Assembly (NCBI RefSeq): GCF_019711315.1
Contig: NZ_CP081294.1
Coordinates: 2,542,001 to 2,606,000, forward strand
Direction of reading: 5' to 3'
DNA from: Qipengyuania gelatinilytica
GTDB lineage: Bacteria; Pseudomonadota; Alphaproteobacteria; Sphingomonadales; Sphingomonadaceae
Length of the DNA stretch: 64,000 nt
In this document: positions 1 to 64,000 of the stretch, one piece after another
Layout: each line of letters begins with the position of its first letter
Position numbering within the stretch: position 1 is the first letter of the stretch
Notes under the pieces: generated by a model
The model's input: the letters and a program-made list of their open reading frames with translations, nothing else
Told to the model about the DNA's origin: nothing
Database searches by the model: none
Translations under genes and position numbers: made by a program

Positions 1-436
1 GGCGACCGGTTCCTGCAACATTGCGGCAGGAATAGCTGCCCATGGTCTCGATCCGGGCGAGAGGGCTGCCGAATATCTGCCGCGCTGCCCGGTCCACACC
101 ATATCGGGCCCAACCGGCAAAGGAATTGGCAAGCGGGCAGGCGACCGCTCCAAGGTTGGTGACCTGCAGTTCGCCAAGGTCCCCGCCGACGCGGTCGAGC
201 TGGACCGAGTTCACCGTGCTGCAGCCTGCGCCGTAAAACCGGTCGGGCAGGGGCGCGAACGAGGCTCCGCTCGATCCCAGTTCGGCAAGGCAGGTGCGCG
301 CTTCGGGCTTTTCCCACGAAGGATCGGCCACCCGTTCGACCGGACGCGTGGTGGCCGAAGACCGTTCTTCCGGGCTGCCGACGCAACCGGCAAGAGCAAG
401 GGCCATAACGGAGCTAATGGCAATCGAACCGCGCAT
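1..436 (-). CDS. Extensin-like family protein, C-terminus beyond the window
   Basis: The gene starts at an ATG at 436 and runs off the left edge after 145 codons, so it is partial. The N-terminus is a lipoprotein signal with the lipobox LALAGC (Cys about residue 18), predicting an exported, lipid-anchored periplasmic protein. The region PDRFYGAGCSTVNSVQL followed by CPLANSFAGWAR and GSYSCRNVAGTGR matches the bacterial extensin-like C-terminal domain (extensin family), with its conserved cysteines. The family's biochemical role is poorly defined; an envelope or peptidoglycan function is inferred. It is transcribed leftward, ahead of the VOC gene. The family call rests on recognising motif order only. 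Confidence 0.75.
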   Translation of the reverse strand, partial: MRGSIAISSVMALALAGCVGSPEERSSATTRPVERVADPSWEKPEARTCLAELGSSGASFAPLPDRFYGAGCSTVNSVQLDRVGGDLGELQVTNLGAVACPLANSFAGWARYGVDRAARQIFGSPLARIETMGSYSCRNVAGTGR

Positions 437-503
437 GGTCAGGACCTTACCAGCGATTTGCTGAATATCGCGCTACTTGCTAGGGGCAATCTTGTGGGAA
501 AGC

Positions 504-875
504 CTATTCGGGCGCGGCAATTTGCTGCCACAGCTCGATCTTCACGCCGTTGGGGTCGAGCAGCCAGGCAAACTTGCCATACCCCTCGTCCACGCTGCCG
601 AGCACGTCCACGCCTTTGGCCTTGAGCTGCGCGACGAACCCATCGAGATCGTCGACCCGCAGGTTGATCATGAAGCCGCCCTTGCCGGGCTTGATGTACT
701 CGTCATCCTTGAAGTGGCTGATCAGCGAATAGGGCTGGTCACCGGTCTCCTCCGACCAGTTCAGCTGCGGGCCGTATTCCCCGTCGATACCCAACGTGTC
801 ACGATACCAGGCCCGCGTGGCGGCGGGATCTTCCGCCACATAGAAAACGCCGCCGAGCCCGGTAATCTTCGCCAT
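504..875 (-). CDS. VOC (glyoxalase/bleomycin-resistance fold) protein
   Basis: A 123-residue single-domain protein. It begins MAKITGLGGVFYVAEDPAATRAWYRDTLG, the first beta-alpha-beta unit of the vicinal oxygen chelate fold, and ends with WLLDPNGVKIELWQ, the typical last strand carrying the metal-ligand Glu. These features suggest a metal-dependent lyase, dioxygenase or binding protein; the substrate cannot be read from sequence. The ATG at 875 was chosen over upstream in-frame codons because the fold starts there. It follows the stop of the putP gene by two bases, so the two are probably cotranscribed. Confidence 0.8.
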   Translation of the reverse strand: MAKITGLGGVFYVAEDPAATRAWYRDTLGIDGEYGPQLNWSEETGDQPYSLISHFKDDEYIKPGKGGFMINLRVDDLDGFVAQLKAKGVDVLGSVDEGYGKFAWLLDPNGVKIELWQQIAAPE

Positions 876-877
876 GC

Positions 878-2356
878 CTATGCCTCCTGCGCCACTCCTG
901 CCGGTGCCGTCGCCTTGCTGACCAGCCAGATTGCGACCCAAGCCGCGATGAAGCCGGGGACGATTTCATACAGGCCCGCGTCCATTCCAGGAAGCCGGCT
1001 GTTCCAGCCGAGCGCAATCCATGCAGCGACGGTGCCTGCTCCCGTCACGAGGCCTGCGACCGCCCCCGCACCCGTCATCTTGTCCCAGGTCAGCGAGAGG
1101 ATGATCAGCGGCCCGAAGGCAGCGCCGAAGCCTGCCCATGCGTGGGAAACGAGGCCAAGGACCTCGCTATCCGGATCGCTTGCAATCGCGATCGCGGCAA
1201 GCGCGACCAGAGCCGTGCAGATGCGGCCCATGTTCACGCTCTCGCGCTCGCTCGCTTCCTTACGGAAGAACAGCTTGTAGAAATCCTCGGTCAGCGAGCT
1301 GGCTGCGACCAGCAGCTGCGAACTGATAGTCGACATGATCGCCGCCAGCAGCGCGGCGAGAAGGAAACCGGTGATGAGCGGGTGGAAGAGCAAGTTGGCA
1401 AGGACGATGAAGATCGTCTCCGGATTGTCGATTACGAGGCCATTGCGCTCGACATAGGCGCGGCCTGCAATGCCGATACCGATCGAACCGATCAGCGCGA
1501 CTCCCATCCATGTCATGCCGATGTTGCGCGCGGTCTTGACCTTCTCGACCGTATCGATGGCCATGAAGCGGACGATGATGTGCGGCTGGCCGAAATAGCC
1601 CAAGCCCCAGGTAACGGCACTGATGAAGCCGAGCAGCGTCAGGCCCTGGGTCAGGCTCAGGAAGCCCTCGACCGGCACATCGCTGAGCGAACCGCCGCCT
1701 TCACCGCCTGCGCCGAACATCACGACCAGCGGCATCAGGACGAGCGCGACGACCATGATGCAGCCCTGCACGAAGTCCGTGAGGCTCACGGCAAGGAAGC
1801 CGCCGACCATTGTGTATGCAAGGACGACCAGCGCGGTGATCCAGATACCCGTCATGTAATCGCTCATGCCCCAATCGGGCAGGATTCCGGCAAAGCTGGT
1901 CTCGAACAGCAATCCGCCACCAACGAGGCCGGCCGCAGTATAGACTGCGAAGAACACGACCACGATGAGTGCCGAGACGACGCGCAGCGCGACAGCCTTG
2001 TCGGGAAAGCGATTGGCGAGGAATTCGGGAATTGTCAGCGAGTTGCCGCGCTCCTCGGTCTGCTGCCTGAGGCGCGGTGCGACGACGACCCAGTTGACGA
2101 AGGCGCCAATGAACAGGCCGATGCCAATCCATGCCTCTACGAGACCGGCTGCATAGAGCGCGCCGGGCAGGCCGAGCAGCAGCCAGCCGCTCATGTCCGA
2201 GGCGCCGGCGGAAAGTGCAGCCACTGCCGGTGGCAGGTTCCGGCCGGCAAGGAGGTAGCCCTCGCTGGTATCGGTCGAGCGTTTCCAGGCCCAGAGGCCG
2301 ATGGCGATCATGGCCACGAAATAGAGGCCGAGCGAAATCAGTGTTCCAGTCTGCAT
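878..2356 (-). CDS. putP: Sodium/proline symporter PutP
   Basis: A 492-residue polytopic inner-membrane protein of the sodium:solute symporter family, with about 13 hydrophobic segments, the usual length for PutP. Near the N-terminus it carries LSAGASDMSGWLLLGLPGA, the family's Na+/proline-binding TM2 motif, followed by the WVVVAPRLR loop. It imports proline using the sodium gradient, which suits a marine organism. The ATG at 2356 begins MQTGTLISLGLYFVAM directly at TM1. The gene is divergent from the ZIP-like gene at 2472 and lies just upstream of the VOC gene in the same transcript. Confidence 0.92.
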   Translation of the reverse strand: MQTGTLISLGLYFVAMIAIGLWAWKRSTDTSEGYLLAGRNLPPAVAALSAGASDMSGWLLLGLPGALYAAGLVEAWIGIGLFIGAFVNWVVVAPRLRQQTEERGNSLTIPEFLANRFPDKAVALRVVSALIVVVFFAVYTAAGLVGGGLLFETSFAGILPDWGMSDYMTGIWITALVVLAYTMVGGFLAVSLTDFVQGCIMVVALVLMPLVVMFGAGGEGGGSLSDVPVEGFLSLTQGLTLLGFISAVTWGLGYFGQPHIIVRFMAIDTVEKVKTARNIGMTWMGVALIGSIGIGIAGRAYVERNGLVIDNPETIFIVLANLLFHPLITGFLLAALLAAIMSTISSQLLVAASSLTEDFYKLFFRKEASERESVNMGRICTALVALAAIAIASDPDSEVLGLVSHAWAGFGAAFGPLIILSLTWDKMTGAGAVAGLVTGAGTVAAWIALGWNSRLPGMDAGLYEIVPGFIAAWVAIWLVSKATAPAGVAQEA

Positions 2357-2471
2357 GGGCGGGCTGGTAACAAATGCAACCGGTGCTGGCTACCGTGAGC
2401 CCGGAGCGATGCCCGGAGCGATGCAAGGCGAGGGGGCTGCCCTTTTGCTGCGTTCGTGTATTGGCGGCGTA

Positions 2472-3224
2472 ATGCCTATGACGCTTATCACCCTGCTAAT
2501 GGCCTTCGCATTCTGCGCGGTGCATCTTTTCGTCGGACAATTGCGCTTCCTCGACCGCAATCCGCGAAGCCGCTGGCTGTCCTTCGCCGGTGGTGTCGCG
2601 GTGGGTTACGTGTTCCTGCATATCCTTCCCGAACTCGCTGCGCATTCCAAGACCTTCGAAAAGGCTACGGGCTTCGATGCAACCTTGGCGGAAGAGCTGG
2701 TCTACGCGCTAGCGCTCGCGGGACTTGCCTTGTTCTATGGCCTGGAGCGTTCGCTCGCGATTTCCCGGGACCGGCGAATGGCGACCGAGGGCCGAGACCG
2801 CCCGCATCACCCGGTCTTCTGGCTACATATCGGGGCGAGCGCGCTGCTGGTCCTGCTCATCGCTTACTTGCTGAACCACCGCGAGGATCCGACCCCGGCA
2901 GGGCTGGCTCTCTATTTTGCGGCGATGATGCTGCACTTCGTGACGGCTGATTTCGGTACAAGGTCGGACCATCCGGAGATCTACGATGCGCGCGGGCGAT
3001 GGGTGCTTGCAGCAGCGACGCTGGGCGGCTGGTTGCTGGGCATCCTGGTCGAGCTGCCTGAACTGGTTATCGGCTGCCTCTTCGCTTTCGTCGGCGGCGG
3101 CATAGTCCTGCTGGTGCTCAAGGAAGAGCTTCCGGAAGACCGCAAGAGCTTCTTCTTTCCGTTCCTGGCCGGTGCCCTTCTCTATGCCGCGCTGGTTTTA
3201 GGCGAAACCTATCTCGCAGTATGA
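2472..3224 (+). CDS. ZIP-like polytopic membrane protein of unknown function
   Basis: A 250-residue membrane protein with about eight hydrophobic segments. TM2 carries GGVAVGYVFLHILPEL, reminiscent of ZIP metal transporters, and a late segment carries LKEELPED. The classical ZIP HNxPEG metal motif of TM4 is absent, so metal transport is unproven. The ATG at 2472 (or 2478) lets the first TM start immediately; the open frame extends further upstream, but that part overlaps the divergent putP start and looks non-coding. A lipoprotein gene follows 36 bases downstream. I class it as a conserved hypothetical membrane protein. Confidence 0.7.
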   Translation: MPMTLITLLMAFAFCAVHLFVGQLRFLDRNPRSRWLSFAGGVAVGYVFLHILPELAAHSKTFEKATGFDATLAEELVYALALAGLALFYGLERSLAISRDRRMATEGRDRPHHPVFWLHIGASALLVLLIAYLLNHREDPTPAGLALYFAAMMLHFVTADFGTRSDHPEIYDARGRWVLAAATLGGWLLGILVELPELVIGCLFAFVGGGIVLLVLKEELPEDRKSFFFPFLAGALLYAALVLGETYLAV

Positions 3225-3260
3225 GCGGAACGTGGAGGTTGTGTCGGCGTAGGTTATGAC

Positions 3261-3755
3261 GTGACCAGATACGCTATCCTTCTCGCTTCCGTTCTCGCCC
3301 TTTCAGCCTGCTCGCAAGCTGCGGACGAATCTTTGGAAGAGCCTGACGCACAACCGACGTCAGCCACGCCTTCTGACGCTGCTCAAGAGCCGTCACAGCA
3401 GCCCGAAAGCGCCTTGAACTCCGAAGAAGAACAGGCAGTCGCCAACGCTGCCACGCAGGACACCATCCCTGCGCGCTTCCACGGCAAATGGGCAGATAAC
3501 GCGGAAGCCTGCGCCATCCGTGGCCACCAGCAATATCGCATCGGCGCGGACGAGGTCGGCTTCTTCGAATCGCGCGGCATCGTCCAGAGCGTGCGCGTCG
3601 ACGGCAATTACGCGGCCGCCACATTGAGCGAACAATATGGCGACGCGCCGCCTGCCGTCTACGTGTTCTACATGGCGCGCGAAGGCGATGACGCGATGCG
3701 CCTTCGCTACGACAAGAACGACCGGTTCAGTGTGGTGCGCTGCCCCGAGGAATAG
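3261..3755 (+). CDS. Hypothetical lipoprotein
   Basis: A 164-residue protein starting at a GTG. The N-terminus is a signal peptide with lipobox LALSAC (Cys about residue 17), then an acidic, Pro/Ser/Gln-rich linker of about 45 residues, then a compact domain with the motif IPARFHGKWADNAEACA and several Cys and aromatic residues. The linker-plus-domain architecture is typical of small periplasmic lipoproteins of sphingomonads. I recognise no enzymatic motif. It lies 36 bases downstream of the ZIP-like gene and its stop is three bases from the convergent typA stop. Confidence 0.72.
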   Translation: MTRYAILLASVLALSACSQAADESLEEPDAQPTSATPSDAAQEPSQQPESALNSEEEQAVANAATQDTIPARFHGKWADNAEACAIRGHQQYRIGADEVGFFESRGIVQSVRVDGNYAAATLSEQYGDAPPAVYVFYMAREGDDAMRLRYDKNDRFSVVRCPEE

Positions 3756-3758
3756 TCC

Positions 3759-5579
3759 TCAGGACTGAGCGGCACGCTTGGCGCGCTTGCGCTCGTGCGG
3801 GTCGAGGATGGCCTTGCGCAGGCGGATGTTTTCCGGCGTCACTTCGACCATCTCGTCATCGTCGATATAGGCGATGGCCTGTTCCAGCGTCATCACGCGC
3901 GGCGGGGTGAGGCGGATGGCGTCGTCCTTGCCGGTCGAACGGAAGTTCGTCAGCTGCTTCGACTTCATCGGGTTCACTTCGAGATCGTCGGGCTTGGCGT
4001 TCTCGCCGATGATCATGCCTTCGTAGATCTTCGCGCCGCCGCTGATGAACAGCTCGCCGCGGTCTTCCAGTGCGTTGAGCGCATAGGGGACAGCTTCACC
4101 CGGGACCATCGAGATCAGGACGCCGTTCTGGCGGCCTTCGATGGGGCCGCGATAGGTGTCATACTTCTCGAACAGGCGGTTCATGATGCCCGTGCCGCGC
4201 GTGTCGGACAGGAATTCGCCGTGGTAGCCGATCAGGCCGCGCGACGGAGCGGAGAAAGTGATGCGGGTCTTGCCCTGGCCCGAGGGGCGCATTTCGGTGA
4301 GCTCGGCCTTGCGGCGCTGCATCTTCTCTACGACCGTGCCGGAGTGTTCGTCGTCGACGTCGATGACGACCGTCTCGAACGGCTCCATGCGCTGGCCGTT
4401 TTCTTCACGGAACAGCACGCGCGGGCGGCTGATGCCGAGCTCGAAGCCTTCGCGGCGCATCGTTTCGATGAGCACGCCCAGCTGGAGTTCGCCGCGGCCT
4501 GCAACCTCGAAGCTGTCCTTGTCGGAGCTTTCGGTGATGCGGATGGCGACGTTGGTTTCCGCTTCGCGATAGAGGCGGTCGCGGATCATGCGGCTCGTGA
4601 CCTTGCTGCCTTCGCGGCCGGCCAGCGGGCTGTCGTTGACCGAGAACTGCATGGCGAGCGTCGGCGGATCGATCGGCTGCGCTTCGATCGGCGTCTTCAC
4701 GCTCGGATCGGCGAGGGTGTTCGAAACGGTCGCCTTTTCAAGGCCTGCAAGCGCGATGATGTCGCCTGCTACAGCGCTTTCTACCGGTACGCGGTCGAGA
4801 CCGTCGAACGACATCAGCTTGGTTGCGCGGCCGACTTCGATGACCTTGCCATCAGCGTCGAGAGCGTGGATCGGATCGTTGAGGTTGATCTTGCCCGACT
4901 GCACGCGGCCGGTGAGCACGCGGCCCATGAAGTTGTCGCGGTCGAGCAGGGTAGCAAGGAAGCTGAACGGTGCTTCGGTGTCGAGGCCGGGGGCCGGGAC
5001 ATGCTCGGTGATCAGCTTGAACAGCGGTTCGAGGTCGCCCGAACGTGCGTTTTCGTCTTCGCTGGCATAGCCATCGCGGCCCGAGGCCCAGAGCGACGGG
5101 AAGTCGAGCTGTTCATCGGTCGCGTCGAGCGATGCGAAGAGATCGAAGACTTCGTCGAGCACTTCTTGCGGACGCGCGTCGCTGCGGTCGATCTTGTTGA
5201 CGACAACGATCGGGCGCAGGCCAAGGCCCAGCGCCTTGCCGGTGACGAACTTGGTCTGCGGCATCGGTCCTTCGGCGGAATCGACCAGCAAGATGACGCC
5301 GTCGACCATGCTCAGGATACGCTCGACCTCGGCGCCGAAGTCGGCGTGGCCCGGGGTGTCGACGATGTTGATGCGCACGCCGTCCTTTTCGACGCTGGTG
5401 CACTTGGCGAGAATGGTGATGCCACGCTCTTTTTCGAGGTCGTTGCTATCCATCGCACGTTCTTCGACGCGCTGATTCTCGCGGAAAGTGCCGGACTGGC
5501 GGAAGAGCTGGTCGACGAGGGTGGTCTTGCCATGGTCGACGTGGGCGATGATCGCCACGTTGCGAAGGTCGCGGGACAT
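3759..5579 (-). CDS. typA: Ribosome-associated GTPase TypA/BipA
   Basis: A 606-residue translational GTPase, the normal family length. G1 is [12 protein letters not shown] near residue 15, switch II is DTPGHADFG, and G4 is NKIDR. Domains II, III and V and the TypA-specific C-terminal domain follow ([30 protein letters not shown]). It binds the ribosome and supports 50S assembly and growth under stress, especially at low temperature. The start at 5579 gives [20 protein letters not shown], matching the family. It is transcribed alone, divergent from the TonB receptor and convergent with the lipoprotein gene. Confidence 0.96.
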
Positions 5580-5835
5580 AATATGTGCTTTCGTAAGGAT
5601 GCCGTAGCGGCGCGTGATTCCGGCGCAGCCAATTCGTGCGCGCCCCTAGCCGAAATGGTGCAATGCGGCAAGCATCACGGAGTGTGACTCGAAAGGCACA
5701 CTGCATGGTGTCTTGCATAGGTATGCCGCTTCGCCCTTGTTGGACGGCCCGCTGGCGAATAACTCACCGTCACTGCGTGATTTTGGGGAATGCGCAGCAA
5801 CCCCAACGCAAGTTTCTGTGAGAGGAAGCCATTAC

Positions 5836-8550
5836 ATGAATTTCAAGAATACGAGCCTTCGTGCTGTCCTGCTGACCGGTGCCGCCGCCTTTGCGCTGCC
5901 CACCGCTGCCTATGCACAGGACCAAGACAAGGACAAGGACAAGGACAAGGCTCAGGCCCAGGCTCAGGCCTCTGTCGCCGATACGGCTGAAGAGCAGGCC
6001 GAGAGCCCCGATCCCAATGTCATCATCGTCACCGCGACCAAGCGTGCCAAGACGCTCCAAGAAGTTCCTGTCGCCGTCAGCGTGACCACCGCCGAAACCA
6101 TCGAGCGCGCACAGATCCGCGACCTCAAGGACCTACAGACGCAGGTTCCCTCGCTTCGCGTGAACCAGCTGCAGAGCTCGGCCAACACCAACTTCCTGAT
6201 CCGTGGCTTCGGCAACGGTGCCAATAACGCCGGTATCGAACCGTCGGTCGGCGTGTTCGTGGACGGCGTCTATCGCAGCCGTACCGCATCGCAGATCACC
6301 GATCTTCCCGATGTCCAGCGCATCGAAGTCCTGCGCGGCCCGCAGTCGACCCTGTTCGGCAAGAACGCCAGCGCCGGCGTGATCTCGATCGTCACCAAGG
6401 AACCGGAATTCGAATTCGGCGGCCTCGCCGAAGTTTCCTACGGCAATTACAACTCGATCGTCGGCAAGGGTCTCGTCACCGGCCCGATCAGCGATTCGAT
6501 CGCATTCAGCCTCGCCGGCGGCATCAACAAGCGCGACGGCTACCTTGAAGACCAGGGCACGGGCAACGACGTCAACAACCGTGACCGCTGGTTCGGTCGT
6601 GGCCAGCTGCTGTTCGATGCCGGTGGCCCGCTCACGGTTCGCCTCATCGCAGACTACGACAAGGTCGACGAAAATTGCTGCGGCGTCGTGAACCTGCAGC
6701 AGAGCGCCGCGACCGGTGCAATCTTCGCCCTCGGCGGCGCGGTCAACGACCCGGCCGACCGTTTCGAAGACGAAGTCTACACCAATTTCGATTCCTCGAA
6801 CGACATCGAGAACAAGGGTATCTCGGGCCAGATCGACTACGAACTGGGCGCCTTCACCCTGACCTCGATCACTGCCTATCGCGAAAGCGACCTGATCACC
6901 GACCAGGATTCGGACTTCACGACCGCCGACCTGATCGGCCGCAACTTCGCCGATGTCGGCATCGACACCTTCACGCAGGAACTCCGCATTTCGGGTGAAA
7001 TCGGCGACCGTCTCAGCGTGCTGCTCGGCGGTTACTACTTCGATGAGAGCATCGACCAGTCGAACGAGATCCTCTTCGGCCAGGACTTCCGCGAATATGC
7101 CAACATCCTGATCGGCGGCCCGATCACCAGTCCGCCGAACGATTTTGCGGTGCAGTCGATCGAGGGCACGCTCTCCGCGCTGAACGGCCAGGACTACACG
7201 GGCCAGTTCTTCGCTGCGGGACAGGGCCTGATCGAAGCCTACACGCTCAAGAACGAAGCACTTTCGATCTTCGGCCAGCTCGACTTCGAGGTCACCGACG
7301 GTCTCGTCCTGACGCTCGGTGCAAACTACACCGACGACAGCAAGGAAATCACGACCAACGTCAACTCGACGGACGTGTTCTCGGGCATCGACCTGATTTC
7401 CTCGGGCCAGACGGCGATCTTCTCGACCCTGCTCGGCACCGCTGGTGTCAACCCGGCGGACCCCGCACAGGTCGCGGCTTTCGCAGGTGCCAACCCGGCC
7501 CTGTTCGCGCAGTTCCAGGCAATTGCCGCCTATAACGCGACGCTGTCGCCCGACGCGGCCCTGATCGATCCGAACCCGCTCAATGTCGGCGGCAACCCGT
7601 TCATTCCGCTGCAGGGGCTGCAGTTCCTGCCGCCCTTCCTCAACGTTCCCAACGTGGTCGAAGACGGCAAGACCAACGACGACGACTGGAGCTGGACAGC
7701 GCGCCTCGCCTACGACATTTCGCCGACGCTCAACATCTATGCGAGCTACGCGACGGGCTTCAAGGCAAGCAGCTTCAACCTGTCGCGCGACAGCCGTCCT
7801 CTGCAGAGCGACCTTGCGGCCATCCAGGCTGCCGGCATTGCGCCGGTGAACCTGAGCACGGGTTCGCGCTTCGCTGGTCCGGAAGAAACCGAAGTGATCG
7901 AGCTGGGCCTCAAGGGCCAGTGGGATTACGCTGCGGGTAACCTGACCATCTTCCGCCAAAAGATCGACGGCTTCCAGTCGAACATCTTCACCGGCACCGG
8001 CTTCGCGCTGGCCAATGCAGGTCTGCAGGAAACCTTCGGTATCGAGTTCGACGGCAACGTCCGCCCGACCGACTGGCTGACCCTGAACGCTGCCTTCACC
8101 TACCTCGACCCCGAATATGTCGAGTTCCCCAACAGTTCGATCGGTGACCTTTCGGGTCGTCCGGTTGCAGGGATCTCGCAGTACGCGATGTCGATCGGCG
8201 GCCAGATCAACAAGGAAGTTAATTCCGCTGGCGACCGCGTGATCTTCAACACCAACTTCTACTACGAAGCTCCGGTGCAGGTGGCAGACGGTCTTCCCGG
8301 CTTCTTCGACGGTGTGAACCAGGAAACGGCCTTCGCTGCCGCCCGTCCGTTCCGCCGCGAAGTGAACGAACTTTCGGCCAGCCTGACCTATGCCTTCGAC
8401 ATGGGTCTCGAAGTCTCGGTCTGGGGCCGCAACCTGCTCGACGATCGCTACATCACGACGATCTTCGACTCGGTCGCACAGACCTTCTCGATCTCGGGCT
8501 ACACGAACCAGCCGCGCACCTACGGCGCTGCGGTCAAGTTCAAATTCTGA
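5836..8550 (+). CDS. TonB-dependent outer-membrane receptor
   Basis: A 904-residue protein with a signal peptide cleaved near AYAQ. A low-complexity stretch of Asp/Lys then Ala/Gln repeats follows, then the plug domain (PDVQRIEVLRGPQSTLFGKNA, SAGVISIVTKEP) and a 22-strand beta-barrel ending with the aromatic terminal KFKF. It imports an unknown large substrate using TonB energy; a sequence close to the TonB box (DPNVIIVTATKR) lies before the plug. ATG 5836 follows the Shine-Dalgarno sequence AGAGGAAG and opens the signal peptide. No substrate-specific neighbour is present, so siderophore, carbohydrate or other ligand cannot be decided. A strong terminator follows. Confidence 0.93.
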   Translation: MNFKNTSLRAVLLTGAAAFALPTAAYAQDQDKDKDKDKAQAQAQASVADTAEEQAESPDPNVIIVTATKRAKTLQEVPVAVSVTTAETIERAQIRDLKDLQTQVPSLRVNQLQSSANTNFLIRGFGNGANNAGIEPSVGVFVDGVYRSRTASQITDLPDVQRIEVLRGPQSTLFGKNASAGVISIVTKEPEFEFGGLAEVSYGNYNSIVGKGLVTGPISDSIAFSLAGGINKRDGYLEDQGTGNDVNNRDRWFGRGQLLFDAGGPLTVRLIADYDKVDENCCGVVNLQQSAATGAIFALGGAVNDPADRFEDEVYTNFDSSNDIENKGISGQIDYELGAFTLTSITAYRESDLITDQDSDFTTADLIGRNFADVGIDTFTQELRISGEIGDRLSVLLGGYYFDESIDQSNEILFGQDFREYANILIGGPITSPPNDFAVQSIEGTLSALNGQDYTGQFFAAGQGLIEAYTLKNEALSIFGQLDFEVTDGLVLTLGANYTDDSKEITTNVNSTDVFSGIDLISSGQTAIFSTLLGTAGVNPADPAQVAAFAGANPALFAQFQAIAAYNATLSPDAALIDPNPLNVGGNPFIPLQGLQFLPPFLNVPNVVEDGKTNDDDWSWTARLAYDISPTLNIYASYATGFKASSFNLSRDSRPLQSDLAAIQAAGIAPVNLSTGSRFAGPEETEVIELGLKGQWDYAAGNLTIFRQKIDGFQSNIFTGTGFALANAGLQETFGIEFDGNVRPTDWLTLNAAFTYLDPEYVEFPNSSIGDLSGRPVAGISQYAMSIGGQINKEVNSAGDRVIFNTNFYYEAPVQVADGLPGFFDGVNQETAFAAARPFRREVNELSASLTYAFDMGLEVSVWGRNLLDDRYITTIFDSVAQTFSISGYTNQPRTYGAAVKFKF
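5926..5970 (+). repeat. In-frame hexanucleotide tandem repeat in the TonB receptor
   Basis: Four to five copies of a GACAAG-type hexamer are followed by CAGGCC/CAGGCT hexamers, encoding alternating Asp-Lys then Ala-Gln dipeptides just after the signal-peptide cleavage site. Because the unit is six bases, copy-number change would keep the reading frame and only alter the length of the periplasmic spacer before the TonB box. Confidence 0.75.
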
Positions 8551-8581
8551 TCGCGACAGCGAACTGATCGGAAAAACGGGG

Positions 8582-8606
8582 AAGGGGGCTTTCGGGCCCC
8601 CTTTTC
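8582..8606 (+). terminator. Rho-independent terminator after the TonB receptor
   Basis: The arms AAGGGGGC (8582-8589) and GCCCCCTT (8596-8603) form a perfect 8-bp stem around a 6-base loop, followed by T residues. It lies about 30 bases after the receptor stop codon. Confidence 0.88.
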
Positions 8607-8653
8607 TGTGCCCGCCGACCGTTTAAGAACGTGCGGCAGCAGGAGCGCATGAT

Positions 8654-9148
8654 TTGACCAACTGGCTAATCAGCCCAGTCAAGCGGATGACCGATTTCAA
8701 GGGTCGTTCGCGGCGCCGGGAATTCTGGATTTTCTCACTGGCGCTGATTGCGTTCTGGGTGGCGTTCTTCCTTGCCGCTGACGCGCTGTTTCCGCTGCCC
8801 GAAGGGGTGCCGGGCGAAACCCCGATAGAAGATGCTCCACCGATCAGCGAAGGCGCGAACAGGATGGTGGTGTGGGTCGGACTGCCGCTGTTCCTGTTCT
8901 TCGGCTGGGCTCATCTCGCCCTGTCGATCAGGCGCCTGCATGATACCGGACGCTCGGGCTGGTGGTATCTCGTGATCTTCATCCCGTGGCTCGGGACGAT
9001 CTGGTTGCTGGTCTGGTTCCTTCAGGACAGCCAGCCCTTCGACACGATCTTCGGACCCGATCCCAAGGGCCGCGTCGAAGTGCCGCCAAAGCCGGATCGA
9101 GAGTTCGATTACGTGCCGCTGCCCGCTGCTCCGGTCAGGCGAGACTAA
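8654..9148 (+). CDS. DUF805 small inner-membrane protein
   Basis: A 164-residue membrane protein. The start is a TTG at 8654, giving (M)TNWLISPVKRMTDFKGR, the classical DUF805 opening with an aromatic/Arg segment followed by RSRRREFW. Hydrophobic segments follow at about residues 24-45, 75-95 and 105-125, with the family motif RRLHDTGRSGWWYL before the last membrane helix and a short charged tail. The alternative ATG at 8687 would remove the conserved start. The family has no known biochemical function. The end overlaps by four bases the convergent stop of the ABC permease gene. Confidence 0.88.
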   Translation: MTNWLISPVKRMTDFKGRSRRREFWIFSLALIAFWVAFFLAADALFPLPEGVPGETPIEDAPPISEGANRMVVWVGLPLFLFFGWAHLALSIRRLHDTGRSGWWYLVIFIPWLGTIWLLVWFLQDSQPFDTIFGPDPKGRVEVPPKPDREFDYVPLPAAPVRRD

Positions 9149-11652
9149 AGCGCGCGCAGGGCCTGTGCAGGCTTCGCGCGTAGCAGCGGCAGCGAACCGC
9201 CGATGGCGAAGGCAAGGACCACGAACAGGCCGAGGCCGAGCACGGTGAAGACTTCCATCCAGTCGGGCAGCCAGTCGAACTCGAACAGCTGCGTCACGAC
9301 CAGCCAAGCGGTGAGCGTGCCGAGGCCCAGCGCGACGATAGCCAGCGAGCCCGCGAGAAGGGCGTATTCCGCCAGCTGCATCTTGAGCACCTGCCCGCGA
9401 TCAGCGCCGAGGACGCGCAGCACCACCGTGTCATAGGTGCGAGAAGCGCGGGCGGCTGCAATCGCGCCAAGCAACACGGCAAGTCCTGCAAGGACCGCGA
9501 CGCTGGCCGCAGCGAGCGTCGCCAGCCCGACCTGCTCGATGATCGTGCGCGCCTGCTGGAGCACACCACCGACCTCGATGACCGAGGTCGACTGGAAATT
9601 GCGGACGAGCGCCTGAAGGAGCGGGCCGGTAGGCGTGCCTTCCGTCAGTTCGATCGTGGCAGCAAGGTTGTGCGGCGTGTCGCGCAGAGCATTGGGGCTG
9701 AGCACGAAGACGTAGTTGAAGCCCATGCTTTCCCAGTCGATCGTGCGCGTGCTGGCGATGCGGGCCTCAATCTCTGCGCCAAGGACGCCGAAGACCAGCT
9801 TGTCGCCCACTTCTAGGCCGGCGGCGGAGGCGAAATCATCCTCCACGCTGACGAGGTATTCGCCTTCATGCATGGGTCCCCACCATTCGCCGTCGACCAG
9901 CTCGTCGCCCTCGGGAAGGGTGTCGGCATAGGTCAGGCCGCGTTCGCCCCGCAGCGCCCATGCGCCATCGGGGATTTCCTCCAGGCTGGCGGTACGGGTC
10001 AGCTCGCCTTCGGGGCCGAATGCGAGAACCGACCCGCGAAGTGCGGCGACCGTGGTCACCTGCGCACCGGCATCGGTTTCCGCCACGAGATCGCGGAACT
10101 CGCCCTCGCGGTCGCGGGGGACGTCGAGCACGAAATAGTCGGGCGCGCGTTCAGGAACGCGCTTCTCGATATTGCCGTCGATCGAACTCTGGATGGCGGC
10201 AAGCAACACGAAGGCGGCAAGGCCGAAGCCGAGCGCGGTCACCAGCGCGCCCGTGCTCGAACCGGGCCGATGGATATTGGCAATCGCCGCGCGTGCGATC
10301 GGGCTTTTCGGGCGGGGGAGCGAAGCCGCCGTCTTGCGGATGGCCCAGCCGAGCAGCGCGAGCAGACCGAAAACGACGGCGGCACCGGCGAGGAAGCCCC
10401 CAGCCAGCATCGGGCGGCTCGAAGTAATCAGCGCAAGTCCCACGATTGCGGAGAGCCCGAGCAGGACCACGCCGATGGCGGCCCTGTCGCGGACGAGCGG
10501 CGCGACGCGCGCGCGCATCAGGGCCATGGCGGGGAAATTGCGCGCTCTCATCAGCGGTGGCGCGGCGAAAACGAGCGCGACCAGCAGGCCATATGCTGCC
10601 GCGAGCAGCAGCGCCGCCGGATCGAGCACGAAGCCCGCATTGACAGGCAGGAGACCTTCCAGCGCCTGCGCCAGGATCGGCACGACCGCGACGCCGACGG
10701 CGAGGCCGGCGATACTGCCGACCGCCGCTGCAGCGAATATCTGCAACGCGTAGATGCGCGCGATGTCCTTGGAGGTCGCACCGAGGATCTTGAGTGTCGC
10801 CACCGATTGTCGCCGCGCATCGAGATAGGACGAAACGCCGCCGCCGATACCGATGCCTGCAATGACCAGTGCTGCGAGACCCACGAGGGTCAGGAATTCG
10901 CTCATCCGTTCGACGAAGCGGTCGGTGCCCGGTGCTGCGCGTTGCGCCGTGTCGATGTCGAAACCGGCTTCGGGGAAGCGGTTCTCGAGGTCTTCCTCGA
11001 TCTCTTCGAGGTTGCGCGGTGTGGAAAGCGCGACGCGGGTCTTGCTCTGGTACATTGCGCCCGGAGCAAGCAGGCCCGCACGTTCGGGTAAGTCTTCGGC
11101 AACGATGATCGTCGGGCCCAGCTGGAAGCCTTCGCCAAGCCGGTCGGGCTCGTCCTCGATGATCCCTGCGACCGTCAGCGTTTCGGTGCCGATGGCGATG
11201 CTGTCTCCGGTGCCGATGTCCAGCCGGTCGGCCGCGCCGGGGGCGATATAGGCCTCGTTGCCGCTCGGGGCGGGGGCCTCGCCCCGGCCTTCCAGCATCA
11301 GTGTGCCGTAGAGCGGGTAGGCGGCGTCGACGGCCTTGAGTTCGATGGGCGCGGCGACATCATCCTTGCGCGCCATCGCCTGCATCCGCGTGCCGGCCGA
11401 AACCGTGCCGAGTTCCTCGAGCGCCCCGCGCTCTTCCTCGTTCAGCGAGCGCTGCCACAACTCGATCTGCACATCCCCGCCGAGGAAGGCCTGGCCGTTG
11501 GCGGCAAGCTCACGCTCGATCGCCGCTGTCAGCGAGCCGATGGCAGCCAGTGCCGCCGTGCCGAGGAAAATGCATACGAGGAGGAGGCGCAGCCCCTTGA
11601 AGCGCGCGTTGAGGTCGCGCCGCGCGATGCGCCAGGCGGTGCCCCAGCTCAT
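9145..11652 (-). CDS. ABC transporter permease of the YbbP/FtsX type
   Basis: An 835-residue permease with one N-terminal TM segment, a large periplasmic MacB-like domain, and two FtsX-type membrane blocks (about 10 TM helices in total), close in length to E. coli YbbP. It pairs with the ATPase whose stop overlaps its start by four bases. In E. coli the equivalent genes ybbP-ybbA are divergent from tesA, exactly as here. The family is thought to act in lipid or lipoprotein handling or export of hydrophobic compounds; the substrate is unknown. The ATG at 11652 begins [20 protein letters not shown]. Confidence 0.9.
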   Translation of the reverse strand: MSWGTAWRIARRDLNARFKGLRLLLVCIFLGTAALAAIGSLTAAIERELAANGQAFLGGDVQIELWQRSLNEEERGALEELGTVSAGTRMQAMARKDDVAAPIELKAVDAAYPLYGTLMLEGRGEAPAPSGNEAYIAPGAADRLDIGTGDSIAIGTETLTVAGIIEDEPDRLGEGFQLGPTIIVAEDLPERAGLLAPGAMYQSKTRVALSTPRNLEEIEEDLENRFPEAGFDIDTAQRAAPGTDRFVERMSEFLTLVGLAALVIAGIGIGGGVSSYLDARRQSVATLKILGATSKDIARIYALQIFAAAAVGSIAGLAVGVAVVPILAQALEGLLPVNAGFVLDPAALLLAAAYGLLVALVFAAPPLMRARNFPAMALMRARVAPLVRDRAAIGVVLLGLSAIVGLALITSSRPMLAGGFLAGAAVVFGLLALLGWAIRKTAASLPRPKSPIARAAIANIHRPGSSTGALVTALGFGLAAFVLLAAIQSSIDGNIEKRVPERAPDYFVLDVPRDREGEFRDLVAETDAGAQVTTVAALRGSVLAFGPEGELTRTASLEEIPDGAWALRGERGLTYADTLPEGDELVDGEWWGPMHEGEYLVSVEDDFASAAGLEVGDKLVFGVLGAEIEARIASTRTIDWESMGFNYVFVLSPNALRDTPHNLAATIELTEGTPTGPLLQALVRNFQSTSVIEVGGVLQQARTIIEQVGLATLAAASVAVLAGLAVLLGAIAAARASRTYDTVVLRVLGADRGQVLKMQLAEYALLAGSLAIVALGLGTLTAWLVVTQLFEFDWLPDWMEVFTVLGLGLFVVLAFAIGGSLPLLRAKPAQALRAL

Positions 11653-12353
11653 GCCGCGGCGGTCGCGCTGGCAGTGTCGCTTGCGATCTTGCCGTCACCC
11701 AGTGTCAGCACGCGCCCGCAATGGTCGGCCAGCTCTGGATCGTGGGTGATGACCAGCAGCGTGGCGCCGGTTTCTGCGCGTCGGTTGAACAGCAGCTCGA
11801 CGATTTCGTGACCGGTCGCGGCATCAAGGTTGCCGGTCGGTTCGTCGGCAAAGATCAGGTCGGGACGCGGCGCAATGGCGCGGGCAATTGCGACGCGCTG
11901 CTGTTCGCCGCCGGAAAGCTGCTGCGGATAATGGTCGAGCCGGTGGCCGAGGCCCACGGCCTCCAGTTCGGCCTTCGCCCGTTCCTGCGCGTCGGTTTCG
12001 CCCGCCAGTTCCATCGGTGTCGCAACGTTTTCGAGCGCGGTCATGGTCGGCAGGAGGTGGAATGCCTGCAGCACGATGCCGATCCGGCCCCTGCGCGCAC
12101 GGGCAAGGGCGTCTTCGTCCATCGTGGCGAAATTGGCCCCGGCCACGCTCAGCGTACCGGAAGTGGCACGCTCCAGCCCGGACAGGACCGCCATGAGCGA
12201 GCTCTTGCCCGATCCGGACGGGCCGAGCAGGGCGACGGTCTCGCCCTTGCCGATGGTGAGGTCGAGCCCTTTCAGGATTTCCACCGGTGCTTCGGTAGAG
12301 CCGAGGGTGAGGCGCAGATCGCGCGCGCAAATCGCATCTTGAGAAGTCGTCAC
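11649..12353 (-). CDS. ABC transporter ATP-binding protein of the YbbA/LolD type
   Basis: A 234-residue ABC ATPase. Walker A is GPSGSGKSS, the Q-loop region [23 protein letters not shown] is the MacB/LolD type, the signature is [14 protein letters not shown], and Walker B is [12 protein letters not shown]. It powers the YbbP-like permease encoded by the next, overlapping gene. I chose the GTG at 12353 ((M)[14 protein letters not shown]) because the 11 extra residues from the GTG at 12386 are basic and unlike the family. Only 47 bases separate this start from the divergent tesA start, so the two promoters must be packed together. Confidence 0.9.
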
Positions 12354-12400
12354 GCGGCTGCGATGGCAGATGGACCACCGCCGCACAAGGAAGCTCGCCG

Positions 12401-13102
12401 ATGCGCCTTAGTAGTTTGTCGATACCTCTTTTCGCCCTGACACTGGCCGCTTGCGGCAGCGAGGTCGACGAAGCTCCGCCGCAGGCCGAAGCTGCGGCAG
12501 CCAGCGAGGCGCCGGAAGAGATCGTCGTCGAAGGCGAAGAGCGCCGCATTGTCGCCTTCGGAGACAGCCTTTTCGCCGGATATAATCTGGCAGAACACGA
12601 GGGTTATCCCGAGCGGCTGCAGCGTGCCCTCAGGCAGGCGGGCATCAATGCCACCGTGGTTGATGCCGGCGTTTCGGGCGACACCAGCTCCGGCGGGCTG
12701 GAGCGGATCGGCTTCCTTCTCGACCAGCAGCCGGTAAAGCCGGACTTGTTCATCCTGGAACTGGGCGGCAACGACATGCTGCGCGGTATCCAGCCCGCAG
12801 CTACCCGTTCGAATTTCGAAGGCATGCTGGCCGAATTGCAGAGCCGTGACATTCCGGTCCTGCTGATGGGAATGCGCACGCCGCCGAACTACGGGCCGGA
12901 ATACCAGCAGCAGTTCGACGCGCTCTATGGCGATCTCGCGCGCGAATATGGCGCGCAGCTGGTGCCCTTCTGGCTGGAAAGTATCTACCAGTCGCCCGAG
13001 CTGTTCCAGTCGGACAGGATCCATCCCACGGCAGAGGGTATCGATCTTTTGGTCGCCGATACGGTAGACGATGTGCAGGCGGCCCTGCCGGACGCAGGCT
13101 AG
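12401..13102 (+). CDS. tesA: SGNH arylesterase / lysophospholipase, TesA-like lipoprotein
   Basis: A 233-residue GDSL-family hydrolase. The N-terminus is a lipoprotein signal (LALTLAAC type), followed by an acidic Ala-rich linker. Block I is AFGDSLFAGYN with the nucleophilic Ser, block III is LELGGNDML with the oxyanion Asn, and block V is DRIHPTAEG with the catalytic Asp and His. It hydrolyses acyl or aryl esters in the periplasm, like E. coli TesA. It is divergent from the YbbA/YbbP-like transporter genes, an arrangement shared with E. coli, and its stop overlaps the convergent recF stop by four bases. The extended linker and lipid anchor are differences from soluble TesA. Confidence 0.9.
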   Translation: MRLSSLSIPLFALTLAACGSEVDEAPPQAEAAAASEAPEEIVVEGEERRIVAFGDSLFAGYNLAEHEGYPERLQRALRQAGINATVVDAGVSGDTSSGGLERIGFLLDQQPVKPDLFILELGGNDMLRGIQPAATRSNFEGMLAELQSRDIPVLLMGMRTPPNYGPEYQQQFDALYGDLAREYGAQLVPFWLESIYQSPELFQSDRIHPTAEGIDLLVADTVDDVQAALPDAG

Positions 13103-14178
13103 ACCCGCTCGACGCTTCCGCCCGTCACGCGCCAGACTGCCGCTTCGCTAGAGATGCTGTCGAAGGGGGGCAGCTCGGTCCCCGTCATCCAGACCTGTGC
13201 GCCGCTGGCCGCAAGCTGGTCGAACAGCGCAGCGCGGCGGACCGGATCGAGATGTGCGGCGACCTCGTCGAGCAGCAGGACGCCGGCGCGCCCCTGTGCC
13301 GCGAGCGCCGCGTGAGCGAGCGTGATGGCGACCAGCATGGCCTTCTGTTCACCGGTCGAGCTCTGGGCGGCAGGCACGCGCTTGGCTGCGTGAACCACTT
13401 CCAGCTCGTCGCGGTGCGGGCCCGAGAGGGTGCGCTGCGCTGCCCGGTCCCTCGCGCGCCCGTCGAACAAGGCCTGCGACAAGGCTTCGGCACTGTCGGT
13501 TCCTCCCGGCGCATAGGTCAGGGCGGGGCGGGCGAAAGGCTCGCTCGGCATATGGGCGATGCGGCTCATCAGAGTATCGACCAGCATCGCGCGTCCCGCG
13601 ATCAGCTTTCCGCCATGCTCGACCATCTGCGCCTCGATCGCGTCGAGCCAGGCGCTTTCGGGCGCGCGGTCGTCTGTCAGCAGGCGGTTCCTCTCGCGCA
13701 GCGCGGCTTCATAGCGTGACGCATAGGCGGCATGCGCGGGATCGAGCGCCAGCGCCATGCGGTCCATGAACCTGCGCCGGTCGGCAGCAGGGCCGGTGAA
13801 GAGGCCGTCCATTGCCGGGGTCAGCCATGTCAGCGCGAGCCATTCGCCCAGAGCAGTCGCGCTGTTTTCTGCGCCATTGATGCGTACGCGCCGGCGCGCC
13901 GGGTGATCGCTTTCGGTATAAGTGCCGAGCCGGATCGCCTCGCCGTCGTCCTGCCTGAGGTCCGCGCCGATGGCGAAGCCGGTGTCCGCATCATGCTGGA
14001 CCATATCGGCCAGCGCAGCCCGCCTCAGTCCGCGCCCGGGTGCCAGCAGCGAGAGCGCCTCGAGCACATTGGTCTTTCCCGCGCCGTTCTCCCCCACAAG
14101 CAGGTTGAACCGCGAGGTGCCCGCCAGTTCGGTGACCTCGTGATTGCGGAAACGGGTGAGGGAAATGCGGTCGAGCAT
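13099..14178 (-). CDS. recF: DNA replication and repair protein RecF
   Basis: A 359-residue SMC-like ATPase. Walker A is GENGAGKTN near residue 33, the signature is around STGEQKAML, and Walker B is VLLLDEVAAHLD. It loads RecA onto gapped DNA with RecO and RecR. ATG 14178 begins MLDRISLTRFRNHEV, the standard RecF N-terminus; the longer open frame upstream would overlap the regulatory region of the PspC locus. There is no dnaA-dnaN neighbourhood, in contrast to many bacteria. Confidence 0.93.
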   Translation of the reverse strand: MLDRISLTRFRNHEVTELAGTSRFNLLVGENGAGKTNVLEALSLLAPGRGLRRAALADMVQHDADTGFAIGADLRQDDGEAIRLGTYTESDHPARRRVRINGAENSATALGEWLALTWLTPAMDGLFTGPAADRRRFMDRMALALDPAHAAYASRYEAALRERNRLLTDDRAPESAWLDAIEAQMVEHGGKLIAGRAMLVDTLMSRIAHMPSEPFARPALTYAPGGTDSAEALSQALFDGRARDRAAQRTLSGPHRDELEVVHAAKRVPAAQSSTGEQKAMLVAITLAHAALAAQGRAGVLLLDEVAAHLDPVRRAALFDQLAASGAQVWMTGTELPPFDSISSEAAVWRVTGGSVERV

Positions 14179-14238
14179 GGGGTCTGCAAGCCCTAGCGCG
14201 GGGCTCTGCTCCCCGCCACCGGAAAGCGAAATCCAAAA

Positions 14239-14257
14239 GTTGGGAATTTTCGCCAAC
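14239..14257 (+). promoter_or_regulatory. Candidate enhancer site upstream of the sigma-54 promoter
   Basis: The inverted repeat GTTGG (14239-14243) and CCAAC (14253-14257) is separated by nine bases. It lies about 100-120 bases upstream of the predicted start of the sigma-54 promoter, the distance at which PspF-type activators bind. A second inverted repeat, ATTCAG and CTGAAT, lies at 14291-14312. Their role is inferred from position only. Confidence 0.35.
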
Positions 14258-14330
14258 CTTTCGGTTTCATTAACGGAAGGCGGGCTCGCCATTCAGTTAA
14301 GAATGGCTGAATTCCGACGTTTTTCGATTT

Positions 14331-14346
14331 TGGCACGGGGGTTGCA
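14331..14346 (+). promoter_or_regulatory. Sigma-54 (RpoN) promoter
   Basis: TGGCACGGGGGTTGCA is a perfect match to the -24/-12 consensus TGGCACG-N4-TTGCA with correct spacing. It lies in the intergenic region between recF and the first 39-residue microprotein, pointing toward it. Transcription should start near 14357, just before the inverted repeat CACCGGA/TCCGGTG at 14361-14377. Such promoters need an enhancer-binding activator. Confidence 0.88.
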
Positions 14347-14360
14347 ATGCTTGGGGTGTC

Positions 14361-14377
14361 CACCGGATGGTCCGGTG
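14361..14377 (+). promoter_or_regulatory. Inverted repeat in the leader of the microprotein-PspC operon
   Basis: CACCGGA-TGG-TCCGGTG is a perfect 7-bp inverted repeat right at the predicted 5' end of the sigma-54 transcript. It could be a 5' stabilising hairpin or a binding site; nothing in the sequence decides between them. Confidence 0.5.
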
Positions 14378-14408
14378 AACAGCCAAGATAATTCAGGGAT
14401 ACAGACAA

Positions 14409-14528
14409 ATGTTCGCTTTCGACGCTTCCAACAACAAGGCCCTCGCATCGGTCTTCGCCTTCGCTGCCTCGGCCATCATGATGGCAATGGCAATCGTCCC
14501 CGCCAGCCCGGCCGGCCTCATCGCCTGA
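14409..14528 (+). CDS. 39-residue membrane microprotein A, sigma-54 operon
   Basis: An ATG at 14409 opens a 39-codon frame. The peptide has a short polar start (MFAFDASNNK), one hydrophobic helix of about 20 residues rich in Ala, Phe and Met, and the tail AIVPASPAGLIA. The second microprotein downstream has the same length, the same MF start and the same AIVPASP tail, which argues strongly that both are real genes. The sequence AGGGATACAGACAA before the ATG offers a plausible ribosome site. It is the first gene after the sigma-54 promoter and precedes PspC. I know no named family for it; a single-pass inner-membrane stress peptide is inferred. Confidence 0.78.
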   Translation: MFAFDASNNKALASVFAFAASAIMMAMAIVPASPAGLIA

Positions 14529-14568
14529 GCCTGCAGCACCCACTCATAACACTATAGGAAAAGGATCT

Positions 14569-14688
14569 ATGTTCGACCTCGAAAAATATGGCAGCAAGCT
14601 TTTCGCAGCCGCCTTCTCGCTCACCCTCTCGGCAGCTTTCTTCGCAGCCGCTATCGTCCCCGCATCGCCCAATGGAGTGCTGGCATGA
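14569..14688 (+). CDS. 39-residue membrane microprotein B, paralogue of A
   Basis: An ATG at 14569 preceded by TAGGAAAAGGATCT, a good ribosome-binding site, opens 39 codons ending in TGA at 14686-14688. The peptide starts MFDLEKYGSKLF, has one hydrophobic helix, and ends AAAIVPASPNGVLA. It matches microprotein A in length, MF start and the AIVPASP tail, but the middle differs, so it is a diverged duplicate. Its stop overlaps the pspC start (ATGA), which implies translational coupling to PspC. A function with PspC in envelope stress is inferred. Confidence 0.82.
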   Translation: MFDLEKYGSKLFAAAFSLTLSAAFFAAAIVPASPNGVLA

Positions 14689-14903
14689 CCAACCTGAAAT
14701 TCCGCGATGACAATGCCGTCAGCCCGAGCAAGACTTTCCGGCTCGACCGCACCAACGGCAAGCTGATGGGCGTATGCTCCGGCATCGGCCGCTACTTCGG
14801 GATCGACACCACGCTGGTTCGCGTCGGCTTCGTCCTGGGTACGCTGCTCGGCTTCGGCAGCTTCATCCTCATCTACCTGGCGATCGGACTGATCGCAGAC
14901 TGA
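14685..14903 (+). CDS. PspC-domain protein (phage-shock family)
   Basis: A 72-residue protein. After a short cytoplasmic start it has the PspC signature DRTNGKLMGVCSGIGRYFG followed by DTTLVRVGFVLGTLLGFG and a second hydrophobic helix ending in AIGLIAD. It sits in the inner membrane and in enterobacteria works with PspB to sense membrane stress and control PspA. Its ATG overlaps the stop of microprotein B. No pspA or pspB is adjacent, yet a sigma-54 promoter drives the operon, as in the E. coli psp operon. The short form lacks the longer C-terminal region of E. coli PspC. Confidence 0.9.
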   Translation: MTNLKFRDDNAVSPSKTFRLDRTNGKLMGVCSGIGRYFGIDTTLVRVGFVLGTLLGFGSFILIYLAIGLIAD

Positions 14904-14921
14904 GTTCGATCCTTCCGCAAC

Positions 14922-14944
14922 ATCCCGGACAAACGGTCCGGGAT
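14922..14944 (+). terminator. Hairpin between convergent pspC and SDR genes
   Basis: ATCCCGGAC (14922-14930) and GTCCGGGAT (14936-14944) form a perfect 9-bp stem with loop AAACG. There is no T-run on either strand, so it is a likely but imperfect terminator at the meeting point of two convergent operons. Confidence 0.5.
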
Positions 14945-14995
14945 CGGGCGAGAAGGGTCGGACCTCGCATTGGCAGGCGCGAAGCCCGCCAATCC

Positions 14996-15790
14996 TCACA
15001 TGGCCGAGATACCGCCGTCGAGCTTCAGCTCCGCACCGGTCATGAACTTGCTCTCGTCACTGGCGAGATAAACCACCGCATTTGCGATATCGTCCGGTTC
15101 GCCGACCTTCTTGAGCGGGATCTGACGGGCAAGCTTTTCCATCAGCACATCCTTGTCGATATTGTGATTGATCGCCGTCCCGTCGAGGATCGGCGTATCG
15201 ACGAAGGTCGGGTGTACAGAGTTGCAGCGGATATCCATGCGGTTCTTCGCACAGTGCAGCGCGATCGATTTCGACAGCATCCACACCGCGGCCTTGCTGG
15301 CATTATAGGCGGGCATCGTGTCGCTGGCGATCAGGCCGGCGATGCTCGAGATGTTGATGATCGAGCCGGGCGCATGTTCGCGCATCAGCGGCAGGGCTTT
15401 CTGGCAACCGTGGAAGATTGAATCGACATTGACCGAAAAGCAGCGTTGCCAGTCCTCGAACTTGCAGGTCTCGATATTGCCGCCGACACCGATCCCGGCA
15501 TTGTTGACCAGCACGTTGAGACCGCCCAATTCCCTTTCGGCGACATCGACCACGCGTTCCCATGCATCGGGATCGGTCACGTCGTGCTGGACGCCGACCG
15601 CGTGACCGGCACCCATTTCCTCGACGATGCGGGCAGCTGTCGCCTCGGCGCCGTCCCCGTTGATATCGGTACACAGGACCTTGGCGCCTTCTTCGGCCAG
15701 CCTGCGGGCATGGGCCGCGCCCAGTCCCTGTGCCGCACCCGTAACCAGTGCCAGCTTACCCTTGCAGCGTCCGCTTGCCTTGGCTGCCAT
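14996..15790 (-). CDS. Short-chain dehydrogenase/reductase (SDR) oxidoreductase
   Basis: A 264-residue classical SDR. The nucleotide-binding motif is TGAAQGLG near residue 20, followed by NNAG, the catalytic Ser in NISSIAG and the YNASK active-site motif, and it ends LKLDGGISAM. It reduces or oxidises an unknown alcohol or ketone with NAD(P); an acidic residue after beta-2 (CTDING) suggests NAD preference. ATG 15790 was chosen because it follows GAGGGAGAG and starts just before the Rossmann fold. It is the last gene of the leftward lemA-TPM-TPM-Nudix group, two bases after the Nudix stop. Confidence 0.88.
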   Translation of the reverse strand: MAAKASGRCKGKLALVTGAAQGLGAAHARRLAEEGAKVLCTDINGDGAEATAARIVEEMGAGHAVGVQHDVTDPDAWERVVDVAERELGGLNVLVNNAGIGVGGNIETCKFEDWQRCFSVNVDSIFHGCQKALPLMREHAPGSIINISSIAGLIASDTMPAYNASKAAVWMLSKSIALHCAKNRMDIRCNSVHPTFVDTPILDGTAINHNIDKDVLMEKLARQIPLKKVGEPDDIANAVVYLASDESKFMTGAELKLDGGISAM

Positions 15791-15792
15791 CG

Positions 15793-16338
15793 TCACTCTC
15801 CCTCGATAAATCCTTGTCCCAGGAGCGTGAGCATACGCACGTCGATGCCGCAACCTTCTTGGCGCTTGGCGGCGATAAATTCGGTCAGGTCCGAGCGCGC
15901 GACGCGGTGCACGGTGATGTTTTCGCCTTCGACCCCGCCGCCTTCGCCGACCTTGGTCAGACCGCGTGCGCGTACGAAGGTGAAGCTTTCGCTGACCATT
16001 CCGGGCGAGGAATAGAAGGTGCCAAGGTTCTCGAGAGTGGAGGCGCGGTAGCCCGTTTCCTCCTCGAGCTCGCGGCCGGCGGCGGCAAGTGGATCCTCGT
16101 CCTCTGCGCCGTCATCATCTCCGATCAGGCCTGCCGGCAGCTCGAGGCAGGTGATCTCCAGCGGCACCCGGTATTGTTCGACGAGAAGGACGTGATCCTC
16201 CTCATCTACCGCGAGGATGACGGCAGCGCGAATGCCGCGGCTGCGCGAGACATATTCCCAGCGCCCGCGTTTCTTGGCTGTGACGAACTTGCCCTGCCAG
16301 ACGATTTCCTCCGGCGCGTCGTGGTCAGCAATACTCAT
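15793..16338 (-). CDS. Nudix hydrolase, ADP-ribose pyrophosphatase type
   Basis: A 181-residue protein. The Nudix box is visible as GLIGDDDG...E...AGRELEEETGY at about residues 75-105, with the REXXEE metal-binding core. The sequence before it (VLLVEQYRVPLEITCLELPAGL) and the SSPGMVSE motif after it are typical of ADP-ribose/NudF-like enzymes, which hydrolyse ADP-ribose or related nucleotide sugars to AMP. The substrate is inferred. It lies four bases after the stop of the small TPM gene and two bases before the SDR start. Confidence 0.88.
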   Translation of the reverse strand: MSIADHDAPEEIVWQGKFVTAKKRGRWEYVSRSRGIRAAVILAVDEEDHVLLVEQYRVPLEITCLELPAGLIGDDDGAEDEDPLAAAGRELEEETGYRASTLENLGTFYSSPGMVSESFTFVRARGLTKVGEGGGVEGENITVHRVARSDLTEFIAAKRQEGCGIDVRMLTLLGQGFIEGE

Positions 16339-16342
16339 GGGA

Positions 16343-17017
16343 TCAAACCTCGATCAGTCGGTCGGGCAATTCGTTCTGGTCGTCGGCATCGCGCGGGAAA
16401 TGCTCGGCAAGGACGATGCCGACATCGCGCACGCCCGCAGCGAGGCCTTCCGCTACGCATCCCTTGGAAACCTCGGCCAGCATGTCGACCATGGCCTCGC
16501 CCCAGACTTCCGCCGGGACCTGCGTAGCGATGGCATCGTCGGCGACGATTTCGGCGCGGTGTTCGCGCATGGAAAGGTAGAGCAGTACGCCGGTGCGCCC
16601 GTGGGTGCGGCGTTCCGCGCCGACCTTGAAATGCCTGATCGCCGCATCGCGCACGCGCTGTGCGGTAACGGGCGAGGGGATCATGCGGAACTTGAGCGGC
16701 TGCCAGAGCTGCACGGCGAGCGCCAGCAGCAGCGCGCCGAGCCCGGCGCCCAGCACGAGAGTGAGTACCTGCCCGCGCGTCCATTCGCTGGACCATCCGC
16801 CCATGAGGCCATCGATCCAGTCGAGGACAGGCTGCGGGAAGGCGGCGAGCAGGCTCATCACGGTAAAGCTGATGCCGAGCGCCCACCACAGGGCGACATC
16901 GGTATACCCGTCCGACCTGTCGGCTAGCACGGTGACGATCTCGCCGCTCGTCTGCTGTTCGGCAGCGGCGACCGCTTCGGTCACGATCCGGTGCTGCTTT
17001 TCGTCCAGATATCCCAT
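16343..17017 (-). CDS. TPM-domain membrane protein
   Basis: A 224-residue protein starting MGYLDEKQHRIVTEAVAAAE. The segment TSGEIVTVLADRSDGYTDVALWWAL begins a TPM-like domain. Two hydrophobic segments follow (about residues 45-70 and 90-120), then a soluble part with RDAAIRHFKVGAERRTHGRTGVLLYLSMREHRAEIVADD, the hallmark of the second TPM-type subfamily. It has no signal peptide and starts directly after the stop of the larger TPM gene. TPM/LemA gene groups are common and are linked to envelope quality control, but the biochemical activity is unclear. Confidence 0.85.
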   Translation of the reverse strand: MGYLDEKQHRIVTEAVAAAEQQTSGEIVTVLADRSDGYTDVALWWALGISFTVMSLLAAFPQPVLDWIDGLMGGWSSEWTRGQVLTLVLGAGLGALLLALAVQLWQPLKFRMIPSPVTAQRVRDAAIRHFKVGAERRTHGRTGVLLYLSMREHRAEIVADDAIATQVPAEVWGEAMVDMLAEVSKGCVAEGLAAGVRDVGIVLAEHFPRDADDQNELPDRLIEV

Positions 17018-17863
17018 TTACCAGCCCCCCGAGGCGCCGCCGCCCCCAAAACTTCCGCCGCCGCCGGAAAAGCCTCCGCCACCGCCGAAGCCGCCTCCGC
17101 CGAAACCGCCTCCGCCGCCCCAGCCGCCGCCGCGATCGTCGAAGCCGCGGGCGATTGCCTTGCCCGCTTCCCAAAGGATGATGTCGCGAGCCGTATCGCC
17201 CCACGGGCCGCGGCGATAGCGACGCCGCCGGCGTCCGCCGCCGCGCAGGATCGGCAGGATGAAGAAGAAGAATATGAAGGCGAACCAGATCATGCCGCCA
17301 AGCGGGAAGCCACCCGAGCTTTCGCGTTTTTCGGTCGTGCGCTCGGCATTCTGCGCGATCTGCGCGGCCTCTTCGGGAGGGAGTTCGAGCTGCTTGATGA
17401 TTTCATCCGCGCCCCAGCTGATGCCGCCGGAGAAATCGCCGTCGCGGAAATAGGGCTTCATGCCTTCGACATATTCGAAGGCGAGACCGTCGGGAATGAT
17501 GCCCTCCAGCCCATAGCCGACCTCCACGCGCATCTGCCGCTCGTTGGGTGCCACAAGCAGGATGATGCCATCATCGTTTTCCGCATCGCCCAGCTGCCAA
17601 TAGCGGCCCAGCTGGTATCCGTATTCGGCAATGTCATAGCCCTGCAGGCTATCCACTGTCGCAATCACGAATTGGCGCTGGTTACGCTCCTCGAACTCGT
17701 CGAGCTTGCGGGTCAGCTCCGCCTCGGTGGCATCGTCGATGATATTCGCCTGGTCGAGCACCGGCGCGGTCCCGCGCTCGGGAAAGCTCGGCTGGGCGGC
17801 GGCAGGTACGGCGAGGCCGAACGCTACCGCCACGATCACCAGGAGGTGTCTCAGTCTATCCAT
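17018..17863 (-). CDS. TPM-domain protein with glycine-rich tail (YgcG-like)
   Basis: A 281-residue exported protein. The signal peptide ends near AAAQPSFP, a TPM domain follows (about residues 30-155, with NQRQFVIATVDSLQGYDIAEYGYQLGR), then a helical linker, one transmembrane segment, a very basic cluster (RRRRRYRR) and a Gly-rich tail of about 45 residues ending GASGGW. This is the usual YgcG-type layout: periplasmic TPM domain, membrane anchor and flexible tail. LemA is encoded 20 bases upstream and the second TPM protein immediately downstream, so the three are probably one unit. Confidence 0.9.
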   Translation of the reverse strand: MDRLRHLLVIVAVAFGLAVPAAAQPSFPERGTAPVLDQANIIDDATEAELTRKLDEFEERNQRQFVIATVDSLQGYDIAEYGYQLGRYWQLGDAENDDGIILLVAPNERQMRVEVGYGLEGIIPDGLAFEYVEGMKPYFRDGDFSGGISWGADEIIKQLELPPEEAAQIAQNAERTTEKRESSGGFPLGGMIWFAFIFFFFILPILRGGGRRRRRYRRGPWGDTARDIILWEAGKAIARGFDDRGGGWGGGGGFGGGGFGGGGGFSGGGGSFGGGGASGGW

Positions 17864-17883
17864 GAACGCGCTACCCGCGCAGA

Positions 17884-18498
17884 TCAGTTGCCATCGCTAC
17901 GCATGTCGAGTTCGGGAGCCACTTCCGCACCTTCCGACACCGCTTCGTAGGGCACCAGCGGCTCTGCACCGTGGATGATGTTGGCGCCGATCGTTTCGGG
18001 GAAGGTACGAATGCGGGTGTTATAGTCGCGGACCGCTTCGTTATAGTCGCGGATGGCGACCGCGATGCGGTTTTCCGTTCCTTCGAGCTGGGTCATGAAA
18101 CGGCCGAAGTTTTCCTGGCTGCGCAGTTCGGGATAGCGTTCGACCGAGACGAGCAGGCGGCTCAGCGCACCACCGAGATTGCTCTGCGCCTGCTGGTATT
18201 CCTGCATCTTGGATGCATCGGTCAGGTCGTCGCCATCAAGCTTGATCTCCGGACGTGTTGCCGAAGCGCGCGCCTGGATCACTTCGTTCAGCGTCTGTCG
18301 TTCCTGTTCGGCAGAGGACATGACGATCTGTTCGAGGTTCGGGATCAGGTTCGCACGGCGCTGGAACTGGGCCTCGACATCGGCCCAGCGGGCCTTGGCG
18401 GTTTCTTCTGCCGCGGGCACCGAATTGATGCCGCAGGCGGAAAGGGCGAGGGCGAAAGCCCCCAGCATTGCGGTGCGAAAGGCGATGATACGGTTCAT
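17884..18498 (-). CDS. LemA family lipoprotein
   Basis: A 204-residue protein. The N-terminus has a signal ending in the lipobox LALSAC (Cys about residue 22). The mature part has the LemA signature (QFQRRANLIPNLEQIV, ARASAT, LLVSVERYPELRSQENF, NRIAVAIRDYNEAVRDYNT) and is predicted to be almost fully helical. LemA proteins are membrane-anchored helical bundles linked with TPM proteins. It is the first gene of the leftward operon and is divergent from mscL. It is not an enzyme by any motif I can see. Confidence 0.92.
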   Translation of the reverse strand: MNRIIAFRTAMLGAFALALSACGINSVPAAEETAKARWADVEAQFQRRANLIPNLEQIVMSSAEQERQTLNEVIQARASATRPEIKLDGDDLTDASKMQEYQQAQSNLGGALSRLLVSVERYPELRSQENFGRFMTQLEGTENRIAVAIRDYNEAVRDYNTRIRTFPETIGANIIHGAEPLVPYEAVSEGAEVAPELDMRSDGN

Positions 18499-18634
18499 GT
18501 CGGCATTCCCCTTGAAAACTGTCTTAGCGAGATAGGACGCTTGCCTGTTGCTTTCAAGCGAGGCGCACTTGAGGGCACAGGTTTGTCATGTCAGTAATGC
18601 ATCACCGACAAACGGGTTGCTGGAGGGACTGCTG

Positions 18635-19105
18635 ATGCTGAAAGATTTCAAGGAATTCATCGCCAAGGGTAATGTCATCGACCTCGCGGTCGCCGTGATC
18701 ATTGCCAGTGCCTTCGGGGTGATCGTTTCCTCGCTGACCGACGAGATCATCATGCCGATCGTGGGCACGATCTTCGGCGGCGCCGATTTCTCGAATTATT
18801 TCGTCCTCTTGAGCACGCCCGAAGGCTATGAAGGCTCGCTGACGGACTATGCCGCGCTCAAGGAAGCGGGCGCTGCGATGATCGGCTACGGCGCCTTCAT
18901 CACCGCGATCGTCAATTTCGTGATCCTGGCCTTCATCATCTTCCTGCTGGTGCGGTACGCCAAGAAAGTGATGGCGGAATTCGAGGAGAAGAAAGAGGAA
19001 GCGGCACCGGTCGGTCCGACCGAGCTCGACCTGCTCAAGGAAATCCGCGACGAACTTCGCGCCGCGCGTCCCGATTACGCGCCCGACAAGGGCCCGATGG
19101 GCTGA
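18635..19105 (+). CDS. mscL: Large-conductance mechanosensitive channel MscL
   Basis: A 156-residue protein with the standard MscL layout: N-terminal amphipathic helix (MLKDFKEFIAKGNVIDLAVAV), TM1 with the pore-lining AVIIASAFG, periplasmic loop, TM2 near residues 90-110, and a charged C-terminal bundle helix. It opens under high membrane tension to release solutes upon osmotic downshock. The ATG at 18635 was chosen because it matches the family start and follows GGAGGGACTGCTG. It is divergent from lemA and lies upstream of the tmRNA gene. Confidence 0.95.
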   Translation: MLKDFKEFIAKGNVIDLAVAVIIASAFGVIVSSLTDEIIMPIVGTIFGGADFSNYFVLLSTPEGYEGSLTDYAALKEAGAAMIGYGAFITAIVNFVILAFIIFLLVRYAKKVMAEFEEKKEEAAPVGPTELDLLKEIRDELRAARPDYAPDKGPMG

Positions 19106-19141
19106 CGGATTGCCCCTCTTACCAGCGGTAGAGGGGTACAC

Positions 19142-19169
19142 TTCACATTAAGCGATTGATCGCTATATG
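19142..19169 (+). promoter_or_regulatory. Putative housekeeping promoter of the tmRNA gene
   Basis: TTCACA (19142-19147) and TATATG (19164-19169) are separated by 16 bases and would start transcription near 19176, just before the acceptor piece of the tmRNA. A hairpin at 19113-19136 (CCCCTC/GAGGGG) precedes it and may end the mscL transcript. Confidence 0.45.
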
Positions 19170-19175
19170 GAGCTT

Positions 19176-19524
19176 GCCGGTTTCGACCGGATATGGCGAT
19201 AAATTGCGCTGTGTAATAGGTACAACGGACCCGGGGGCAGTACCCGGCGGCTCCACCATAACCCGCGGTAATGCCGCGGTTTTTGACGGGGCCGAACTAG
19301 GATCGACGTGTGCTGAAAGACAGTGTTTTCGCCCGGGCTGAGTAACCCGTAAAACTGTTCACAACACACAAGTGCCAACGATAACGAAGCACTCGCTCTC
19401 GCAGCGTAATCTGACGGGCTAACGCCCTGATCTTACAAAGCTAAAGCGCGGTTGGACCCACCGGGCAACAGAAGCGGATTCCGGGGCTCCGGGGGTAGCT
19501 AGCAACAGAAACCCCCACCTTCTC
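19176..19524 (+). ncRNA. ssrA: Circularly permuted two-piece tmRNA (acceptor piece then coding piece)
   Basis: The acceptor piece comes first and ends in CGGCTCC-A-CCA (CCA at 19256-19258), right after a T-arm-like CCGGG/CCCGG stem at 19231-19247. The coding piece starts at 19288 with GGGGCCG, which pairs with CGGCTCC to rebuild the acceptor stem including a G3:U70 wobble, the alanyl-tRNA identity pair. A spacer of 29 bases at 19259-19287 holds a CCGCGG hairpin and must be removed. The tag frame at 19374-19409 reads ANDNEALALAA and stops at TAA. This is the alphaproteobacterial form, rescuing stalled ribosomes with SmpB. The outer 5' and 3' ends are approximate. Confidence 0.93.
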
Positions 19525-19602
19525 GAATATTCCGCATTTCGGACCACGATTGGGTGGTAGACGGACATTGTCCTATCCGAGGAACCCTGCTTAAAAGCAG
19601 TG

Positions 19603-19917
19603 ATGGGTCGTCTCAGTAAGCGCTATGCGAAGGTTACAGGCCTAGCCGATAATCCTACATACAAGACGAGGGCAATCGCAGCTGCCGCAGCTTCGACCGG
19701 AGCGTTTGCGATGACCTTTGTTCTTCTGGCAATTTATTTGGAAGCTGGAACCGCGAGCTTGTGGTTTTGCGCACTCGGAGCTGGTCTTGCTGCCGGTTAC
19801 GCCGCAGCGACTACCCGCTGGGCCCTAGGTGCCACATACGGTGTAATTGCCGTAATTTGGGTTTTGCTCGAAGGATTGGCGGCAGTCTTTGGCGCCGTAG
19901 CAACCGCACTCAGCTGA
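19603..19917 (+). CDS. Small hypothetical membrane protein downstream of tmRNA
   Basis: A 104-residue open frame with a basic N-terminus (MGRLSKRYAKVTGLADN) and three hydrophobic segments of about 20 residues each. Codon use is less GC-biased than its neighbours. A hairpin (CTGCT/AGCAG at 19587-19600) lies directly before the start, with the purine-rich GAGGAA just upstream of the hairpin. No family is recognised. Its position at the 3' flank of the tmRNA gene, a common landing site for mobile DNA, and its base composition hint at transfer, but no integrase or repeat is seen. Confidence 0.55.
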   Translation: MGRLSKRYAKVTGLADNPTYKTRAIAAAAASTGAFAMTFVLLAIYLEAGTASLWFCALGAGLAAGYAAATTRWALGATYGVIAVIWVLLEGLAAVFGAVATALS

Positions 19918-19945
19918 ACGTCCAAAATCAGGTCGTTACCTGACG

Positions 19946-20203
19946 TTAGCGGTCGATTTCTCCAGCCTCGGCCTCTTCGGCCTTCGCGGCCTCCTGCTCG
20001 TACCGGATCGCATCGAGGATCTTCGCCCCGCCGAGGAACACTGCGCCTGCGGTCGCGGCCATCAGGAGATATCCGCCGAAGCCGGGATACTGGAGCGTGT
20101 AGTTCGCGCCGCGAGTCATTGCGCCAAGGGCAAGGGCGTAGATGATCAGATACGCTTCGAAGCGCGTCTTGATCACGAACAGCCTTTTGACCTTCTTCCA
20201 CAT
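19946..20203 (-). CDS. Small hypothetical membrane protein
   Basis: An 85-residue protein beginning MWKKVKRLFVIKTRFEAYL, with two hydrophobic segments around residues 15-35 and 45-65 and a charged, Glu/Ala-rich C-terminal tail of about 25 residues. I chose the ATG at 20203, preceded by AAAGGAG; a longer frame from 20260 adds a poorly supported start. It is a membrane protein of unknown function, with no enzymatic motif. Confidence 0.72.
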   Translation of the reverse strand: MWKKVKRLFVIKTRFEAYLIIYALALGAMTRGANYTLQYPGFGGYLLMAATAGAVFLGGAKILDAIRYEQEAAKAEEAEAGEIDR

Positions 20204-20298
20204 GGGTGGCGCAAACTCCTTTCTTAACCTCTGCAACTGCAATGAGCGTGCCAGTGACACGTTCCTGCCGAGTCGCGTGGTTAATCCAGGGACGAGTG

Positions 20299-20324
20299 TA
20301 AAAACCCTCGACGAAGAGTCGAGT
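20299..20324 (-). terminator. Rho-independent terminator of the ast operon
   Basis: Read leftward, CTCGAC-TCTTC-GTCGAG forms a 6-bp stem followed by GGTTTTTA. It lies about 25 bases after the astB stop. Confidence 0.8.
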
Positions 20325-20347
20325 TGGTTAACTTTTAAGCACCCGAT

Positions 20348-21598
20348 TTAGGCGAGGGTGTCCAAGGATAGGACAGTCAGCAAAGCCTCGCGTGCTTCGA
20401 TCACGCGGACGGCCAATTCCTCGCTGCCGAGGTCCCTGGGATCGATGGTTTCGGGCCACATCTGGGCAACGACCGCTTCGATCCGGTCGGCCTTGGCCTC
20501 GTCCAGCATGAAGCGCTGGTCGACGGTTGTGGGATCGGCGACGACGCGCAGGCGCAGGCAGGCAGGGCCTCCGCCATTGGCCATCGACTGCTTCACATCG
20601 ACCGGAATGACCTTGCGGATCGGGCCGTTGCTGGCGAGCATGCTCTCGCAATATGCCCAGACGCTCGCGCTTTCCTGGCATTCGCTCGGCACCACCAGCG
20701 CCATCTCGCCGCCCGGCAGGGTGAGGAGCTGGGCGTTGAACAGATAAGTGCGGATCGCTTCTTCCAGGCTTACCGCGCTTTCCGGCACCTCGACGACTTC
20801 GAGTGCGGGGAATGCCTCGCGGATCGCCTCGTAGGCGCCCTGCTGGTCGGCAAAGGCGCGTTCGTGGGTGAAGAGCACGCGCTCGTTTGCCACCGAAACG
20901 ACGTCGTTGTGGAACGCGCCTGCCTCGATCGCTTCGGGGTTCTGTTCGATAAACACGCACTTCGCCGGATCGAGGCCGTGGAGGCGCGCGATGGCGCGAC
21001 TGGCCTGCTCATGCTGGCGCGCCGGGAACTTGCCACCCTGACGGCCCCACACGAAGACTTCCACGCCCTGCGCGCCGTGGCCTTCGCAGAACCGCATGTG
21101 GTTTGCAGCGCCCTCGTCACCGAAAGCGGGGAGGACGGCGTCGTGGATGGTGAAGTGCTCTTCGTCGCCGAAAGCGATGGCGAGCTGTGCCTGCGTATCC
21201 TGCCATTCCTGCGCGCGGTGCGGCATGGTGACGAGATTGGCAGGAGTCAGGTGGCAGCGTCCGTCGGCCGTATCGGGGGCGGGGCTGACGGTGGCGGCAT
21301 TGGCGGTCCACATGCTCGATGCCGACCATGCAGCGGCAAGCAACTGGCGCGGCGCGGTCTCGTCGATAGCAAGGCCGCGGATGAGATCGCCGTTGGGGCG
21401 CGGGAGGGGCAGCAGGAACCCCTGCGCAAGGCCGAGCGCCATGTTCGAACGCATCTTGGCGATACCCTGACGCGCGGCGGCACGCGGATAGGAAAGGTCG
21501 CCCTTGTGGCTGGCGCTGGCGATATTGCCGAGGCTGAGTCCGGCGTAATTGTGGCTGGGGCCGACGATTCCGTCGAAATTGATCTCGACGAGACTCAT
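20348..21598 (-). CDS. astB: N-succinylarginine dihydrolase AstB
   Basis: A 416-residue enzyme beginning MSLVEINFDGIVGPSHNYAGLS, the AstB signature; E. coli AstB is about 447. It hydrolyses N2-succinylarginine to N2-succinylornithine, CO2 and ammonia, the second step of the arginine succinyltransferase (AST) pathway. A Cys/His catalytic set is expected in the family; a candidate His lies near HNDVVSVANERVLF. Its start overlaps the astA stop by four bases, so it is translated from the same leftward operon. A terminator follows. Confidence 0.94.
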   Translation of the reverse strand: MSLVEINFDGIVGPSHNYAGLSLGNIASASHKGDLSYPRAAARQGIAKMRSNMALGLAQGFLLPLPRPNGDLIRGLAIDETAPRQLLAAAWSASSMWTANAATVSPAPDTADGRCHLTPANLVTMPHRAQEWQDTQAQLAIAFGDEEHFTIHDAVLPAFGDEGAANHMRFCEGHGAQGVEVFVWGRQGGKFPARQHEQASRAIARLHGLDPAKCVFIEQNPEAIEAGAFHNDVVSVANERVLFTHERAFADQQGAYEAIREAFPALEVVEVPESAVSLEEAIRTYLFNAQLLTLPGGEMALVVPSECQESASVWAYCESMLASNGPIRKVIPVDVKQSMANGGGPACLRLRVVADPTTVDQRFMLDEAKADRIEAVVAQMWPETIDPRDLGSEELAVRVIEAREALLTVLSLDTLA

Positions 21599-22611
21599 CG
21601 CGCCACGCTCCAGACGGTATCGCCGACGCCTACTTCGAGCGCCTGCGCGCTGATCTCGTCGATCGCCACCGTATCGTCATCACCGAATTCGCGCATGCCA
21701 TAGGCGGACTTGAATGTATCCAGCGTACCCGTGGCGATCAGCGCGCGCTCGCCGATATCGAGGTCGATGGCGGAAATCCTTGCCGGACGCGCTTCAGCGA
21801 CGCTTTTAACCTGGTCGGTGCGCGCGGTCATCGTCGGGCCGCCGTCGAAGATGTCGACATAGCCTTCGGCGGCAAAGCCTTCGTTCTCCAGCATCCGCAT
21901 TGCCGCGCGTCCGGTCGGGTGCGGGACGCCGATCACCTTCTTGGCCTCATCGTCGAGCATGGCGACATAGACCGGGTGCTTGGGCATCAGGTCGGCAATG
22001 AACTGGTTGCCGTTGATTGCGTTGAAATAGTCCGCTTCCTGGAAGGTCATGCCGAAGAACCGACCCGCGACACCGTCCCAGAAGGGCGAACCGCCGCGGT
22101 CGTCGATCACGCCGCGCAGTTCGGCGAGGATGCGGTCGGCGAAGCGGCTGCGGTGCATGGCGATGAAGAGATAACGGCTACGGGCCAGCAACAGGCCGAG
22201 CCCGCCCGCGCGCTCACCCGGGTGGAGGAAGAGTCCGCCGACTTCCGAAGACCCCTCAAGGTCGGTGACGAGGCTGAGCAGTTCGGCCCGCACGGTGCGG
22301 TCAAGTTCCTGGCTATGTTGCGTCAGTGTGTTGAGGCGGTAGCTATAGAACGGCCACTGCTGGCCGACCTGGGTGAACAGCTGGCAGGTGCCGCGGACCT
22401 GGCCGGTCTCGGTATTCTCCAGCACCAGCGTGAAGACATCATCGCCCAGCGTGTCTTCGGTGCGCGAGAAAGCTGCCTCGGCGCGTTCGAGCTTCTTGGT
22501 CAGCGCATTCTTGTCTGCCGGCAGGTTCGTGAAACCGCCCCCGGTCAGCTTGGCCATCTCGTAAAGGTGTTCGAGATCGGAAATATGCGCAGCGCGCAGG
22601 CGGAAGGTCAC
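21595..22611 (-). CDS. astA: Arginine N-succinyltransferase AstA
   Basis: A 338-residue GNAT-like acyltransferase. The start [24 protein letters not shown], the FTNLPADKNAL motif, the LFLHPGERAGGLGLLLARSRY acetyl-CoA-type motif and QEADYFNAINGNQFIADLMP are family hallmarks. It transfers succinyl from succinyl-CoA to arginine, opening the AST pathway. It sits between the M20 hydrolase and astB with four-base overlaps on both sides. The other usual pathway genes, astC and astD, are not in the window. Confidence 0.94.
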   Translation of the reverse strand: MTFRLRAAHISDLEHLYEMAKLTGGGFTNLPADKNALTKKLERAEAAFSRTEDTLGDDVFTLVLENTETGQVRGTCQLFTQVGQQWPFYSYRLNTLTQHSQELDRTVRAELLSLVTDLEGSSEVGGLFLHPGERAGGLGLLLARSRYLFIAMHRSRFADRILAELRGVIDDRGGSPFWDGVAGRFFGMTFQEADYFNAINGNQFIADLMPKHPVYVAMLDDEAKKVIGVPHPTGRAAMRMLENEGFAAEGYVDIFDGGPTMTARTDQVKSVAEARPARISAIDLDIGERALIATGTLDTFKSAYGMREFGDDDTVAIDEISAQALEVGVGDTVWSVAR

Positions 22612-23816
22612 AGATGGTCTCCGGTGGATAGCTTCGTGAGGACCAGCGCGCTCAAGGCGGCGCGTTCCCGCAGCGAAGGGACAATCATGAATTCGTCGGG
22701 TGAGTGGATGGCGCCGCCGCGCACGCCCATGGTGTCGACCACGGGGACGCCGGTAGCAGCGATGTTGTTGCCGTCACATACGCCGCCGGTCGATTTCCAG
22801 CCGATCTGCTGGCCGAGCTCTGCACCGCATGCCTTGACGAGGTCGAACAGGCGCTGGGCCTTGTCGTCGACCGGCTTGGGCGGACGGGTGACGCCGCCGT
22901 GGCGGTGGATGCCGACTTCGTGTTCGCTCTCGATCATCTTGAGGATCGCATCGAGTTCGCCGTCGAAGCGGTTCATCGCATCGGTCGATTTGGGCCGGAT
23001 GTTGAAGCGCAGGATCGCAAGATCGGGCACGACATTGTTGGCCGCCCCGCCTTCGATCTTGGCAGGGTTCACCGTGATGTCGTCTGCCTCGAGCGCCTTG
23101 ATCCGCAGCACGAGATCGCTGGCTGCGACGATCGCGTTGCGGCCTTCGTGCGGATTGCGGCCCGCATGGGCGCTACGGCCGGTGATGGTGATCGAGTAAT
23201 TGCCCGTCCCCCCGCGTGCGTGGGCAAGCGTGCCGTCGGGCAGGGCCGAAGGTTCGTAGGTGAGGGCGGCATATTTGCCGCGCGCCAGTTCCTCGATCAG
23301 GCCGCGGCTGGCGAGGCTGCCGGTTTCCTCGTCCGAATTGATCATCACGTCGTAACCGACGCGGGCAGAACCCTCGATAGTCTCGAACAGCTTGAGGGCG
23401 TGGAGGATGACGTCGAGGCCGCCCTTCATGTCCGCGGTGCCGGGGCCATTGATGACCTCGTCATCGAGCCACTTCACCTCCTGGAAGGGATGATCCACCG
23501 GGAAGACCGTATCCATATGGCCGGTCAGCACGAAGCGGCGCTCCGCCTCGGGGCGCACGCGCAGGACCATGTGCTGGCCGTGCGGCTTTTCGAATTCGCG
23601 TCCCTCTGCCGAAATGGCCGTCACGGTGGCCGGGTCGACCAGCTCGACGTCGCCGGGCAGGGCGGAGAATTCATCGGCAAGGACACTCGCCATTGTCTTG
23701 AGTCCGTCGATATTGGCGGTGCCGGTATTGATCGCTGCCCAGTCCTGCACTTCGCGCAGCATCGTATCTGCATCGATCGCGTCGAGGAGGGCTTGCGCAG
23801 GCGTATCCGGTTTCAT
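22608..23816 (-). CDS. M20-family metallohydrolase of the ast operon
   Basis: A 402-residue zinc amidohydrolase of the M20 (CPG2/ArgE/DapE-like) family. Metal-ligand motifs are visible: [24 protein letters not shown] and a C-terminal GAIHSPDEF. The ATG at 23816 follows GGAAGTTGCCG and removes a short unsupported extension. It is the first gene of the operon and overlaps astA, so it likely cleaves an acylated amino acid in the arginine-degradation route, perhaps N-succinylglutamate in place of AstE. Substrate is inferred from context only; a general carboxypeptidase role is possible. Confidence 0.82.
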
Positions 23817-23947
23817 CGGCAACTTCCTTAGACATGCCGACAATCAAGTCCACCCCGCCGCTTGCAATCGTCAACCGGTCTGGGCATAGCAAACCCACTC
23901 CTCCCCGGGTCCACATCGCAAGCCATTCGCTTACCCAGAGGAGTTCC

Positions 23948-26053
23948 ATGACAAATTACGTGACGCGCGCCGGTATCGAGGTTGACCAGGCGCTGGCCAC
24001 TTTCGTCGAAACCGAAGTTCTCGCGCCGCTTTGCCGCGATGGCGAGGCATTCTGGGCAGGGTTCGCGAGCCTTCTGGGCGAATTCGCGCCTCGCAACGCG
24101 GCACTTCTCCAAAAGCGTGAGGATCTGCAGGCGAAGATCGATGCCTGGCATATCGAACGCAAGGGTCAGCCGCATGATGCGGGCGCCTATCGCGCCTTTC
24201 TCGAAGAGATCGGCTACCTCGTCCCCGAGCCGGGCGATTTCACTATCGGCACCGAGAAGGTCGATCCCGAGATCGCGACCATGGCAGGCCCGCAGCTGGT
24301 CGTGCCGATCCTCAACGCGCGCTTCCTGTTGAACGCGGCGAATGCGCGCTGGGGCAGCCTCTATGATGCCTTCTACGGGACCGATGCGCTCGATGCGCCT
24401 GCGGCCAGGCCGGGTGGTTATGACGAGGATCGCGGCGCGGCGGTCATCGCCGAGGCAAAGCGCTTCATGGACGAGGCCGTGCCACTGGCCGATGGCAGGA
24501 AATGGGCCGACCTCACCGATGTGAAGGAAAGAGGCATTCCGCTCGCTGATCCGGCGCAATGCGTCGGCTGGAACGACAAGGCCTGCCTCTTCAAGCACAA
24601 CGGCCTGCACATCGAGGTCGCCTTCGATCCGGAGCACCCGGTCGGCAAGACCGATCCCGCCAATATCGCGGACATCAATCTCGAGGCGGCGCTCACGACA
24701 ATTGCCGACTGCGAGGATTCGGTCGCGGCGGTCGATGCCGAGGACAAGCTGCTCGCCTATCGCAATTGGCTGGGCGTAATCCGCGGCGACTTGTCGGAAA
24801 GCTTCGACAAGGGCGGCAAGACGGTCACCCGCGAACTGGCGCCTGACCGTATGTACACGTCGCCCGAAGGCGGCGAGTTCGCCTTGCCCGGTCGCTCCCT
24901 TATGTTCGTCCGCAACGTGGGCCACCTGATGACCAACCCGGCGATGCGCTGGGACGGCAAGGAAATTCCCGAGGGCATCCTCGACGCGGTGATGACCAGC
25001 GCGATCTCGGCGCAGGATGTCGCGGGGCTTGGCAAATACGGCAACTCGCGGCGGGGTTCGATCTATATCGTGAAGCCCAAGATGCACGGGCCCGAGGAAT
25101 GCGCCTTCACCAATGATTTGTTCGATGTGGTCGAGGACCTGCTCGATCTGCCGCGCCACACGATCAAGGTCGGCGTGATGGACGAGGAACGGCGCACTTC
25201 CGCCAACCTTGCCGCCTGCATCCATGCGGTTATGGACCGGATCGTCTTCATCAACACCGGTTTCCTCGACCGGACGGGCGACGAGATCCACACCTCGATT
25301 CAGGCCGGGCCCATGATGCGCAAAGGCGAAATGAAGAACTCCGCCTGGCTGAAGGCTTACGAGGCGCGAAATGTCGGCATCGGGCTGAAGCATGGCCTGT
25401 CCGGCCGCGCGCAGATCGGCAAGGGCATGTGGGCTGCGCCCGACCTGATGGGGCAAATGATGATCGAGAAGATCGGTCACCTAAGGGCTGGGGCGAACAC
25501 GGCATGGGTGCCGAGCCCGACTGCTGCGACGCTCCACGCGATCCATTATCACCGCGAGGACGTTTTCGAGATCCAGAAGGGTCTGGGCGAGGTGCCGGGC
25601 CTCGAAGACTTGCTCACCATTCCGCTTGCCGAGGGCACAAACTGGTCCGAAAACGAGATCGGCGAGGAGCTCGACAACAATTGCCAGGGCCTGCTCGGCT
25701 ATGTGGTGCGCTGGATCGACCAGGGCGTGGGCTGTTCCAAGGTGCCCGACATCAACGATGTGGGACTGATGGAAGACCGCGCCACCTTGCGAATCTCCAG
25801 CCAGCATATTGCGAACTGGCTGCTCCACGGGGTCATTTCCGAGGGACAGGTGATCGATTCGCTGCGCCGTATGGCTGCAAAAGTGGACGAACAGAACGCC
25901 GGCGATCCGACTTACGAGCCCCTGCTGGCAAACGAGGACAGCCCTGCATTCAGCGCTGCCAAGGACCTGATTTTCAAAGGGGTCGAACAGCCCAGCGGTT
26001 ATACCGAGCCGCTGCTTCATGCGTGGCGGCTGAAGAAGAAGGCTGCCGCCTGA
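23948..26053 (+). CDS. glcB: Malate synthase G
   Basis: A 701-residue isoform G enzyme, close to the 723 of E. coli. The ATG at 23948 follows CAGAGGAGTTCC and begins [16 protein letters not shown]. Conserved segments include [20 protein letters not shown]-like catalytic Asp region, and [20 protein letters not shown]. It condenses acetyl-CoA with glyoxylate to malate, the second enzyme of the glyoxylate shunt. It is divergent from the ast operon with 131 bases between; no aceA isocitrate lyase is nearby. It ends before the PilZ gene with no overlap. Confidence 0.95.
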
Positions 26054-26135
26054 AGAACTGCGGGTGCACGCCGCAAGCAATTGCTAAGCCTTTGGGCATA
26101 GGCTGCCTTCCCAGAACGAAGAGAAGGTCGCCACA

Positions 26136-26675
26136 GTGTCTGCAATTCCTATCCGGGAGCGCCGCGAGGATCGCGTGGATTTGCTCGTCCGCGTGACCTT
26201 GCACACGGACGGTGCGAGCCGTGTCGTGCGACTGTGCAATGTCTCGGCAATGGGCGCGCTGGTCGAAGGCGAAGACCTGCCCGAGACGGGGCGTGCCGTC
26301 GATCTCCAGCGCGGGGCCAATGCCGTGCGGGGACGCATCATCTGGCGGGCCAGCAACAAGGCGGGCATCTCGTTTTCCGATCGCACCGAAGTCGAACACT
26401 GGTTCCCCGAAGCCGAACCGCAAAGCTCGGTCGACAAGGCGTTCCAGCGCATTGCCCGCGAGCTGAACAGGCAGGACAAGCGAGAGCCGGTGGTCGCTCC
26501 GCATCATCGCTCGCAGATCACCGCCGATGATATGGAGCGTTCTGCTGCGGCATTGGAAGAGCTGGCCGATGCGCTGGCCGGCGAGCCTGACCTCTTTAGC
26601 CGCTATGCCACGCAATTGCAGTCGCTGGACATCTCGGCGCAGCTGCTGCGCAAGCTCGCCCTGCGCGAGGACTAG
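26136..26675 (+). CDS. PilZ-domain c-di-GMP-binding protein
   Basis: A 179-residue protein starting at a GTG. The N-terminal part is a PilZ domain: the RxxxR-type motif RERREDR at residues 7-13 and the [10 protein letters not shown] motif ((D/N)xSxxG) near residues 35-40, both needed to bind cyclic di-GMP, are intact. The second half is helical and charged with no recognised domain. It would bind c-di-GMP in the cytoplasm and pass the signal to an unknown partner (motility, adhesion or polysaccharide). It stands alone, convergent with rsmA. Confidence 0.85.
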
Positions 26676-27493
26676 CCCAGAGCGCGTGCCAGCCGGACGA
26701 AATCGTCCACTTCGAGCGTTTCGGCCCTGCGCTGCGGGTCGATCCCGATCTCTTCAAGCGTTTCGACAGCGCCTGCCACGCCCTTGAGGCTCTGCCGCAG
26801 CATCTTGCGGCGCTGGCCGAAGGCGGCCTCGGTCAGCCGTTCAAGCAGCCGGGCCGATACGCCTTCGGGCATTTCCGCAGGTTCGACATGCACGATTGCG
26901 CTCATCACCTTGGGGGGAGGGGTGAAGGCGCTGCGATGGACTTTCATCGCCATCTTGGCCTCTGCGCGCCACTGGGCCAGGACCGCGAGGCGTCCGTAAG
27001 CGGAGCTACCGGGCTTCGCGACAATCCGCTGCGCAACCTCCTGCTGGAACATCAGCGTCAGCGAGGTCCACAAGGGAGGCCATTCTTCGCCGCCCATCCA
27101 GCGCGTGAAAAGCGCGGTGCCGACATTGTAGGGCAGGTTCGACAGGATGGCGTATGGCTCGCCCCCCATGACAGCATCATGGTTGAGCTTCAGGGCATCG
27201 CCCTCGATCACGCGGAGCCGGTCGGGGAATGCCATCGCCAGTTCCGACAGGGCGGGCAGGCAGCGGGTGTCCATTTCGATCGCCGTCACTTCGGCGCCTG
27301 CGCGCAGCAATGCGCGGGTAAGACCGCCGGGGCCGGGCCCGATCTCGAGCACCTTCTTGCCCGAAAGATCGCCGGGCACGGCCGCGATCCGGTCGAGCAA
27401 TTGCTGGTCGAAGAGGAAGTTCTGCCCGAGCGCCTTCGACGCGCTGAGGCCATGGCGCGCGATGACTTCGCGCAAGGGTGGCAGGTCAGTCAC
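26672..27493 (-). CDS. rsmA: 16S rRNA dimethyladenosine transferase RsmA/KsgA
   Basis: A 273-residue SAM-dependent methyltransferase. [16 protein letters not shown] is the family's substrate/SAM entry, [12 protein letters not shown] is motif I, and [11 protein letters not shown] is the catalytic N-L-P-Y motif. It dimethylates two adjacent adenines near the 3' end of 16S rRNA, a late 30S assembly step. It is the last gene of lptD-surA-pdxA-rsmA and overlaps pdxA by eight bases. Confidence 0.96.
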
Positions 27494-28499
27494 GGGCGGC
27501 GCGCCTCGCGGCCATTTCGCCGGCCATGCGCAGCGCGGCGATCATCGCGCCGGGATCGGCGATCCCCTTGCCGGCGATGTCGAAAGCCGTCCCGTGATCG
27601 GGGCTGGTTCGCACGATCGGAAGGCCGAGCGTAACGTTGACGCCCTCATCGAAGTCCAGTGCTTTCAAGGGAATAAGCGCCTGATCGTGATACATGGCGA
27701 GCGCCACGTCATAGCCGCTGCGGGCGCGCGGGGTGAACAGGGCGTCGGCTGGGTAAGGACCCGTAATTCCCATTCCCTCGGCGCGCAGTTCCGCAATCGC
27801 CGGGGCGATGATCCGCTCTTCCTCGTCCCCGAACCGCCCGTCTTCACCGGCGTGTGGATTGAGCCCGCAAACCGCGAGCCGAGGGGCGTCGATGCCGAAA
27901 TCATCGCGCAGCGCAGCCTCGACGATGCGGGCGCGGTGGCGGATCAGTTCCGAGGTCAGCAGGTTCGGCACATCGGCAAGCGCGTGGTGAATGGTCAGCG
28001 GGACTGCGCGAAGGCTGGGGCCTGCCAGCATCATCACCGCATCGCGCCGCTCGCGCCCGCAGGCATCGGCAAGGAATTCGGTCTGGCCGGGCTGCTTGAA
28101 ACCGACATTGGCCAGTTCGGCCTTGGAAATCGGAGCAGTCACCAGACCGGATGCTTCGCCCGAAATCGCCAGTTTCGTCGCGGTCTCGAGCGAATGGAGG
28201 GCCAGCTTGGCTCCTGCTTCGAGCAGCGTTCCGGGATCGTAGGAATGGTCCGCCATGCCCAGCACGGGGAGTGCTCGCTGGAATGCCTGCGGTGCCTGTT
28301 CCGGTCTCGAAATGCGTTCGATCCGCAGGGGAATGCCGCATGAATGCGCAGCGGTGCCGATGACGCCCGCACCGCCGGTCACGAAGAACGGCGGTATGGC
28401 ATCACTCTCGCGCCGCGACCATGCGGCGGCAATGATTTCGGGTCCTATCCCCGCCGGATCACCCAGCGAAACGGCGAGGGGGAGCGAGGCGGGGGTCAA
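27486..28499 (-). CDS. pdxA: 4-hydroxythreonine-4-phosphate dehydrogenase PdxA
   Basis: A 337-residue metal-dependent dehydrogenase of the deoxyxylulose-5-phosphate-dependent pyridoxal phosphate pathway. Motifs [12 protein letters not shown] at the start, [16 protein letters not shown] (metal-binding His and substrate residues) and [11 protein letters not shown] are family signatures. It oxidises 4-phosphohydroxy-L-threonine for PdxJ. Start at 28499 overlaps the surA stop by four bases. Confidence 0.95.
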
Positions 28500-29839
28500 T
28501 TGTACTCGATATATGCGTCGTTGCGCAGGTCGCGCAGGTAACGCTGCGCAGCCTTGTTGACGCGTTCGTCTTCGATTTCGGCCATGAGCTCGTCGAAGTT
28601 CGGGCCGGATTCGACCTGCGGATCGTCACGACCGCACAGCATCAGCACTCGGACGCCTTCCTGGACCGAACCGAAGGGCGGCGTCACTTCGCCGACCTGC
28701 ATGTTCAGCACCATGTTCTGGAGCTGTTCGGGAAGCGCGCGTGCATTGATCTGGTCGTTGGTGACGACATTGGCATCGAGCGTCGCGGCAATTTCATCGG
28801 CGCTGCCGCAGCCGCGCATGTTCTGGACGCCCGCAATGAAGGTATCGAGCTTCGCCTGGTTGACGGTCGCATCGGCAGCCGGATCGAAGGTGACCTGGAT
28901 CTGCTTGAGGCTGAGCGTCGCATCGCGCGGGTCGGCGGTCAGAACCTGGCGCTTTTCGCGCAGGAACACGATCCAGTAACCGCCCGAAATGGCGATCGGG
29001 CCCACCAGCTGGCCGGGCTGCATCTGGCCGACAACCGTCTCCAGCTGCGGGTCCTTGAGCTGCGGCAGGTGGATCCAGCCGAGGTCGCCGCCCACTGCTG
29101 CGGTCGAGGCTTCGGAGAACTGGCGCGCATAGGCGATGAAGCTGCCGCCCTGCCGAAGCTGTTCGACGATCTTCTGGGCATTCGCTTCGACCGCCGCGGC
29201 ATTCTGCGGGGTGGAGGACAGGAAGATTTCCCAGACCCAGTATTCATCGGTGCCCTTGGAAGCGTTGAGGCGCTCCATGAGCTCGTTCACTTCTTCGGCC
29301 GAGACGTTGACGAACATCGAAACCTTGCGGCGCAGCAGGCGCTGCCATGCAAGCTCGCCCTGAATCTGGCGCTTGAGCGAAACCGGCGAGGAGCCGATCG
29401 AGATCAGGTAGGCGTCCATCTCTTCGAGACGGCGGTTGGACTGTGCAGCGAGGCGCGCATAGGTCTGGTTGACCTCTGCAGGATCGATCGCGATTTCTTC
29501 GGCTTCCGCAGCCTGGATCTGCAACGTCTCGTCGATGAGATTGCGCAGGACCTGCGCCCGCACGCGCTGCATTTCCTCGGGCGAGATTTCGCTCTGGTTA
29601 GCATCGACGAGCAGCGCGACGCGATGGTCGAGATCGGTGCCGGTGATGACGTGGCCGTTCACGACAGCCGTTGCCCTGCGGACATTGGGGTCGGGATTGG
29701 TGAGCATGGTCAGCTCGGTCGGCAGGTTCAACGTATCCTGCGAGCCGACGGCCGATTGTGCGCCTGCGCCCGGTGCGCTTGCAAGAATACCGATTGCCGC
29801 TGCCATGCCGGCCAGTTTCGAAACCAAATGTGCGTTCAC
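28496..29839 (-). CDS. surA: Periplasmic peptidyl-prolyl isomerase / chaperone SurA
   Basis: A 447-residue exported protein. After a signal peptide ending around APGAGAQS comes the N-terminal SurA chaperone domain, then one clear parvulin PPIase domain (AVGGDLGWIHLPQLKDP) and a second, more degenerate parvulin-like region towards the C-terminus (PPFGSVQEGVRVLMLCGR). It escorts outer-membrane proteins, including LptD encoded just upstream, to the Bam machine. It lies 151 bases after lptD and overlaps pdxA by four bases. Confidence 0.92.
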   Translation of the reverse strand: MNAHLVSKLAGMAAAIGILASAPGAGAQSAVGSQDTLNLPTELTMLTNPDPNVRRATAVVNGHVITGTDLDHRVALLVDANQSEISPEEMQRVRAQVLRNLIDETLQIQAAEAEEIAIDPAEVNQTYARLAAQSNRRLEEMDAYLISIGSSPVSLKRQIQGELAWQRLLRRKVSMFVNVSAEEVNELMERLNASKGTDEYWVWEIFLSSTPQNAAAVEANAQKIVEQLRQGGSFIAYARQFSEASTAAVGGDLGWIHLPQLKDPQLETVVGQMQPGQLVGPIAISGGYWIVFLREKRQVLTADPRDATLSLKQIQVTFDPAADATVNQAKLDTFIAGVQNMRGCGSADEIAATLDANVVTNDQINARALPEQLQNMVLNMQVGEVTPPFGSVQEGVRVLMLCGRDDPQVESGPNFDELMAEIEDERVNKAAQRYLRDLRNDAYIEYN

Positions 29840-29990
29840 GCTGTAAAATTCCCTTGCGGCGCGGTTCTGTTGCGCCCGAATGCCCCGGTCTTGCCGCGCT
29901 GCGGCTTAACCGTTGCTGATAAGCGATGCGCGGATAGCGCGTTTGTCCCCTGCTGCCAACACGCGCGCAAGGCGCTTGTGGATGCAATTC

Positions 29991-32336
29991 TTACCGGAAG
30001 CCGAGATTTTTCAGGCTCAAATAGAGCTGGAAGGTGTCGCCGCGCCGGGCGTCCCCCGCCGAAACATAGTCGCGTCGCCATGTCGCGCCCATTTCGAGGC
30101 AGTCGTCCTGGTAGGCAATACCGAGGCGCGTACGGATCGGCTGGAAACCATCACTGCTAAGCGTAGGGTCTTCCTCGCGATCGGTCAGGTTGAACACGCC
30201 CGACCCGAATGCGGACCAGTAGTCGGCGAAGGCCACGCGCACCGCTGCGCGCAGTTCCTCGCGGTCCTGCAAGTCTTCCACGGTGGTGATGTCGCGGTTG
30301 AGGCGCAGGTAGCCGACCTCGGCATAGGTGCGGCTGGAACCGATGGTCGCGTCGAATTCGTTGCGGCGGACGGCGAAATTATCCTTGTCGAGCCGGTAGC
30401 GGTGGGTGAGCTTGAGAAAGTCACGGTATCGGATCTGGGTGCGCCCGACGAAATCGCTGACCTTCTCGGACAAACCGGTCCCGTCGGGAAAGATGTCGCG
30501 GTCCGAATCGAGCCTGTAGGACTGGCCCAGCGTCGTCAGCAGTTCCCAGCCCGGGCGGCGTAGCTTCCAGTCGAAACCGTAGGTGACGCGCGCACCGTCT
30601 TCCACTCGGTCATATCCCGGGAAACGGTTGAGCGCGAAGAGGTTCGAATCCTCCAGGTCGATCGCGCGCGCATCCTCGTTGGGGATGGCGAGGTTCTTGA
30701 TATCGGGAGTCGCCACCAATTGCACACGGGGCGTGAACACCTGCTCGCCGCCGAAAAGTTCGCCCACAAAGGGCCATTCGACATCGATCGCGCCAAGCGC
30801 CACGCCGCGCGTCTCCCAGCCCGGATTGCCGCGATAGGAGGCGGTTTCGGTGAACTCGTTGCCGTCCGAATGGTAGATGTCGCCACGCAGCAGGCCGGTC
30901 AGGGTGACGACTTGTCCGAGGCCGGTAATGCGCTTCAGGTCCCATTGCGCCTTGGCGAAGGCGCGCTCGGTTTCCTGTCCTTCCTTGCGAATGATCGCGA
31001 GGCTGTTGAGCTGCAACTCGACATTCCCGCCGGCAATCGGATCGTCGAGCCGGTAACGCCAGTCCATGACGGGCAGGGCGACCGGCACATTGTCCTGGTC
31101 CTGGCCGAGCCGCAGCGTCTGCGTCGCCCATCCTGCCATCGAGAAGTAGGATTTCTCGTCGATCCGTTCGAGATCGACCATCGACCGCAGGCGATCGTCG
31201 CGGCTGATATCGTAGCGTCGCAGGAAGGTGCGGTCGCTGGCCAGCCGGATCGAGCTCGTCAGGCTCCATTCGGGCGTGAACTGGAACTTGCCGTTGGCGA
31301 ACAGGTAACCGCGGGGCTCGCTGTCGAATGTGTCGGTACGGGTCGCGTCGGTGAAGCGGCGGCTATGCGTTGCGTAGCCGGTGATCTGGTATGCGCCCTT
31401 GTCGGTCAGGTGACGCCACTGGGCCGAGACCATCGGCGGCGCCTTGGTGAAGGCATAGGCGGATACGGTCAGGTCGCGGTTGTCGGCAAAACGGACATAA
31501 TAGCTGCCCGAAACCTCGACGCCGTTGCTTTCCGAAATCCGCAGGTCCGGGACGAGGAAGCCCGATACCGCCCCGCCATCGGTCCGCACGGAAAGGCCCG
31601 GTAGGGGCAGGATGCGGGCACCGAAGAGTTCGAGATAGGCGCCCTTGAAACGAACCTTGCTGTCGGTCGGATCGTAGATGACGCGCTCGGCCGTGATACG
31701 CCAGCTCGGTTCCTTGTCGCAGCCCTCGGGATCGGTCACCGCGCAGGCGCTGTACGCTGCCTGCTCGAGCGCGATGGTGCCGTCATTTTCGCGTACGCCG
31801 CGATTGGCTGCGAGCCTGCCGCCCTGGCGCAATGCCAGCAGCAAATCGTCCATCGCGCCGGCTTCGAATTGGTCGGTGAGCTCGACGCGTTCGGAGTAGA
31901 GCTGGTTGCCGTTCTCGTCGACGAAGCGGACATTCCCGCTCGCGACGATCACGCCGGTACGCTGGCTCCAGCTTACGCTGTCGGCCCGCAGCGACCGGTC
32001 GCCCGAACGCAGGACCACATTGCCTTCGGCGGTGGTGATGTCCGCGTCGGAATCGTAGCTGAGGATATCGGCGGCAAAAGATATCTGCCGCTCGCCCGCC
32101 TCGTTGAATTCGGGCAGGGGCGGAGGAACGTCTTCCTGAGTGGCGACAACGACAGCGTCGGGCGGCGCTGGCAGGTCGCTCGGGCTTTCGCCGTCCGGCT
32201 CCTCTACCGTGCCGGTTCCGGTGGCCGCGCCTTCCTGCGCTGCCAGCGGTGCGGCGGCGACAAGCGCGAGCACGGCCACGCCCGTCCCGAGAAGGTGCGT
32301 TGCATTTGCAATCCGGTTGGCGCGGCTCGGGACCAT
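29991..32336 (-). CDS. lptD: LPS-assembly protein LptD
   Basis: A 781-residue outer-membrane protein. The ATG at 32336 opens a signal peptide; the mature N-terminus has the OstA/jelly-roll domain (SYDSDADITTAEGNVVLR, SWSQRTGVIVASGNVRF), followed by a long beta-barrel ending in YLSLKNLGFR. With LptE it inserts lipopolysaccharide into the outer leaflet. I rejected the far longer open frame, which runs backwards through the divergent pepA gene. It is the first gene of lptD-surA-pdxA-rsmA, divergent from pepA. Confidence 0.94.
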   Translation of the reverse strand: MVPSRANRIANATHLLGTGVAVLALVAAAPLAAQEGAATGTGTVEEPDGESPSDLPAPPDAVVVATQEDVPPPLPEFNEAGERQISFAADILSYDSDADITTAEGNVVLRSGDRSLRADSVSWSQRTGVIVASGNVRFVDENGNQLYSERVELTDQFEAGAMDDLLLALRQGGRLAANRGVRENDGTIALEQAAYSACAVTDPEGCDKEPSWRITAERVIYDPTDSKVRFKGAYLELFGARILPLPGLSVRTDGGAVSGFLVPDLRISESNGVEVSGSYYVRFADNRDLTVSAYAFTKAPPMVSAQWRHLTDKGAYQITGYATHSRRFTDATRTDTFDSEPRGYLFANGKFQFTPEWSLTSSIRLASDRTFLRRYDISRDDRLRSMVDLERIDEKSYFSMAGWATQTLRLGQDQDNVPVALPVMDWRYRLDDPIAGGNVELQLNSLAIIRKEGQETERAFAKAQWDLKRITGLGQVVTLTGLLRGDIYHSDGNEFTETASYRGNPGWETRGVALGAIDVEWPFVGELFGGEQVFTPRVQLVATPDIKNLAIPNEDARAIDLEDSNLFALNRFPGYDRVEDGARVTYGFDWKLRRPGWELLTTLGQSYRLDSDRDIFPDGTGLSEKVSDFVGRTQIRYRDFLKLTHRYRLDKDNFAVRRNEFDATIGSSRTYAEVGYLRLNRDITTVEDLQDREELRAAVRVAFADYWSAFGSGVFNLTDREEDPTLSSDGFQPIRTRLGIAYQDDCLEMGATWRRDYVSAGDARRGDTFQLYLSLKNLGFR

Positions 32337-32436
32337 GGCTTGCCTATCGCACCGGCCACGCCTAATCGCAATCGCGTTTCCTACGGCGCCGGCTGCAACA
32401 GGCCCGCCATGACCAGACAATATTTCGGGAGAATCC

Positions 32437-33894
32437 ATGCACATCCAGTTTAGCCAATCCCGTCCGCAAGGCGCGCGCCTCATTGCGCATGTGGTCGACA
32501 AGGGCAAGCTTCCTGCTGCCACCAATGCCGCAATGCGCGCAGGCGCCGAGGCAGCCCGTTTCAAGGGCACTGCGGGACAGACCTTCGACGGTTTCGTCGA
32601 AACGGACGGCGGTGTGGCGCGGCTGGCGCTGGCTGGCGCAGGTGACAAGAACGACGAAGCGCGCCTCGCAAATCTGGAAAAGGCAGGCGCGGCGCTTGCA
32701 GGAAAGTACCAGTCGACCGGCGACAAGCAACTTGTGCTGGACCTGTCGGAAAGCGACCTGACCGCGATCGAGGCAGCGCATGTGCTGCTCGGCCTGCGCC
32801 TGCGCAACTGGCGCTATGACATCTATCGCACCAAGCTGAAGGACGAGCAGAAGATCACGCTGGAAAGCGTGACCGTCGTGGGTGCACCCGAAGGCATCGA
32901 AGGTGCCTGGGCCCATGCGGCCGCTTTGGCCGAGGGCGTGGAATTCACCCGCGAACTGGTCACCGAACCGGCCAATGTAATCTATCCCGAAAGCTTCGTA
33001 GCGCGCTGCATGGAGCGTTTCGAGGATACGGGTGCTGAACTCATCGTGCTCGACGAAGCGCAGATGGAAGAAATGGGCATGGGCTCGCTTCTCGGCGTCG
33101 GCCAGGGCTCGACGCGCGAAAGCCGCATTCTCGCCATCCGCTGGAATGGCGGTGGCAGCGAAGCTCCCGTCGCATTCGTCGGCAAGGGCGTCACCTTCGA
33201 CACCGGCGGCATTTCGATCAAGCCGGGACCCGGCATGGAAGACATGAAGTGGGACATGGGCGGCGCAGGCGCGGTTGCCGGCGGCATGCTGGCTCTCGTC
33301 AAGCGCAAGGCGAAGGCCAATGTGGTCGGCGTCATGGGCCTCGTCGAGAATATGCCCGATGGCAATGCCCAGCGCCCGGGTGACGTGGTCAAGTCGATGA
33401 ACGGCCAGACCATTGAAATCCTCAACACCGACGCGGAAGGTCGCCTCGTGCTCGCCGATGCGCTGCACTGGACGCAGGAAGAATTCCAGCCGAGCCGCGT
33501 GGTCGACTTTGCCACCCTGACTGGTGCGATCATCATTTCGCTGGGCAATGAATACGCCGGTCTCTTCTCGAACGACGACCAGCTGTCCAAGGAGTTGTCC
33601 GAAGCTGGCGAAGCCGTGGGCGACAAGGTCTGGCGCATGCCGCTGGGCAAGGCTTACGACAAGCTGATCGACAGCCCCATCGCCGACATGAAGAATATTG
33701 GCGGCAAGGGCGCAGGTTCGATCACCGCGGCGCAGTTCCTCCAGCGCTTCATCGCGGACGATACGCCCTGGGCGCATATCGACATCGCCGGCATGGCGTG
33801 GTCGGACAAGCCGGGCCGCACCTGGGGCAAAGGCGCCACGGGTTACGGCGTCCGCCTGATTGACCGTCTCATCGCAGACACGGCCGAGGGCTGA
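32437..33894 (+). CDS. pepA: Leucyl aminopeptidase (M17)
   Basis: A 485-residue M17 metallopeptidase. The catalytic domain is intact: [29 protein letters not shown] (metal ligands), and [14 protein letters not shown], the family signature that holds the active-site Arg. It removes N-terminal residues from peptides with two divalent metals in a hexamer. The start at 32437 begins [19 protein letters not shown]. Divergent from lptD; a DUF2256 gene follows 14 bases downstream. Confidence 0.95.
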
Positions 33895-33908
33895 ACGAAA
33901 GCGGCGTC

Positions 33909-34070
33909 ATGGCGAAGATGAGGCGCAAGGCAGACCTTCCCACGAAGATCTGCGCGACATGCGGCCTCAGCTTCGCCTGGCGCAAGAAATGGGCGCGCGA
34001 CTGGGATAATGTGCGCTATTGTTCCGAGCGCTGCCGCAGGAACAAGCAGGCTGGCGAAGAAGCCGGCTGA
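33909..34070 (+). CDS. DUF2256 small zinc-ribbon-like protein
   Basis: A 53-residue protein from an ATG at 33909. The cysteine pairs C-ATCG-type ([16 protein letters not shown]) and [10 protein letters not shown], with the [10 protein letters not shown] core, are the DUF2256 signature, a presumed metal-binding fold. Members are often found next to photolyase-related genes of the FeS-BCP type, and such a gene lies 27 kb away in this window. It sits between pepA and holC in the same direction. Confidence 0.9.
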
Positions 34071-34095
34071 AGGGCCGTAGGGAAAGGGGCAAGCC

Positions 34096-34536
34096 ATCCT
34101 CGTCGATTTCTACCAGCTCAGCAGCGATCCGGTCGACGTCACCGTGGTCAAGCTTGCCCGCAAAGTAATGCAGGCAGGCGAGCGGCTGGTGGTGGTCGCT
34201 GCGGATGAAGGTCTTCGCGAGCATCTGTCCGAGGCCCTTTGGCAGCATGGCAATGGCAGCTTCCTCGCCAATGGTCCTGCCGACGGGCCGCATGCTGCAC
34301 GCCAGCCGATCCTGATTTCTGCCGATTGCGCAGCCCCGAACGAGGCGCGCATGGCCATCCTCGCCGACGGCCAGTGGCGCGACGAGGCGACCCGGTTCGA
34401 CAGGGCCATGCTGCTGTTCGATGCCGATGCTACCGAGGCCGCGCGCGGCCTGTGGCGCGAACTTGCCGCGCGCGACGATATCGAGAACCGCATCTTCAAG
34501 CAGACGCCCGAAGGCGGCTGGCGCGAGGGACGCTGA
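34096..34536 (+). CDS. holC: DNA polymerase III subunit chi (HolC), ATC start
   Basis: A 146-residue protein. HolC proteins begin with M-x-VDFYQL; here the frame reads ATC-CTC-GTC then DFYQLSSDPVDV, with the ATC exactly where Met is expected and the purine-rich GGGAAAGGGG just upstream. The in-frame upstream stop is at 34078-34080 and no ATG, GTG or TTG lies between. The next usable start, GTG 34144, would delete the conserved core. The rest (LARKVMQAGERLVVVAADEG, RAMLLFDAD) is typical. HolC ties single-strand binding protein to the clamp loader. The ATC start is inferred; a sequencing error is the alternative. Confidence 0.85.
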   Translation: MLVDFYQLSSDPVDVTVVKLARKVMQAGERLVVVAADEGLREHLSEALWQHGNGSFLANGPADGPHAARQPILISADCAAPNEARMAILADGQWRDEATRFDRAMLLFDADATEAARGLWRELAARDDIENRIFKQTPEGGWREGR

Positions 34537-34576
34537 ACTTTCAGGAACTTGCGCCGCTTTCACCCGTCGGTTGGCT

Positions 34577-35095
34577 ATGCGTAAGGTTTTCCCATTTTCA
34601 CTCGCCCTGATCCTCGCCCTGCCGGCGTGCGGGCAACAGGACGATGAAGCTGCAAACGAAGCTGCCGCTGATGCGCAGGAGCCGCTCGGATCCTACGATA
34701 TCGATCCGCAAAGCGGCGAAGTACGGGCGACCCACACCGACGCAGCGGGCGTGACCACGACCATGCAGGCCGGCGAGACGGTCGAGGCCCGCCTGCCCGA
34801 ACCCTTCACGCTCTATCCCGGTGCGTCCGTAACCAACACCACCCGTGTCGAGCAGGGCGACGGGGCTTTCGTGACGGTCGAATTCACCACGTCAGACGAA
34901 CGAGAGAAAGTGGTCGAGTTCTACCGGCAGCAGGCGCGCGATGCAGGGATCGAGCCGGAAGTGGAGGTTTCGGCCGGTGCCACGACCACGCTGGGCGGCG
35001 AGAACCGCGGACGGCGTTCCAGTTTCGCCCTGCAGGTGACTCGTGTCTCCGCGCTGACCGAAGGGCAGGTGAGCATCGCGAGCGGTTTCGACTAA
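34577..35095 (+). CDS. Hypothetical lipoprotein
   Basis: A 172-residue protein starting MRKVFPFSLALILALPACGQQ, a lipoprotein signal with Cys about residue 18. A short Ala/Glu-rich linker is followed by a compact domain with many Thr and Val residues (LYPGASVTNTTRVEQGDGAFVTVEFTT) and KVVEFYRQQARDAG. The latter resembles domains of periplasmic proteins whose FY-type motif starts a helix, but I cannot name the family. It lies 40 bases after holC and 83 before ndk. Confidence 0.75.
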   Translation: MRKVFPFSLALILALPACGQQDDEAANEAAADAQEPLGSYDIDPQSGEVRATHTDAAGVTTTMQAGETVEARLPEPFTLYPGASVTNTTRVEQGDGAFVTVEFTTSDEREKVVEFYRQQARDAGIEPEVEVSAGATTTLGGENRGRRSSFALQVTRVSALTEGQVSIASGFD

Positions 35096-35178
35096 TTCTT
35101 GCCCCTTCGCGCGCGCGGCGCTAGGGGCGCGCGCGAGAACATTCTCCCCCTACAAAGATATTCGCAAGGAACACTATC

Positions 35179-35601
35179 ATGGCGGTTACCCGCACCTTTT
35201 CGATCATCAAGCCCGATGCCACCCGCCGCAACCTGACCGGCGCCGTCACCAAGATGCTCGAAGACGCCGGCCTGCGCGTCGTCGCTTCGAAGCGCATCCA
35301 CATGACCCGCGAACAGGCCGAAGGCTTCTACGCGGTTCACAAGGAACGCCCCTTCTTCGGTGAACTGGTCGACTTCATGATCTCGGGTCCGGTCGTCGTG
35401 CAGGTCCTCGAAGGCGAAGACGCTGTTAAGGCAAACCGCGACGTGATGGGCGCCACCAACCCGGCCGATGCCGACGAAGGCACCATCCGCAAGACCTATG
35501 CCGAATCGATCGAAGCAAACTCGGTCCACGGTTCGGACAGCGAAGAGAACGCAAAGATCGAGATCGATTTCTTCTTCGACGAGAACGAAATTGTCGGTTG
35601 A
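35179..35601 (+). CDS. ndk: Nucleoside diphosphate kinase
   Basis: A 140-residue enzyme. [13 protein letters not shown] at the start, [14 protein letters not shown] and [28 protein letters not shown] are family signatures; His117 in the last is the phospho-acceptor. It swaps the terminal phosphate among NTPs and dNTPs. The start follows GCAAGGAACACTATC. Confidence 0.96.
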
Positions 35602-35659
35602 TTGAAATCAAATTACCGCTGACCGGTTCTTTTCGGCAGACAGGTTAATGGGTTAGGTG

Positions 35660-35690
35660 ATGGGCGCATCCTGGGTTAGGATGCGCCCAT
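35660..35690 (+). terminator. 12-bp perfect hairpin after ndk, abutting the next start
   Basis: ATGGGCGCATCC (35660-35671) and GGATGCGCCCAT (35679-35690) form a 12-bp stem with a 7-base loop, followed by TATGTTTT. It may terminate ndk, but the T-rich tail also contains the ATG of the next gene (35692), so the hairpin could also hide that gene's ribosome site. Confidence 0.6.
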
Positions 35691-35691
35691 T

Positions 35692-36105
35692 ATGTTTTCG
35701 AGCGTCTTCAGATTCAGCTCGCGAAAGGCGACCCGCCAGCAGTGCATTCGCGACTGCGTGGATAGCTTCAACGCGCGCAATTTCGATGCGGCCAAAGCTT
35801 GCCTCACCGAAGATGTGAAGGTTTGCGATGCTAATCTTCGCGAAATCCGCGGCCGTGACAATTTTCTCCAATTTGAGGCGGAGATATCCCGCCGCTTTCC
35901 TGACCGTAAGCTGGTCGTCGACGAGATGCATAATCATCGCGGTAGCGTCCTCGTTCGCGGTCACTTCGAAAGCCGCTTCGAAGAAGTGGCCGGTCAGGCG
36001 CTCTGGCAGGTGGAATTCGATGGCAATCGCATTTCACGTGTCGATGTAACGCGCGATCAGCAGCGGCTTACCCTGCCACAATTTGCGGTGACTGCTGCGG
36101 CCTGA
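35692..36105 (+). CDS. NTF2-like/SnoaL-fold protein
   Basis: A 137-residue protein. After a basic start (MFSSVFRFSSRKATRQ) comes CIRDCVDSFNARNFDAAKACLTEDVKV, the first helix pair of the SnoaL/NTF2-like cone fold, then GRDNFLQFEAEISRRFPDRKLVV and a beta-sheet ending WQVEFDGNRISRVDV. The fold serves enzymes and binding proteins; no catalytic residues can be assigned. The ATG is directly after a 12-bp hairpin and has no usual ribosome-binding site, so the true start or control is uncertain. Confidence 0.75.
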   Translation: MFSSVFRFSSRKATRQQCIRDCVDSFNARNFDAAKACLTEDVKVCDANLREIRGRDNFLQFEAEISRRFPDRKLVVDEMHNHRGSVLVRGHFESRFEEVAGQALWQVEFDGNRISRVDVTRDQQRLTLPQFAVTAAA

Positions 36106-36121
36106 GGGCCACCTCCCGAAA

Positions 36122-37312
36122 TCAGGATGCGAAATTTTCCAGTTGGCGGCTGTGCTGGCCGTGGCTGTCGCGTGACGCCCGTTGTAATTCGTCCTCGGCG
36201 GCCGAGCGGGCCTGCGGGGCGAACTCCTTCCCCAGCGCGCGATAGGCATCTGCCAGGGCTGCAATCGGATCCTCGTTGAGCGTCTCGAAATGCACGGTCG
36301 CCGCAACGGCTCCGGGATTGGCCGAAAAAGCGGAGATCCGCCAGGCCCGCAAATCCATCTTTCGGCGCCATTCCGCTTCCAGGGCCGCGATATCGGCGAG
36401 ATCGCTCTGGAAAGCCATCTGGCTCGCAACCATCGACACGCTGCTGGCAAGCACGCTTTCGCTGTCGCGCTCGCACGCGATCACGCGGGCTTGGGGCAGT
36501 GCGGCAGTCAGGGCAGGCATGTCTTCGGCGAATTGCGGGCATTTGAGCACCCGTGGCCGGTCGGCGTTGCCCATGCTCGCCGCATCGGTGCGCAGGATAC
36601 GGGCGAACTCGCGATAAATGGGCGCCGCATCGCGCGCCTCGCTGAAAGCGACGAACGAGGGTATGCGCCATTGCGCTTCGAAAGCGGCGGGCGACAGCGC
36701 GGCTGCAAGCCAGCCGATTTCCTCGTCGGCTCGGGTCGCGCCGAAGGGATGCATCGCTTCGAGCCACGGATTGACCGCATGCGCGATGGCAAGGGCTGCC
36801 CGGGCCTTTACCGGCCTGAGATCGGGCGATGCCGGGATCGGGTCCTGGCTGTTGCAGAAACGCGTGCCGCAAAAGCGCGGGTCGGCTGCGAGCAGGCGCT
36901 GGACGCGGGTTGTCCCGCTTCGCATCTGGCCGAGTACGACGATGGGCGGCGCGATTTCCGTCTGGGCGAGTTCAGGCTGCTCGCGCCACAGCTTGCCGAG
37001 CGCATGGCGCTTGCGGATTGCGGAGGTGATCTGCCCATAGGCCATCGTGTGACCGAGCGCGTTGAGCTGGGCCTCTTCGCGAAGCGACCGGCACAACACC
37101 TCGAGCCTCAGCCTGAAGTCGGCAACGTCTTCCTCGTCGCGGATGGATGTCTCGTCTTGGCTCTCATAGCCGCGACTGCCGATGCTCCAGAGGTATTCGG
37201 GATCGAATTCCGGCTTGTCTTGCCAGCCTTTCTCCCAGACCGTCTCGAGCAGGCTGTCCAGCCAGCTTGCAAAGCGCGAGCGGGTGAATGGGTGGGGGCG
37301 CGCAGGGTTCAT
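36122..37312 (-). CDS. Sulfotransferase family protein
   Basis: A 396-residue cytoplasmic protein. The 5'-phosphosulfate-binding motif is VVLGQMRSGTTRVQRLLAADP near residue 130, and the 3'-phosphate-binding region near NADRPRVLKCPQFAEDMPAL. It belongs to the PAPS-dependent sulfotransferase superfamily and resembles proteins found in many sphingomonads; the acceptor is unknown. It ends the leftward group that begins with purM-purN and overlaps the small membrane gene upstream by four bases. Confidence 0.85.
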   Translation of the reverse strand: MNPARPHPFTRSRFASWLDSLLETVWEKGWQDKPEFDPEYLWSIGSRGYESQDETSIRDEEDVADFRLRLEVLCRSLREEAQLNALGHTMAYGQITSAIRKRHALGKLWREQPELAQTEIAPPIVVLGQMRSGTTRVQRLLAADPRFCGTRFCNSQDPIPASPDLRPVKARAALAIAHAVNPWLEAMHPFGATRADEEIGWLAAALSPAAFEAQWRIPSFVAFSEARDAAPIYREFARILRTDAASMGNADRPRVLKCPQFAEDMPALTAALPQARVIACERDSESVLASSVSMVASQMAFQSDLADIAALEAEWRRKMDLRAWRISAFSANPGAVAATVHFETLNEDPIAALADAYRALGKEFAPQARSAAEDELQRASRDSHGQHSRQLENFAS

Positions 37313-37515
37313 TCGCGCGGCGTTTTCCAGCGCGCGTAGAGCACTTCGGCGAGCTTGCGCAGGAGATGCGCACCGATGAGTACCCCGGCTGTGATGAGCA
37401 CCGCGTCGAGCGCGTCGACCTGCTCGGTCTGCCAGCTGTCATCCTTGTCGAAAGCGATCATTGCAAAGGCGATGATCGCCAGCAGGAAGAAGATGTAAGG
37501 TGTCAGGCGGCGCAT
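37309..37515 (-). CDS. Small membrane protein
   Basis: A 68-residue protein starting [28 protein letters not shown], with two hydrophobic helices (about residues 6-22 and 36-52) and a basic end (LYARWKTPRE). Overlaps of four bases tie it to the PurN fusion gene upstream and to the sulfotransferase downstream. No family recognised; an inner-membrane protein of unknown role. Confidence 0.75.
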   Translation of the reverse strand: MRRLTPYIFFLLAIIAFAMIAFDKDDSWQTEQVDALDAVLITAGVLIGAHLLRKLAEVLYARWKTPRE

Positions 37516-38480
37516 CAGAACTGGTCCGCCGCATCGTGCAGCTTGGCCGCGCTCTTGGGTGCAACGCTGCGCCAGCTGCGTTCCAGCCAGTCGGCAACGT
37601 GGTCCCAATCGAGGCCCGGCCGGTTGAGGATCACGCCGATCCATCCGCTTGCACCGTAATAGGCGGGTTTGAAATAGGCTTGCGGCTGCGCTTCGACGAG
37701 GTCGAGCAATTCGTCCATGCTGCCCGTCTTGACGAGGACGGCCACGTGCTCGGTGCCATGATGCTGGTCGTTGAAATAGGCAAAATACTTGCCCGATTTT
37801 TCGCTACCGGCGCGCCAGCCGGGCGAGCCGTGGCTCTCGCGTTCATGCGTCTGGGGCAGGGCGAGCGCAAGCTCCCGGACCTTGCCGAGCAGGAAGTCTG
37901 GATCGTTTTCGCGGCCCACATACTCGCTGACAACGCGCGGATAGAGCTGATGCTCCGCAAATCTTACGCGTTCGGCCAGCGTGTCCGCGGTTTCGCTCTC
38001 GCGGATCGAGACTTTCATCTGGCCAAGGACTTGTCCGGCGTCGAGTTCCGGCGTCACCAGGTGAACCGATACGCCGCCATGGCTGTCGCCCGCATCGATG
38101 GCGCGCTGGTGAGTGTCGAGCCCGGGATATTTCGGCAGCAGGGATGGGTGGATGTTGAGCATCCGGCCTTCCCAGCGCGTCGCAAACCCATCGGTCAGGA
38201 TCCGCATGTAGCCGGCCAGAACGATGTAATCGGCCCCCGCATCGCGCGCGGCCTGTTCCATCGCCTCGTCATGCTGTTCGCGCGGCATGCCCTTGTGCGA
38301 AAGCGCGAAGGTGGAAATGCCCTCGCCAGACGCCAGTGCCAGCCCTTCGGCTTCGGGATCGTTGGCGGCCACCAGCACCACTTCATAGGCGGCCCCGGGC
38401 AGGAACGAGGCGTAAAGCAACGCGGCCATGTTGCTGCCGCGTCCGGAAATGAAAATCGCGACTTTGGCCTTGTTAGCCAA
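37515..38480 (-). CDS. purN: Phosphoribosylglycinamide formyltransferase PurN fused to a YjbR/MmcQ domain
   Basis: A 321-residue protein. Residues about 1-195 are PurN: GRGSNM near the start, [16 protein letters not shown] with the catalytic Asn/His, and [11 protein letters not shown] with the Asp. The remaining 120 residues continue without a stop as a YjbR/MmcQ-like domain ([40 protein letters not shown]). PurN itself transfers a formyl group in purine synthesis; the added domain's role is unknown. The TTG at 38480 starts (M)[14 protein letters not shown] and overlaps the purM stop by eight bases. Confidence 0.88.
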
Positions 38481-39570
38481 GGTGCACTGCCTCCCAGTCT
38501 TCCCTGGCCGACCAGGTACCCTGCGAACCGCGGACCGTGCAGCCCTTGTCGCCCTCGACGATCTGGCCAACCGCGAGGACCTGCTCGCCGGCGTCTTCCA
38601 GACGGCTGCGCACCAGTTCGACCTTGGACGGTTCGACTGCGAGCACCATGCCGACACCGCAATTGAATGTGCGCGCCATTTCGCCCGGCTCGATATTGCC
38701 CTGCGCCTGCAGGAAGGCCATCAGCCCGGGCTGCTCCCAGCTGTCGGCATCGACTTCGGCATGCGCGCCCTGCGGAAGGACACGCGGGATATTCTCGAGC
38801 AAGCCGCCGCCGGTAATATGCGCCATCGCGTCGATCAGCCCGTCGCGAACGAGCGGCAGCAGCGTCTTCACATAGATGCGGGTGGGTTCGAGCAGCGTCT
38901 CCACCAGCAGGCGGTCCTGATCGAACAGCGCGGGGCGGTCGAGCTTCCAGCCCTTGTCTTCAGCCAAGCGCCGTACCAGCGAGAAGCCGTTCGAATGCAC
39001 GCCCGAACTGGCCAGGCCGAGCAGGACATGGCCCGGAGCGACGCGCTCTCCGGTCAGCTGTTCGCCGCGTTCGACTGCACCGACGCAGAAGCCTGCAAGG
39101 TCGTAGTCGCCGCTGGCATACATGCCGGGCATTTCCGCGGTCTCGCCGCCGATCAGCGCGCAGCCTGCCTGCTTGCAGCCTTCGGCGATGCCCACGATCA
39201 CGCGTTCGGCAACACCGTTCTCCAATTTTCCGGTCGCGAAATAGTCGAGGAAGAACAGCGGTTCCGCGCCCTGGACGATCAGGTCGTTCACGCACATGGC
39301 GACAAGGTCGATGCCGACATGGTCGTGCCGGTCGGTGTCGATGGCGAGCTTGAGCTTCGTGCCCACGCCGTCATTGCCCGCCACCAGCAGCGGGTCCTTG
39401 TAGCCCGCTGCCTTGGGATCGAAGAAGCCGCCAAAGCCCCCGATTTCGCCGTCGGCGCCGGGGCGCATGGTGGACTTTACCAGCGGTCCGATCGCTTTGA
39501 CGAGGGCATTGCCCGCGTCGATCGAAACTCCGGCCTGTTCGTAGGTATAGGAAGGCGTGTCGCTGCTCAT
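38473..39570 (-). CDS. purM: Phosphoribosylformylglycinamidine cyclo-ligase PurM
   Basis: A 365-residue enzyme. The ATG at 39570 follows GGGGGCAAAC and starts [20 protein letters not shown], the usual N-terminus. [36 protein letters not shown] and the late [14 protein letters not shown] are conserved ATP/substrate-binding motifs. It closes the imidazole ring of aminoimidazole ribonucleotide in de novo purine synthesis. It is the first gene of purM-purN and divergent from the DUF2066-like gene, an arrangement shared with gammaproteobacteria. Confidence 0.96.
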
Positions 39571-39661
39571 GTTTGCCCCCTTGCGCATTCCGGCCGGAAT
39601 TTCCAGCAAATGCGCTTGGATTTCCGGAACCGATTGGGCAAAAGGCCCGCCTGAATAGCCC

Positions 39662-40933
39662 ATGCGGACATATTTTTCCCTTCCCCGGCGCGCCCGTTAC
39701 GCCCTGATCGCTTCCGGCATCGCGCTGGCAGGCGGGGCCGGCTGGCTTGCGCAGGCACAGGTCGGCGGCCAGCGCGGCATCGCCGCAGTGGCCGCTTCGC
39801 GCGACATCCAGGTCAGCGACATCGAGGTCGACGTGCGCGGCGACACCGGCGTCGAAGCCCGCGAAAAGGCCTGGAAGGAAGCGCAGGTCAAGGCGTGGGA
39901 GAAGCTGGACGGCCCGAATCTCTCCGATTCGCAGATCTACGGCATGGTCTCGGCAATCGTGGTTCAGCGCGAACGGCTCGGCCCCAAGCGCTACATCGCG
40001 ACGCTGGGTGTGATTTTCGATCGCCAGAAGGCCAATTCCTATCTCGGCGACGACGGCATGTCGCGGCGCAGCGCCCCGATGCTGCTGCTGCCGGTCACCA
40101 TGTCGGGCGGGACGCAGCTCATCTATGAGCAGCGCAATCCGTGGCAGCGCGCATGGGCAGAATTCCAGGCCGGGCAGAGCAGCGTGAATTACGTGCGCCC
40201 CAGCGGTGCGGGCGGCGAATCGCTGCTGCTGACTTACGGCCAGACAAACCGCCGCAGCCGCGTGTGGTGGCGTGACATCCTCGATTCCTTCGGTGCCGCC
40301 GATGTCCTCATCCCGATTGCCAGCCTGCGCTATTCCTATCCCGGCGGGCCGATCGAAGGCACTTTCACGGCGCGCCACGGGCCGGACAATGCATATCTCG
40401 ACAGTTTCACCATGCGCGCGGAAAGCCCCGAGCAGTTGCCTGCAATGCTCGAACAGGCCGTCCGTCGTTTCGACGCCGTCTTCCAGGTCGCGCTGGCCGA
40501 TGGCACGATCAAACCCGATCCGACGCTCAACGTGAAAACGGGCGACCTCAATCCCGAGATCGCTCGCCTTGTCGAACTGGGCCGGCGCCTCAAGGCACAG
40601 GACGAGGCATTGGCGCAGGTCGCATCGCAGCCGACCGAGGCCAGCGGTGGAGCAATCAGTGCCGCACCGATCAATACGCCGCCGCCCGAAGGCTCGGTTG
40701 CGCTCTACACCGTCCAGTTCCAGACACCCGACGCGTCCAGCTTCGGTAGTGTGCTTGCAGCCGTCCGGGGCACGCCCGGCGTCCGCTCGACCGGTGTGCG
40801 CAGCACCGCGATCGGCGGGACCTCGGTCATGACGGTCAGCTATTCCGGCTCGATCGCCCAGCTCGCTGAGGCATTGCGCGGGCAGGGCTTCACCGTTCAG
40901 CAGGGAGCGACGGCGCTCTTGATCAGCCGCTGA
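39662..40933 (+). CDS. DUF2066-like exported protein between purM and hdaA
   Basis: A 423-residue protein with an N-terminal signal/anchor (residues 12-32). The following region [34 protein letters not shown] and [23 protein letters not shown] resembles DUF2066, a periplasmic domain of unknown function that in gammaproteobacteria sits between purM and hda, just as here. The C-terminal part (residues 300-423, with [19 protein letters not shown]) is a separate domain with no recognisable motif. The family assignment is by synteny and partial likeness and not certain. Confidence 0.68.
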
Positions 40934-40952
40934 TCGCGCAGACGGTGCCTGC

Positions 40953-41564
40953 ATGAGCCAGATCGCGCTTCCGCTTACGCATTCCGGTTCCGACGGGCCC
41001 GACAGCATCATCATCGGCGAAAGCAACCGGGCCGTGGCAGAGGCGATGGCCGCATCGCAGGACTGGCCCTTCGGGACCGCGATCCTCGCGGCACCGCCGC
41101 GTTCGGGCAAATCGCTCTTCGCACGCTGGTTTGCCTCGCACACCGGGGGCGGGGCGATCGACGATGCCGATACCAAGGACGAAACCGAGATATTCCACGC
41201 CTGGAACCGCGCGCGCGAGGACGGCTATCCGCTCTTGCTGACGATCGATGCGAAAGGCTGGGACATCGAACTGCCCGACCTGCGCAGTCGTATGGGAGCT
41301 GCTCTCCAGCTCGAAATCGCCCCTCTGGATGACGATACGGCGGCACAGCTCATGCTGAGCCATGCTGCCCAGCGGGGGCTCGCGCTGGGTGAAGGGGCGC
41401 CCGCCTATCTCGTGCCCCGCATGGAGCGTAGCTATGCCGCGATCGAGCGGATCGTGGCGGAAATCGACCGGCTCAGCCTTGAACGAAAGGTACCTGCCAC
41501 CATGTCGATCTGGCGCGATGCGCTCGACGCGGTTCAGGGGCCGGAGCAGGCCCGCTTGCTTTGA
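40953..41564 (+). CDS. hdaA: DnaA-like regulatory inactivator HdaA
   Basis: A 203-residue DnaA-like protein. The N-terminus MSQIALPLTHSG holds the QxxLPL beta-clamp-binding motif. Walker A is AAPPRSGKSLFARWFA, and the sensor-2-like end is SYAAIERIVAEIDRLSLERK. HdaA, with the sliding clamp, stimulates ATP hydrolysis by DnaA to stop re-initiation. It is downstream of the DUF2066-like gene by 19 bases. Confidence 0.9.
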   Translation: MSQIALPLTHSGSDGPDSIIIGESNRAVAEAMAASQDWPFGTAILAAPPRSGKSLFARWFASHTGGGAIDDADTKDETEIFHAWNRAREDGYPLLLTIDAKGWDIELPDLRSRMGAALQLEIAPLDDDTAAQLMLSHAAQRGLALGEGAPAYLVPRMERSYAAIERIVAEIDRLSLERKVPATMSIWRDALDAVQGPEQARLL

Positions 41565-41591
41565 ATGCACTAAAATGGAAGGATTGAGGCC

Positions 41592-42293
41592 ATGTTGGAA
41601 CGGCTGATCGCCTATCTGGACTCGATCAAGGCCCGCGATCCTGCACCGCGCAGCCGCTGGGAAGTGCTGCTTTATCCGGGTGTCTGGGCGCTGGCCTATC
41701 ACCGCGCCGCACACTGGCTGTTCGAAGCCGAACTGTTCTTCCTTGCCCGCCTGATCAACCACTGGAGCCGCATGGTGACCGGGATCGATATCCATCCCGG
41801 CGCCAAGATCGGCCGCAATTTCTTCATCGACCACGGCTTCACCGTCATCGGCGAAACCGCCGAGATCGGCAATAACGTCACTATCTACCAGTGCGTGACG
41901 CTGGGCGGCACCAACCCGACCAATGGCAAGGGCGGCAAGCGCCACCCGACGATCGAAGACGATGTGATCATCGGTTCGGGCGCGCAGGTCATCGGTCCGA
42001 TCACGGTCGGCAGGCGTGCGCGTATCGGTGCAAATGCCGTTGTCACCGACGAGGTGCCGGAAGGCGCGACGATGATCGGCCTCAAGGCGCGCAGCACGCT
42101 GGTGCCGGCGGAAGAGTGGATGAAGGAATTCATGCCCTACGGCACGCCCTGCGACGATCCGTGCGAGGAAGCGCGCGAGGTCGGCCGCGACTGCATCGAG
42201 AAGCTCGAAGGAGAATTGAAGTCGCTGCGTAACGAGATCGCCGAACTGCGCGCCGCCGCCGAACCCAGCCAACGAAGCGGTACCGACGACTGA
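41592..42293 (+). CDS. cysE: Serine O-acetyltransferase
   Basis: A 233-residue enzyme of the short CysE/EpsC type. The left-handed beta-helix is visible as hexapeptide-rich stretches (GIDIHPGAKIGRNFFIDHGFTVIGETAEIG, GGTNPTNGKGGKRHPTIEDDVIIGSG); the catalytic His-Asp sits near FIDHGF. It forms O-acetylserine, the precursor for cysteine. The C-terminal coiled tail (EARE...CIEKLEGELKSLRNEIAELR) may mediate assembly or cysteine synthase binding. Its stop overlaps the DUF2794 start by one base. Confidence 0.93.
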   Translation: MLERLIAYLDSIKARDPAPRSRWEVLLYPGVWALAYHRAAHWLFEAELFFLARLINHWSRMVTGIDIHPGAKIGRNFFIDHGFTVIGETAEIGNNVTIYQCVTLGGTNPTNGKGGKRHPTIEDDVIIGSGAQVIGPITVGRRARIGANAVVTDEVPEGATMIGLKARSTLVPAEEWMKEFMPYGTPCDDPCEEAREVGRDCIEKLEGELKSLRNEIAELRAAAEPSQRSGTDD

Positions 42294-42643
42294 TGAATTT
42301 CGGCAGCGCGAAGGTCGTATCCTTTCCCGGACGCAAGCCCGACCAGATCGGTTTCACGCGCGAGGAACTTACCCGCATTCTCGACGTGTACGGTCGCATG
42401 GTCGCTGCCGGGCAATGGCGCGACTACGCGATGGATTTCACCAAGGATGCGGCCACCTTTGCGGCCTTCGTGCGCCATGCAGAACGCCCGCAGGCGCGGA
42501 TCGAGAAGCGTCCGTCGCTACGCGGAAAGCAGGGCATGTGGACCCTGTTCGGAGAGCACGGCCAGATCCTCAAGCGCGGTCACGAGCTGCCGGGCGTGGT
42601 TGCCCCTATCGAACGGCGGCTCATGAAGGCTGTCGAGGACTGA
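42293..42643 (+). CDS. DUF2794 protein
   Basis: A 116-residue alphaproteobacterial protein. GFTREELTRILDVYGRMVAAGQWRDYAMDF, CAFVRHAE-type (AAFVRHAERPQARIEKRPSLRGKQGMW) and LFGEHGQILKRGHELPGV are the DUF2794 signature. Function unknown. It overlaps the cysE stop and is followed by a terminator. Confidence 0.9.
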   Translation: MNFGSAKVVSFPGRKPDQIGFTREELTRILDVYGRMVAAGQWRDYAMDFTKDAATFAAFVRHAERPQARIEKRPSLRGKQGMWTLFGEHGQILKRGHELPGVVAPIERRLMKAVED

Positions 42644-42654
42644 GCCCAAAAGAA

Positions 42655-42680
42655 AAGGCCCGCACCGCGGTGCGAGCCTT
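42655..42680. terminator. Bidirectional terminator between DUF2794 and the DUF2157-like gene
   Basis: AAGGC-c-CGCAC-CGCG-GTGCG-a-GCCTT forms a 10-bp stem with one internal mismatch pair. On the minus strand it is followed by TTTTCTTTT, so it best ends the leftward membrane-protein gene, and it can also end the cysE-DUF2794 transcript. Confidence 0.82.
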
Positions 42681-42704
42681 CTCCGATTATCATAGTGCGA
42701 TCTG

Positions 42705-43844
42705 TCAGGCGGTGGCCGGAAGCCGTGCCTGCATCTCACCCGGCAGCCCCTTCACCACTGCGGCGCGGATCGGCGTCCACAGCGCGCTCAGCGAGAGCAG
42801 GGCGGAACCGATGACCAGTGCGGTCAGGGCGAAGGTCAGCTCGACCGCGCCGAATTCGCGGAAGAGGTAGGCCAGCGCGATCAGCACGTAGGCAAGCGCC
42901 GATACCAGCAGCGCACGGCGGTCGATCGCCAGCGCGATCAGGCCGAATGCGATGTAGACCGCAAGCACGGCCACTGCGGCGCCTGCACCGATATTGTCGC
43001 CATCGGTCACGCCCAGCAGCGCGAAGATCGGGTGTGCGATCATCGGGGCAGCGAGCAGGTGCAGCCAGAAGGCCACGTCGCTGCGACGCGTCTCGCGGCG
43101 CGGGTCGCTCATGTCCCAGCGCATGGCGAAGGCGAAGATCACCAGGCCGGCGACGAAGACGAGGCTGAGGATCACGGTCTCGATGTTCGAGGCATTGGGT
43201 CCGATAATCGCGACCAGCAGCAGTACTGCGGTTGCGGCGATCGCGCCGGTGCCTGCCGCGATGGTGATCGGCACCATGAAGCGGCGCCAGTGGAGCCAAG
43301 CAGCTCCTGCAGTGATCAGTGCGGAAACTGCCAGCAATGAGAAGCCGAGAGCTTCCTGCTCGTCACCCTGGGGGATGAGCCAGCCCATGATCGCGCCGGT
43401 AAGCGTCGCCATGACCCCGCCGACGAAGGCGAGCAGGAGGATGATGCTGGGCAGTGCCATACGGCGCTTGCGAGTGAAGAACTCGGCGAGGAACCATGCC
43501 GTGCCGGCAACGAAGAGCGCAGCGAGCGACAGGGCGACACCTTCCGCCATCATGCGCTGTGTGTGAGTCTCCATCCACCAGTTTTCGCCCACATCGGGCG
43601 TCCACTGGGGAACGGGATAGATTGCGCCTGCAAGTGCTTGTCCGATTGCCCCCATCGCGACGAGCATGATGACCACGCCGATCGAGACGAAAATGTCGTT
43701 GAAGCCGGTGATGAGCCGGAAATGCTCGGCATCGGCGGGTAGTGCATCGCGCTGCGCGGCAGTGTGCGCGCGCAGGGCATCCGCAGCTTCGGCGCTGATT
43801 ACGCCTGCCGCTACGGCTGAATTCAGGTCTTCCTGGCTATACAT
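42705..43844 (-). CDS. DUF2157-like polytopic membrane protein
   Basis: A 379-residue protein. The N-terminus MYSQEDLNSAVAAGVISAEAADALRAH is a short helical domain, followed by a FNDIFVSIGVVIML segment and about ten transmembrane helices. The layout (helical start then membrane bundle) is that of DUF2157-type membrane proteins. No catalytic motif. Its function is unknown. It stands alone with its own terminator. Confidence 0.72.
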   Translation of the reverse strand: MYSQEDLNSAVAAGVISAEAADALRAHTAAQRDALPADAEHFRLITGFNDIFVSIGVVIMLVAMGAIGQALAGAIYPVPQWTPDVGENWWMETHTQRMMAEGVALSLAALFVAGTAWFLAEFFTRKRRMALPSIILLLAFVGGVMATLTGAIMGWLIPQGDEQEALGFSLLAVSALITAGAAWLHWRRFMVPITIAAGTGAIAATAVLLLVAIIGPNASNIETVILSLVFVAGLVIFAFAMRWDMSDPRRETRRSDVAFWLHLLAAPMIAHPIFALLGVTDGDNIGAGAAVAVLAVYIAFGLIALAIDRRALLVSALAYVLIALAYLFREFGAVELTFALTALVIGSALLSLSALWTPIRAAVVKGLPGEMQARLPATA

Positions 43845-43908
43845 GCCAATCTCTCCCCATTGAAGAATAAGCGGGTCATACGCCTACTGTATTAATACGT
43901 CAATACGC

Positions 43909-44742
43909 CTAGCTTTGACCGATGATGTTGACCGTCGGTCGCGACGGCGCTTCTGCCTCGATCACCCGTGGCTCGATCTGCGGCAGGATTTCCATCTGCG
44001 CCTGCGTGATCTTGCGCGTCAGATTGGCAAACAGATAGGCCGAGCCGAGCAGCAGGACGATTGCAAAGCTCAGGATCACAAACTCCATCCAGATCGGCGT
44101 CATGATGATGAGGTTGGTCGCCGCATCGAGCGCGAATTTCACGATCATCGCGCTCAGGATCAGCAATCCGACGATCACCGATGTCCACCATGCGGTGACG
44201 TTTTCTACGGTCGAATGGGCGAAATCGTCTCCCTCTCCCTCGCTGCGATTGTAGAGTTCGCGCATGGCTTCGAACGGAAGCATGAGGTTTGCGAGCGGGA
44301 TGAGATAGGAGGCGATAGCGCGTCCCGGCCCGTATTTCGCCTTGATCCCGACATCGCGCAGATTGGCATGTGCGCGCCACACCCACAGCATCGCGGCGAT
44401 GAGGAAGGCGAGGGTCGATGCCAGAAGCACAAAGAAGGTGATCACCCCGGGCGCATCTGGCTCCAGGCTTTCATCCGAGGGGAGGAAGCGTCCCTCGAGG
44501 AAGAAGGCGCTGCTCGAGCGGTTATACCTTGCCTGCAGCTCGCGATACTGACGTTGGTATCCGTAGTAGTTCGAGGGCTGGCCGATCATCGCCTCGACTT
44601 CGGCGATCCGTTCGTATTCCTGCTTCACCGCAATCCCGCCCAGTCCGAGCTGGACGAGGCCGGCGATTATGACGACGAAAGACAAGATCGTAACAACGAA
44701 CGACGTCTTGCGCAGCATGCGCAAGTTCTTGTCGAGATCCAT
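43909..44742 (-). CDS. DUF4328-like membrane protein
   Basis: A 277-residue protein. An N-terminal TM helix (MDLDKNLRMLRKTSFVVTILSFVVI) is followed by a soluble loop of about 60 residues with Tyr/Arg/Gln, then four TM helices. The region HANLRDVGIKAKYGPGRAIASYLIPLANLMLPFEAMRELYN matches the DUF4328 pattern of a basic helix, G-x-G, and a proline-rich TM start. No function is known. Confidence 0.78.
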   Translation of the reverse strand: MDLDKNLRMLRKTSFVVTILSFVVIIAGLVQLGLGGIAVKQEYERIAEVEAMIGQPSNYYGYQRQYRELQARYNRSSSAFFLEGRFLPSDESLEPDAPGVITFFVLLASTLAFLIAAMLWVWRAHANLRDVGIKAKYGPGRAIASYLIPLANLMLPFEAMRELYNRSEGEGDDFAHSTVENVTAWWTSVIVGLLILSAMIVKFALDAATNLIIMTPIWMEFVILSFAIVLLLGSAYLFANLTRKITQAQMEILPQIEPRVIEAEAPSRPTVNIIGQS

Positions 44743-44759
44743 GGCAACCCCCCAAAGAA

Positions 44760-44789
44760 AAACCCCGCCGCATACTGCAATGCGGCGAA
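44760..44789 (-). terminator. Rho-independent terminator of the SDR gene
   Basis: Read leftward, CGCCGCA-TTGCAGTA-TGCGGCG forms a 7-bp stem followed by GGGTTTTTC. It lies about 27 bases after the SDR stop at 44816. Confidence 0.85.
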
Positions 44790-44815
44790 GCTTTTAGCAA
44801 TCGGGGTTGTCGGTA

Positions 44816-45745
44816 TTAGCCGCGGGCGCTGCTCGGGCCGGTTCCGGTGACCCTCTGCATTGCGGTCAGGATCGCGCCCGACTGCTCGCTGCCCGACTGC
44901 GGGGCCTTGAGGTTCGAGAACTCGCTGATCTTGTCCCAGTTGGCAGCAAAGCCTTCGACGGTACGCTCGCCATCGGGCAGCCAGACGGCGTCGTTCATGA
45001 CGGTCCATGCCGAGTGATAGCCACCGGCACCAGCGCCGACGATGGCGTTGGTCGGCGCGTCTTCACTGACGAGGAAGAGCGCGGCCGGAACCACGTTCAC
45101 CGGATCGAACAGCTTGAAAGCTTCTTCAGGGAAGAGGTCTTCGGTCATGCGCGTGCCTGCAACAGGCGAGAGCGTGTTGACCTTGATGTTGTACTTTGCA
45201 CCTTCGAGCGCGAGCGTCTTGGTCAGGCCAGCAAGCCCCAGCTTGGCCGCGCCATAGTTCGCCTGACCGAAGTTGCCGAACAGGCCGGTCGAGGACGCGG
45301 TCATCATGATGCGGCCATAGGCCTGCTCGCGGAAGGTTTCCCAGCATGCCTTGGTGACGAAAGCCGAACCGGTCAGGTGGACCTTGAGGACGAACTCGAA
45401 ATCTTCCGGGCTCATCTTGGCGAAGGTCTTGTCGCGCAGGACGCCTGCGTTGTTGAGCAGGATGTGCACGCCGCCCCACTTCTGCTTGGCATCGGCGACC
45501 ATCTTTTCCATCTGGTCGTATTCGGTGACGCTGCCGCCATTCGACATCGCCTCGCCGCCCATCTTCTCGATTTCCTCGACGACCTGGAGGGCCATGTCGG
45601 AGTGGCCGGTGCCGTCGCGCGCGCCGCCGAGGTCGTTGACGACGACCTTCGCGCCGCGGCGGGCGAGTTCGAGCGCGTATTCGCGGCCCAGACCGCCGCC
45701 TGCGCCGGTGACGATGGCTACCTTGTCCTTGAAGTCGATGGTCAT
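44816..45745 (-). CDS. SDR oxidoreductase, 3-hydroxyacyl-CoA dehydrogenase-like
   Basis: A 309-residue SDR. TGAGGGLGREYALELARRGAKVVVNDLGG is the nucleotide-binding region, with NNAGVLRDKTF and the catalytic Ser and YGAAKLG. It resembles the dehydrogenase part of the eukaryotic MFE-2/HSD17B4 beta-oxidation enzyme (VVVNDLGGARDGTG-type motif). A role in fatty-acid or steroid-side-chain oxidation is inferred. It has its own terminator, and gph follows upstream in the same direction with a 130-base gap. Confidence 0.88.
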   Translation of the reverse strand: MTIDFKDKVAIVTGAGGGLGREYALELARRGAKVVVNDLGGARDGTGHSDMALQVVEEIEKMGGEAMSNGGSVTEYDQMEKMVADAKQKWGGVHILLNNAGVLRDKTFAKMSPEDFEFVLKVHLTGSAFVTKACWETFREQAYGRIMMTASSTGLFGNFGQANYGAAKLGLAGLTKTLALEGAKYNIKVNTLSPVAGTRMTEDLFPEEAFKLFDPVNVVPAALFLVSEDAPTNAIVGAGAGGYHSAWTVMNDAVWLPDGERTVEGFAANWDKISEFSNLKAPQSGSEQSGAILTAMQRVTGTGPSSARG

Positions 45746-45874
45746 GGGGGGCTCCTGCTTGGTTGTTTGTCGTTTACGTAAAGGTCAATTCAGGGCGCGG
45801 ATTGGCATTTATCACCGCCCGTTGCAACCGTATGCGCGCCGAACCGCGATGCCGTAGGGGCAGGCGGAGGGCTG

Positions 45875-46558
45875 CTAAAGCCGCTCCAGCGCGGGGATCA
45901 GGGCTGCCAGCGAATCAATCGCTGCGTCGGCGCCGAGTTCCGCAGCAGGGGCATCGCAATAGCCATAGGCGGCCGCGATCACCGGGACGCCTGCCGCACG
46001 CGCGGCTTTCACATCGTAACTGCTGTCGCCGACAAAGGCGATGGTCCCGCCGCCGCAGGCCTCGCGGGCGTGCCAGATCGGGTCCGGGGCCGGTTTCGCG
46101 CGATGCTTGCCGTCAGGCCCCTTGCCGAGGCTGTCGCCGCCAATGATGATCTCGAACCTGCTCGCCAGGCCGAGTGTCTGGAGGATATCGGTGGCGAAGC
46201 TTTCGAACTTGTTCGTGACGACCGCCATGCGCACGCCGCGTCCGCCCAGCGCTTCAAGCGTCTCTACCGCGTGGGGATAGGGGCGCGTGTGGACCGCGTT
46301 GTTGCGCGAATAATAGCCCAGCATCTCCTTGTAGAGCTTGCGGAATTCATCGTCCGCCAGTCCGCCCTGCATGTCGATCGCCTGCTTGAGCATGATCTTT
46401 GCGCCGCCACCGATCAGGTCGGTCGCGCTGTCGATCGGGACGGGATCGAAGCCTCCGATATCCAGCGCATGGTTCACCGCCGTACCAAGGTCGCGGTGCG
46501 TTTCGAGGAGGGTGCCGTCGAGGTCGAAGGCGACGATATCGAAGGGAAAGCCGGTCAT
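45875..46558 (-). CDS. gph: Phosphoglycolate phosphatase (HAD family)
   Basis: A 227-residue HAD hydrolase. The nucleophile motif is AFDLDGTLLETHRDL, the second motif is VVTNKFESF, and the last is FVGDSSYDVKAARAAGVP. A cap domain of about 100 residues sits after motif I. It dephosphorylates 2-phosphoglycolate arising from DNA repair or oxygenation reactions. The ATG at 46558 was chosen (46564 is an alternative); 61 bases separate it from the divergent glmU start. Confidence 0.88.
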   Translation of the reverse strand: MTGFPFDIVAFDLDGTLLETHRDLGTAVNHALDIGGFDPVPIDSATDLIGGGAKIMLKQAIDMQGGLADDEFRKLYKEMLGYYSRNNAVHTRPYPHAVETLEALGGRGVRMAVVTNKFESFATDILQTLGLASRFEIIIGGDSLGKGPDGKHRAKPAPDPIWHAREACGGGTIAFVGDSSYDVKAARAAGVPVIAAAYGYCDAPAAELGADAAIDSLAALIPALERL

Positions 46559-46619
46559 CGCCATCCGAGTGCAGGATGGTTCTTCAAACTGCAAGCGATT
46601 GGTGGCATGGCCCCTTTCC

Positions 46620-47987
46620 ATGAGCAAAAGCCGAGATTTCGCCGCCGTCATCCTTGCTGCCGGCAAGGGCACCCGCCTCAAGAGCGGGTTGCACAAGGTC
46701 CTCCACAATATCGCGGGCCGCCCGATCATCGAGCACCTGATGGCCTCGGTGGAGGAGCTTTCGCCTGCGCGGACCATCGTGATCGTCGGCGACGAGCGCG
46801 AACAGGTCATCGGCCAGCTGGGCGAGCGCGCCGAGTGCGTAGTGCAGGAACCGCAGCTGGGCACCGGCCACGCGGTGGCACAGGCGAAGGAAGCGCTCGC
46901 CGGATTCGATGGCGACGTTGTGATGCTGCTGGGCGATGCACCCTTCATCAAGAGCTCGACCATGAACGACATGCTCACCCGCCTGCGCGCTGCCGATGCG
47001 CCTGCCGTGGTGGTGCTGGGCTTCGAGCCGGATGACGCGCTTCAATATGGCCGCGTCATCACGCATCGCGACATGACGATCGAGAAGATGGTCGAGTTCA
47101 AGGACGCCAACGAGGCCGAACGCGCCTGCCGCCTGTGCAATTCGGGCCTGATGGCTGCGCGCGCCGAGGTCCTGTTCGACCTGCTCGAGCGCGTCGACAA
47201 CGACAATGCGCAGGGCGAATATTACCTGCCCGACATCGTCAATGTCGCGGTAAAGGATGGCAGGACTTGCGCCGCCGTGGTCACCGACCGTCCCCATGAG
47301 GTGGTCGGGATCAACTCGCGCAAGGAGCTCGCCGCGGCAGAGCGCCAGTGGCAGGATTTGAAGCGCGAGGAAGCGCTGGAGAACGGCGTTACGCTCAAGG
47401 CGCCCGAGACCGTCTTCTTCAGCTACGACACCGATCTCGCTCCCGATGTGACGGTCGAGCCGAACGTCGTCTTCGCGCCGGGCGTGAAGGTGGAAAGCGG
47501 CACGCGCATCCGCGCGTTCAGCCATCTTGAAGGCGCGCATGTCGGCGAGGATTGCGAAGTCGGTCCCTACGCCCGCCTTCGTCCGGGCGCCGTGATGGAA
47601 AAGGGCAGCAAGGTCGGCAACTTCGTCGAGATGAAGAAGGCGACCCTTGGCGAAGGCGCCAAGGCCAATCACCTGACCTATCTGGGCGATGCAACCGTCG
47701 GTGCAGGGGCGAACATCGGCGCAGGCACGATCACCTGCAATTACGACGGCTATTTCAAATATCAGACCAAGATCGGCGAACGCGCCTTCATCGGCAGCAA
47801 CAGCTCGCTGATCGCGCCGGTCGAAATCGGTGCCGATGCGATCGTGGCCGCCGGAAGCGCCGTCAGCCGCGACGTTGCCGCCGGCGAGTTGCGCATGGTT
47901 CGCGCCGAGCAGCTGGTGAAGCCCGGCTGGGCCGACCGCTTCCACGACACCATGAAAAAGAAGAAGGCGTCGGAGAAGAAGGGCTGA
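46620..47987 (+). CDS. glmU: Bifunctional UDP-GlcNAc pyrophosphorylase / glucosamine-1-P acetyltransferase GlmU
   Basis: A 455-residue two-domain enzyme. The N-terminal uridylyltransferase motif is AAVILAAGKGTRLKSGLHKV, and the C-terminal left-handed beta-helix (GPYARLRPGAVMEKGSKVGN, TYLGDATVGAGANIGAGTITCNYDGYFK) makes the acetyltransferase. It makes UDP-GlcNAc for peptidoglycan and LPS. The basic KKKKASEKKG end is unusual. The ATG at 46620 starts MSKSRDFAAVILAAGKGTR; the gene overlaps the downstream HNH frame. Confidence 0.96.
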   Translation: MSKSRDFAAVILAAGKGTRLKSGLHKVLHNIAGRPIIEHLMASVEELSPARTIVIVGDEREQVIGQLGERAECVVQEPQLGTGHAVAQAKEALAGFDGDVVMLLGDAPFIKSSTMNDMLTRLRAADAPAVVVLGFEPDDALQYGRVITHRDMTIEKMVEFKDANEAERACRLCNSGLMAARAEVLFDLLERVDNDNAQGEYYLPDIVNVAVKDGRTCAAVVTDRPHEVVGINSRKELAAAERQWQDLKREEALENGVTLKAPETVFFSYDTDLAPDVTVEPNVVFAPGVKVESGTRIRAFSHLEGAHVGEDCEVGPYARLRPGAVMEKGSKVGNFVEMKKATLGEGAKANHLTYLGDATVGAGANIGAGTITCNYDGYFKYQTKIGERAFIGSNSSLIAPVEIGADAIVAAGSAVSRDVAAGELRMVRAEQLVKPGWADRFHDTMKKKKASEKKG

Positions 47988-48256
47988 GCGAGGCCCGCAC
48001 AATTTGCTGGCTTTGCGAGCGGCCTGTCGGCACGCGGGTGCAGTGTCATCACCCGGTGCCTAAATCGAAGAAGGGGCGGTTCACCGTTCCCGTCCACCCG
48101 ATCTGCCACCAGGCGATCCACGCCAACTTCACCAATGCCGAGCTGGCCCGGATCGGTGAGGATCGCGAGACACTGATCGCAAACGATGCGGTTGCAAAAT
48201 TCCTGCGCTGGATCGCGAACAAACCGCCCGACTTCCACGCTCCCACGCGGCGCTAA
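47984..48256 (+). CDS. HNH-type nuclease-like protein, CTG start overlapping glmU
   Basis: A 90-residue protein in a different frame from glmU. It has CWLCERPVGTRVQCHHPVPKSKKG and PVHPICHQAIHANFTNAELA, matching HNH-like small proteins with a Cys-x2-Cys and His-His/His-x3-His set. No ATG, GTG or TTG lies in-frame before the conserved part; CTG at 47984 precedes S-E-A-R-T-I-C-W and overlaps the glmU stop (CTGA), with GGAGAAGAAGG just upstream. The start is inferred. A nuclease role is family-based; substrate unknown. Confidence 0.78.
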   Translation: MSEARTICWLCERPVGTRVQCHHPVPKSKKGRFTVPVHPICHQAIHANFTNAELARIGEDRETLIANDAVAKFLRWIANKPPDFHAPTRR

Positions 48257-48325
48257 CGGCGTGCATCCGTGAACCTTTCTCCTGCGTAACTGTTGATCGG
48301 CAAAGACAGCTTGAGGAGTTCGCAA

Positions 48326-48955
48326 ATGGGTATCGGCAAATGGATCGCGCTCGGCGCGGGCGTGGTGACGCTGGGAGCAGGCGTCGCCTATGCGCAGTAC
48401 CGCGACATCGAGAAACCGGCTTACACCTCGATCGAGAGCGAAGGCGCATTCGAATTGCGCGAATACGAGCCCATGATTGTCGCCGAGGTGACGCACACCG
48501 GTGACCGGCGCCGCGCGCTTGGTGCCGGATTCCAGCGACTTGCGGCCTATATCTTCGCGCAGGACCGGCCGGGCGACAAGATTGCCATGACCAGCCCTGT
48601 CATGCAGGACCCGCCCGAGAAAATCGCCATGACCTCTCCCGTTACCGTGGGTGAGGGCGACGAGACCGGCAGCTGGCGCACGCGGTTCGTGATGCCGGCG
48701 AAATACACGATGGAAACGCTGCCCGAGCCGCCCGCGGACATCACGCTGACCGAGATTCCTGCACGCCGCATGGCGAGCGTCCAGTTCAACGGTAGCGGTT
48801 CGTCGGCCGACCTGGCCGATATGGAAGGCTTCCTGCGCGAATGGATCGCCGAGAACAACCTGACGCCGATCGGTCCGCCCGAATACGCATTCTATGACGC
48901 GCCGATGGTGCCTCCCGTCAAGCGCCGCAACGAGGTCATGATTCCCGTCGAATAA
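48326..48955 (+). CDS. SOUL heme-binding family protein
   Basis: A 209-residue protein. A short N-terminal hydrophobic segment with ALGAGVVTLGAGVAYA is a signal or anchor, followed by the SOUL domain with EGAFELREYEPMIVAEV, DKIAMTSPVMQ and IAMTSPV. Family members bind haem or other tetrapyrroles. The ATG at 48326 follows TTGAGGAGTTCGCAA. A bidirectional terminator follows the stop. Confidence 0.88.
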   Translation: MGIGKWIALGAGVVTLGAGVAYAQYRDIEKPAYTSIESEGAFELREYEPMIVAEVTHTGDRRRALGAGFQRLAAYIFAQDRPGDKIAMTSPVMQDPPEKIAMTSPVTVGEGDETGSWRTRFVMPAKYTMETLPEPPADITLTEIPARRMASVQFNGSGSSADLADMEGFLREWIAENNLTPIGPPEYAFYDAPMVPPVKRRNEVMIPVE

Positions 48956-48972
48956 GCTGTTCGGGCGCGCAA

Positions 48973-49008
48973 AAAGGGGGCGGTTCCTTCGCTGGATCCG
49001 CCCCCTTT
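48973..49008. terminator. Bidirectional terminator between SOUL and prolyl oligopeptidase genes
   Basis: AAAGGGGGCGG (48973-48983) and CCGCCCCCTTT (48998-49008) form an 11-bp stem with a 14-base loop, with A-runs and T-runs on both sides. Confidence 0.85.
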
Positions 49009-49031
49009 CTCATGTCTGACGCTAGCGAGGT

Positions 49032-51164
49032 TTATTCCGCTTCGTTGTCGTCCATCAGCCGCTGCATCAGGTAGAAAATCTGCAAGGCCTGCAGCTTGGC
49101 GCGCTGTTCATTGTCGACACCGCCCGAGTGGCCGCCGGTCATGTCCTCGAAATACCAGTAATCCTGGCCGAGTTCCTTGAGCTTGGCCGCAGCCTTGCGG
49201 GCATGGGCCGGATGCGTGCGGTCATCGGCGGTCGAGGCCCAGAGGAAGGGGGCGGGGTAATCCACGCCCTCGACGATCTTCTGGTAGGGCGAATAGCCCT
49301 CGATCCATGCACGCTGCTCGGGAATGCGCGGATCGCCATATTCGCCGATCCACGAAGCGCCGCGACCGATCAGGTGGTAGCGCAGCATGTCGAACAGCGG
49401 GATCGCGACGATTGCTGCATCGAAGGCTTCGGGAGCCTGCGTAAAGGCCGTGCCGACCAGCAGGCCGCCTTGGCTGCCGCCCTGGATGCCGAGCTGGCCG
49501 GGATTGGTGATCCCGCGCTTCACCGCATCCTGCCCCACGGCGATGAAATCGTCCCAGGTGCGCTGCTTGTTCTCGCGAATAGCGCTCTGGTGCCAGCCGG
49601 GGCCGAACTCACCGCCGCCGCGAAGGTTGGCGAGGATGAAGGCGCCGCCCTTTTCGAGCCACATCTTGCCGGTCAGCGAGCGGTAGCTGGGCAGCTGCGA
49701 GACCTGGAAACCGCCATAGCCATAGAGCAGCGTCGGCGTGGTGCCGTCCATTTCCATGCCCTTCGGCTTCACGAGGAAGTAGGGGATTTTCGCCCCGTCC
49801 TTGCTGGTCGCCTCGAACTGCTCGACTTCCATGCCCGACGCATCGAAATAGCTGGGCGAAGTCTTGAGCACTTCGGGATCGCCGCTTCCGTCCGTGTACC
49901 AGAGCGTGCTGGGGGTGAGGAAATCGGTCGAGGTGAACATGATCTCGTCGGATTCCGAAGACGCGGTCGAGACGCCGAGCGTCGCATTGTCGGGCAGGGC
50001 GACTTCGCGCTTCACCCACTCGCCATCTTCGAAATCGATCTTCAGAACCTTGCCCACGACATTGTCGAGGATCGACATATAGGCGCTGTTGGCGGTCGAG
50101 TTGCCACCACGCTTGGTCTGGCGTTCTTGGGGTGCCCAGACGAGGGTCTTGGTCGCACCGTTCGGGTCGGCTTTCCACTCCTCCAGGTCGACCGCAATCA
50201 GCGAGTCGGCGGGGAAGGTCTGGCCCTGCGTATCCCAGTCGACATCGGTCGAGAAGAGCATGTGCCCGTCGAGAATGCCATAAGGTCCGGCCTTCTTGGG
50301 CAGGTCGAGCTGGACCCACTCGTCATCCTTCCACAGGTAGTAGGCGCGTTCGTGGAAGGAGAGGCCGCGATAGGCGATGCGGGCCTGGATCTCGCCGTCG
50401 GGCGTGCGCAGGAGATAGGCGCCTGCCGACACGTCCTTGGCATCGCCGCGGAATATTTCCGGAGCGTCTGCCAGCGCGGTGCCGCGCGTCCACATACGGG
50501 TGGTGAAGGGATATTCGCTTTCCGTCAGCGTGCCTTCGCCAAAGTCGCGGCCCACGAGCAGCGTGTTCTCGTCGACCCAGCTCACGCCGCCCTGGCTCTT
50601 TTCCTCGATTACGAAGCCGCCTTCGACGAACTGCTTGGTCGTCATGTCGAATTCGCGCAGGATGGTTGCGTCTTCACCGCCATCCGACAGGGCGATCATG
50701 CACATGCGCTGGTCGGGCGGCAGGCAGCTGCTGCCCTTGTAGACCCATTCCTTGCCCTCGGCTTCGGCAAGTGCGTCGACATCGAGGATGATTTCCCATT
50801 CGGGCTCGTCGGTCCGGTAGCTTTCCAGCGTGGTCCGGCGCAGCACACCCTTGGGGTTCTGCTTGTCCTGCCAGAAGTTGTAGAGCCCGTCCTTGCGGAT
50901 CGAGACATAGGGCACGCGGTCTTCGGCATCGAGAATGGCGAGCGCTTCGGCGGTCAGTTCGTCGAACCGCGGGTCCTGCGCCATATGCGCCATGGTGCGG
51001 TTGTTTTCGTTGCGGACCCATTCCAGCGCTTCGTCGCTGCGGGCTTCCTCGAGCCAGATATAGGGATCTTCGTCGGGGCCCGGTACGCCGTTCTGGGCGG
51101 CGAGCGAAGTGGGGGTGGCAATCGTCATGGTCGCTGCCAATGCCAGCGTCGAAACACGTTTCAC
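49032..51164 (-). CDS. Exported prolyl oligopeptidase (S9A)
   Basis: A 710-residue serine peptidase. It starts at GTG 51164 after GCAGGAGAGGACT with a signal peptide ending near SLAAQ. An N-terminal beta-propeller is followed by an alpha/beta-hydrolase domain with GGSQGG (Ser564), DDR (Asp about 647) and GGH (His about 679). It cleaves short peptides after proline; here export to the periplasm is predicted, which differs from classic cytosolic forms. It is convergent with SOUL and follows the atp operon in the same direction. Confidence 0.9.
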   Translation of the reverse strand: MKRVSTLALAATMTIATPTSLAAQNGVPGPDEDPYIWLEEARSDEALEWVRNENNRTMAHMAQDPRFDELTAEALAILDAEDRVPYVSIRKDGLYNFWQDKQNPKGVLRRTTLESYRTDEPEWEIILDVDALAEAEGKEWVYKGSSCLPPDQRMCMIALSDGGEDATILREFDMTTKQFVEGGFVIEEKSQGGVSWVDENTLLVGRDFGEGTLTESEYPFTTRMWTRGTALADAPEIFRGDAKDVSAGAYLLRTPDGEIQARIAYRGLSFHERAYYLWKDDEWVQLDLPKKAGPYGILDGHMLFSTDVDWDTQGQTFPADSLIAVDLEEWKADPNGATKTLVWAPQERQTKRGGNSTANSAYMSILDNVVGKVLKIDFEDGEWVKREVALPDNATLGVSTASSESDEIMFTSTDFLTPSTLWYTDGSGDPEVLKTSPSYFDASGMEVEQFEATSKDGAKIPYFLVKPKGMEMDGTTPTLLYGYGGFQVSQLPSYRSLTGKMWLEKGGAFILANLRGGGEFGPGWHQSAIRENKQRTWDDFIAVGQDAVKRGITNPGQLGIQGGSQGGLLVGTAFTQAPEAFDAAIVAIPLFDMLRYHLIGRGASWIGEYGDPRIPEQRAWIEGYSPYQKIVEGVDYPAPFLWASTADDRTHPAHARKAAAKLKELGQDYWYFEDMTGGHSGGVDNEQRAKLQALQIFYLMQRLMDDNEAE

Positions 51165-51260
51165 AGTCCTCTCCTGCAGATAAAGCGGGTCGGTTCTAAC
51201 CTGCTCATAGGGAAAGGAAAGGACAGTCCTGCTCGACGAGCGGGGTATGGCGACGGACCA

Positions 51261-51290
51261 AAGAAAAAGGGCGACCCGAGGGCCGCCCTT
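51261..51290 (-). terminator. Rho-independent terminator of the atp operon
   Basis: Read leftward, AAGGGCG-(10-base loop)-CGCCCTT is followed by TTTCTTT. It lies about 25 bases after the atpC stop and before the prolyl oligopeptidase start. Confidence 0.85.
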
Positions 51291-51315
51291 AATCTTGTGC
51301 GATTGTCCGAAAGGC

Positions 51316-51573
51316 TCAGCTTTCGACATGCTCCGCGAGGACCGTCAGACCCTTATCGCCGACCTCGGCGAAACCGCCGCGGACTTCGATGGTCTCGGGC
51401 GCGCCGCCTTCGGTCTTGTAGACCTGGACTTCGCCGTCGCGGATGGTCGACATGAAGGGCGCGTGGCCTTCGAGCACGCCGAATTCGCCTTCCGTGCCGG
51501 GGACGACCACCATGTGGACTTCCTCGGAGCGGACCAGCTTGGCCGGCGTGACGAGTTCGAAGTGGAGGGCCAT
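51316..51573 (-). CDS. atpC: ATP synthase F1 epsilon subunit AtpC
   Basis: An 85-residue short form, typical of alphaproteobacteria, starting [34 protein letters not shown]. The beta-sandwich is complete but the C-terminal inhibitory helices found in other bacteria are lacking. It couples rotor and F1. It lies two bases after atpD and is followed by a terminator. Confidence 0.95.
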
Positions 51574-51575
51574 GC

Positions 51576-53045
<1,470 letters not shown>

Positions 53046-53053
53046 CTACTGGC

Positions 53054-53416
53054 TCAGTTTTCTGTGTGGTGGGCGCCGTGTTCGGCACAAATGGCTTCAG
53101 CGTCTGCGAGCATCCAGCCGTCGTTCGCTTCATTGACGGCGAGGGTGGCCTTGTGACGCAGGTATTCGTCTTCGCCGAGGCTGAATTCGCAGGCGACGGT
53201 GTCAGCACCCATCGCGCGGCGGCAGACTGCTTCGTTGACCGGCTCTGCGCCTTCGCAGGTCGCTGCGAAGGTTTCCTTGAACAGCGCCTGATCGGGTGCG
53301 GGCAGCGTGTTCACCGGCTCGGGCGTAACGACCTCGGTCGGGGTCGGCTCGGGCGCGGGCTCTTCACCGCAAGCGGCGAGCAGGGCGACGGGAAGGAGGA
53401 GGGCGAGTTTCTTCAC
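53054..53416 (-). CDS. Lipoprotein embedded between atpG and atpD
   Basis: A 120-residue protein starting at a GTG (53416) with AAGGAAG just upstream. The lipobox is LLAACGEEP (Cys about residue 16), followed by a Pro/Thr/Glu-rich linker, then a Cys-rich domain (ATCEGAEPVNEAVCRRAMGADTVACEFSLG, NDGWMLADAEAICAEHGAHH). The four cysteines suggest disulphides or a metal site in the periplasm. It lies 10 bases after the atpG stop and 20 before atpD, so it is in the same transcript. No ATP synthase subunit has this shape; function unknown. Confidence 0.82.
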   Translation of the reverse strand: MKKLALLLPVALLAACGEEPAPEPTPTEVVTPEPVNTLPAPDQALFKETFAATCEGAEPVNEAVCRRAMGADTVACEFSLGEDEYLRHKATLAVNEANDGWMLADAEAICAEHGAHHTEN

Positions 53417-53426
53417 GGGGCTTCCT

Positions 53427-54299
53427 TTACAGAGCTTCCGCACCGGCGATGATTTCGATCAGCTCGGTGGTGATGGCGGCCTGGCGGCTGCGGTTGTACT
53501 GGATCGTCAGCTTGTTGATGAGGTCGCCGGCATTGCGCGTGGCGTTGTCCATGGCGGTCATCGAAGCGCCCTGCTCGGACGCTTCACGCTCGAGCAGTGC
53601 ACCGAACAGCTGCGTCTTGACGTAGCGCGGCAGGAGTTCCTCGAGGATTTCCTCTTCGCCCGGTTCGTATTCGACGACTGCATCACCGCTGTCTCCTTCG
53701 CCTTCGGGCGAGGGGACGGGGATGAGCTGGTCGACGGTCGGGTCCTGCGCGAGGGCCGACTTGAAGATCGGGTAGACGAGGTGGGCAACGTCGAATTCGC
53801 CCTTCTCGAAGCGCTCGATTAGGTCGTCCGCGATCGCTTCGGCCTCTTCGAAGCCCGGGTTGCGGACGTTCGAGGTGTCGAAGTGCTTCTCGATCCTGTC
53901 GGCATAGTCGCGCTTGATCGGAGCGCGGCCCTTCTTGCCGACGAGGTAGAAGGTGACGTCCTTGCCTTCGGCGATCAGTTCGCGCGCCTTGGCCTTGGCA
54001 GCCTTGACGATGTTTGCGTTGAGACCGCCGCACAGGCCCTTGTCGGTGTTCACGACCACCAGCAGGTGGCGCTTGTCCGATCCGGTACCGCGCAGCAACT
54101 TGGGCGCGCTGTCGCCGCTCACCTTGCTGGCGAGCGATGCCATCACGCCCGACAGCCTTTCGGCATAGGGGCGTGCGGCTTCGGCAGCAGCCTGCGCACG
54201 GCGCAGCTTGGCCGCGGCGACCATCTGCTTGGCCTTGGTGATCTTCTGGGTCGACTTGACCGAGTTGATCCGGCCCTTGAGTTCTTTAAGCGAGGCCAT
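53427..54299 (-). CDS. atpG: ATP synthase F1 gamma subunit AtpG
   Basis: A 290-residue central stalk subunit. It starts [36 protein letters not shown], the long N-terminal coiled coil, and ends [41 protein letters not shown], the C-terminal coil. It turns inside the alpha/beta hexamer. It lies between atpA and the lipoprotein gene. Confidence 0.96.
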
Positions 54300-54326
54300 G
54301 ACGGCTCCCTGTTAGGCTCGTGGGTC

Positions 54327-55868
<1,542 letters not shown>

Positions 55869-56423
55869 TTAAGCCTTCATGGCCTGGGAGAGCGAATTGA
55901 GACGGGTGCGGATCGAGCCATCAATGCGCTTCGATCCGATGGTGACGACGAGGCCGCCGAGCAAATCGGGGTCGACCTTCGTGGAAAGTTTGACGGTGCG
56001 GCCTTCGCGGGCCGTCAGCTTCGCCTTGAGATCGGCGAGCTGCGCGTCGGTCAGCGCGTGGGCGCTGGTGACTTCGGCGGATACTTCGCCGCGTTGCGCA
56101 GCGGCAATCGCGCGGAAGGCGCGGATGATGGCCGGAAGCTGGCCAAGCCGACGGTTCTGCGCCAGCGTGCCGAGGAAGTTCTGGGTCAGTTCGGACAGGC
56201 CCATGATGGCTGCCACGCCCCAGAGCGCTTTCTCGGCTTCGCCACGCGAAACGCGCGGGTTGGTGGTGAGCATCTTGAGCTCGGGCGATTCGGCCAGGCC
56301 GGCCTCGAGCTTGTCGAGGTCCGATTCGACCGCTGTCACGGTCCCTGCCTCACTGGCCAGATCGAACAGTGCCGAAGCATAACGGCCTGCCAGGCTAGCC
56401 TGAATACCGGCGGAAATATCCAC
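55869..56423 (-). CDS. atpH: ATP synthase F1 delta subunit AtpH
   Basis: A 184-residue stator subunit. The start is GTG 56423, giving (M)[22 protein letters not shown]. The later sequence [19 protein letters not shown] and [30 protein letters not shown] is the family's C-terminal signature. It is the first gene of the leftward atp operon. The genes for Fo subunits (a, b, c) are not here, as usual in alphaproteobacteria, where they form a separate operon. Confidence 0.96.
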
Positions 56424-56630
56424 GCGTCTCTCGTCCTCTAAGGGTCGGAAAAAAGGTCTGTCGTTTCCTGCCTTGTAGCGAGCGAAACAGAGTCGCTCCG
56501 GCAGGATTGGCGCGCGCCTAGCAAAGGGGGTGAAGCAAGGCAACCCGAGTCACGCCTCGAAAGATGGACTCTTTGCCCTGTAGGCGTAGGATGGTCTGGA
56601 AAAGGGACCTGTTGCGAGGGGAGAGCTGCA

Positions 56631-57458
56631 ATGGAGACTACGCCGCTATCGGCCCACTGCGGCGTCGAGGTGAGGGGTGTGTCGCTTGCCGATGCCGGGG
56701 GCGCACAGCTCGATGCGATCCGCGACCTTATATATAGGCACGGCGTCGCCGTCTTCCGCGACCAGGAATTCTCGCCCGACGATCACATTGCCTTCGCCAA
56801 GCGCTGGGGCGGGATCGATATCAACAATTACTTCCCGCTCACCGACGAGCATCCCGAGATCGCCGTGGTCCGCAAGACCGAGGAGCAGACCACCAATATC
56901 GGTGGTGGCTGGCACACCGACCATTCCTATGACCAGATCCCCGCCATGGGGTCGATCCTTGTCGCGCGAACGCTGCCTCCTGCAGGCGGTGACACGCTGT
57001 GGGCGCATATGGGCGCGGCCTACGATTCGCTGCCCGACGAGATGAAAGAGCGCCTCGAAGGGCTGGAGGCCTTCCATACCGCCGACCATATCTATGCGCC
57101 CGACGGCGTTTACGCGAAAACCGACCAGGGCACTGCCCTGCGGGGTCAGGACCTGAAGACCGGAGCGACGCATCCGGTCGTCATCCGTCATCCCCGCACC
57201 GGGCAGAAGCTGCTTTACGTAAATCCCGGTTTCACGATCAATTTCGTCGGCATGACGCGAGAGGAAAGCCTGCCGTTGCTGCAGGAGCTATTCGCCCATG
57301 CGATGAAGCCGGAGCATCAGTGCCGCGTCGAATGGGCACCGGGCACAGTGGCGATCTGGGACAACCGCACCACCTGGCACTATGCGATGAACGATTATCA
57401 GGGCCATGCCCGCGAAATGCATCGCATCACGCTGAGCGGGGAAGCGCTTGCGGCCTAG
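56631..57458 (+). CDS. TauD/TfdA-family Fe(II)/2-oxoglutarate dioxygenase
   Basis: A 275-residue enzyme. The facial triad is visible as WHTDHSYD (His, Asp) and TWHYAMNDYQG (His), with the 2-oxoglutarate-binding Arg in MHRITL. It hydroxylates an unknown substrate; the family includes taurine and herbicide-type enzymes. The ATG at 56631 follows AGGGGAGAGCTGCA. It stands alone, divergent from the atp operon, and overlaps the convergent membrane gene by four bases. Confidence 0.9.
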   Translation: METTPLSAHCGVEVRGVSLADAGGAQLDAIRDLIYRHGVAVFRDQEFSPDDHIAFAKRWGGIDINNYFPLTDEHPEIAVVRKTEEQTTNIGGGWHTDHSYDQIPAMGSILVARTLPPAGGDTLWAHMGAAYDSLPDEMKERLEGLEAFHTADHIYAPDGVYAKTDQGTALRGQDLKTGATHPVVIRHPRTGQKLLYVNPGFTINFVGMTREESLPLLQELFAHAMKPEHQCRVEWAPGTVAIWDNRTTWHYAMNDYQGHAREMHRITLSGEALAA

Positions 57459-58009
57459 CCCAGGCTTCGCGCAGCCCAGATCAGGGGCGACAGGGATATG
57501 AGCGCAAAGCCTGCGCCGATCACCGACCAGCGCTTGGCGAAGATCATCACTATGAAGAGCAGTCCGAAGACGGTGTCTGGCCCTGCGCGCAGCAATACGT
57601 CGAAAGCTGTGTCGGAGGTGGTGAAGACATGTCCGAGATAGCCCAGGTGGATCGACCAGAAATATAGCGAGACGAGCAACCACTGGTACTTCCGGTTCTC
57701 GAGATAATACTCGGCCAGGTCGATGCCATCCTCGGGAATGCTGTCGGGCAAGGCGACTGCTGCAAGGAGGACCAGCATGACGAGCTGGAACATGACCGGC
57801 ATGAACTGCGCGAAGCTTATCGATCCTTCGCTGTTGGCCGCAGCAGCCCACCAATAGGCAATGATGCTCAGGAGGATGAACAGGGCGAAGGCGGGCTGTG
57901 CCCAATGCCAGCGCACCATCTTGGAGCGAAGGACGGTGTTCAGGTGACCGAGTTCGAAAGCAACTGCCACGCCCAGCACGATTGAAGCGAAAACAAGCGC
58001 CTGCTCCAC
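57455..58009 (-). CDS. Hypothetical polytopic membrane protein
   Basis: A 184-residue protein with five or six transmembrane segments. It begins MEQALVFASIVLGVAVAFELGHLNTVLRSK; the C-terminal half has FWSIHLGYLGHVF. No known family or catalytic motif. It lies three bases after the stop of the membrane protease gene, so the two are likely cotranscribed. Confidence 0.75.
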   Translation of the reverse strand: MEQALVFASIVLGVAVAFELGHLNTVLRSKMVRWHWAQPAFALFILLSIIAYWWAAAANSEGSISFAQFMPVMFQLVMLVLLAAVALPDSIPEDGIDLAEYYLENRKYQWLLVSLYFWSIHLGYLGHVFTTSDTAFDVLLRAGPDTVFGLLFIVMIFAKRWSVIGAGFALISLSPLIWAARSLG

Positions 58010-58012
58010 GAG

Positions 58013-59581
58013 CTATTCCCGCGGCTCGCAGCGATAGACCAGCCGCTCGTTCGGCTGCTGCGGGAGCATGCCGAGCACTTCGCCCTGCAAGTCGCCCAGC
58101 TGGCTGGCTGCCCGGTCCGCGCCGCAGGTGGGCGCGGTGTATTTGCCGCGCGCCTCGCGAGCATCGTTCATGTCGCTGCGCGAAAGCAGGTAGCGTTCCG
58201 AACGGAAGACCATGCGATCGGGATCGTAGCTGTTCACCGAAACCGCATCTTCGGAATTGGGCACGAAGACGCGCGACCATGTACCCGAGGCATAGCCATA
58301 TTGCGTGCGTTCGTTGACGCAGCCGCTTGTCGTCCAGTCGAATTCGATATCGGGCGGATTCGCACCGCTGAAGCGGCTGCGCTCGGGCAGCAGGCGACAC
58401 ACGAGATTCGCATCGCCGCCATTGTTCGCATTAACGGGATCGGTGCTGTCCGGATTCTCGCCGGACTGCATCTCTGCCGCCACCCGGCGGTCGACCTCGT
58501 CGAGCCCCGGACGGGTCAGGAAGGCGATCAGCGCTACTATGACGAGAAAGCCCGCAATGCCGAAAGCGATCTTCACCTTCTTGTGGCGCAGTTCGGCATC
58601 CTCCCCTTCGGGAGCGATCTTCTCGCGCTCGGTCCACGCCCACATGGCGAGGCCGAATGCGATCATGATGAGGATGAAGGCGAGGGCCATCCGGTCCTCG
58701 CGATCCTCGGCCACGCTGAGCTGTGCTTTCAGCAGCGCGCGTTCGCGGCGTTCACGCGTTTCCTCGGCGCGCTGGGCAAGGCTTTGGCGGGCCTCGAACT
58801 GCTCGCGCTCGATCCTTTGGCGCTCTGCCTCGTCAAGGTCGGCAAGGCTGCGGCAGACGGTGTCGTTGATGATCGGCTCGACCTCGTTCGCACGCAGGAA
58901 CGGCAGGAGCTCGTGGTTCGAGACGGCGAAGAAGAACTCGGCATCGCCGCCTTCATTGTCCGCGCCGAAGCTGTTCACGCCGACCACACGGCCGCAGGGG
59001 TCGAGCAGCGGTCCGCCCGAATTGCCGCGGGCGATCGGTGCAGTGTGCAGGATCGTGTCGAACTGGCGGCTGGGCCGTTCGCCCGAAACGAACCCGCGGC
59101 TTTTCACCGGCGGCATCGAGCGGAAGATATCGGCAAGGTCGAGTCCCTGCGCGCGGTCGACATTCATGGGATAGCCGACGCTGGTCACTTCGCCGCTGCT
59201 GGCAATCGGGCGGCCCGAAATCGCAAGCGGCGGGAGGCGCAAGTTTCCGGTCAGCCTGACCAGCGCCAGGTCATTGCGCGCATTGACCGATACGATACGT
59301 CCATAGACCGCCTGTCCGCCGCCGCTAGGCACGATGCCGACGCGCAGGTCGTCATCGCCCATCGCATCGCGCACGACATGCGCATTCGTCACGATCAGGT
59401 CGCTGTTGACCGCAAATCCGGTGCCGTGGCTGACGGGGAACAGCTCGTCATCGTCATTGCCGATGATCACCACCCGCACGACGCCGCGCGCCGCCGCGTC
59501 GATATCGGCGGGTTCGGCCTGCGCCATGGCAGGGGCGAGGAGCGCCATGAGCGCTGCAAAAATCGTGAAAAACCGTCCCAT
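58013..59581 (-). CDS. Secreted or membrane-anchored trypsin-like serine protease
   Basis: A 522-residue protein starting MGRFFTIFAALMALLAPAMAQAEP, a signal peptide. The peptidase domain has the triad: His in TNAHVVRDA, Asp in NDLALVRL and Ser in ARGNSGGPLLD. A coiled-coil-like stretch follows, then two hydrophobic helices near residues 330-350 and 375-395, then a Cys-rich tail. No PDZ domain is seen, so it is trypsin/DegP-like but not DegP itself. Role inferred: envelope quality control. Confidence 0.88.
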   Translation of the reverse strand: MGRFFTIFAALMALLAPAMAQAEPADIDAAARGVVRVVIIGNDDDELFPVSHGTGFAVNSDLIVTNAHVVRDAMGDDDLRVGIVPSGGGQAVYGRIVSVNARNDLALVRLTGNLRLPPLAISGRPIASSGEVTSVGYPMNVDRAQGLDLADIFRSMPPVKSRGFVSGERPSRQFDTILHTAPIARGNSGGPLLDPCGRVVGVNSFGADNEGGDAEFFFAVSNHELLPFLRANEVEPIINDTVCRSLADLDEAERQRIEREQFEARQSLAQRAEETRERRERALLKAQLSVAEDREDRMALAFILIMIAFGLAMWAWTEREKIAPEGEDAELRHKKVKIAFGIAGFLVIVALIAFLTRPGLDEVDRRVAAEMQSGENPDSTDPVNANNGGDANLVCRLLPERSRFSGANPPDIEFDWTTSGCVNERTQYGYASGTWSRVFVPNSEDAVSVNSYDPDRMVFRSERYLLSRSDMNDAREARGKYTAPTCGADRAASQLGDLQGEVLGMLPQQPNERLVYRCEPRE

Positions 59582-59698
59582 TCGCTCGACCTTTAGCCAA
59601 GGCGCGACATTGACCGCAAGCTTCGGGATGCCGGCGTGCGCACCTTTTGCAAGGAGTGTGCTTGCAAGACCGCGGCGAGCAATGAAAGGATGTGGCCG

Positions 59699-60739
59699 AT
59701 GACCGGAACGAAACCCCTGACCGACGACGACCGCTGGCGCATCGCGCTGGCCAAGGACCGGCGGTTCGACGGCGTCTTCGTGACCGGTGTGCACTCGACC
59801 GGCATCTATTGTCGCCCGTCCTGCCCGGCGCGCGCTCCCAAGCGCGAGAATGTGCGCTTCTATTCGGATTGCGATGCTGCAGAAGCGGCGGGCCTGCGGG
59901 CCTGCAAGCGCTGCGCTCCCGACCAGCAGAGCCGCGAAGAGGCGGCGGTGCTGGCAGCGCTCAAGGTCCTGCGGGAGGCGGAAGAGACGATTTCGCTCGA
60001 GCGGCTGGGCCGGCTCACCGATTATTCGCCGACGCATTTCCAGCGCATCTTCACTCGCGCGGTCGGCCTGTCGCCCGCTGCCTACCAGCGTGCGCTGCGC
60101 CGCGAGCGGGCGGACCAGGCGCTGGGCGAGGGCAGCAGCGTTACGGATGCGATCTACGAGGCCGGCTACGGTGCGCCATCGCGCTTTTACGAGGACAGGA
60201 AGGGCAGCGGCATGAGCGCGAGCGACTGGAAGGATGGCGGCAAGGGCCGCACGGTCCATTGGAGCGTGATCAAGACGACGCTCGGAGACATGCTCGTGGC
60301 GGCGACCGAGAAGGGCGTGTGCTGTCTCAGCTTCAACGAGGGTGAGGAAGACCTGCGCGCCCGCTTCCCCAAGGCCGAACTGGTCGAAGGTGGCGAGGAA
60401 TTCCGCGAACTGTTCGAGAAGGTGACCGACGCCGTCGAAGCGCCGCACTCGGCCACGACTGCCGACATCCCGCTGGACGTGAAGGGCACAGCATTCCAGC
60501 AGCGCTGCTGGGAAGCGCTACGCCAGATCCCCGCAGGCGAGACGCGCAGCTATGGCGAGCAGGCCGCGATGCTCGGCAATCCCAAGGCCAGCCGCGCAGT
60601 GGGCGGAGCAAATGGCGCAAACAATATTGCCGTCCTCATTCCCTGCCACCGCGTGATCGCGGCAGACGGCGGGCTGGGCGGTTATGCCTATGGTACGGAG
60701 ATCAAGGCGGAGCTGTTGCGACGCGAGCGGGGCGAGTGA
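59699..60739 (+). CDS. ada: Bifunctional alkyl-transfer repair and transcription protein Ada
   Basis: A 346-residue protein. The N-terminal Zn domain has Cys38, Cys42, Cys69 and Cys72 in the same positions as E. coli Ada; an AraC-like HTH follows (RLGRLTDYSPTHFQRIFTRAVG), and the C-terminal methyltransferase has IPCHRVIAADGGLGG with Cys316. It repairs methyl-phosphotriesters and O6-methylguanine by accepting the alkyl group on cysteine and, once modified, activates the adaptive response. The ATG at 59699 follows AATGAAAGGATGTGGCC. Confidence 0.95.
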   Translation: MTGTKPLTDDDRWRIALAKDRRFDGVFVTGVHSTGIYCRPSCPARAPKRENVRFYSDCDAAEAAGLRACKRCAPDQQSREEAAVLAALKVLREAEETISLERLGRLTDYSPTHFQRIFTRAVGLSPAAYQRALRRERADQALGEGSSVTDAIYEAGYGAPSRFYEDRKGSGMSASDWKDGGKGRTVHWSVIKTTLGDMLVAATEKGVCCLSFNEGEEDLRARFPKAELVEGGEEFRELFEKVTDAVEAPHSATTADIPLDVKGTAFQQRCWEALRQIPAGETRSYGEQAAMLGNPKASRAVGGANGANNIAVLIPCHRVIAADGGLGGYAYGTEIKAELLRRERGE

Positions 60740-60766
60740 TGCCTCGAAGGATATGAACCGCCCCGG

Positions 60767-61711
60767 TCAGTCGGGCAGGTAGCTTGGGCGATTGGACGTC
60801 TCGCTCCCCCAGTGGGGATTGTCGAGGGCACCGTGCAGGCAGTAATCGAAGGCGTACAGCGTGTGTTTGGGTTCGCGGGCGGTCCAGAAAGATCGCGGAA
60901 GGTTTGCCGTTCGCGAAAGTCGTTCAGCGGCTTCTTCTGGTCCGATGCCTAAAACCAGACACCCATCCTTGCGTTCGCGAAGCCAAGTCGCAAGTCGCGA
61001 GCCTAGTTGGCGGATATCGCGCGCGGTCTCGTTTAAGGTCAGGTTGGTTTCCAGCGCAGCCATTCGGAAATTGGGCCACAATGGCGCCAGCGCCAGATCG
61101 GGCAACGTCATCGATTGGCTCGCAAGAAGATCGCAATCGGTTGAAATTGCGGATCGCTGGGCTGCGCGCCACCTCAGCGTGTTGTCATGGCCAGCCGGCC
61201 CTTGAAGGCTCAGCGTGTCGAGAACATCCCTGTAGGCGGTATCTTCATGAAAGGGTTGGGTGCGAAATTCGAGCGTCCGAATTGCCTCCACCAGCGCCAC
61301 CGCACGCCGCGCCGCATGGGTTGCTTCCTGCCAAGAGTTGCAAGCGTCGTCGCTGCCCATAATGTTGCGGCTGTAGAAATCGTGCAGTCCCTCGTCGAGC
61401 CGGGCCAGCGGTATCGCAAGGTCATCAAAGGCTTCCTCCCTCGCACCCTGCCGGATCCCGTCATACAGGAATTCGGCCCAGCTGACGAAGATCGCCCTGA
61501 GGCTGTGGAGGCGGATGTGAAGCTCGGTATCGCTGCCGAGACCCCAAGCGCCGTTTCCGATATCTCCGACACCGGGATAAGCGCGCAGCGCTGCACGAAC
61601 AGTGACGAGCCGCTTTTCTCTTGGGTCGGAGAGACTTGCCAACTTGATGCGCGATGATGTCTCGCTGGAACCGACACCGACGCGCAAAATGGGCTTCGTA
61701 AACACGCTCAC
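60767..61711 (-). CDS. Unrecognised hypothetical protein
   Basis: A 314-residue protein with no family I recognise. I chose the GTG at 61711 because ACGGAGAATGCCCG precedes it. It contains SETSSRIKLASLSDPREKRL, GVGDIGNGAWGLGSDTELHIRLHSL, a helical middle, and SRLATWLRERKDGCLVLGIGPEEAAERLSR, with Trp- and Arg-rich segments. No signal peptide or membrane segment is clear. Its base composition is less GC-biased than its neighbours, which suggests recent transfer. Its upstream part runs near the convergent or same-direction photolyase stop at 61768; it follows that gene in the same direction. Confidence 0.62.
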   Translation of the reverse strand: MSVFTKPILRVGVGSSETSSRIKLASLSDPREKRLVTVRAALRAYPGVGDIGNGAWGLGSDTELHIRLHSLRAIFVSWAEFLYDGIRQGAREEAFDDLAIPLARLDEGLHDFYSRNIMGSDDACNSWQEATHAARRAVALVEAIRTLEFRTQPFHEDTAYRDVLDTLSLQGPAGHDNTLRWRAAQRSAISTDCDLLASQSMTLPDLALAPLWPNFRMAALETNLTLNETARDIRQLGSRLATWLRERKDGCLVLGIGPEEAAERLSRTANLPRSFWTAREPKHTLYAFDYCLHGALDNPHWGSETSNRPSYLPD

Positions 61712-61767
61712 CGGGCATTCTCCGTCAGGAATCAGTAGCTTGATGAGGCAAAGCTGGAAAAATTTTC

Positions 61768-63324
61768 CTAACGTCGCGCCCACTCAGAGCTCGCCGGCGT
61801 GAGCGTAGCTAGAAATGCCTCGGCGCTCTTGAGATACTCCGCCTGCTTTTCTTCGCCCATCCGGTCCCAGGTCGCGTAGATCCGCCCGATGCGCGGGTTC
61901 TTCTCCAGACGCTCGCGGTGGCGGGCCATGAAGTGCCAGTAGAGCGGGTTGAAGGGGCAGGCGCCTTCGCCGGTCTTCTTGCTCGGTGAGTATTTGCAGC
62001 CCGAGCAGTAATTGCTCATCTTGTTTATGTAATTGCCGGAGGCCGCATAGGGCTTGGAGGCGAGCTTGCCGCCGTCGGCGTAGAGGATCATCGCCGCGAC
62101 ATTGGGCAGTTCGACCCATTCATAGGCATCGGCGTAGACCACCAGGAACCAGTCCTGCACTTCGCGCGGGTTCACGCCTGCGATCAGCGCGAAATTGCCC
62201 AGCACCATCAGCCGCTGGATGTGGTGCGCATGGGCATTGTCGCGGGTCGAGCGGATGCAATCGGCAAGGCAGGCCATGTCGGTCTCGCCGGTCCAGTAGA
62301 ACTCGGGCAGGCCGCGCTGGGCGTTGAGGGCGTTGGCCTTTTGCAAGTGCGGCATCTGGTTAAAGTAGAAACCGCGCACATATTCGCGCCAGCCGATGAT
62401 CTGGCGGATGAAACCTTCTACCGAATTCAGCGGGGCATTGCCGTCCCTGTAGGCTTTCTCTGCGCGCTGGCACAGTTCGAGCGGGTCGAGCAGGCCGAGG
62501 TTGATGCTGGTCGAGAGCATCGAATGGAACAGGTCATCCTCGCCCGCGACCATCGCGTCCTGGTAGGGGCCGAAGCATTCGATCCGCTCGGCGAAGAATG
62601 CATCGGCGGCTTCTTCGGCTTCGTCGCGGGTGACGGGCCAGCAGAAATTCTCGATCGAGCCGAAGTGGTCGCCGAAGCGATCCTCGACCAGTTCGATTAC
62701 CTCCTGCGTCATGTCGTCCGGCTCGAACTTCGGCCGCTCGGGTGCAGAGAGGCCTTCCTTGGGCGGTTTGCGGTTCTCGCTGTCGTAGTTCCAATCGCCA
62801 CCCTCCGGCTTGTCGCCGTCCATGAGAAGGCCTGTCTTGCGGCGCATCTCGCGGTAGAAGAACTCCATGCGGAGCTCCTTGCGATCCTCCGCCCACTCGT
62901 CGAATTCGGCCTGTGTGGCGATGAAGCGATCGTCGCGCAGGATTTCGACCTCGCAGGCGAACTTGTCGGCCCACTGGTCCATCGCCTCGCGCACGCGCCA
63001 TTCGCCGGCTTCGACTACGCTGACCAGCCGCGGGGAATGCTCCTCGATCGCGCGGGCGACCTCGCCCGTGAAGCTGCCCGAATTGCCCTCGGCGTCCAGC
63101 TTCACGTAATCGACCGTCCAGCCCGCATCGCGCAGTTCCTCTGCGAAATGGCGCATCGCCGAGAAGATCAGCACGATCTTCTGCTTGTGATGTTTTGAGT
63201 AGGTCGCCTCGTCCCAGACCTCCATCATCAAGATGATCGTGTCGTCCTTGGTCCTTCCGCGCAGGCTGGCGAGATTACGGGTCAGCTGGTCGCCGAGGAT
63301 GGGGACGAGAACGGGTCCGGACAT
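61768..63324 (-). CDS. Iron-sulfur bacterial cryptochrome/photolyase (FeS-BCP, PhrB type)
   Basis: A 518-residue photolyase. It starts MSGPVLVPILGDQLTRNLASL; the C-terminal half carries the FAD-binding region (WREYVRGFYFNQMPHL, DNAHAHHIQRLMVLGNFALIAGVNPREVQDWF) and four Cys (352, 440, 443, 456) for a 4Fe-4S cluster; their spacing is that of Agrobacterium PhrB. This is the (6-4) photolyase or cryptochrome B class. It repairs UV damage using blue light. A DUF2256 gene, often paired with this family, lies elsewhere in the window. Confidence 0.94.
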   Translation of the reverse strand: MSGPVLVPILGDQLTRNLASLRGRTKDDTIILMMEVWDEATYSKHHKQKIVLIFSAMRHFAEELRDAGWTVDYVKLDAEGNSGSFTGEVARAIEEHSPRLVSVVEAGEWRVREAMDQWADKFACEVEILRDDRFIATQAEFDEWAEDRKELRMEFFYREMRRKTGLLMDGDKPEGGDWNYDSENRKPPKEGLSAPERPKFEPDDMTQEVIELVEDRFGDHFGSIENFCWPVTRDEAEEAADAFFAERIECFGPYQDAMVAGEDDLFHSMLSTSINLGLLDPLELCQRAEKAYRDGNAPLNSVEGFIRQIIGWREYVRGFYFNQMPHLQKANALNAQRGLPEFYWTGETDMACLADCIRSTRDNAHAHHIQRLMVLGNFALIAGVNPREVQDWFLVVYADAYEWVELPNVAAMILYADGGKLASKPYAASGNYINKMSNYCSGCKYSPSKKTGEGACPFNPLYWHFMARHRERLEKNPRIGRIYATWDRMGEEKQAEYLKSAEAFLATLTPASSEWARR

Positions 63325-63357
63325 AGCCGCTTAATGCGCGAGCCGTCCGAGTGTGCC

Positions 63358-64000
63358 TCACACGAAGCTGTACGGGTCCACGTCCACCGCTACCCGCACG
63401 CCAGGCGGATGGTCCACACGGCCGAGCCAGTGGCGGATCACGTCCTGCAGTTGCACGCTGCGCCGGGCATTCATCAGCAGGCGATAGCGATATCGCCCCC
63501 GCAATTGCGCCATTGGGGCGGGCGCAGGGCCGAGGATCATGCAGTCGGGTACATCGGGGCGCGTATCGCCGATACGGCGCGCGGCTTCGCGCGCTTCGGA
63601 CTCGTCTTCGCTCGACACGATGATCGAGGCCCAGCGTCCGAAGGGCGGCGCACCGGCATCGCGGCGCATCTCGGTCTCGGCGCTATAGAAGGCGTCGCGA
63701 TCTCCGGCAGCGAGTGCGGCGATCACGCTGGCTTCGGGATGGCGCGTCTGGATCAGCACTTCGCCGGGTTTCGAGCCGCGACCGGCACGCCCCGCGACCT
63801 GCGCAACCTGCTGATAGGTGCGCTCGCCGGCTCGAAGGTCGCCGCCTTCGAGACCGAGATCCGCATCGACCACACCGACCAGCGTCAGTTCGGGGAAGTG
63901 GAAGCCCTTGGTGACGAGCTGCGTGCCCACGATGACGTCGATTTCTTTTGCCTCGACTGCAGCGATGAACTCCGCCGCGCGCCCCGGTGAATTGAGCGTA
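63358..64000 (-). CDS. priA: Primosomal protein N' (PriA), C-terminal part
   Basis: The gene runs off the right edge; the visible part is the last 213 codons. It includes VGTQLVTKGFHFPELTLVGVVDADLGL and AGERTYQQVAQVAGRAGRGSKPGEVLIQTRHPE, helicase motifs V and VI, and the C-terminal domain ending in RVAVDVDPYSFV. PriA restarts collapsed replication forks. Its start lies outside the window. Confidence 0.95.
   Translation of the reverse strand, partial: TLNSPGRAAEFIAAVEAKEIDVIVGTQLVTKGFHFPELTLVGVVDADLGLEGGDLRAGERTYQQVAQVAGRAGRGSKPGEVLIQTRHPEASVIAALAAGDRDAFYSAETEMRRDAGAPPFGRWASIIVSSEDESEAREAARRIGDTRPDVPDCMILGPAPAPMAQLRGRYRYRLLMNARRSVQLQDVIRHWLGRVDHPPGVRVAVDVDPYSFV

Follow-up and report, generated by a model that had tools for sequence, protein, structure and literature searches.

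PspB and PspG are small membrane accessories of the phage-shock (Psp) response in enterobacteria; the pspG product of E. coli and Salmonella is a small membrane protein. The known Psp regulon is given in passages of PMC9604234 as pspABCDE, pspF and pspG, and parts of two surveys from 2022 and 2024 (PMC9239133, PMC11237479) describe extra or standalone PspC genes as widespread. In the same parts of these surveys, a PspF enhancer at PspA-free pspC loci is not described; neither main text contains 'Sphingomon-', the 2022 one lacks 'microprotein' and 'small protein', and the 2024 one lacks 'small membrane'. By title and abstract, we found no description in the open-licence literature of the operon analysed here, in which pspC follows small open reading frames (ORFs) and has no pspA beside it. 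The window, that is the whole stretch of 64,000 nucleotides analysed, comes from a genome with a single contig of 2.83 Mb. Its closest named matches are from Qipengyuania, and the PspC of this operon is 94% identical to that of Q. xiamenensis. The locus contains the following features:

13099..14178, minus strand: recF, divergent neighbour, start taken as MLDRISLTRF
14240..14257, plus strand: predicted PspF-type enhancer (UAS), TTGGGAATTTTCGCCAAC; its start lies 91 nt upstream of the -24 box
14305..14318, no strand assigned: palindrome-like element GGCTGAATTCCGAC, just 5' of the -24 box
14331..14345, plus strand: sigma-54 promoter, -24/-12 elements TGGCACGGGGGTTGC, exact match
14409..14528, plus strand: microprotein 1, 39 aa, one predicted membrane helix; a similar ORF lies at each of 85 loci
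14569..14688, plus strand: microprotein 2, 39 aa
14685..14903, plus strand: minimal PspC, 72 aa
14904..14963, plus strand: strong RNA hairpin after pspC, -41.9 kcal/mol, z -5.8

Results

A conserved sigma-54 promoter precedes orphan pspC

As the original prediction had read from the letters, a perfect -24/-12 sequence stands before two 39-codon ORFs and pspC, and a transcript would be expected to start near 14356. Such a site by itself proves little, because neither the window nor the genome holds an excess of them. Scanning with up to two mismatches gave 23 matches in the window versus 29.5 expected. Genome-wide there were three exact matches, and the pattern with one mismatch was not enriched (34+34 versus 46+32 in the reversed control). 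To monitor conservation of the site, we read 87 pspC loci, comprising the 30 best including our own and 57 picked by hand among the matches listed that are not beside pspF. The pattern TGGCA[C/T][G/A]N5TGC was found 185–611 nt before the PspC-coding match in 85 of them. In both site-less loci (L148 and L151) pspA adjoins pspC, and these are therefore not orphan loci. The sigma-54 site is thus kept at 85/85 pspA-less (orphan) pspC loci read in the family, own included. This conservation rules out a chance site, supports the proposal that a sigma-54 promoter drives the two microproteins and PspC, and provides one of the two marks that we looked for in a member of the PspF regulon, a conserved -24/-12 promoter. 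Across the 85 loci, the distance from the start of the -24 box to that of the first microprotein is 64–92 nt, and the start codon is ATG at 84 loci and GTG at one.

The palindrome-like element just upstream matches the consensus GGCGGAATTCCGCC at 12 of 14 positions. In 40 of the 85 orphan promoters, an element with at least 10/14 matches to this consensus begins at this position, 26 nt upstream of the -24 box. Counted at any position, such elements occur in 50/85 orphan promoters versus ∼9% of shuffles; 8/27 psp promoters have one as well. Elsewhere in the window, a second perfect sigma-54 site (20239–20253, minus strand) lies before a gene (19946–20203, minus strand) whose 85-aa hydrophobic product matched no Pfam or NCBIfam model. 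This gene occurs in 69/99 family genomes, and a site-like sequence lies upstream in 19 of 25 loci read, one of them degenerate and 117 nt away, without a PspF enhancer.

The genome carries a separate psp operon

The genome contains rpoN as well as a gene for a PspF-like activator, the two factors that the original prediction had named as worth searching for. The activator gene lies 1.5 Mb from the orphan operon, divergent from the sigma-54 site TGGCACACCCCTTGC, which is followed by a 50-aa hydrophobic ORF (the leader microprotein), pspA (PF04012), pspB (77.8 bits) and pspC (68.4 bits), the last three at C1:1021749-1023109. The absence of pspA and pspB noted earlier therefore holds for the orphan locus, where pspC does not have the pspA and pspB neighbours of a pspABC operon, but not for the genome. 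The suggestion that the microproteins take the place of pspA and pspB in a reduced or alternative module has to be abandoned, as pspF, pspA, pspB and a full-length pspC are present under a sigma-54 site of their own.

Among family psp promoters, a small hydrophobic ORF lies between promoter and pspA in all 27 that were readable, of ∼50 aa in most, and a profile of this leader microprotein gave 378 database matches. Aligned with hhalign, the orphan microproteins and the leader microprotein gave E 0.17 over 12 columns, which does not establish homology. In the genome's own psp operon (L004, 8135–9625), pspC is followed by five tandem small ORFs (78–104 aa), whose products resemble a helix combined with a coiled coil; only one has a PspB match, which is weak and below cut-off.

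Orphan and psp promoters share an enhancer

We trained an enhancer matrix of 18 positions on 84 orphan promoters with our own locus left out (the last round used 83). Its core reads TTGG-GAAAATTCC-CAAC. In 76 of the 84 promoters, the best match starts 89–92 nt upstream of the -24 box, with a score above 6 in 75 of these; one orphan promoter, L116, scored 3.6. At our own locus, 14240..14257 scored 17.9 with the matrix from the 84 other promoters and was the top place in the window, reaching 25.9 on the other strand, whereas the next best place elsewhere scored 14.8.

For psp promoters kept out of training, we used 27 from 30 pspF loci, leaving out L098, L100 and L104, which had no promoter-plus-pspA reading. 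In 26 of the 27, the match exceeded the 95th percentile of shuffles that kept pair composition only roughly. It lay 90–92 nt before the box in 24 of these 26 and 71 nt before it in L082 and L086; the remaining promoter, L106, scored near chance. Upstream of E. coli K-12 pspA, two matches lie 81 and 101 nt from the box, and their scores (12.8 and 11.2) both exceeded the 99th percentile of shuffles (10.8). The second mark of the PspF regulon, an enhancer common with the pspA promoter, was thus found in 26/27 psp promoters and at E. coli pspA. The glnK promoter and the window's other perfect sigma-54 site, before the 85-aa gene, each scored below the 95th percentile of their shuffles.

A strong pspF match is absent from 10 of 149 family genomes (seven without any, three with only E 1e-61 to 1e-63) and present in all 85 genomes with the operon read (p 1.4e-4, not corrected for kinship). 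Judged from these sequence comparisons, PspF is the likely activator of the orphan operon; it is predicted in preference to another activator mainly because the enhancer is common to psp promoters. Inheritance from a common ancestor could account for the enhancer in both orphan and psp promoters even if it is not in use today, although an unused relic is disfavoured because the element has been kept across 85 genomes. The predicted regulation of the operon is well supported at the sequence level. The predicted enhancer at 14240–14257 is also upstream of recF, ∼60 nt from its start (14178), and PspF binding there might affect recF too.

The orphan gene encodes a minimal PspC

The orphan PspC belongs to the PspC domain family (PF04024, 63 bits versus a cut-off of 25) and falls below the cut-off of the full-length PspC equivalog TIGR02978 (56 versus 104 bits), of which it covers profile positions 2–59 of 121. 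It stops at the end of the PspC domain, whereas the other PspC of the genome is 125 aa long. Its structure model was poor (mean pLDDT 64.5). The overlap noticed in the original prediction was confirmed: the microprotein 2 stop and the pspC start share four bases, ATGA. The same overlap of -4 between the last microprotein gene and pspC occurs in 55 of the 85 orphan loci, and 30 lack it. The hairpin following pspC is possibly the operon end; it lacks a T-run, and a terminator scan found none.

Two tandem pspC genes occur in the psp operon of Polymorphobacter, Sandarakinorhabdus and relatives (L211-L213, L225, L226, L228-L230, L234, L245), and one copy is short, like the orphan, in the six loci where both were readable. 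We considered whether the orphan pspC arose from such a tandem copy, but a tree of both, built on 56 columns with 7 of 26 orphans past the length filter, was unresolved and supports no claim on this origin.

The small ORFs encode putative single-helix proteins

The two microproteins of our locus, first proposed to be paralogous, are 44% identical. We read 122 microproteins across the orphan loci, with lengths of 28–58 aa (35–48 aa in 112 of them). There is one copy at 54 of the 85 loci, two at 26, three at four and four at one; L050 is counted here with one copy, a second probably having been missed. Of the 122 microproteins, 97 carry K/R N-terminal to the helix and six C-terminal to it, which by the positive-inside rule, on which helix topology is read, suggests that the N-terminus lies inside. 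Across 32 related pairs, differences at codon positions 1, 2 and 3 numbered 283, 161 and 536, and pN/pS, crudely estimated, was 0.39, so that the microproteins appear to be selected as proteins. A helix and an AI.PA motif are conserved in 28 aligned sequences, and the model of microprotein 2 has a helix at residues 4–29 (mean pLDDT 72). Taken as sequences, the microproteins look protein-coding and single-pass.

Against Pfam-A and NCBIfam, microproteins 1 and 2 matched no family at E up to 1, which sets them apart from PspB, PspD, PspG and other named small Psp proteins, and we regard them as a new microprotein family. In the database, 594 proteins matched at E ≤0.001. Among the 120 of these that were listed, at least 14 (one name incomplete) are called 'recombination protein F', with lengths of 37–72 aa and the name given in at least one source. 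Short microproteins with this name in public records include P0124, P0125, P0128 and P0134. The label is apparently an annotation error, presumably taken from the divergent recF.

Distribution of the operon

To delimit its occurrence, we searched sampled genomes at the level of family, order and class. A PspC match was found in 139 of 149 family genomes, most with two or more and about 40 with only one; the orphan operon is not universal in the family. Divergent recF adjoins it at 71 of the 85 orphan loci. Of 80 named loci, 69 have a sigma-54 site within 720 nt together with one to three small hydrophobic ORFs, and the enhancer scores above 7 in 66 of these; in two of the other three, the contig ends within ∼80 nt upstream. 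The 11 named loci without a site comprise ten in which pspC lies inside a pspA-pspB-pspC-pspC operon and one that runs off the contig.

The survey outside the family covered the stronger PspC matches. Of the 118 genomes in the order sample, 83 do not belong to the family, and a PspC match was found in 71 of the 83. The orphan operon was not found at the 62 loci read there, one per genome: pspC adjoins pspA and pspB at 61, and the remaining locus, at a contig end, has pspB. In the class sample of 289 genomes, a match outside the family occurred in 21, and the operon was not found at the 23 loci examined (21 best and two second matches), all with pspA beside pspC. In four loci from other alphaproteobacterial families (L278, L280, L286, L293), a small hydrophobic ORF of another kind, whose end resembles W(L/I).F.AG...G, lies between a sigma-54-like site and pspA.

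Discussion

We consider it probable, on sequence grounds, that the PspF regulon includes the orphan locus as a second operon besides the psp operon. Under envelope stress, PspF freed from PspA would bind the enhancer at 14240–14257 and drive sigma-54 RNA polymerase at 14331–14345. A single transcript would then yield one to four microproteins of ∼40 aa, two in this genome, each with a single membrane helix and its N-terminus predicted inside, and a minimal PspC, which may be translated by coupling from the last microprotein. Comparison of sequences establishes the elements on which this proposal draws, namely the promoter, the near-fixed common enhancer, the conserved coding ORFs, the overlap and the co-occurrence with pspF. 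What the products do is harder to judge: by analogy with PspB or PspG, there is about an even chance that the microproteins lie alongside the short PspC in the membrane, where they would tune or anchor the Psp sensor or effector complex. More tentatively, the Psp response in Sphingomonadaceae (GTDB) may be microprotein-led, in that each of the two PspF operons opens with a small single-helix protein, and the peptides, in up to four copies, may be dedicated membrane-stress components working with minimal PspC.

The placement of the small ORFs between promoter and pspC, and the ATGA overlap, which is often accompanied by a GGAG- or GGA-like stretch within the last codons of the preceding ORF, would also fit cis leader peptides that are themselves inert and whose translation opens or couples the pspC start. 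Such leaders are unlikely, however, given the selection on amino acids, the conserved helix and AI.PA motif, the presence of one to four copies where a leader needs only one, and the absence of the overlap from 30 loci. As the genome holds eleven sigma-54 activator domain matches, seven of them strong, the promoter might instead answer to another enhancer-binding protein, of NtrC type or other, and not be psp-regulated. We rate this slightly lower still, since the enhancer matches the pspF-pspA region and not the glnK or 85-aa gene promoter, and pspF accompanies the operon in every genome read. A role as holin-like peptides or small hydrophobic toxins relieved by PspC would also fit their length, single hydrophobic helix and tandem copies, but the fixed recF neighbourhood, the stress-type enhancer and the upkeep of the operon in the family make this very improbable.

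Membership in the PspF regulon, our preferred reading, predicts a further operon of that regulon for a family of mostly environmental bacteria. It supplies candidate stress microproteins open to direct testing, an enhancer motif with which PspF targets can be predicted, and an example of two pspC paralogues predicted to answer to a single regulator. The locus resembles pspG of E. coli and Salmonella in that a PspF-dependent promoter (here predicted) away from the psp operon precedes a gene for a small membrane protein. Unlike pspG, it has one to four single-helix proteins of ∼40 aa before pspC, often coupled to it, and these are without Pfam-A or NCBIfam match. With the E. coli-type pspF/pspABC system, it shares a -24/-12 promoter, a PspF-like enhancer and the PspC domain, whereas pspA and pspB are missing from the locus and the psp operon lies elsewhere in the genome. 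The psp operons themselves also differ: in the annotated E. coli K-12 region no small ORF lies between promoter and pspA, whereas each of the 27 family psp promoters has one.
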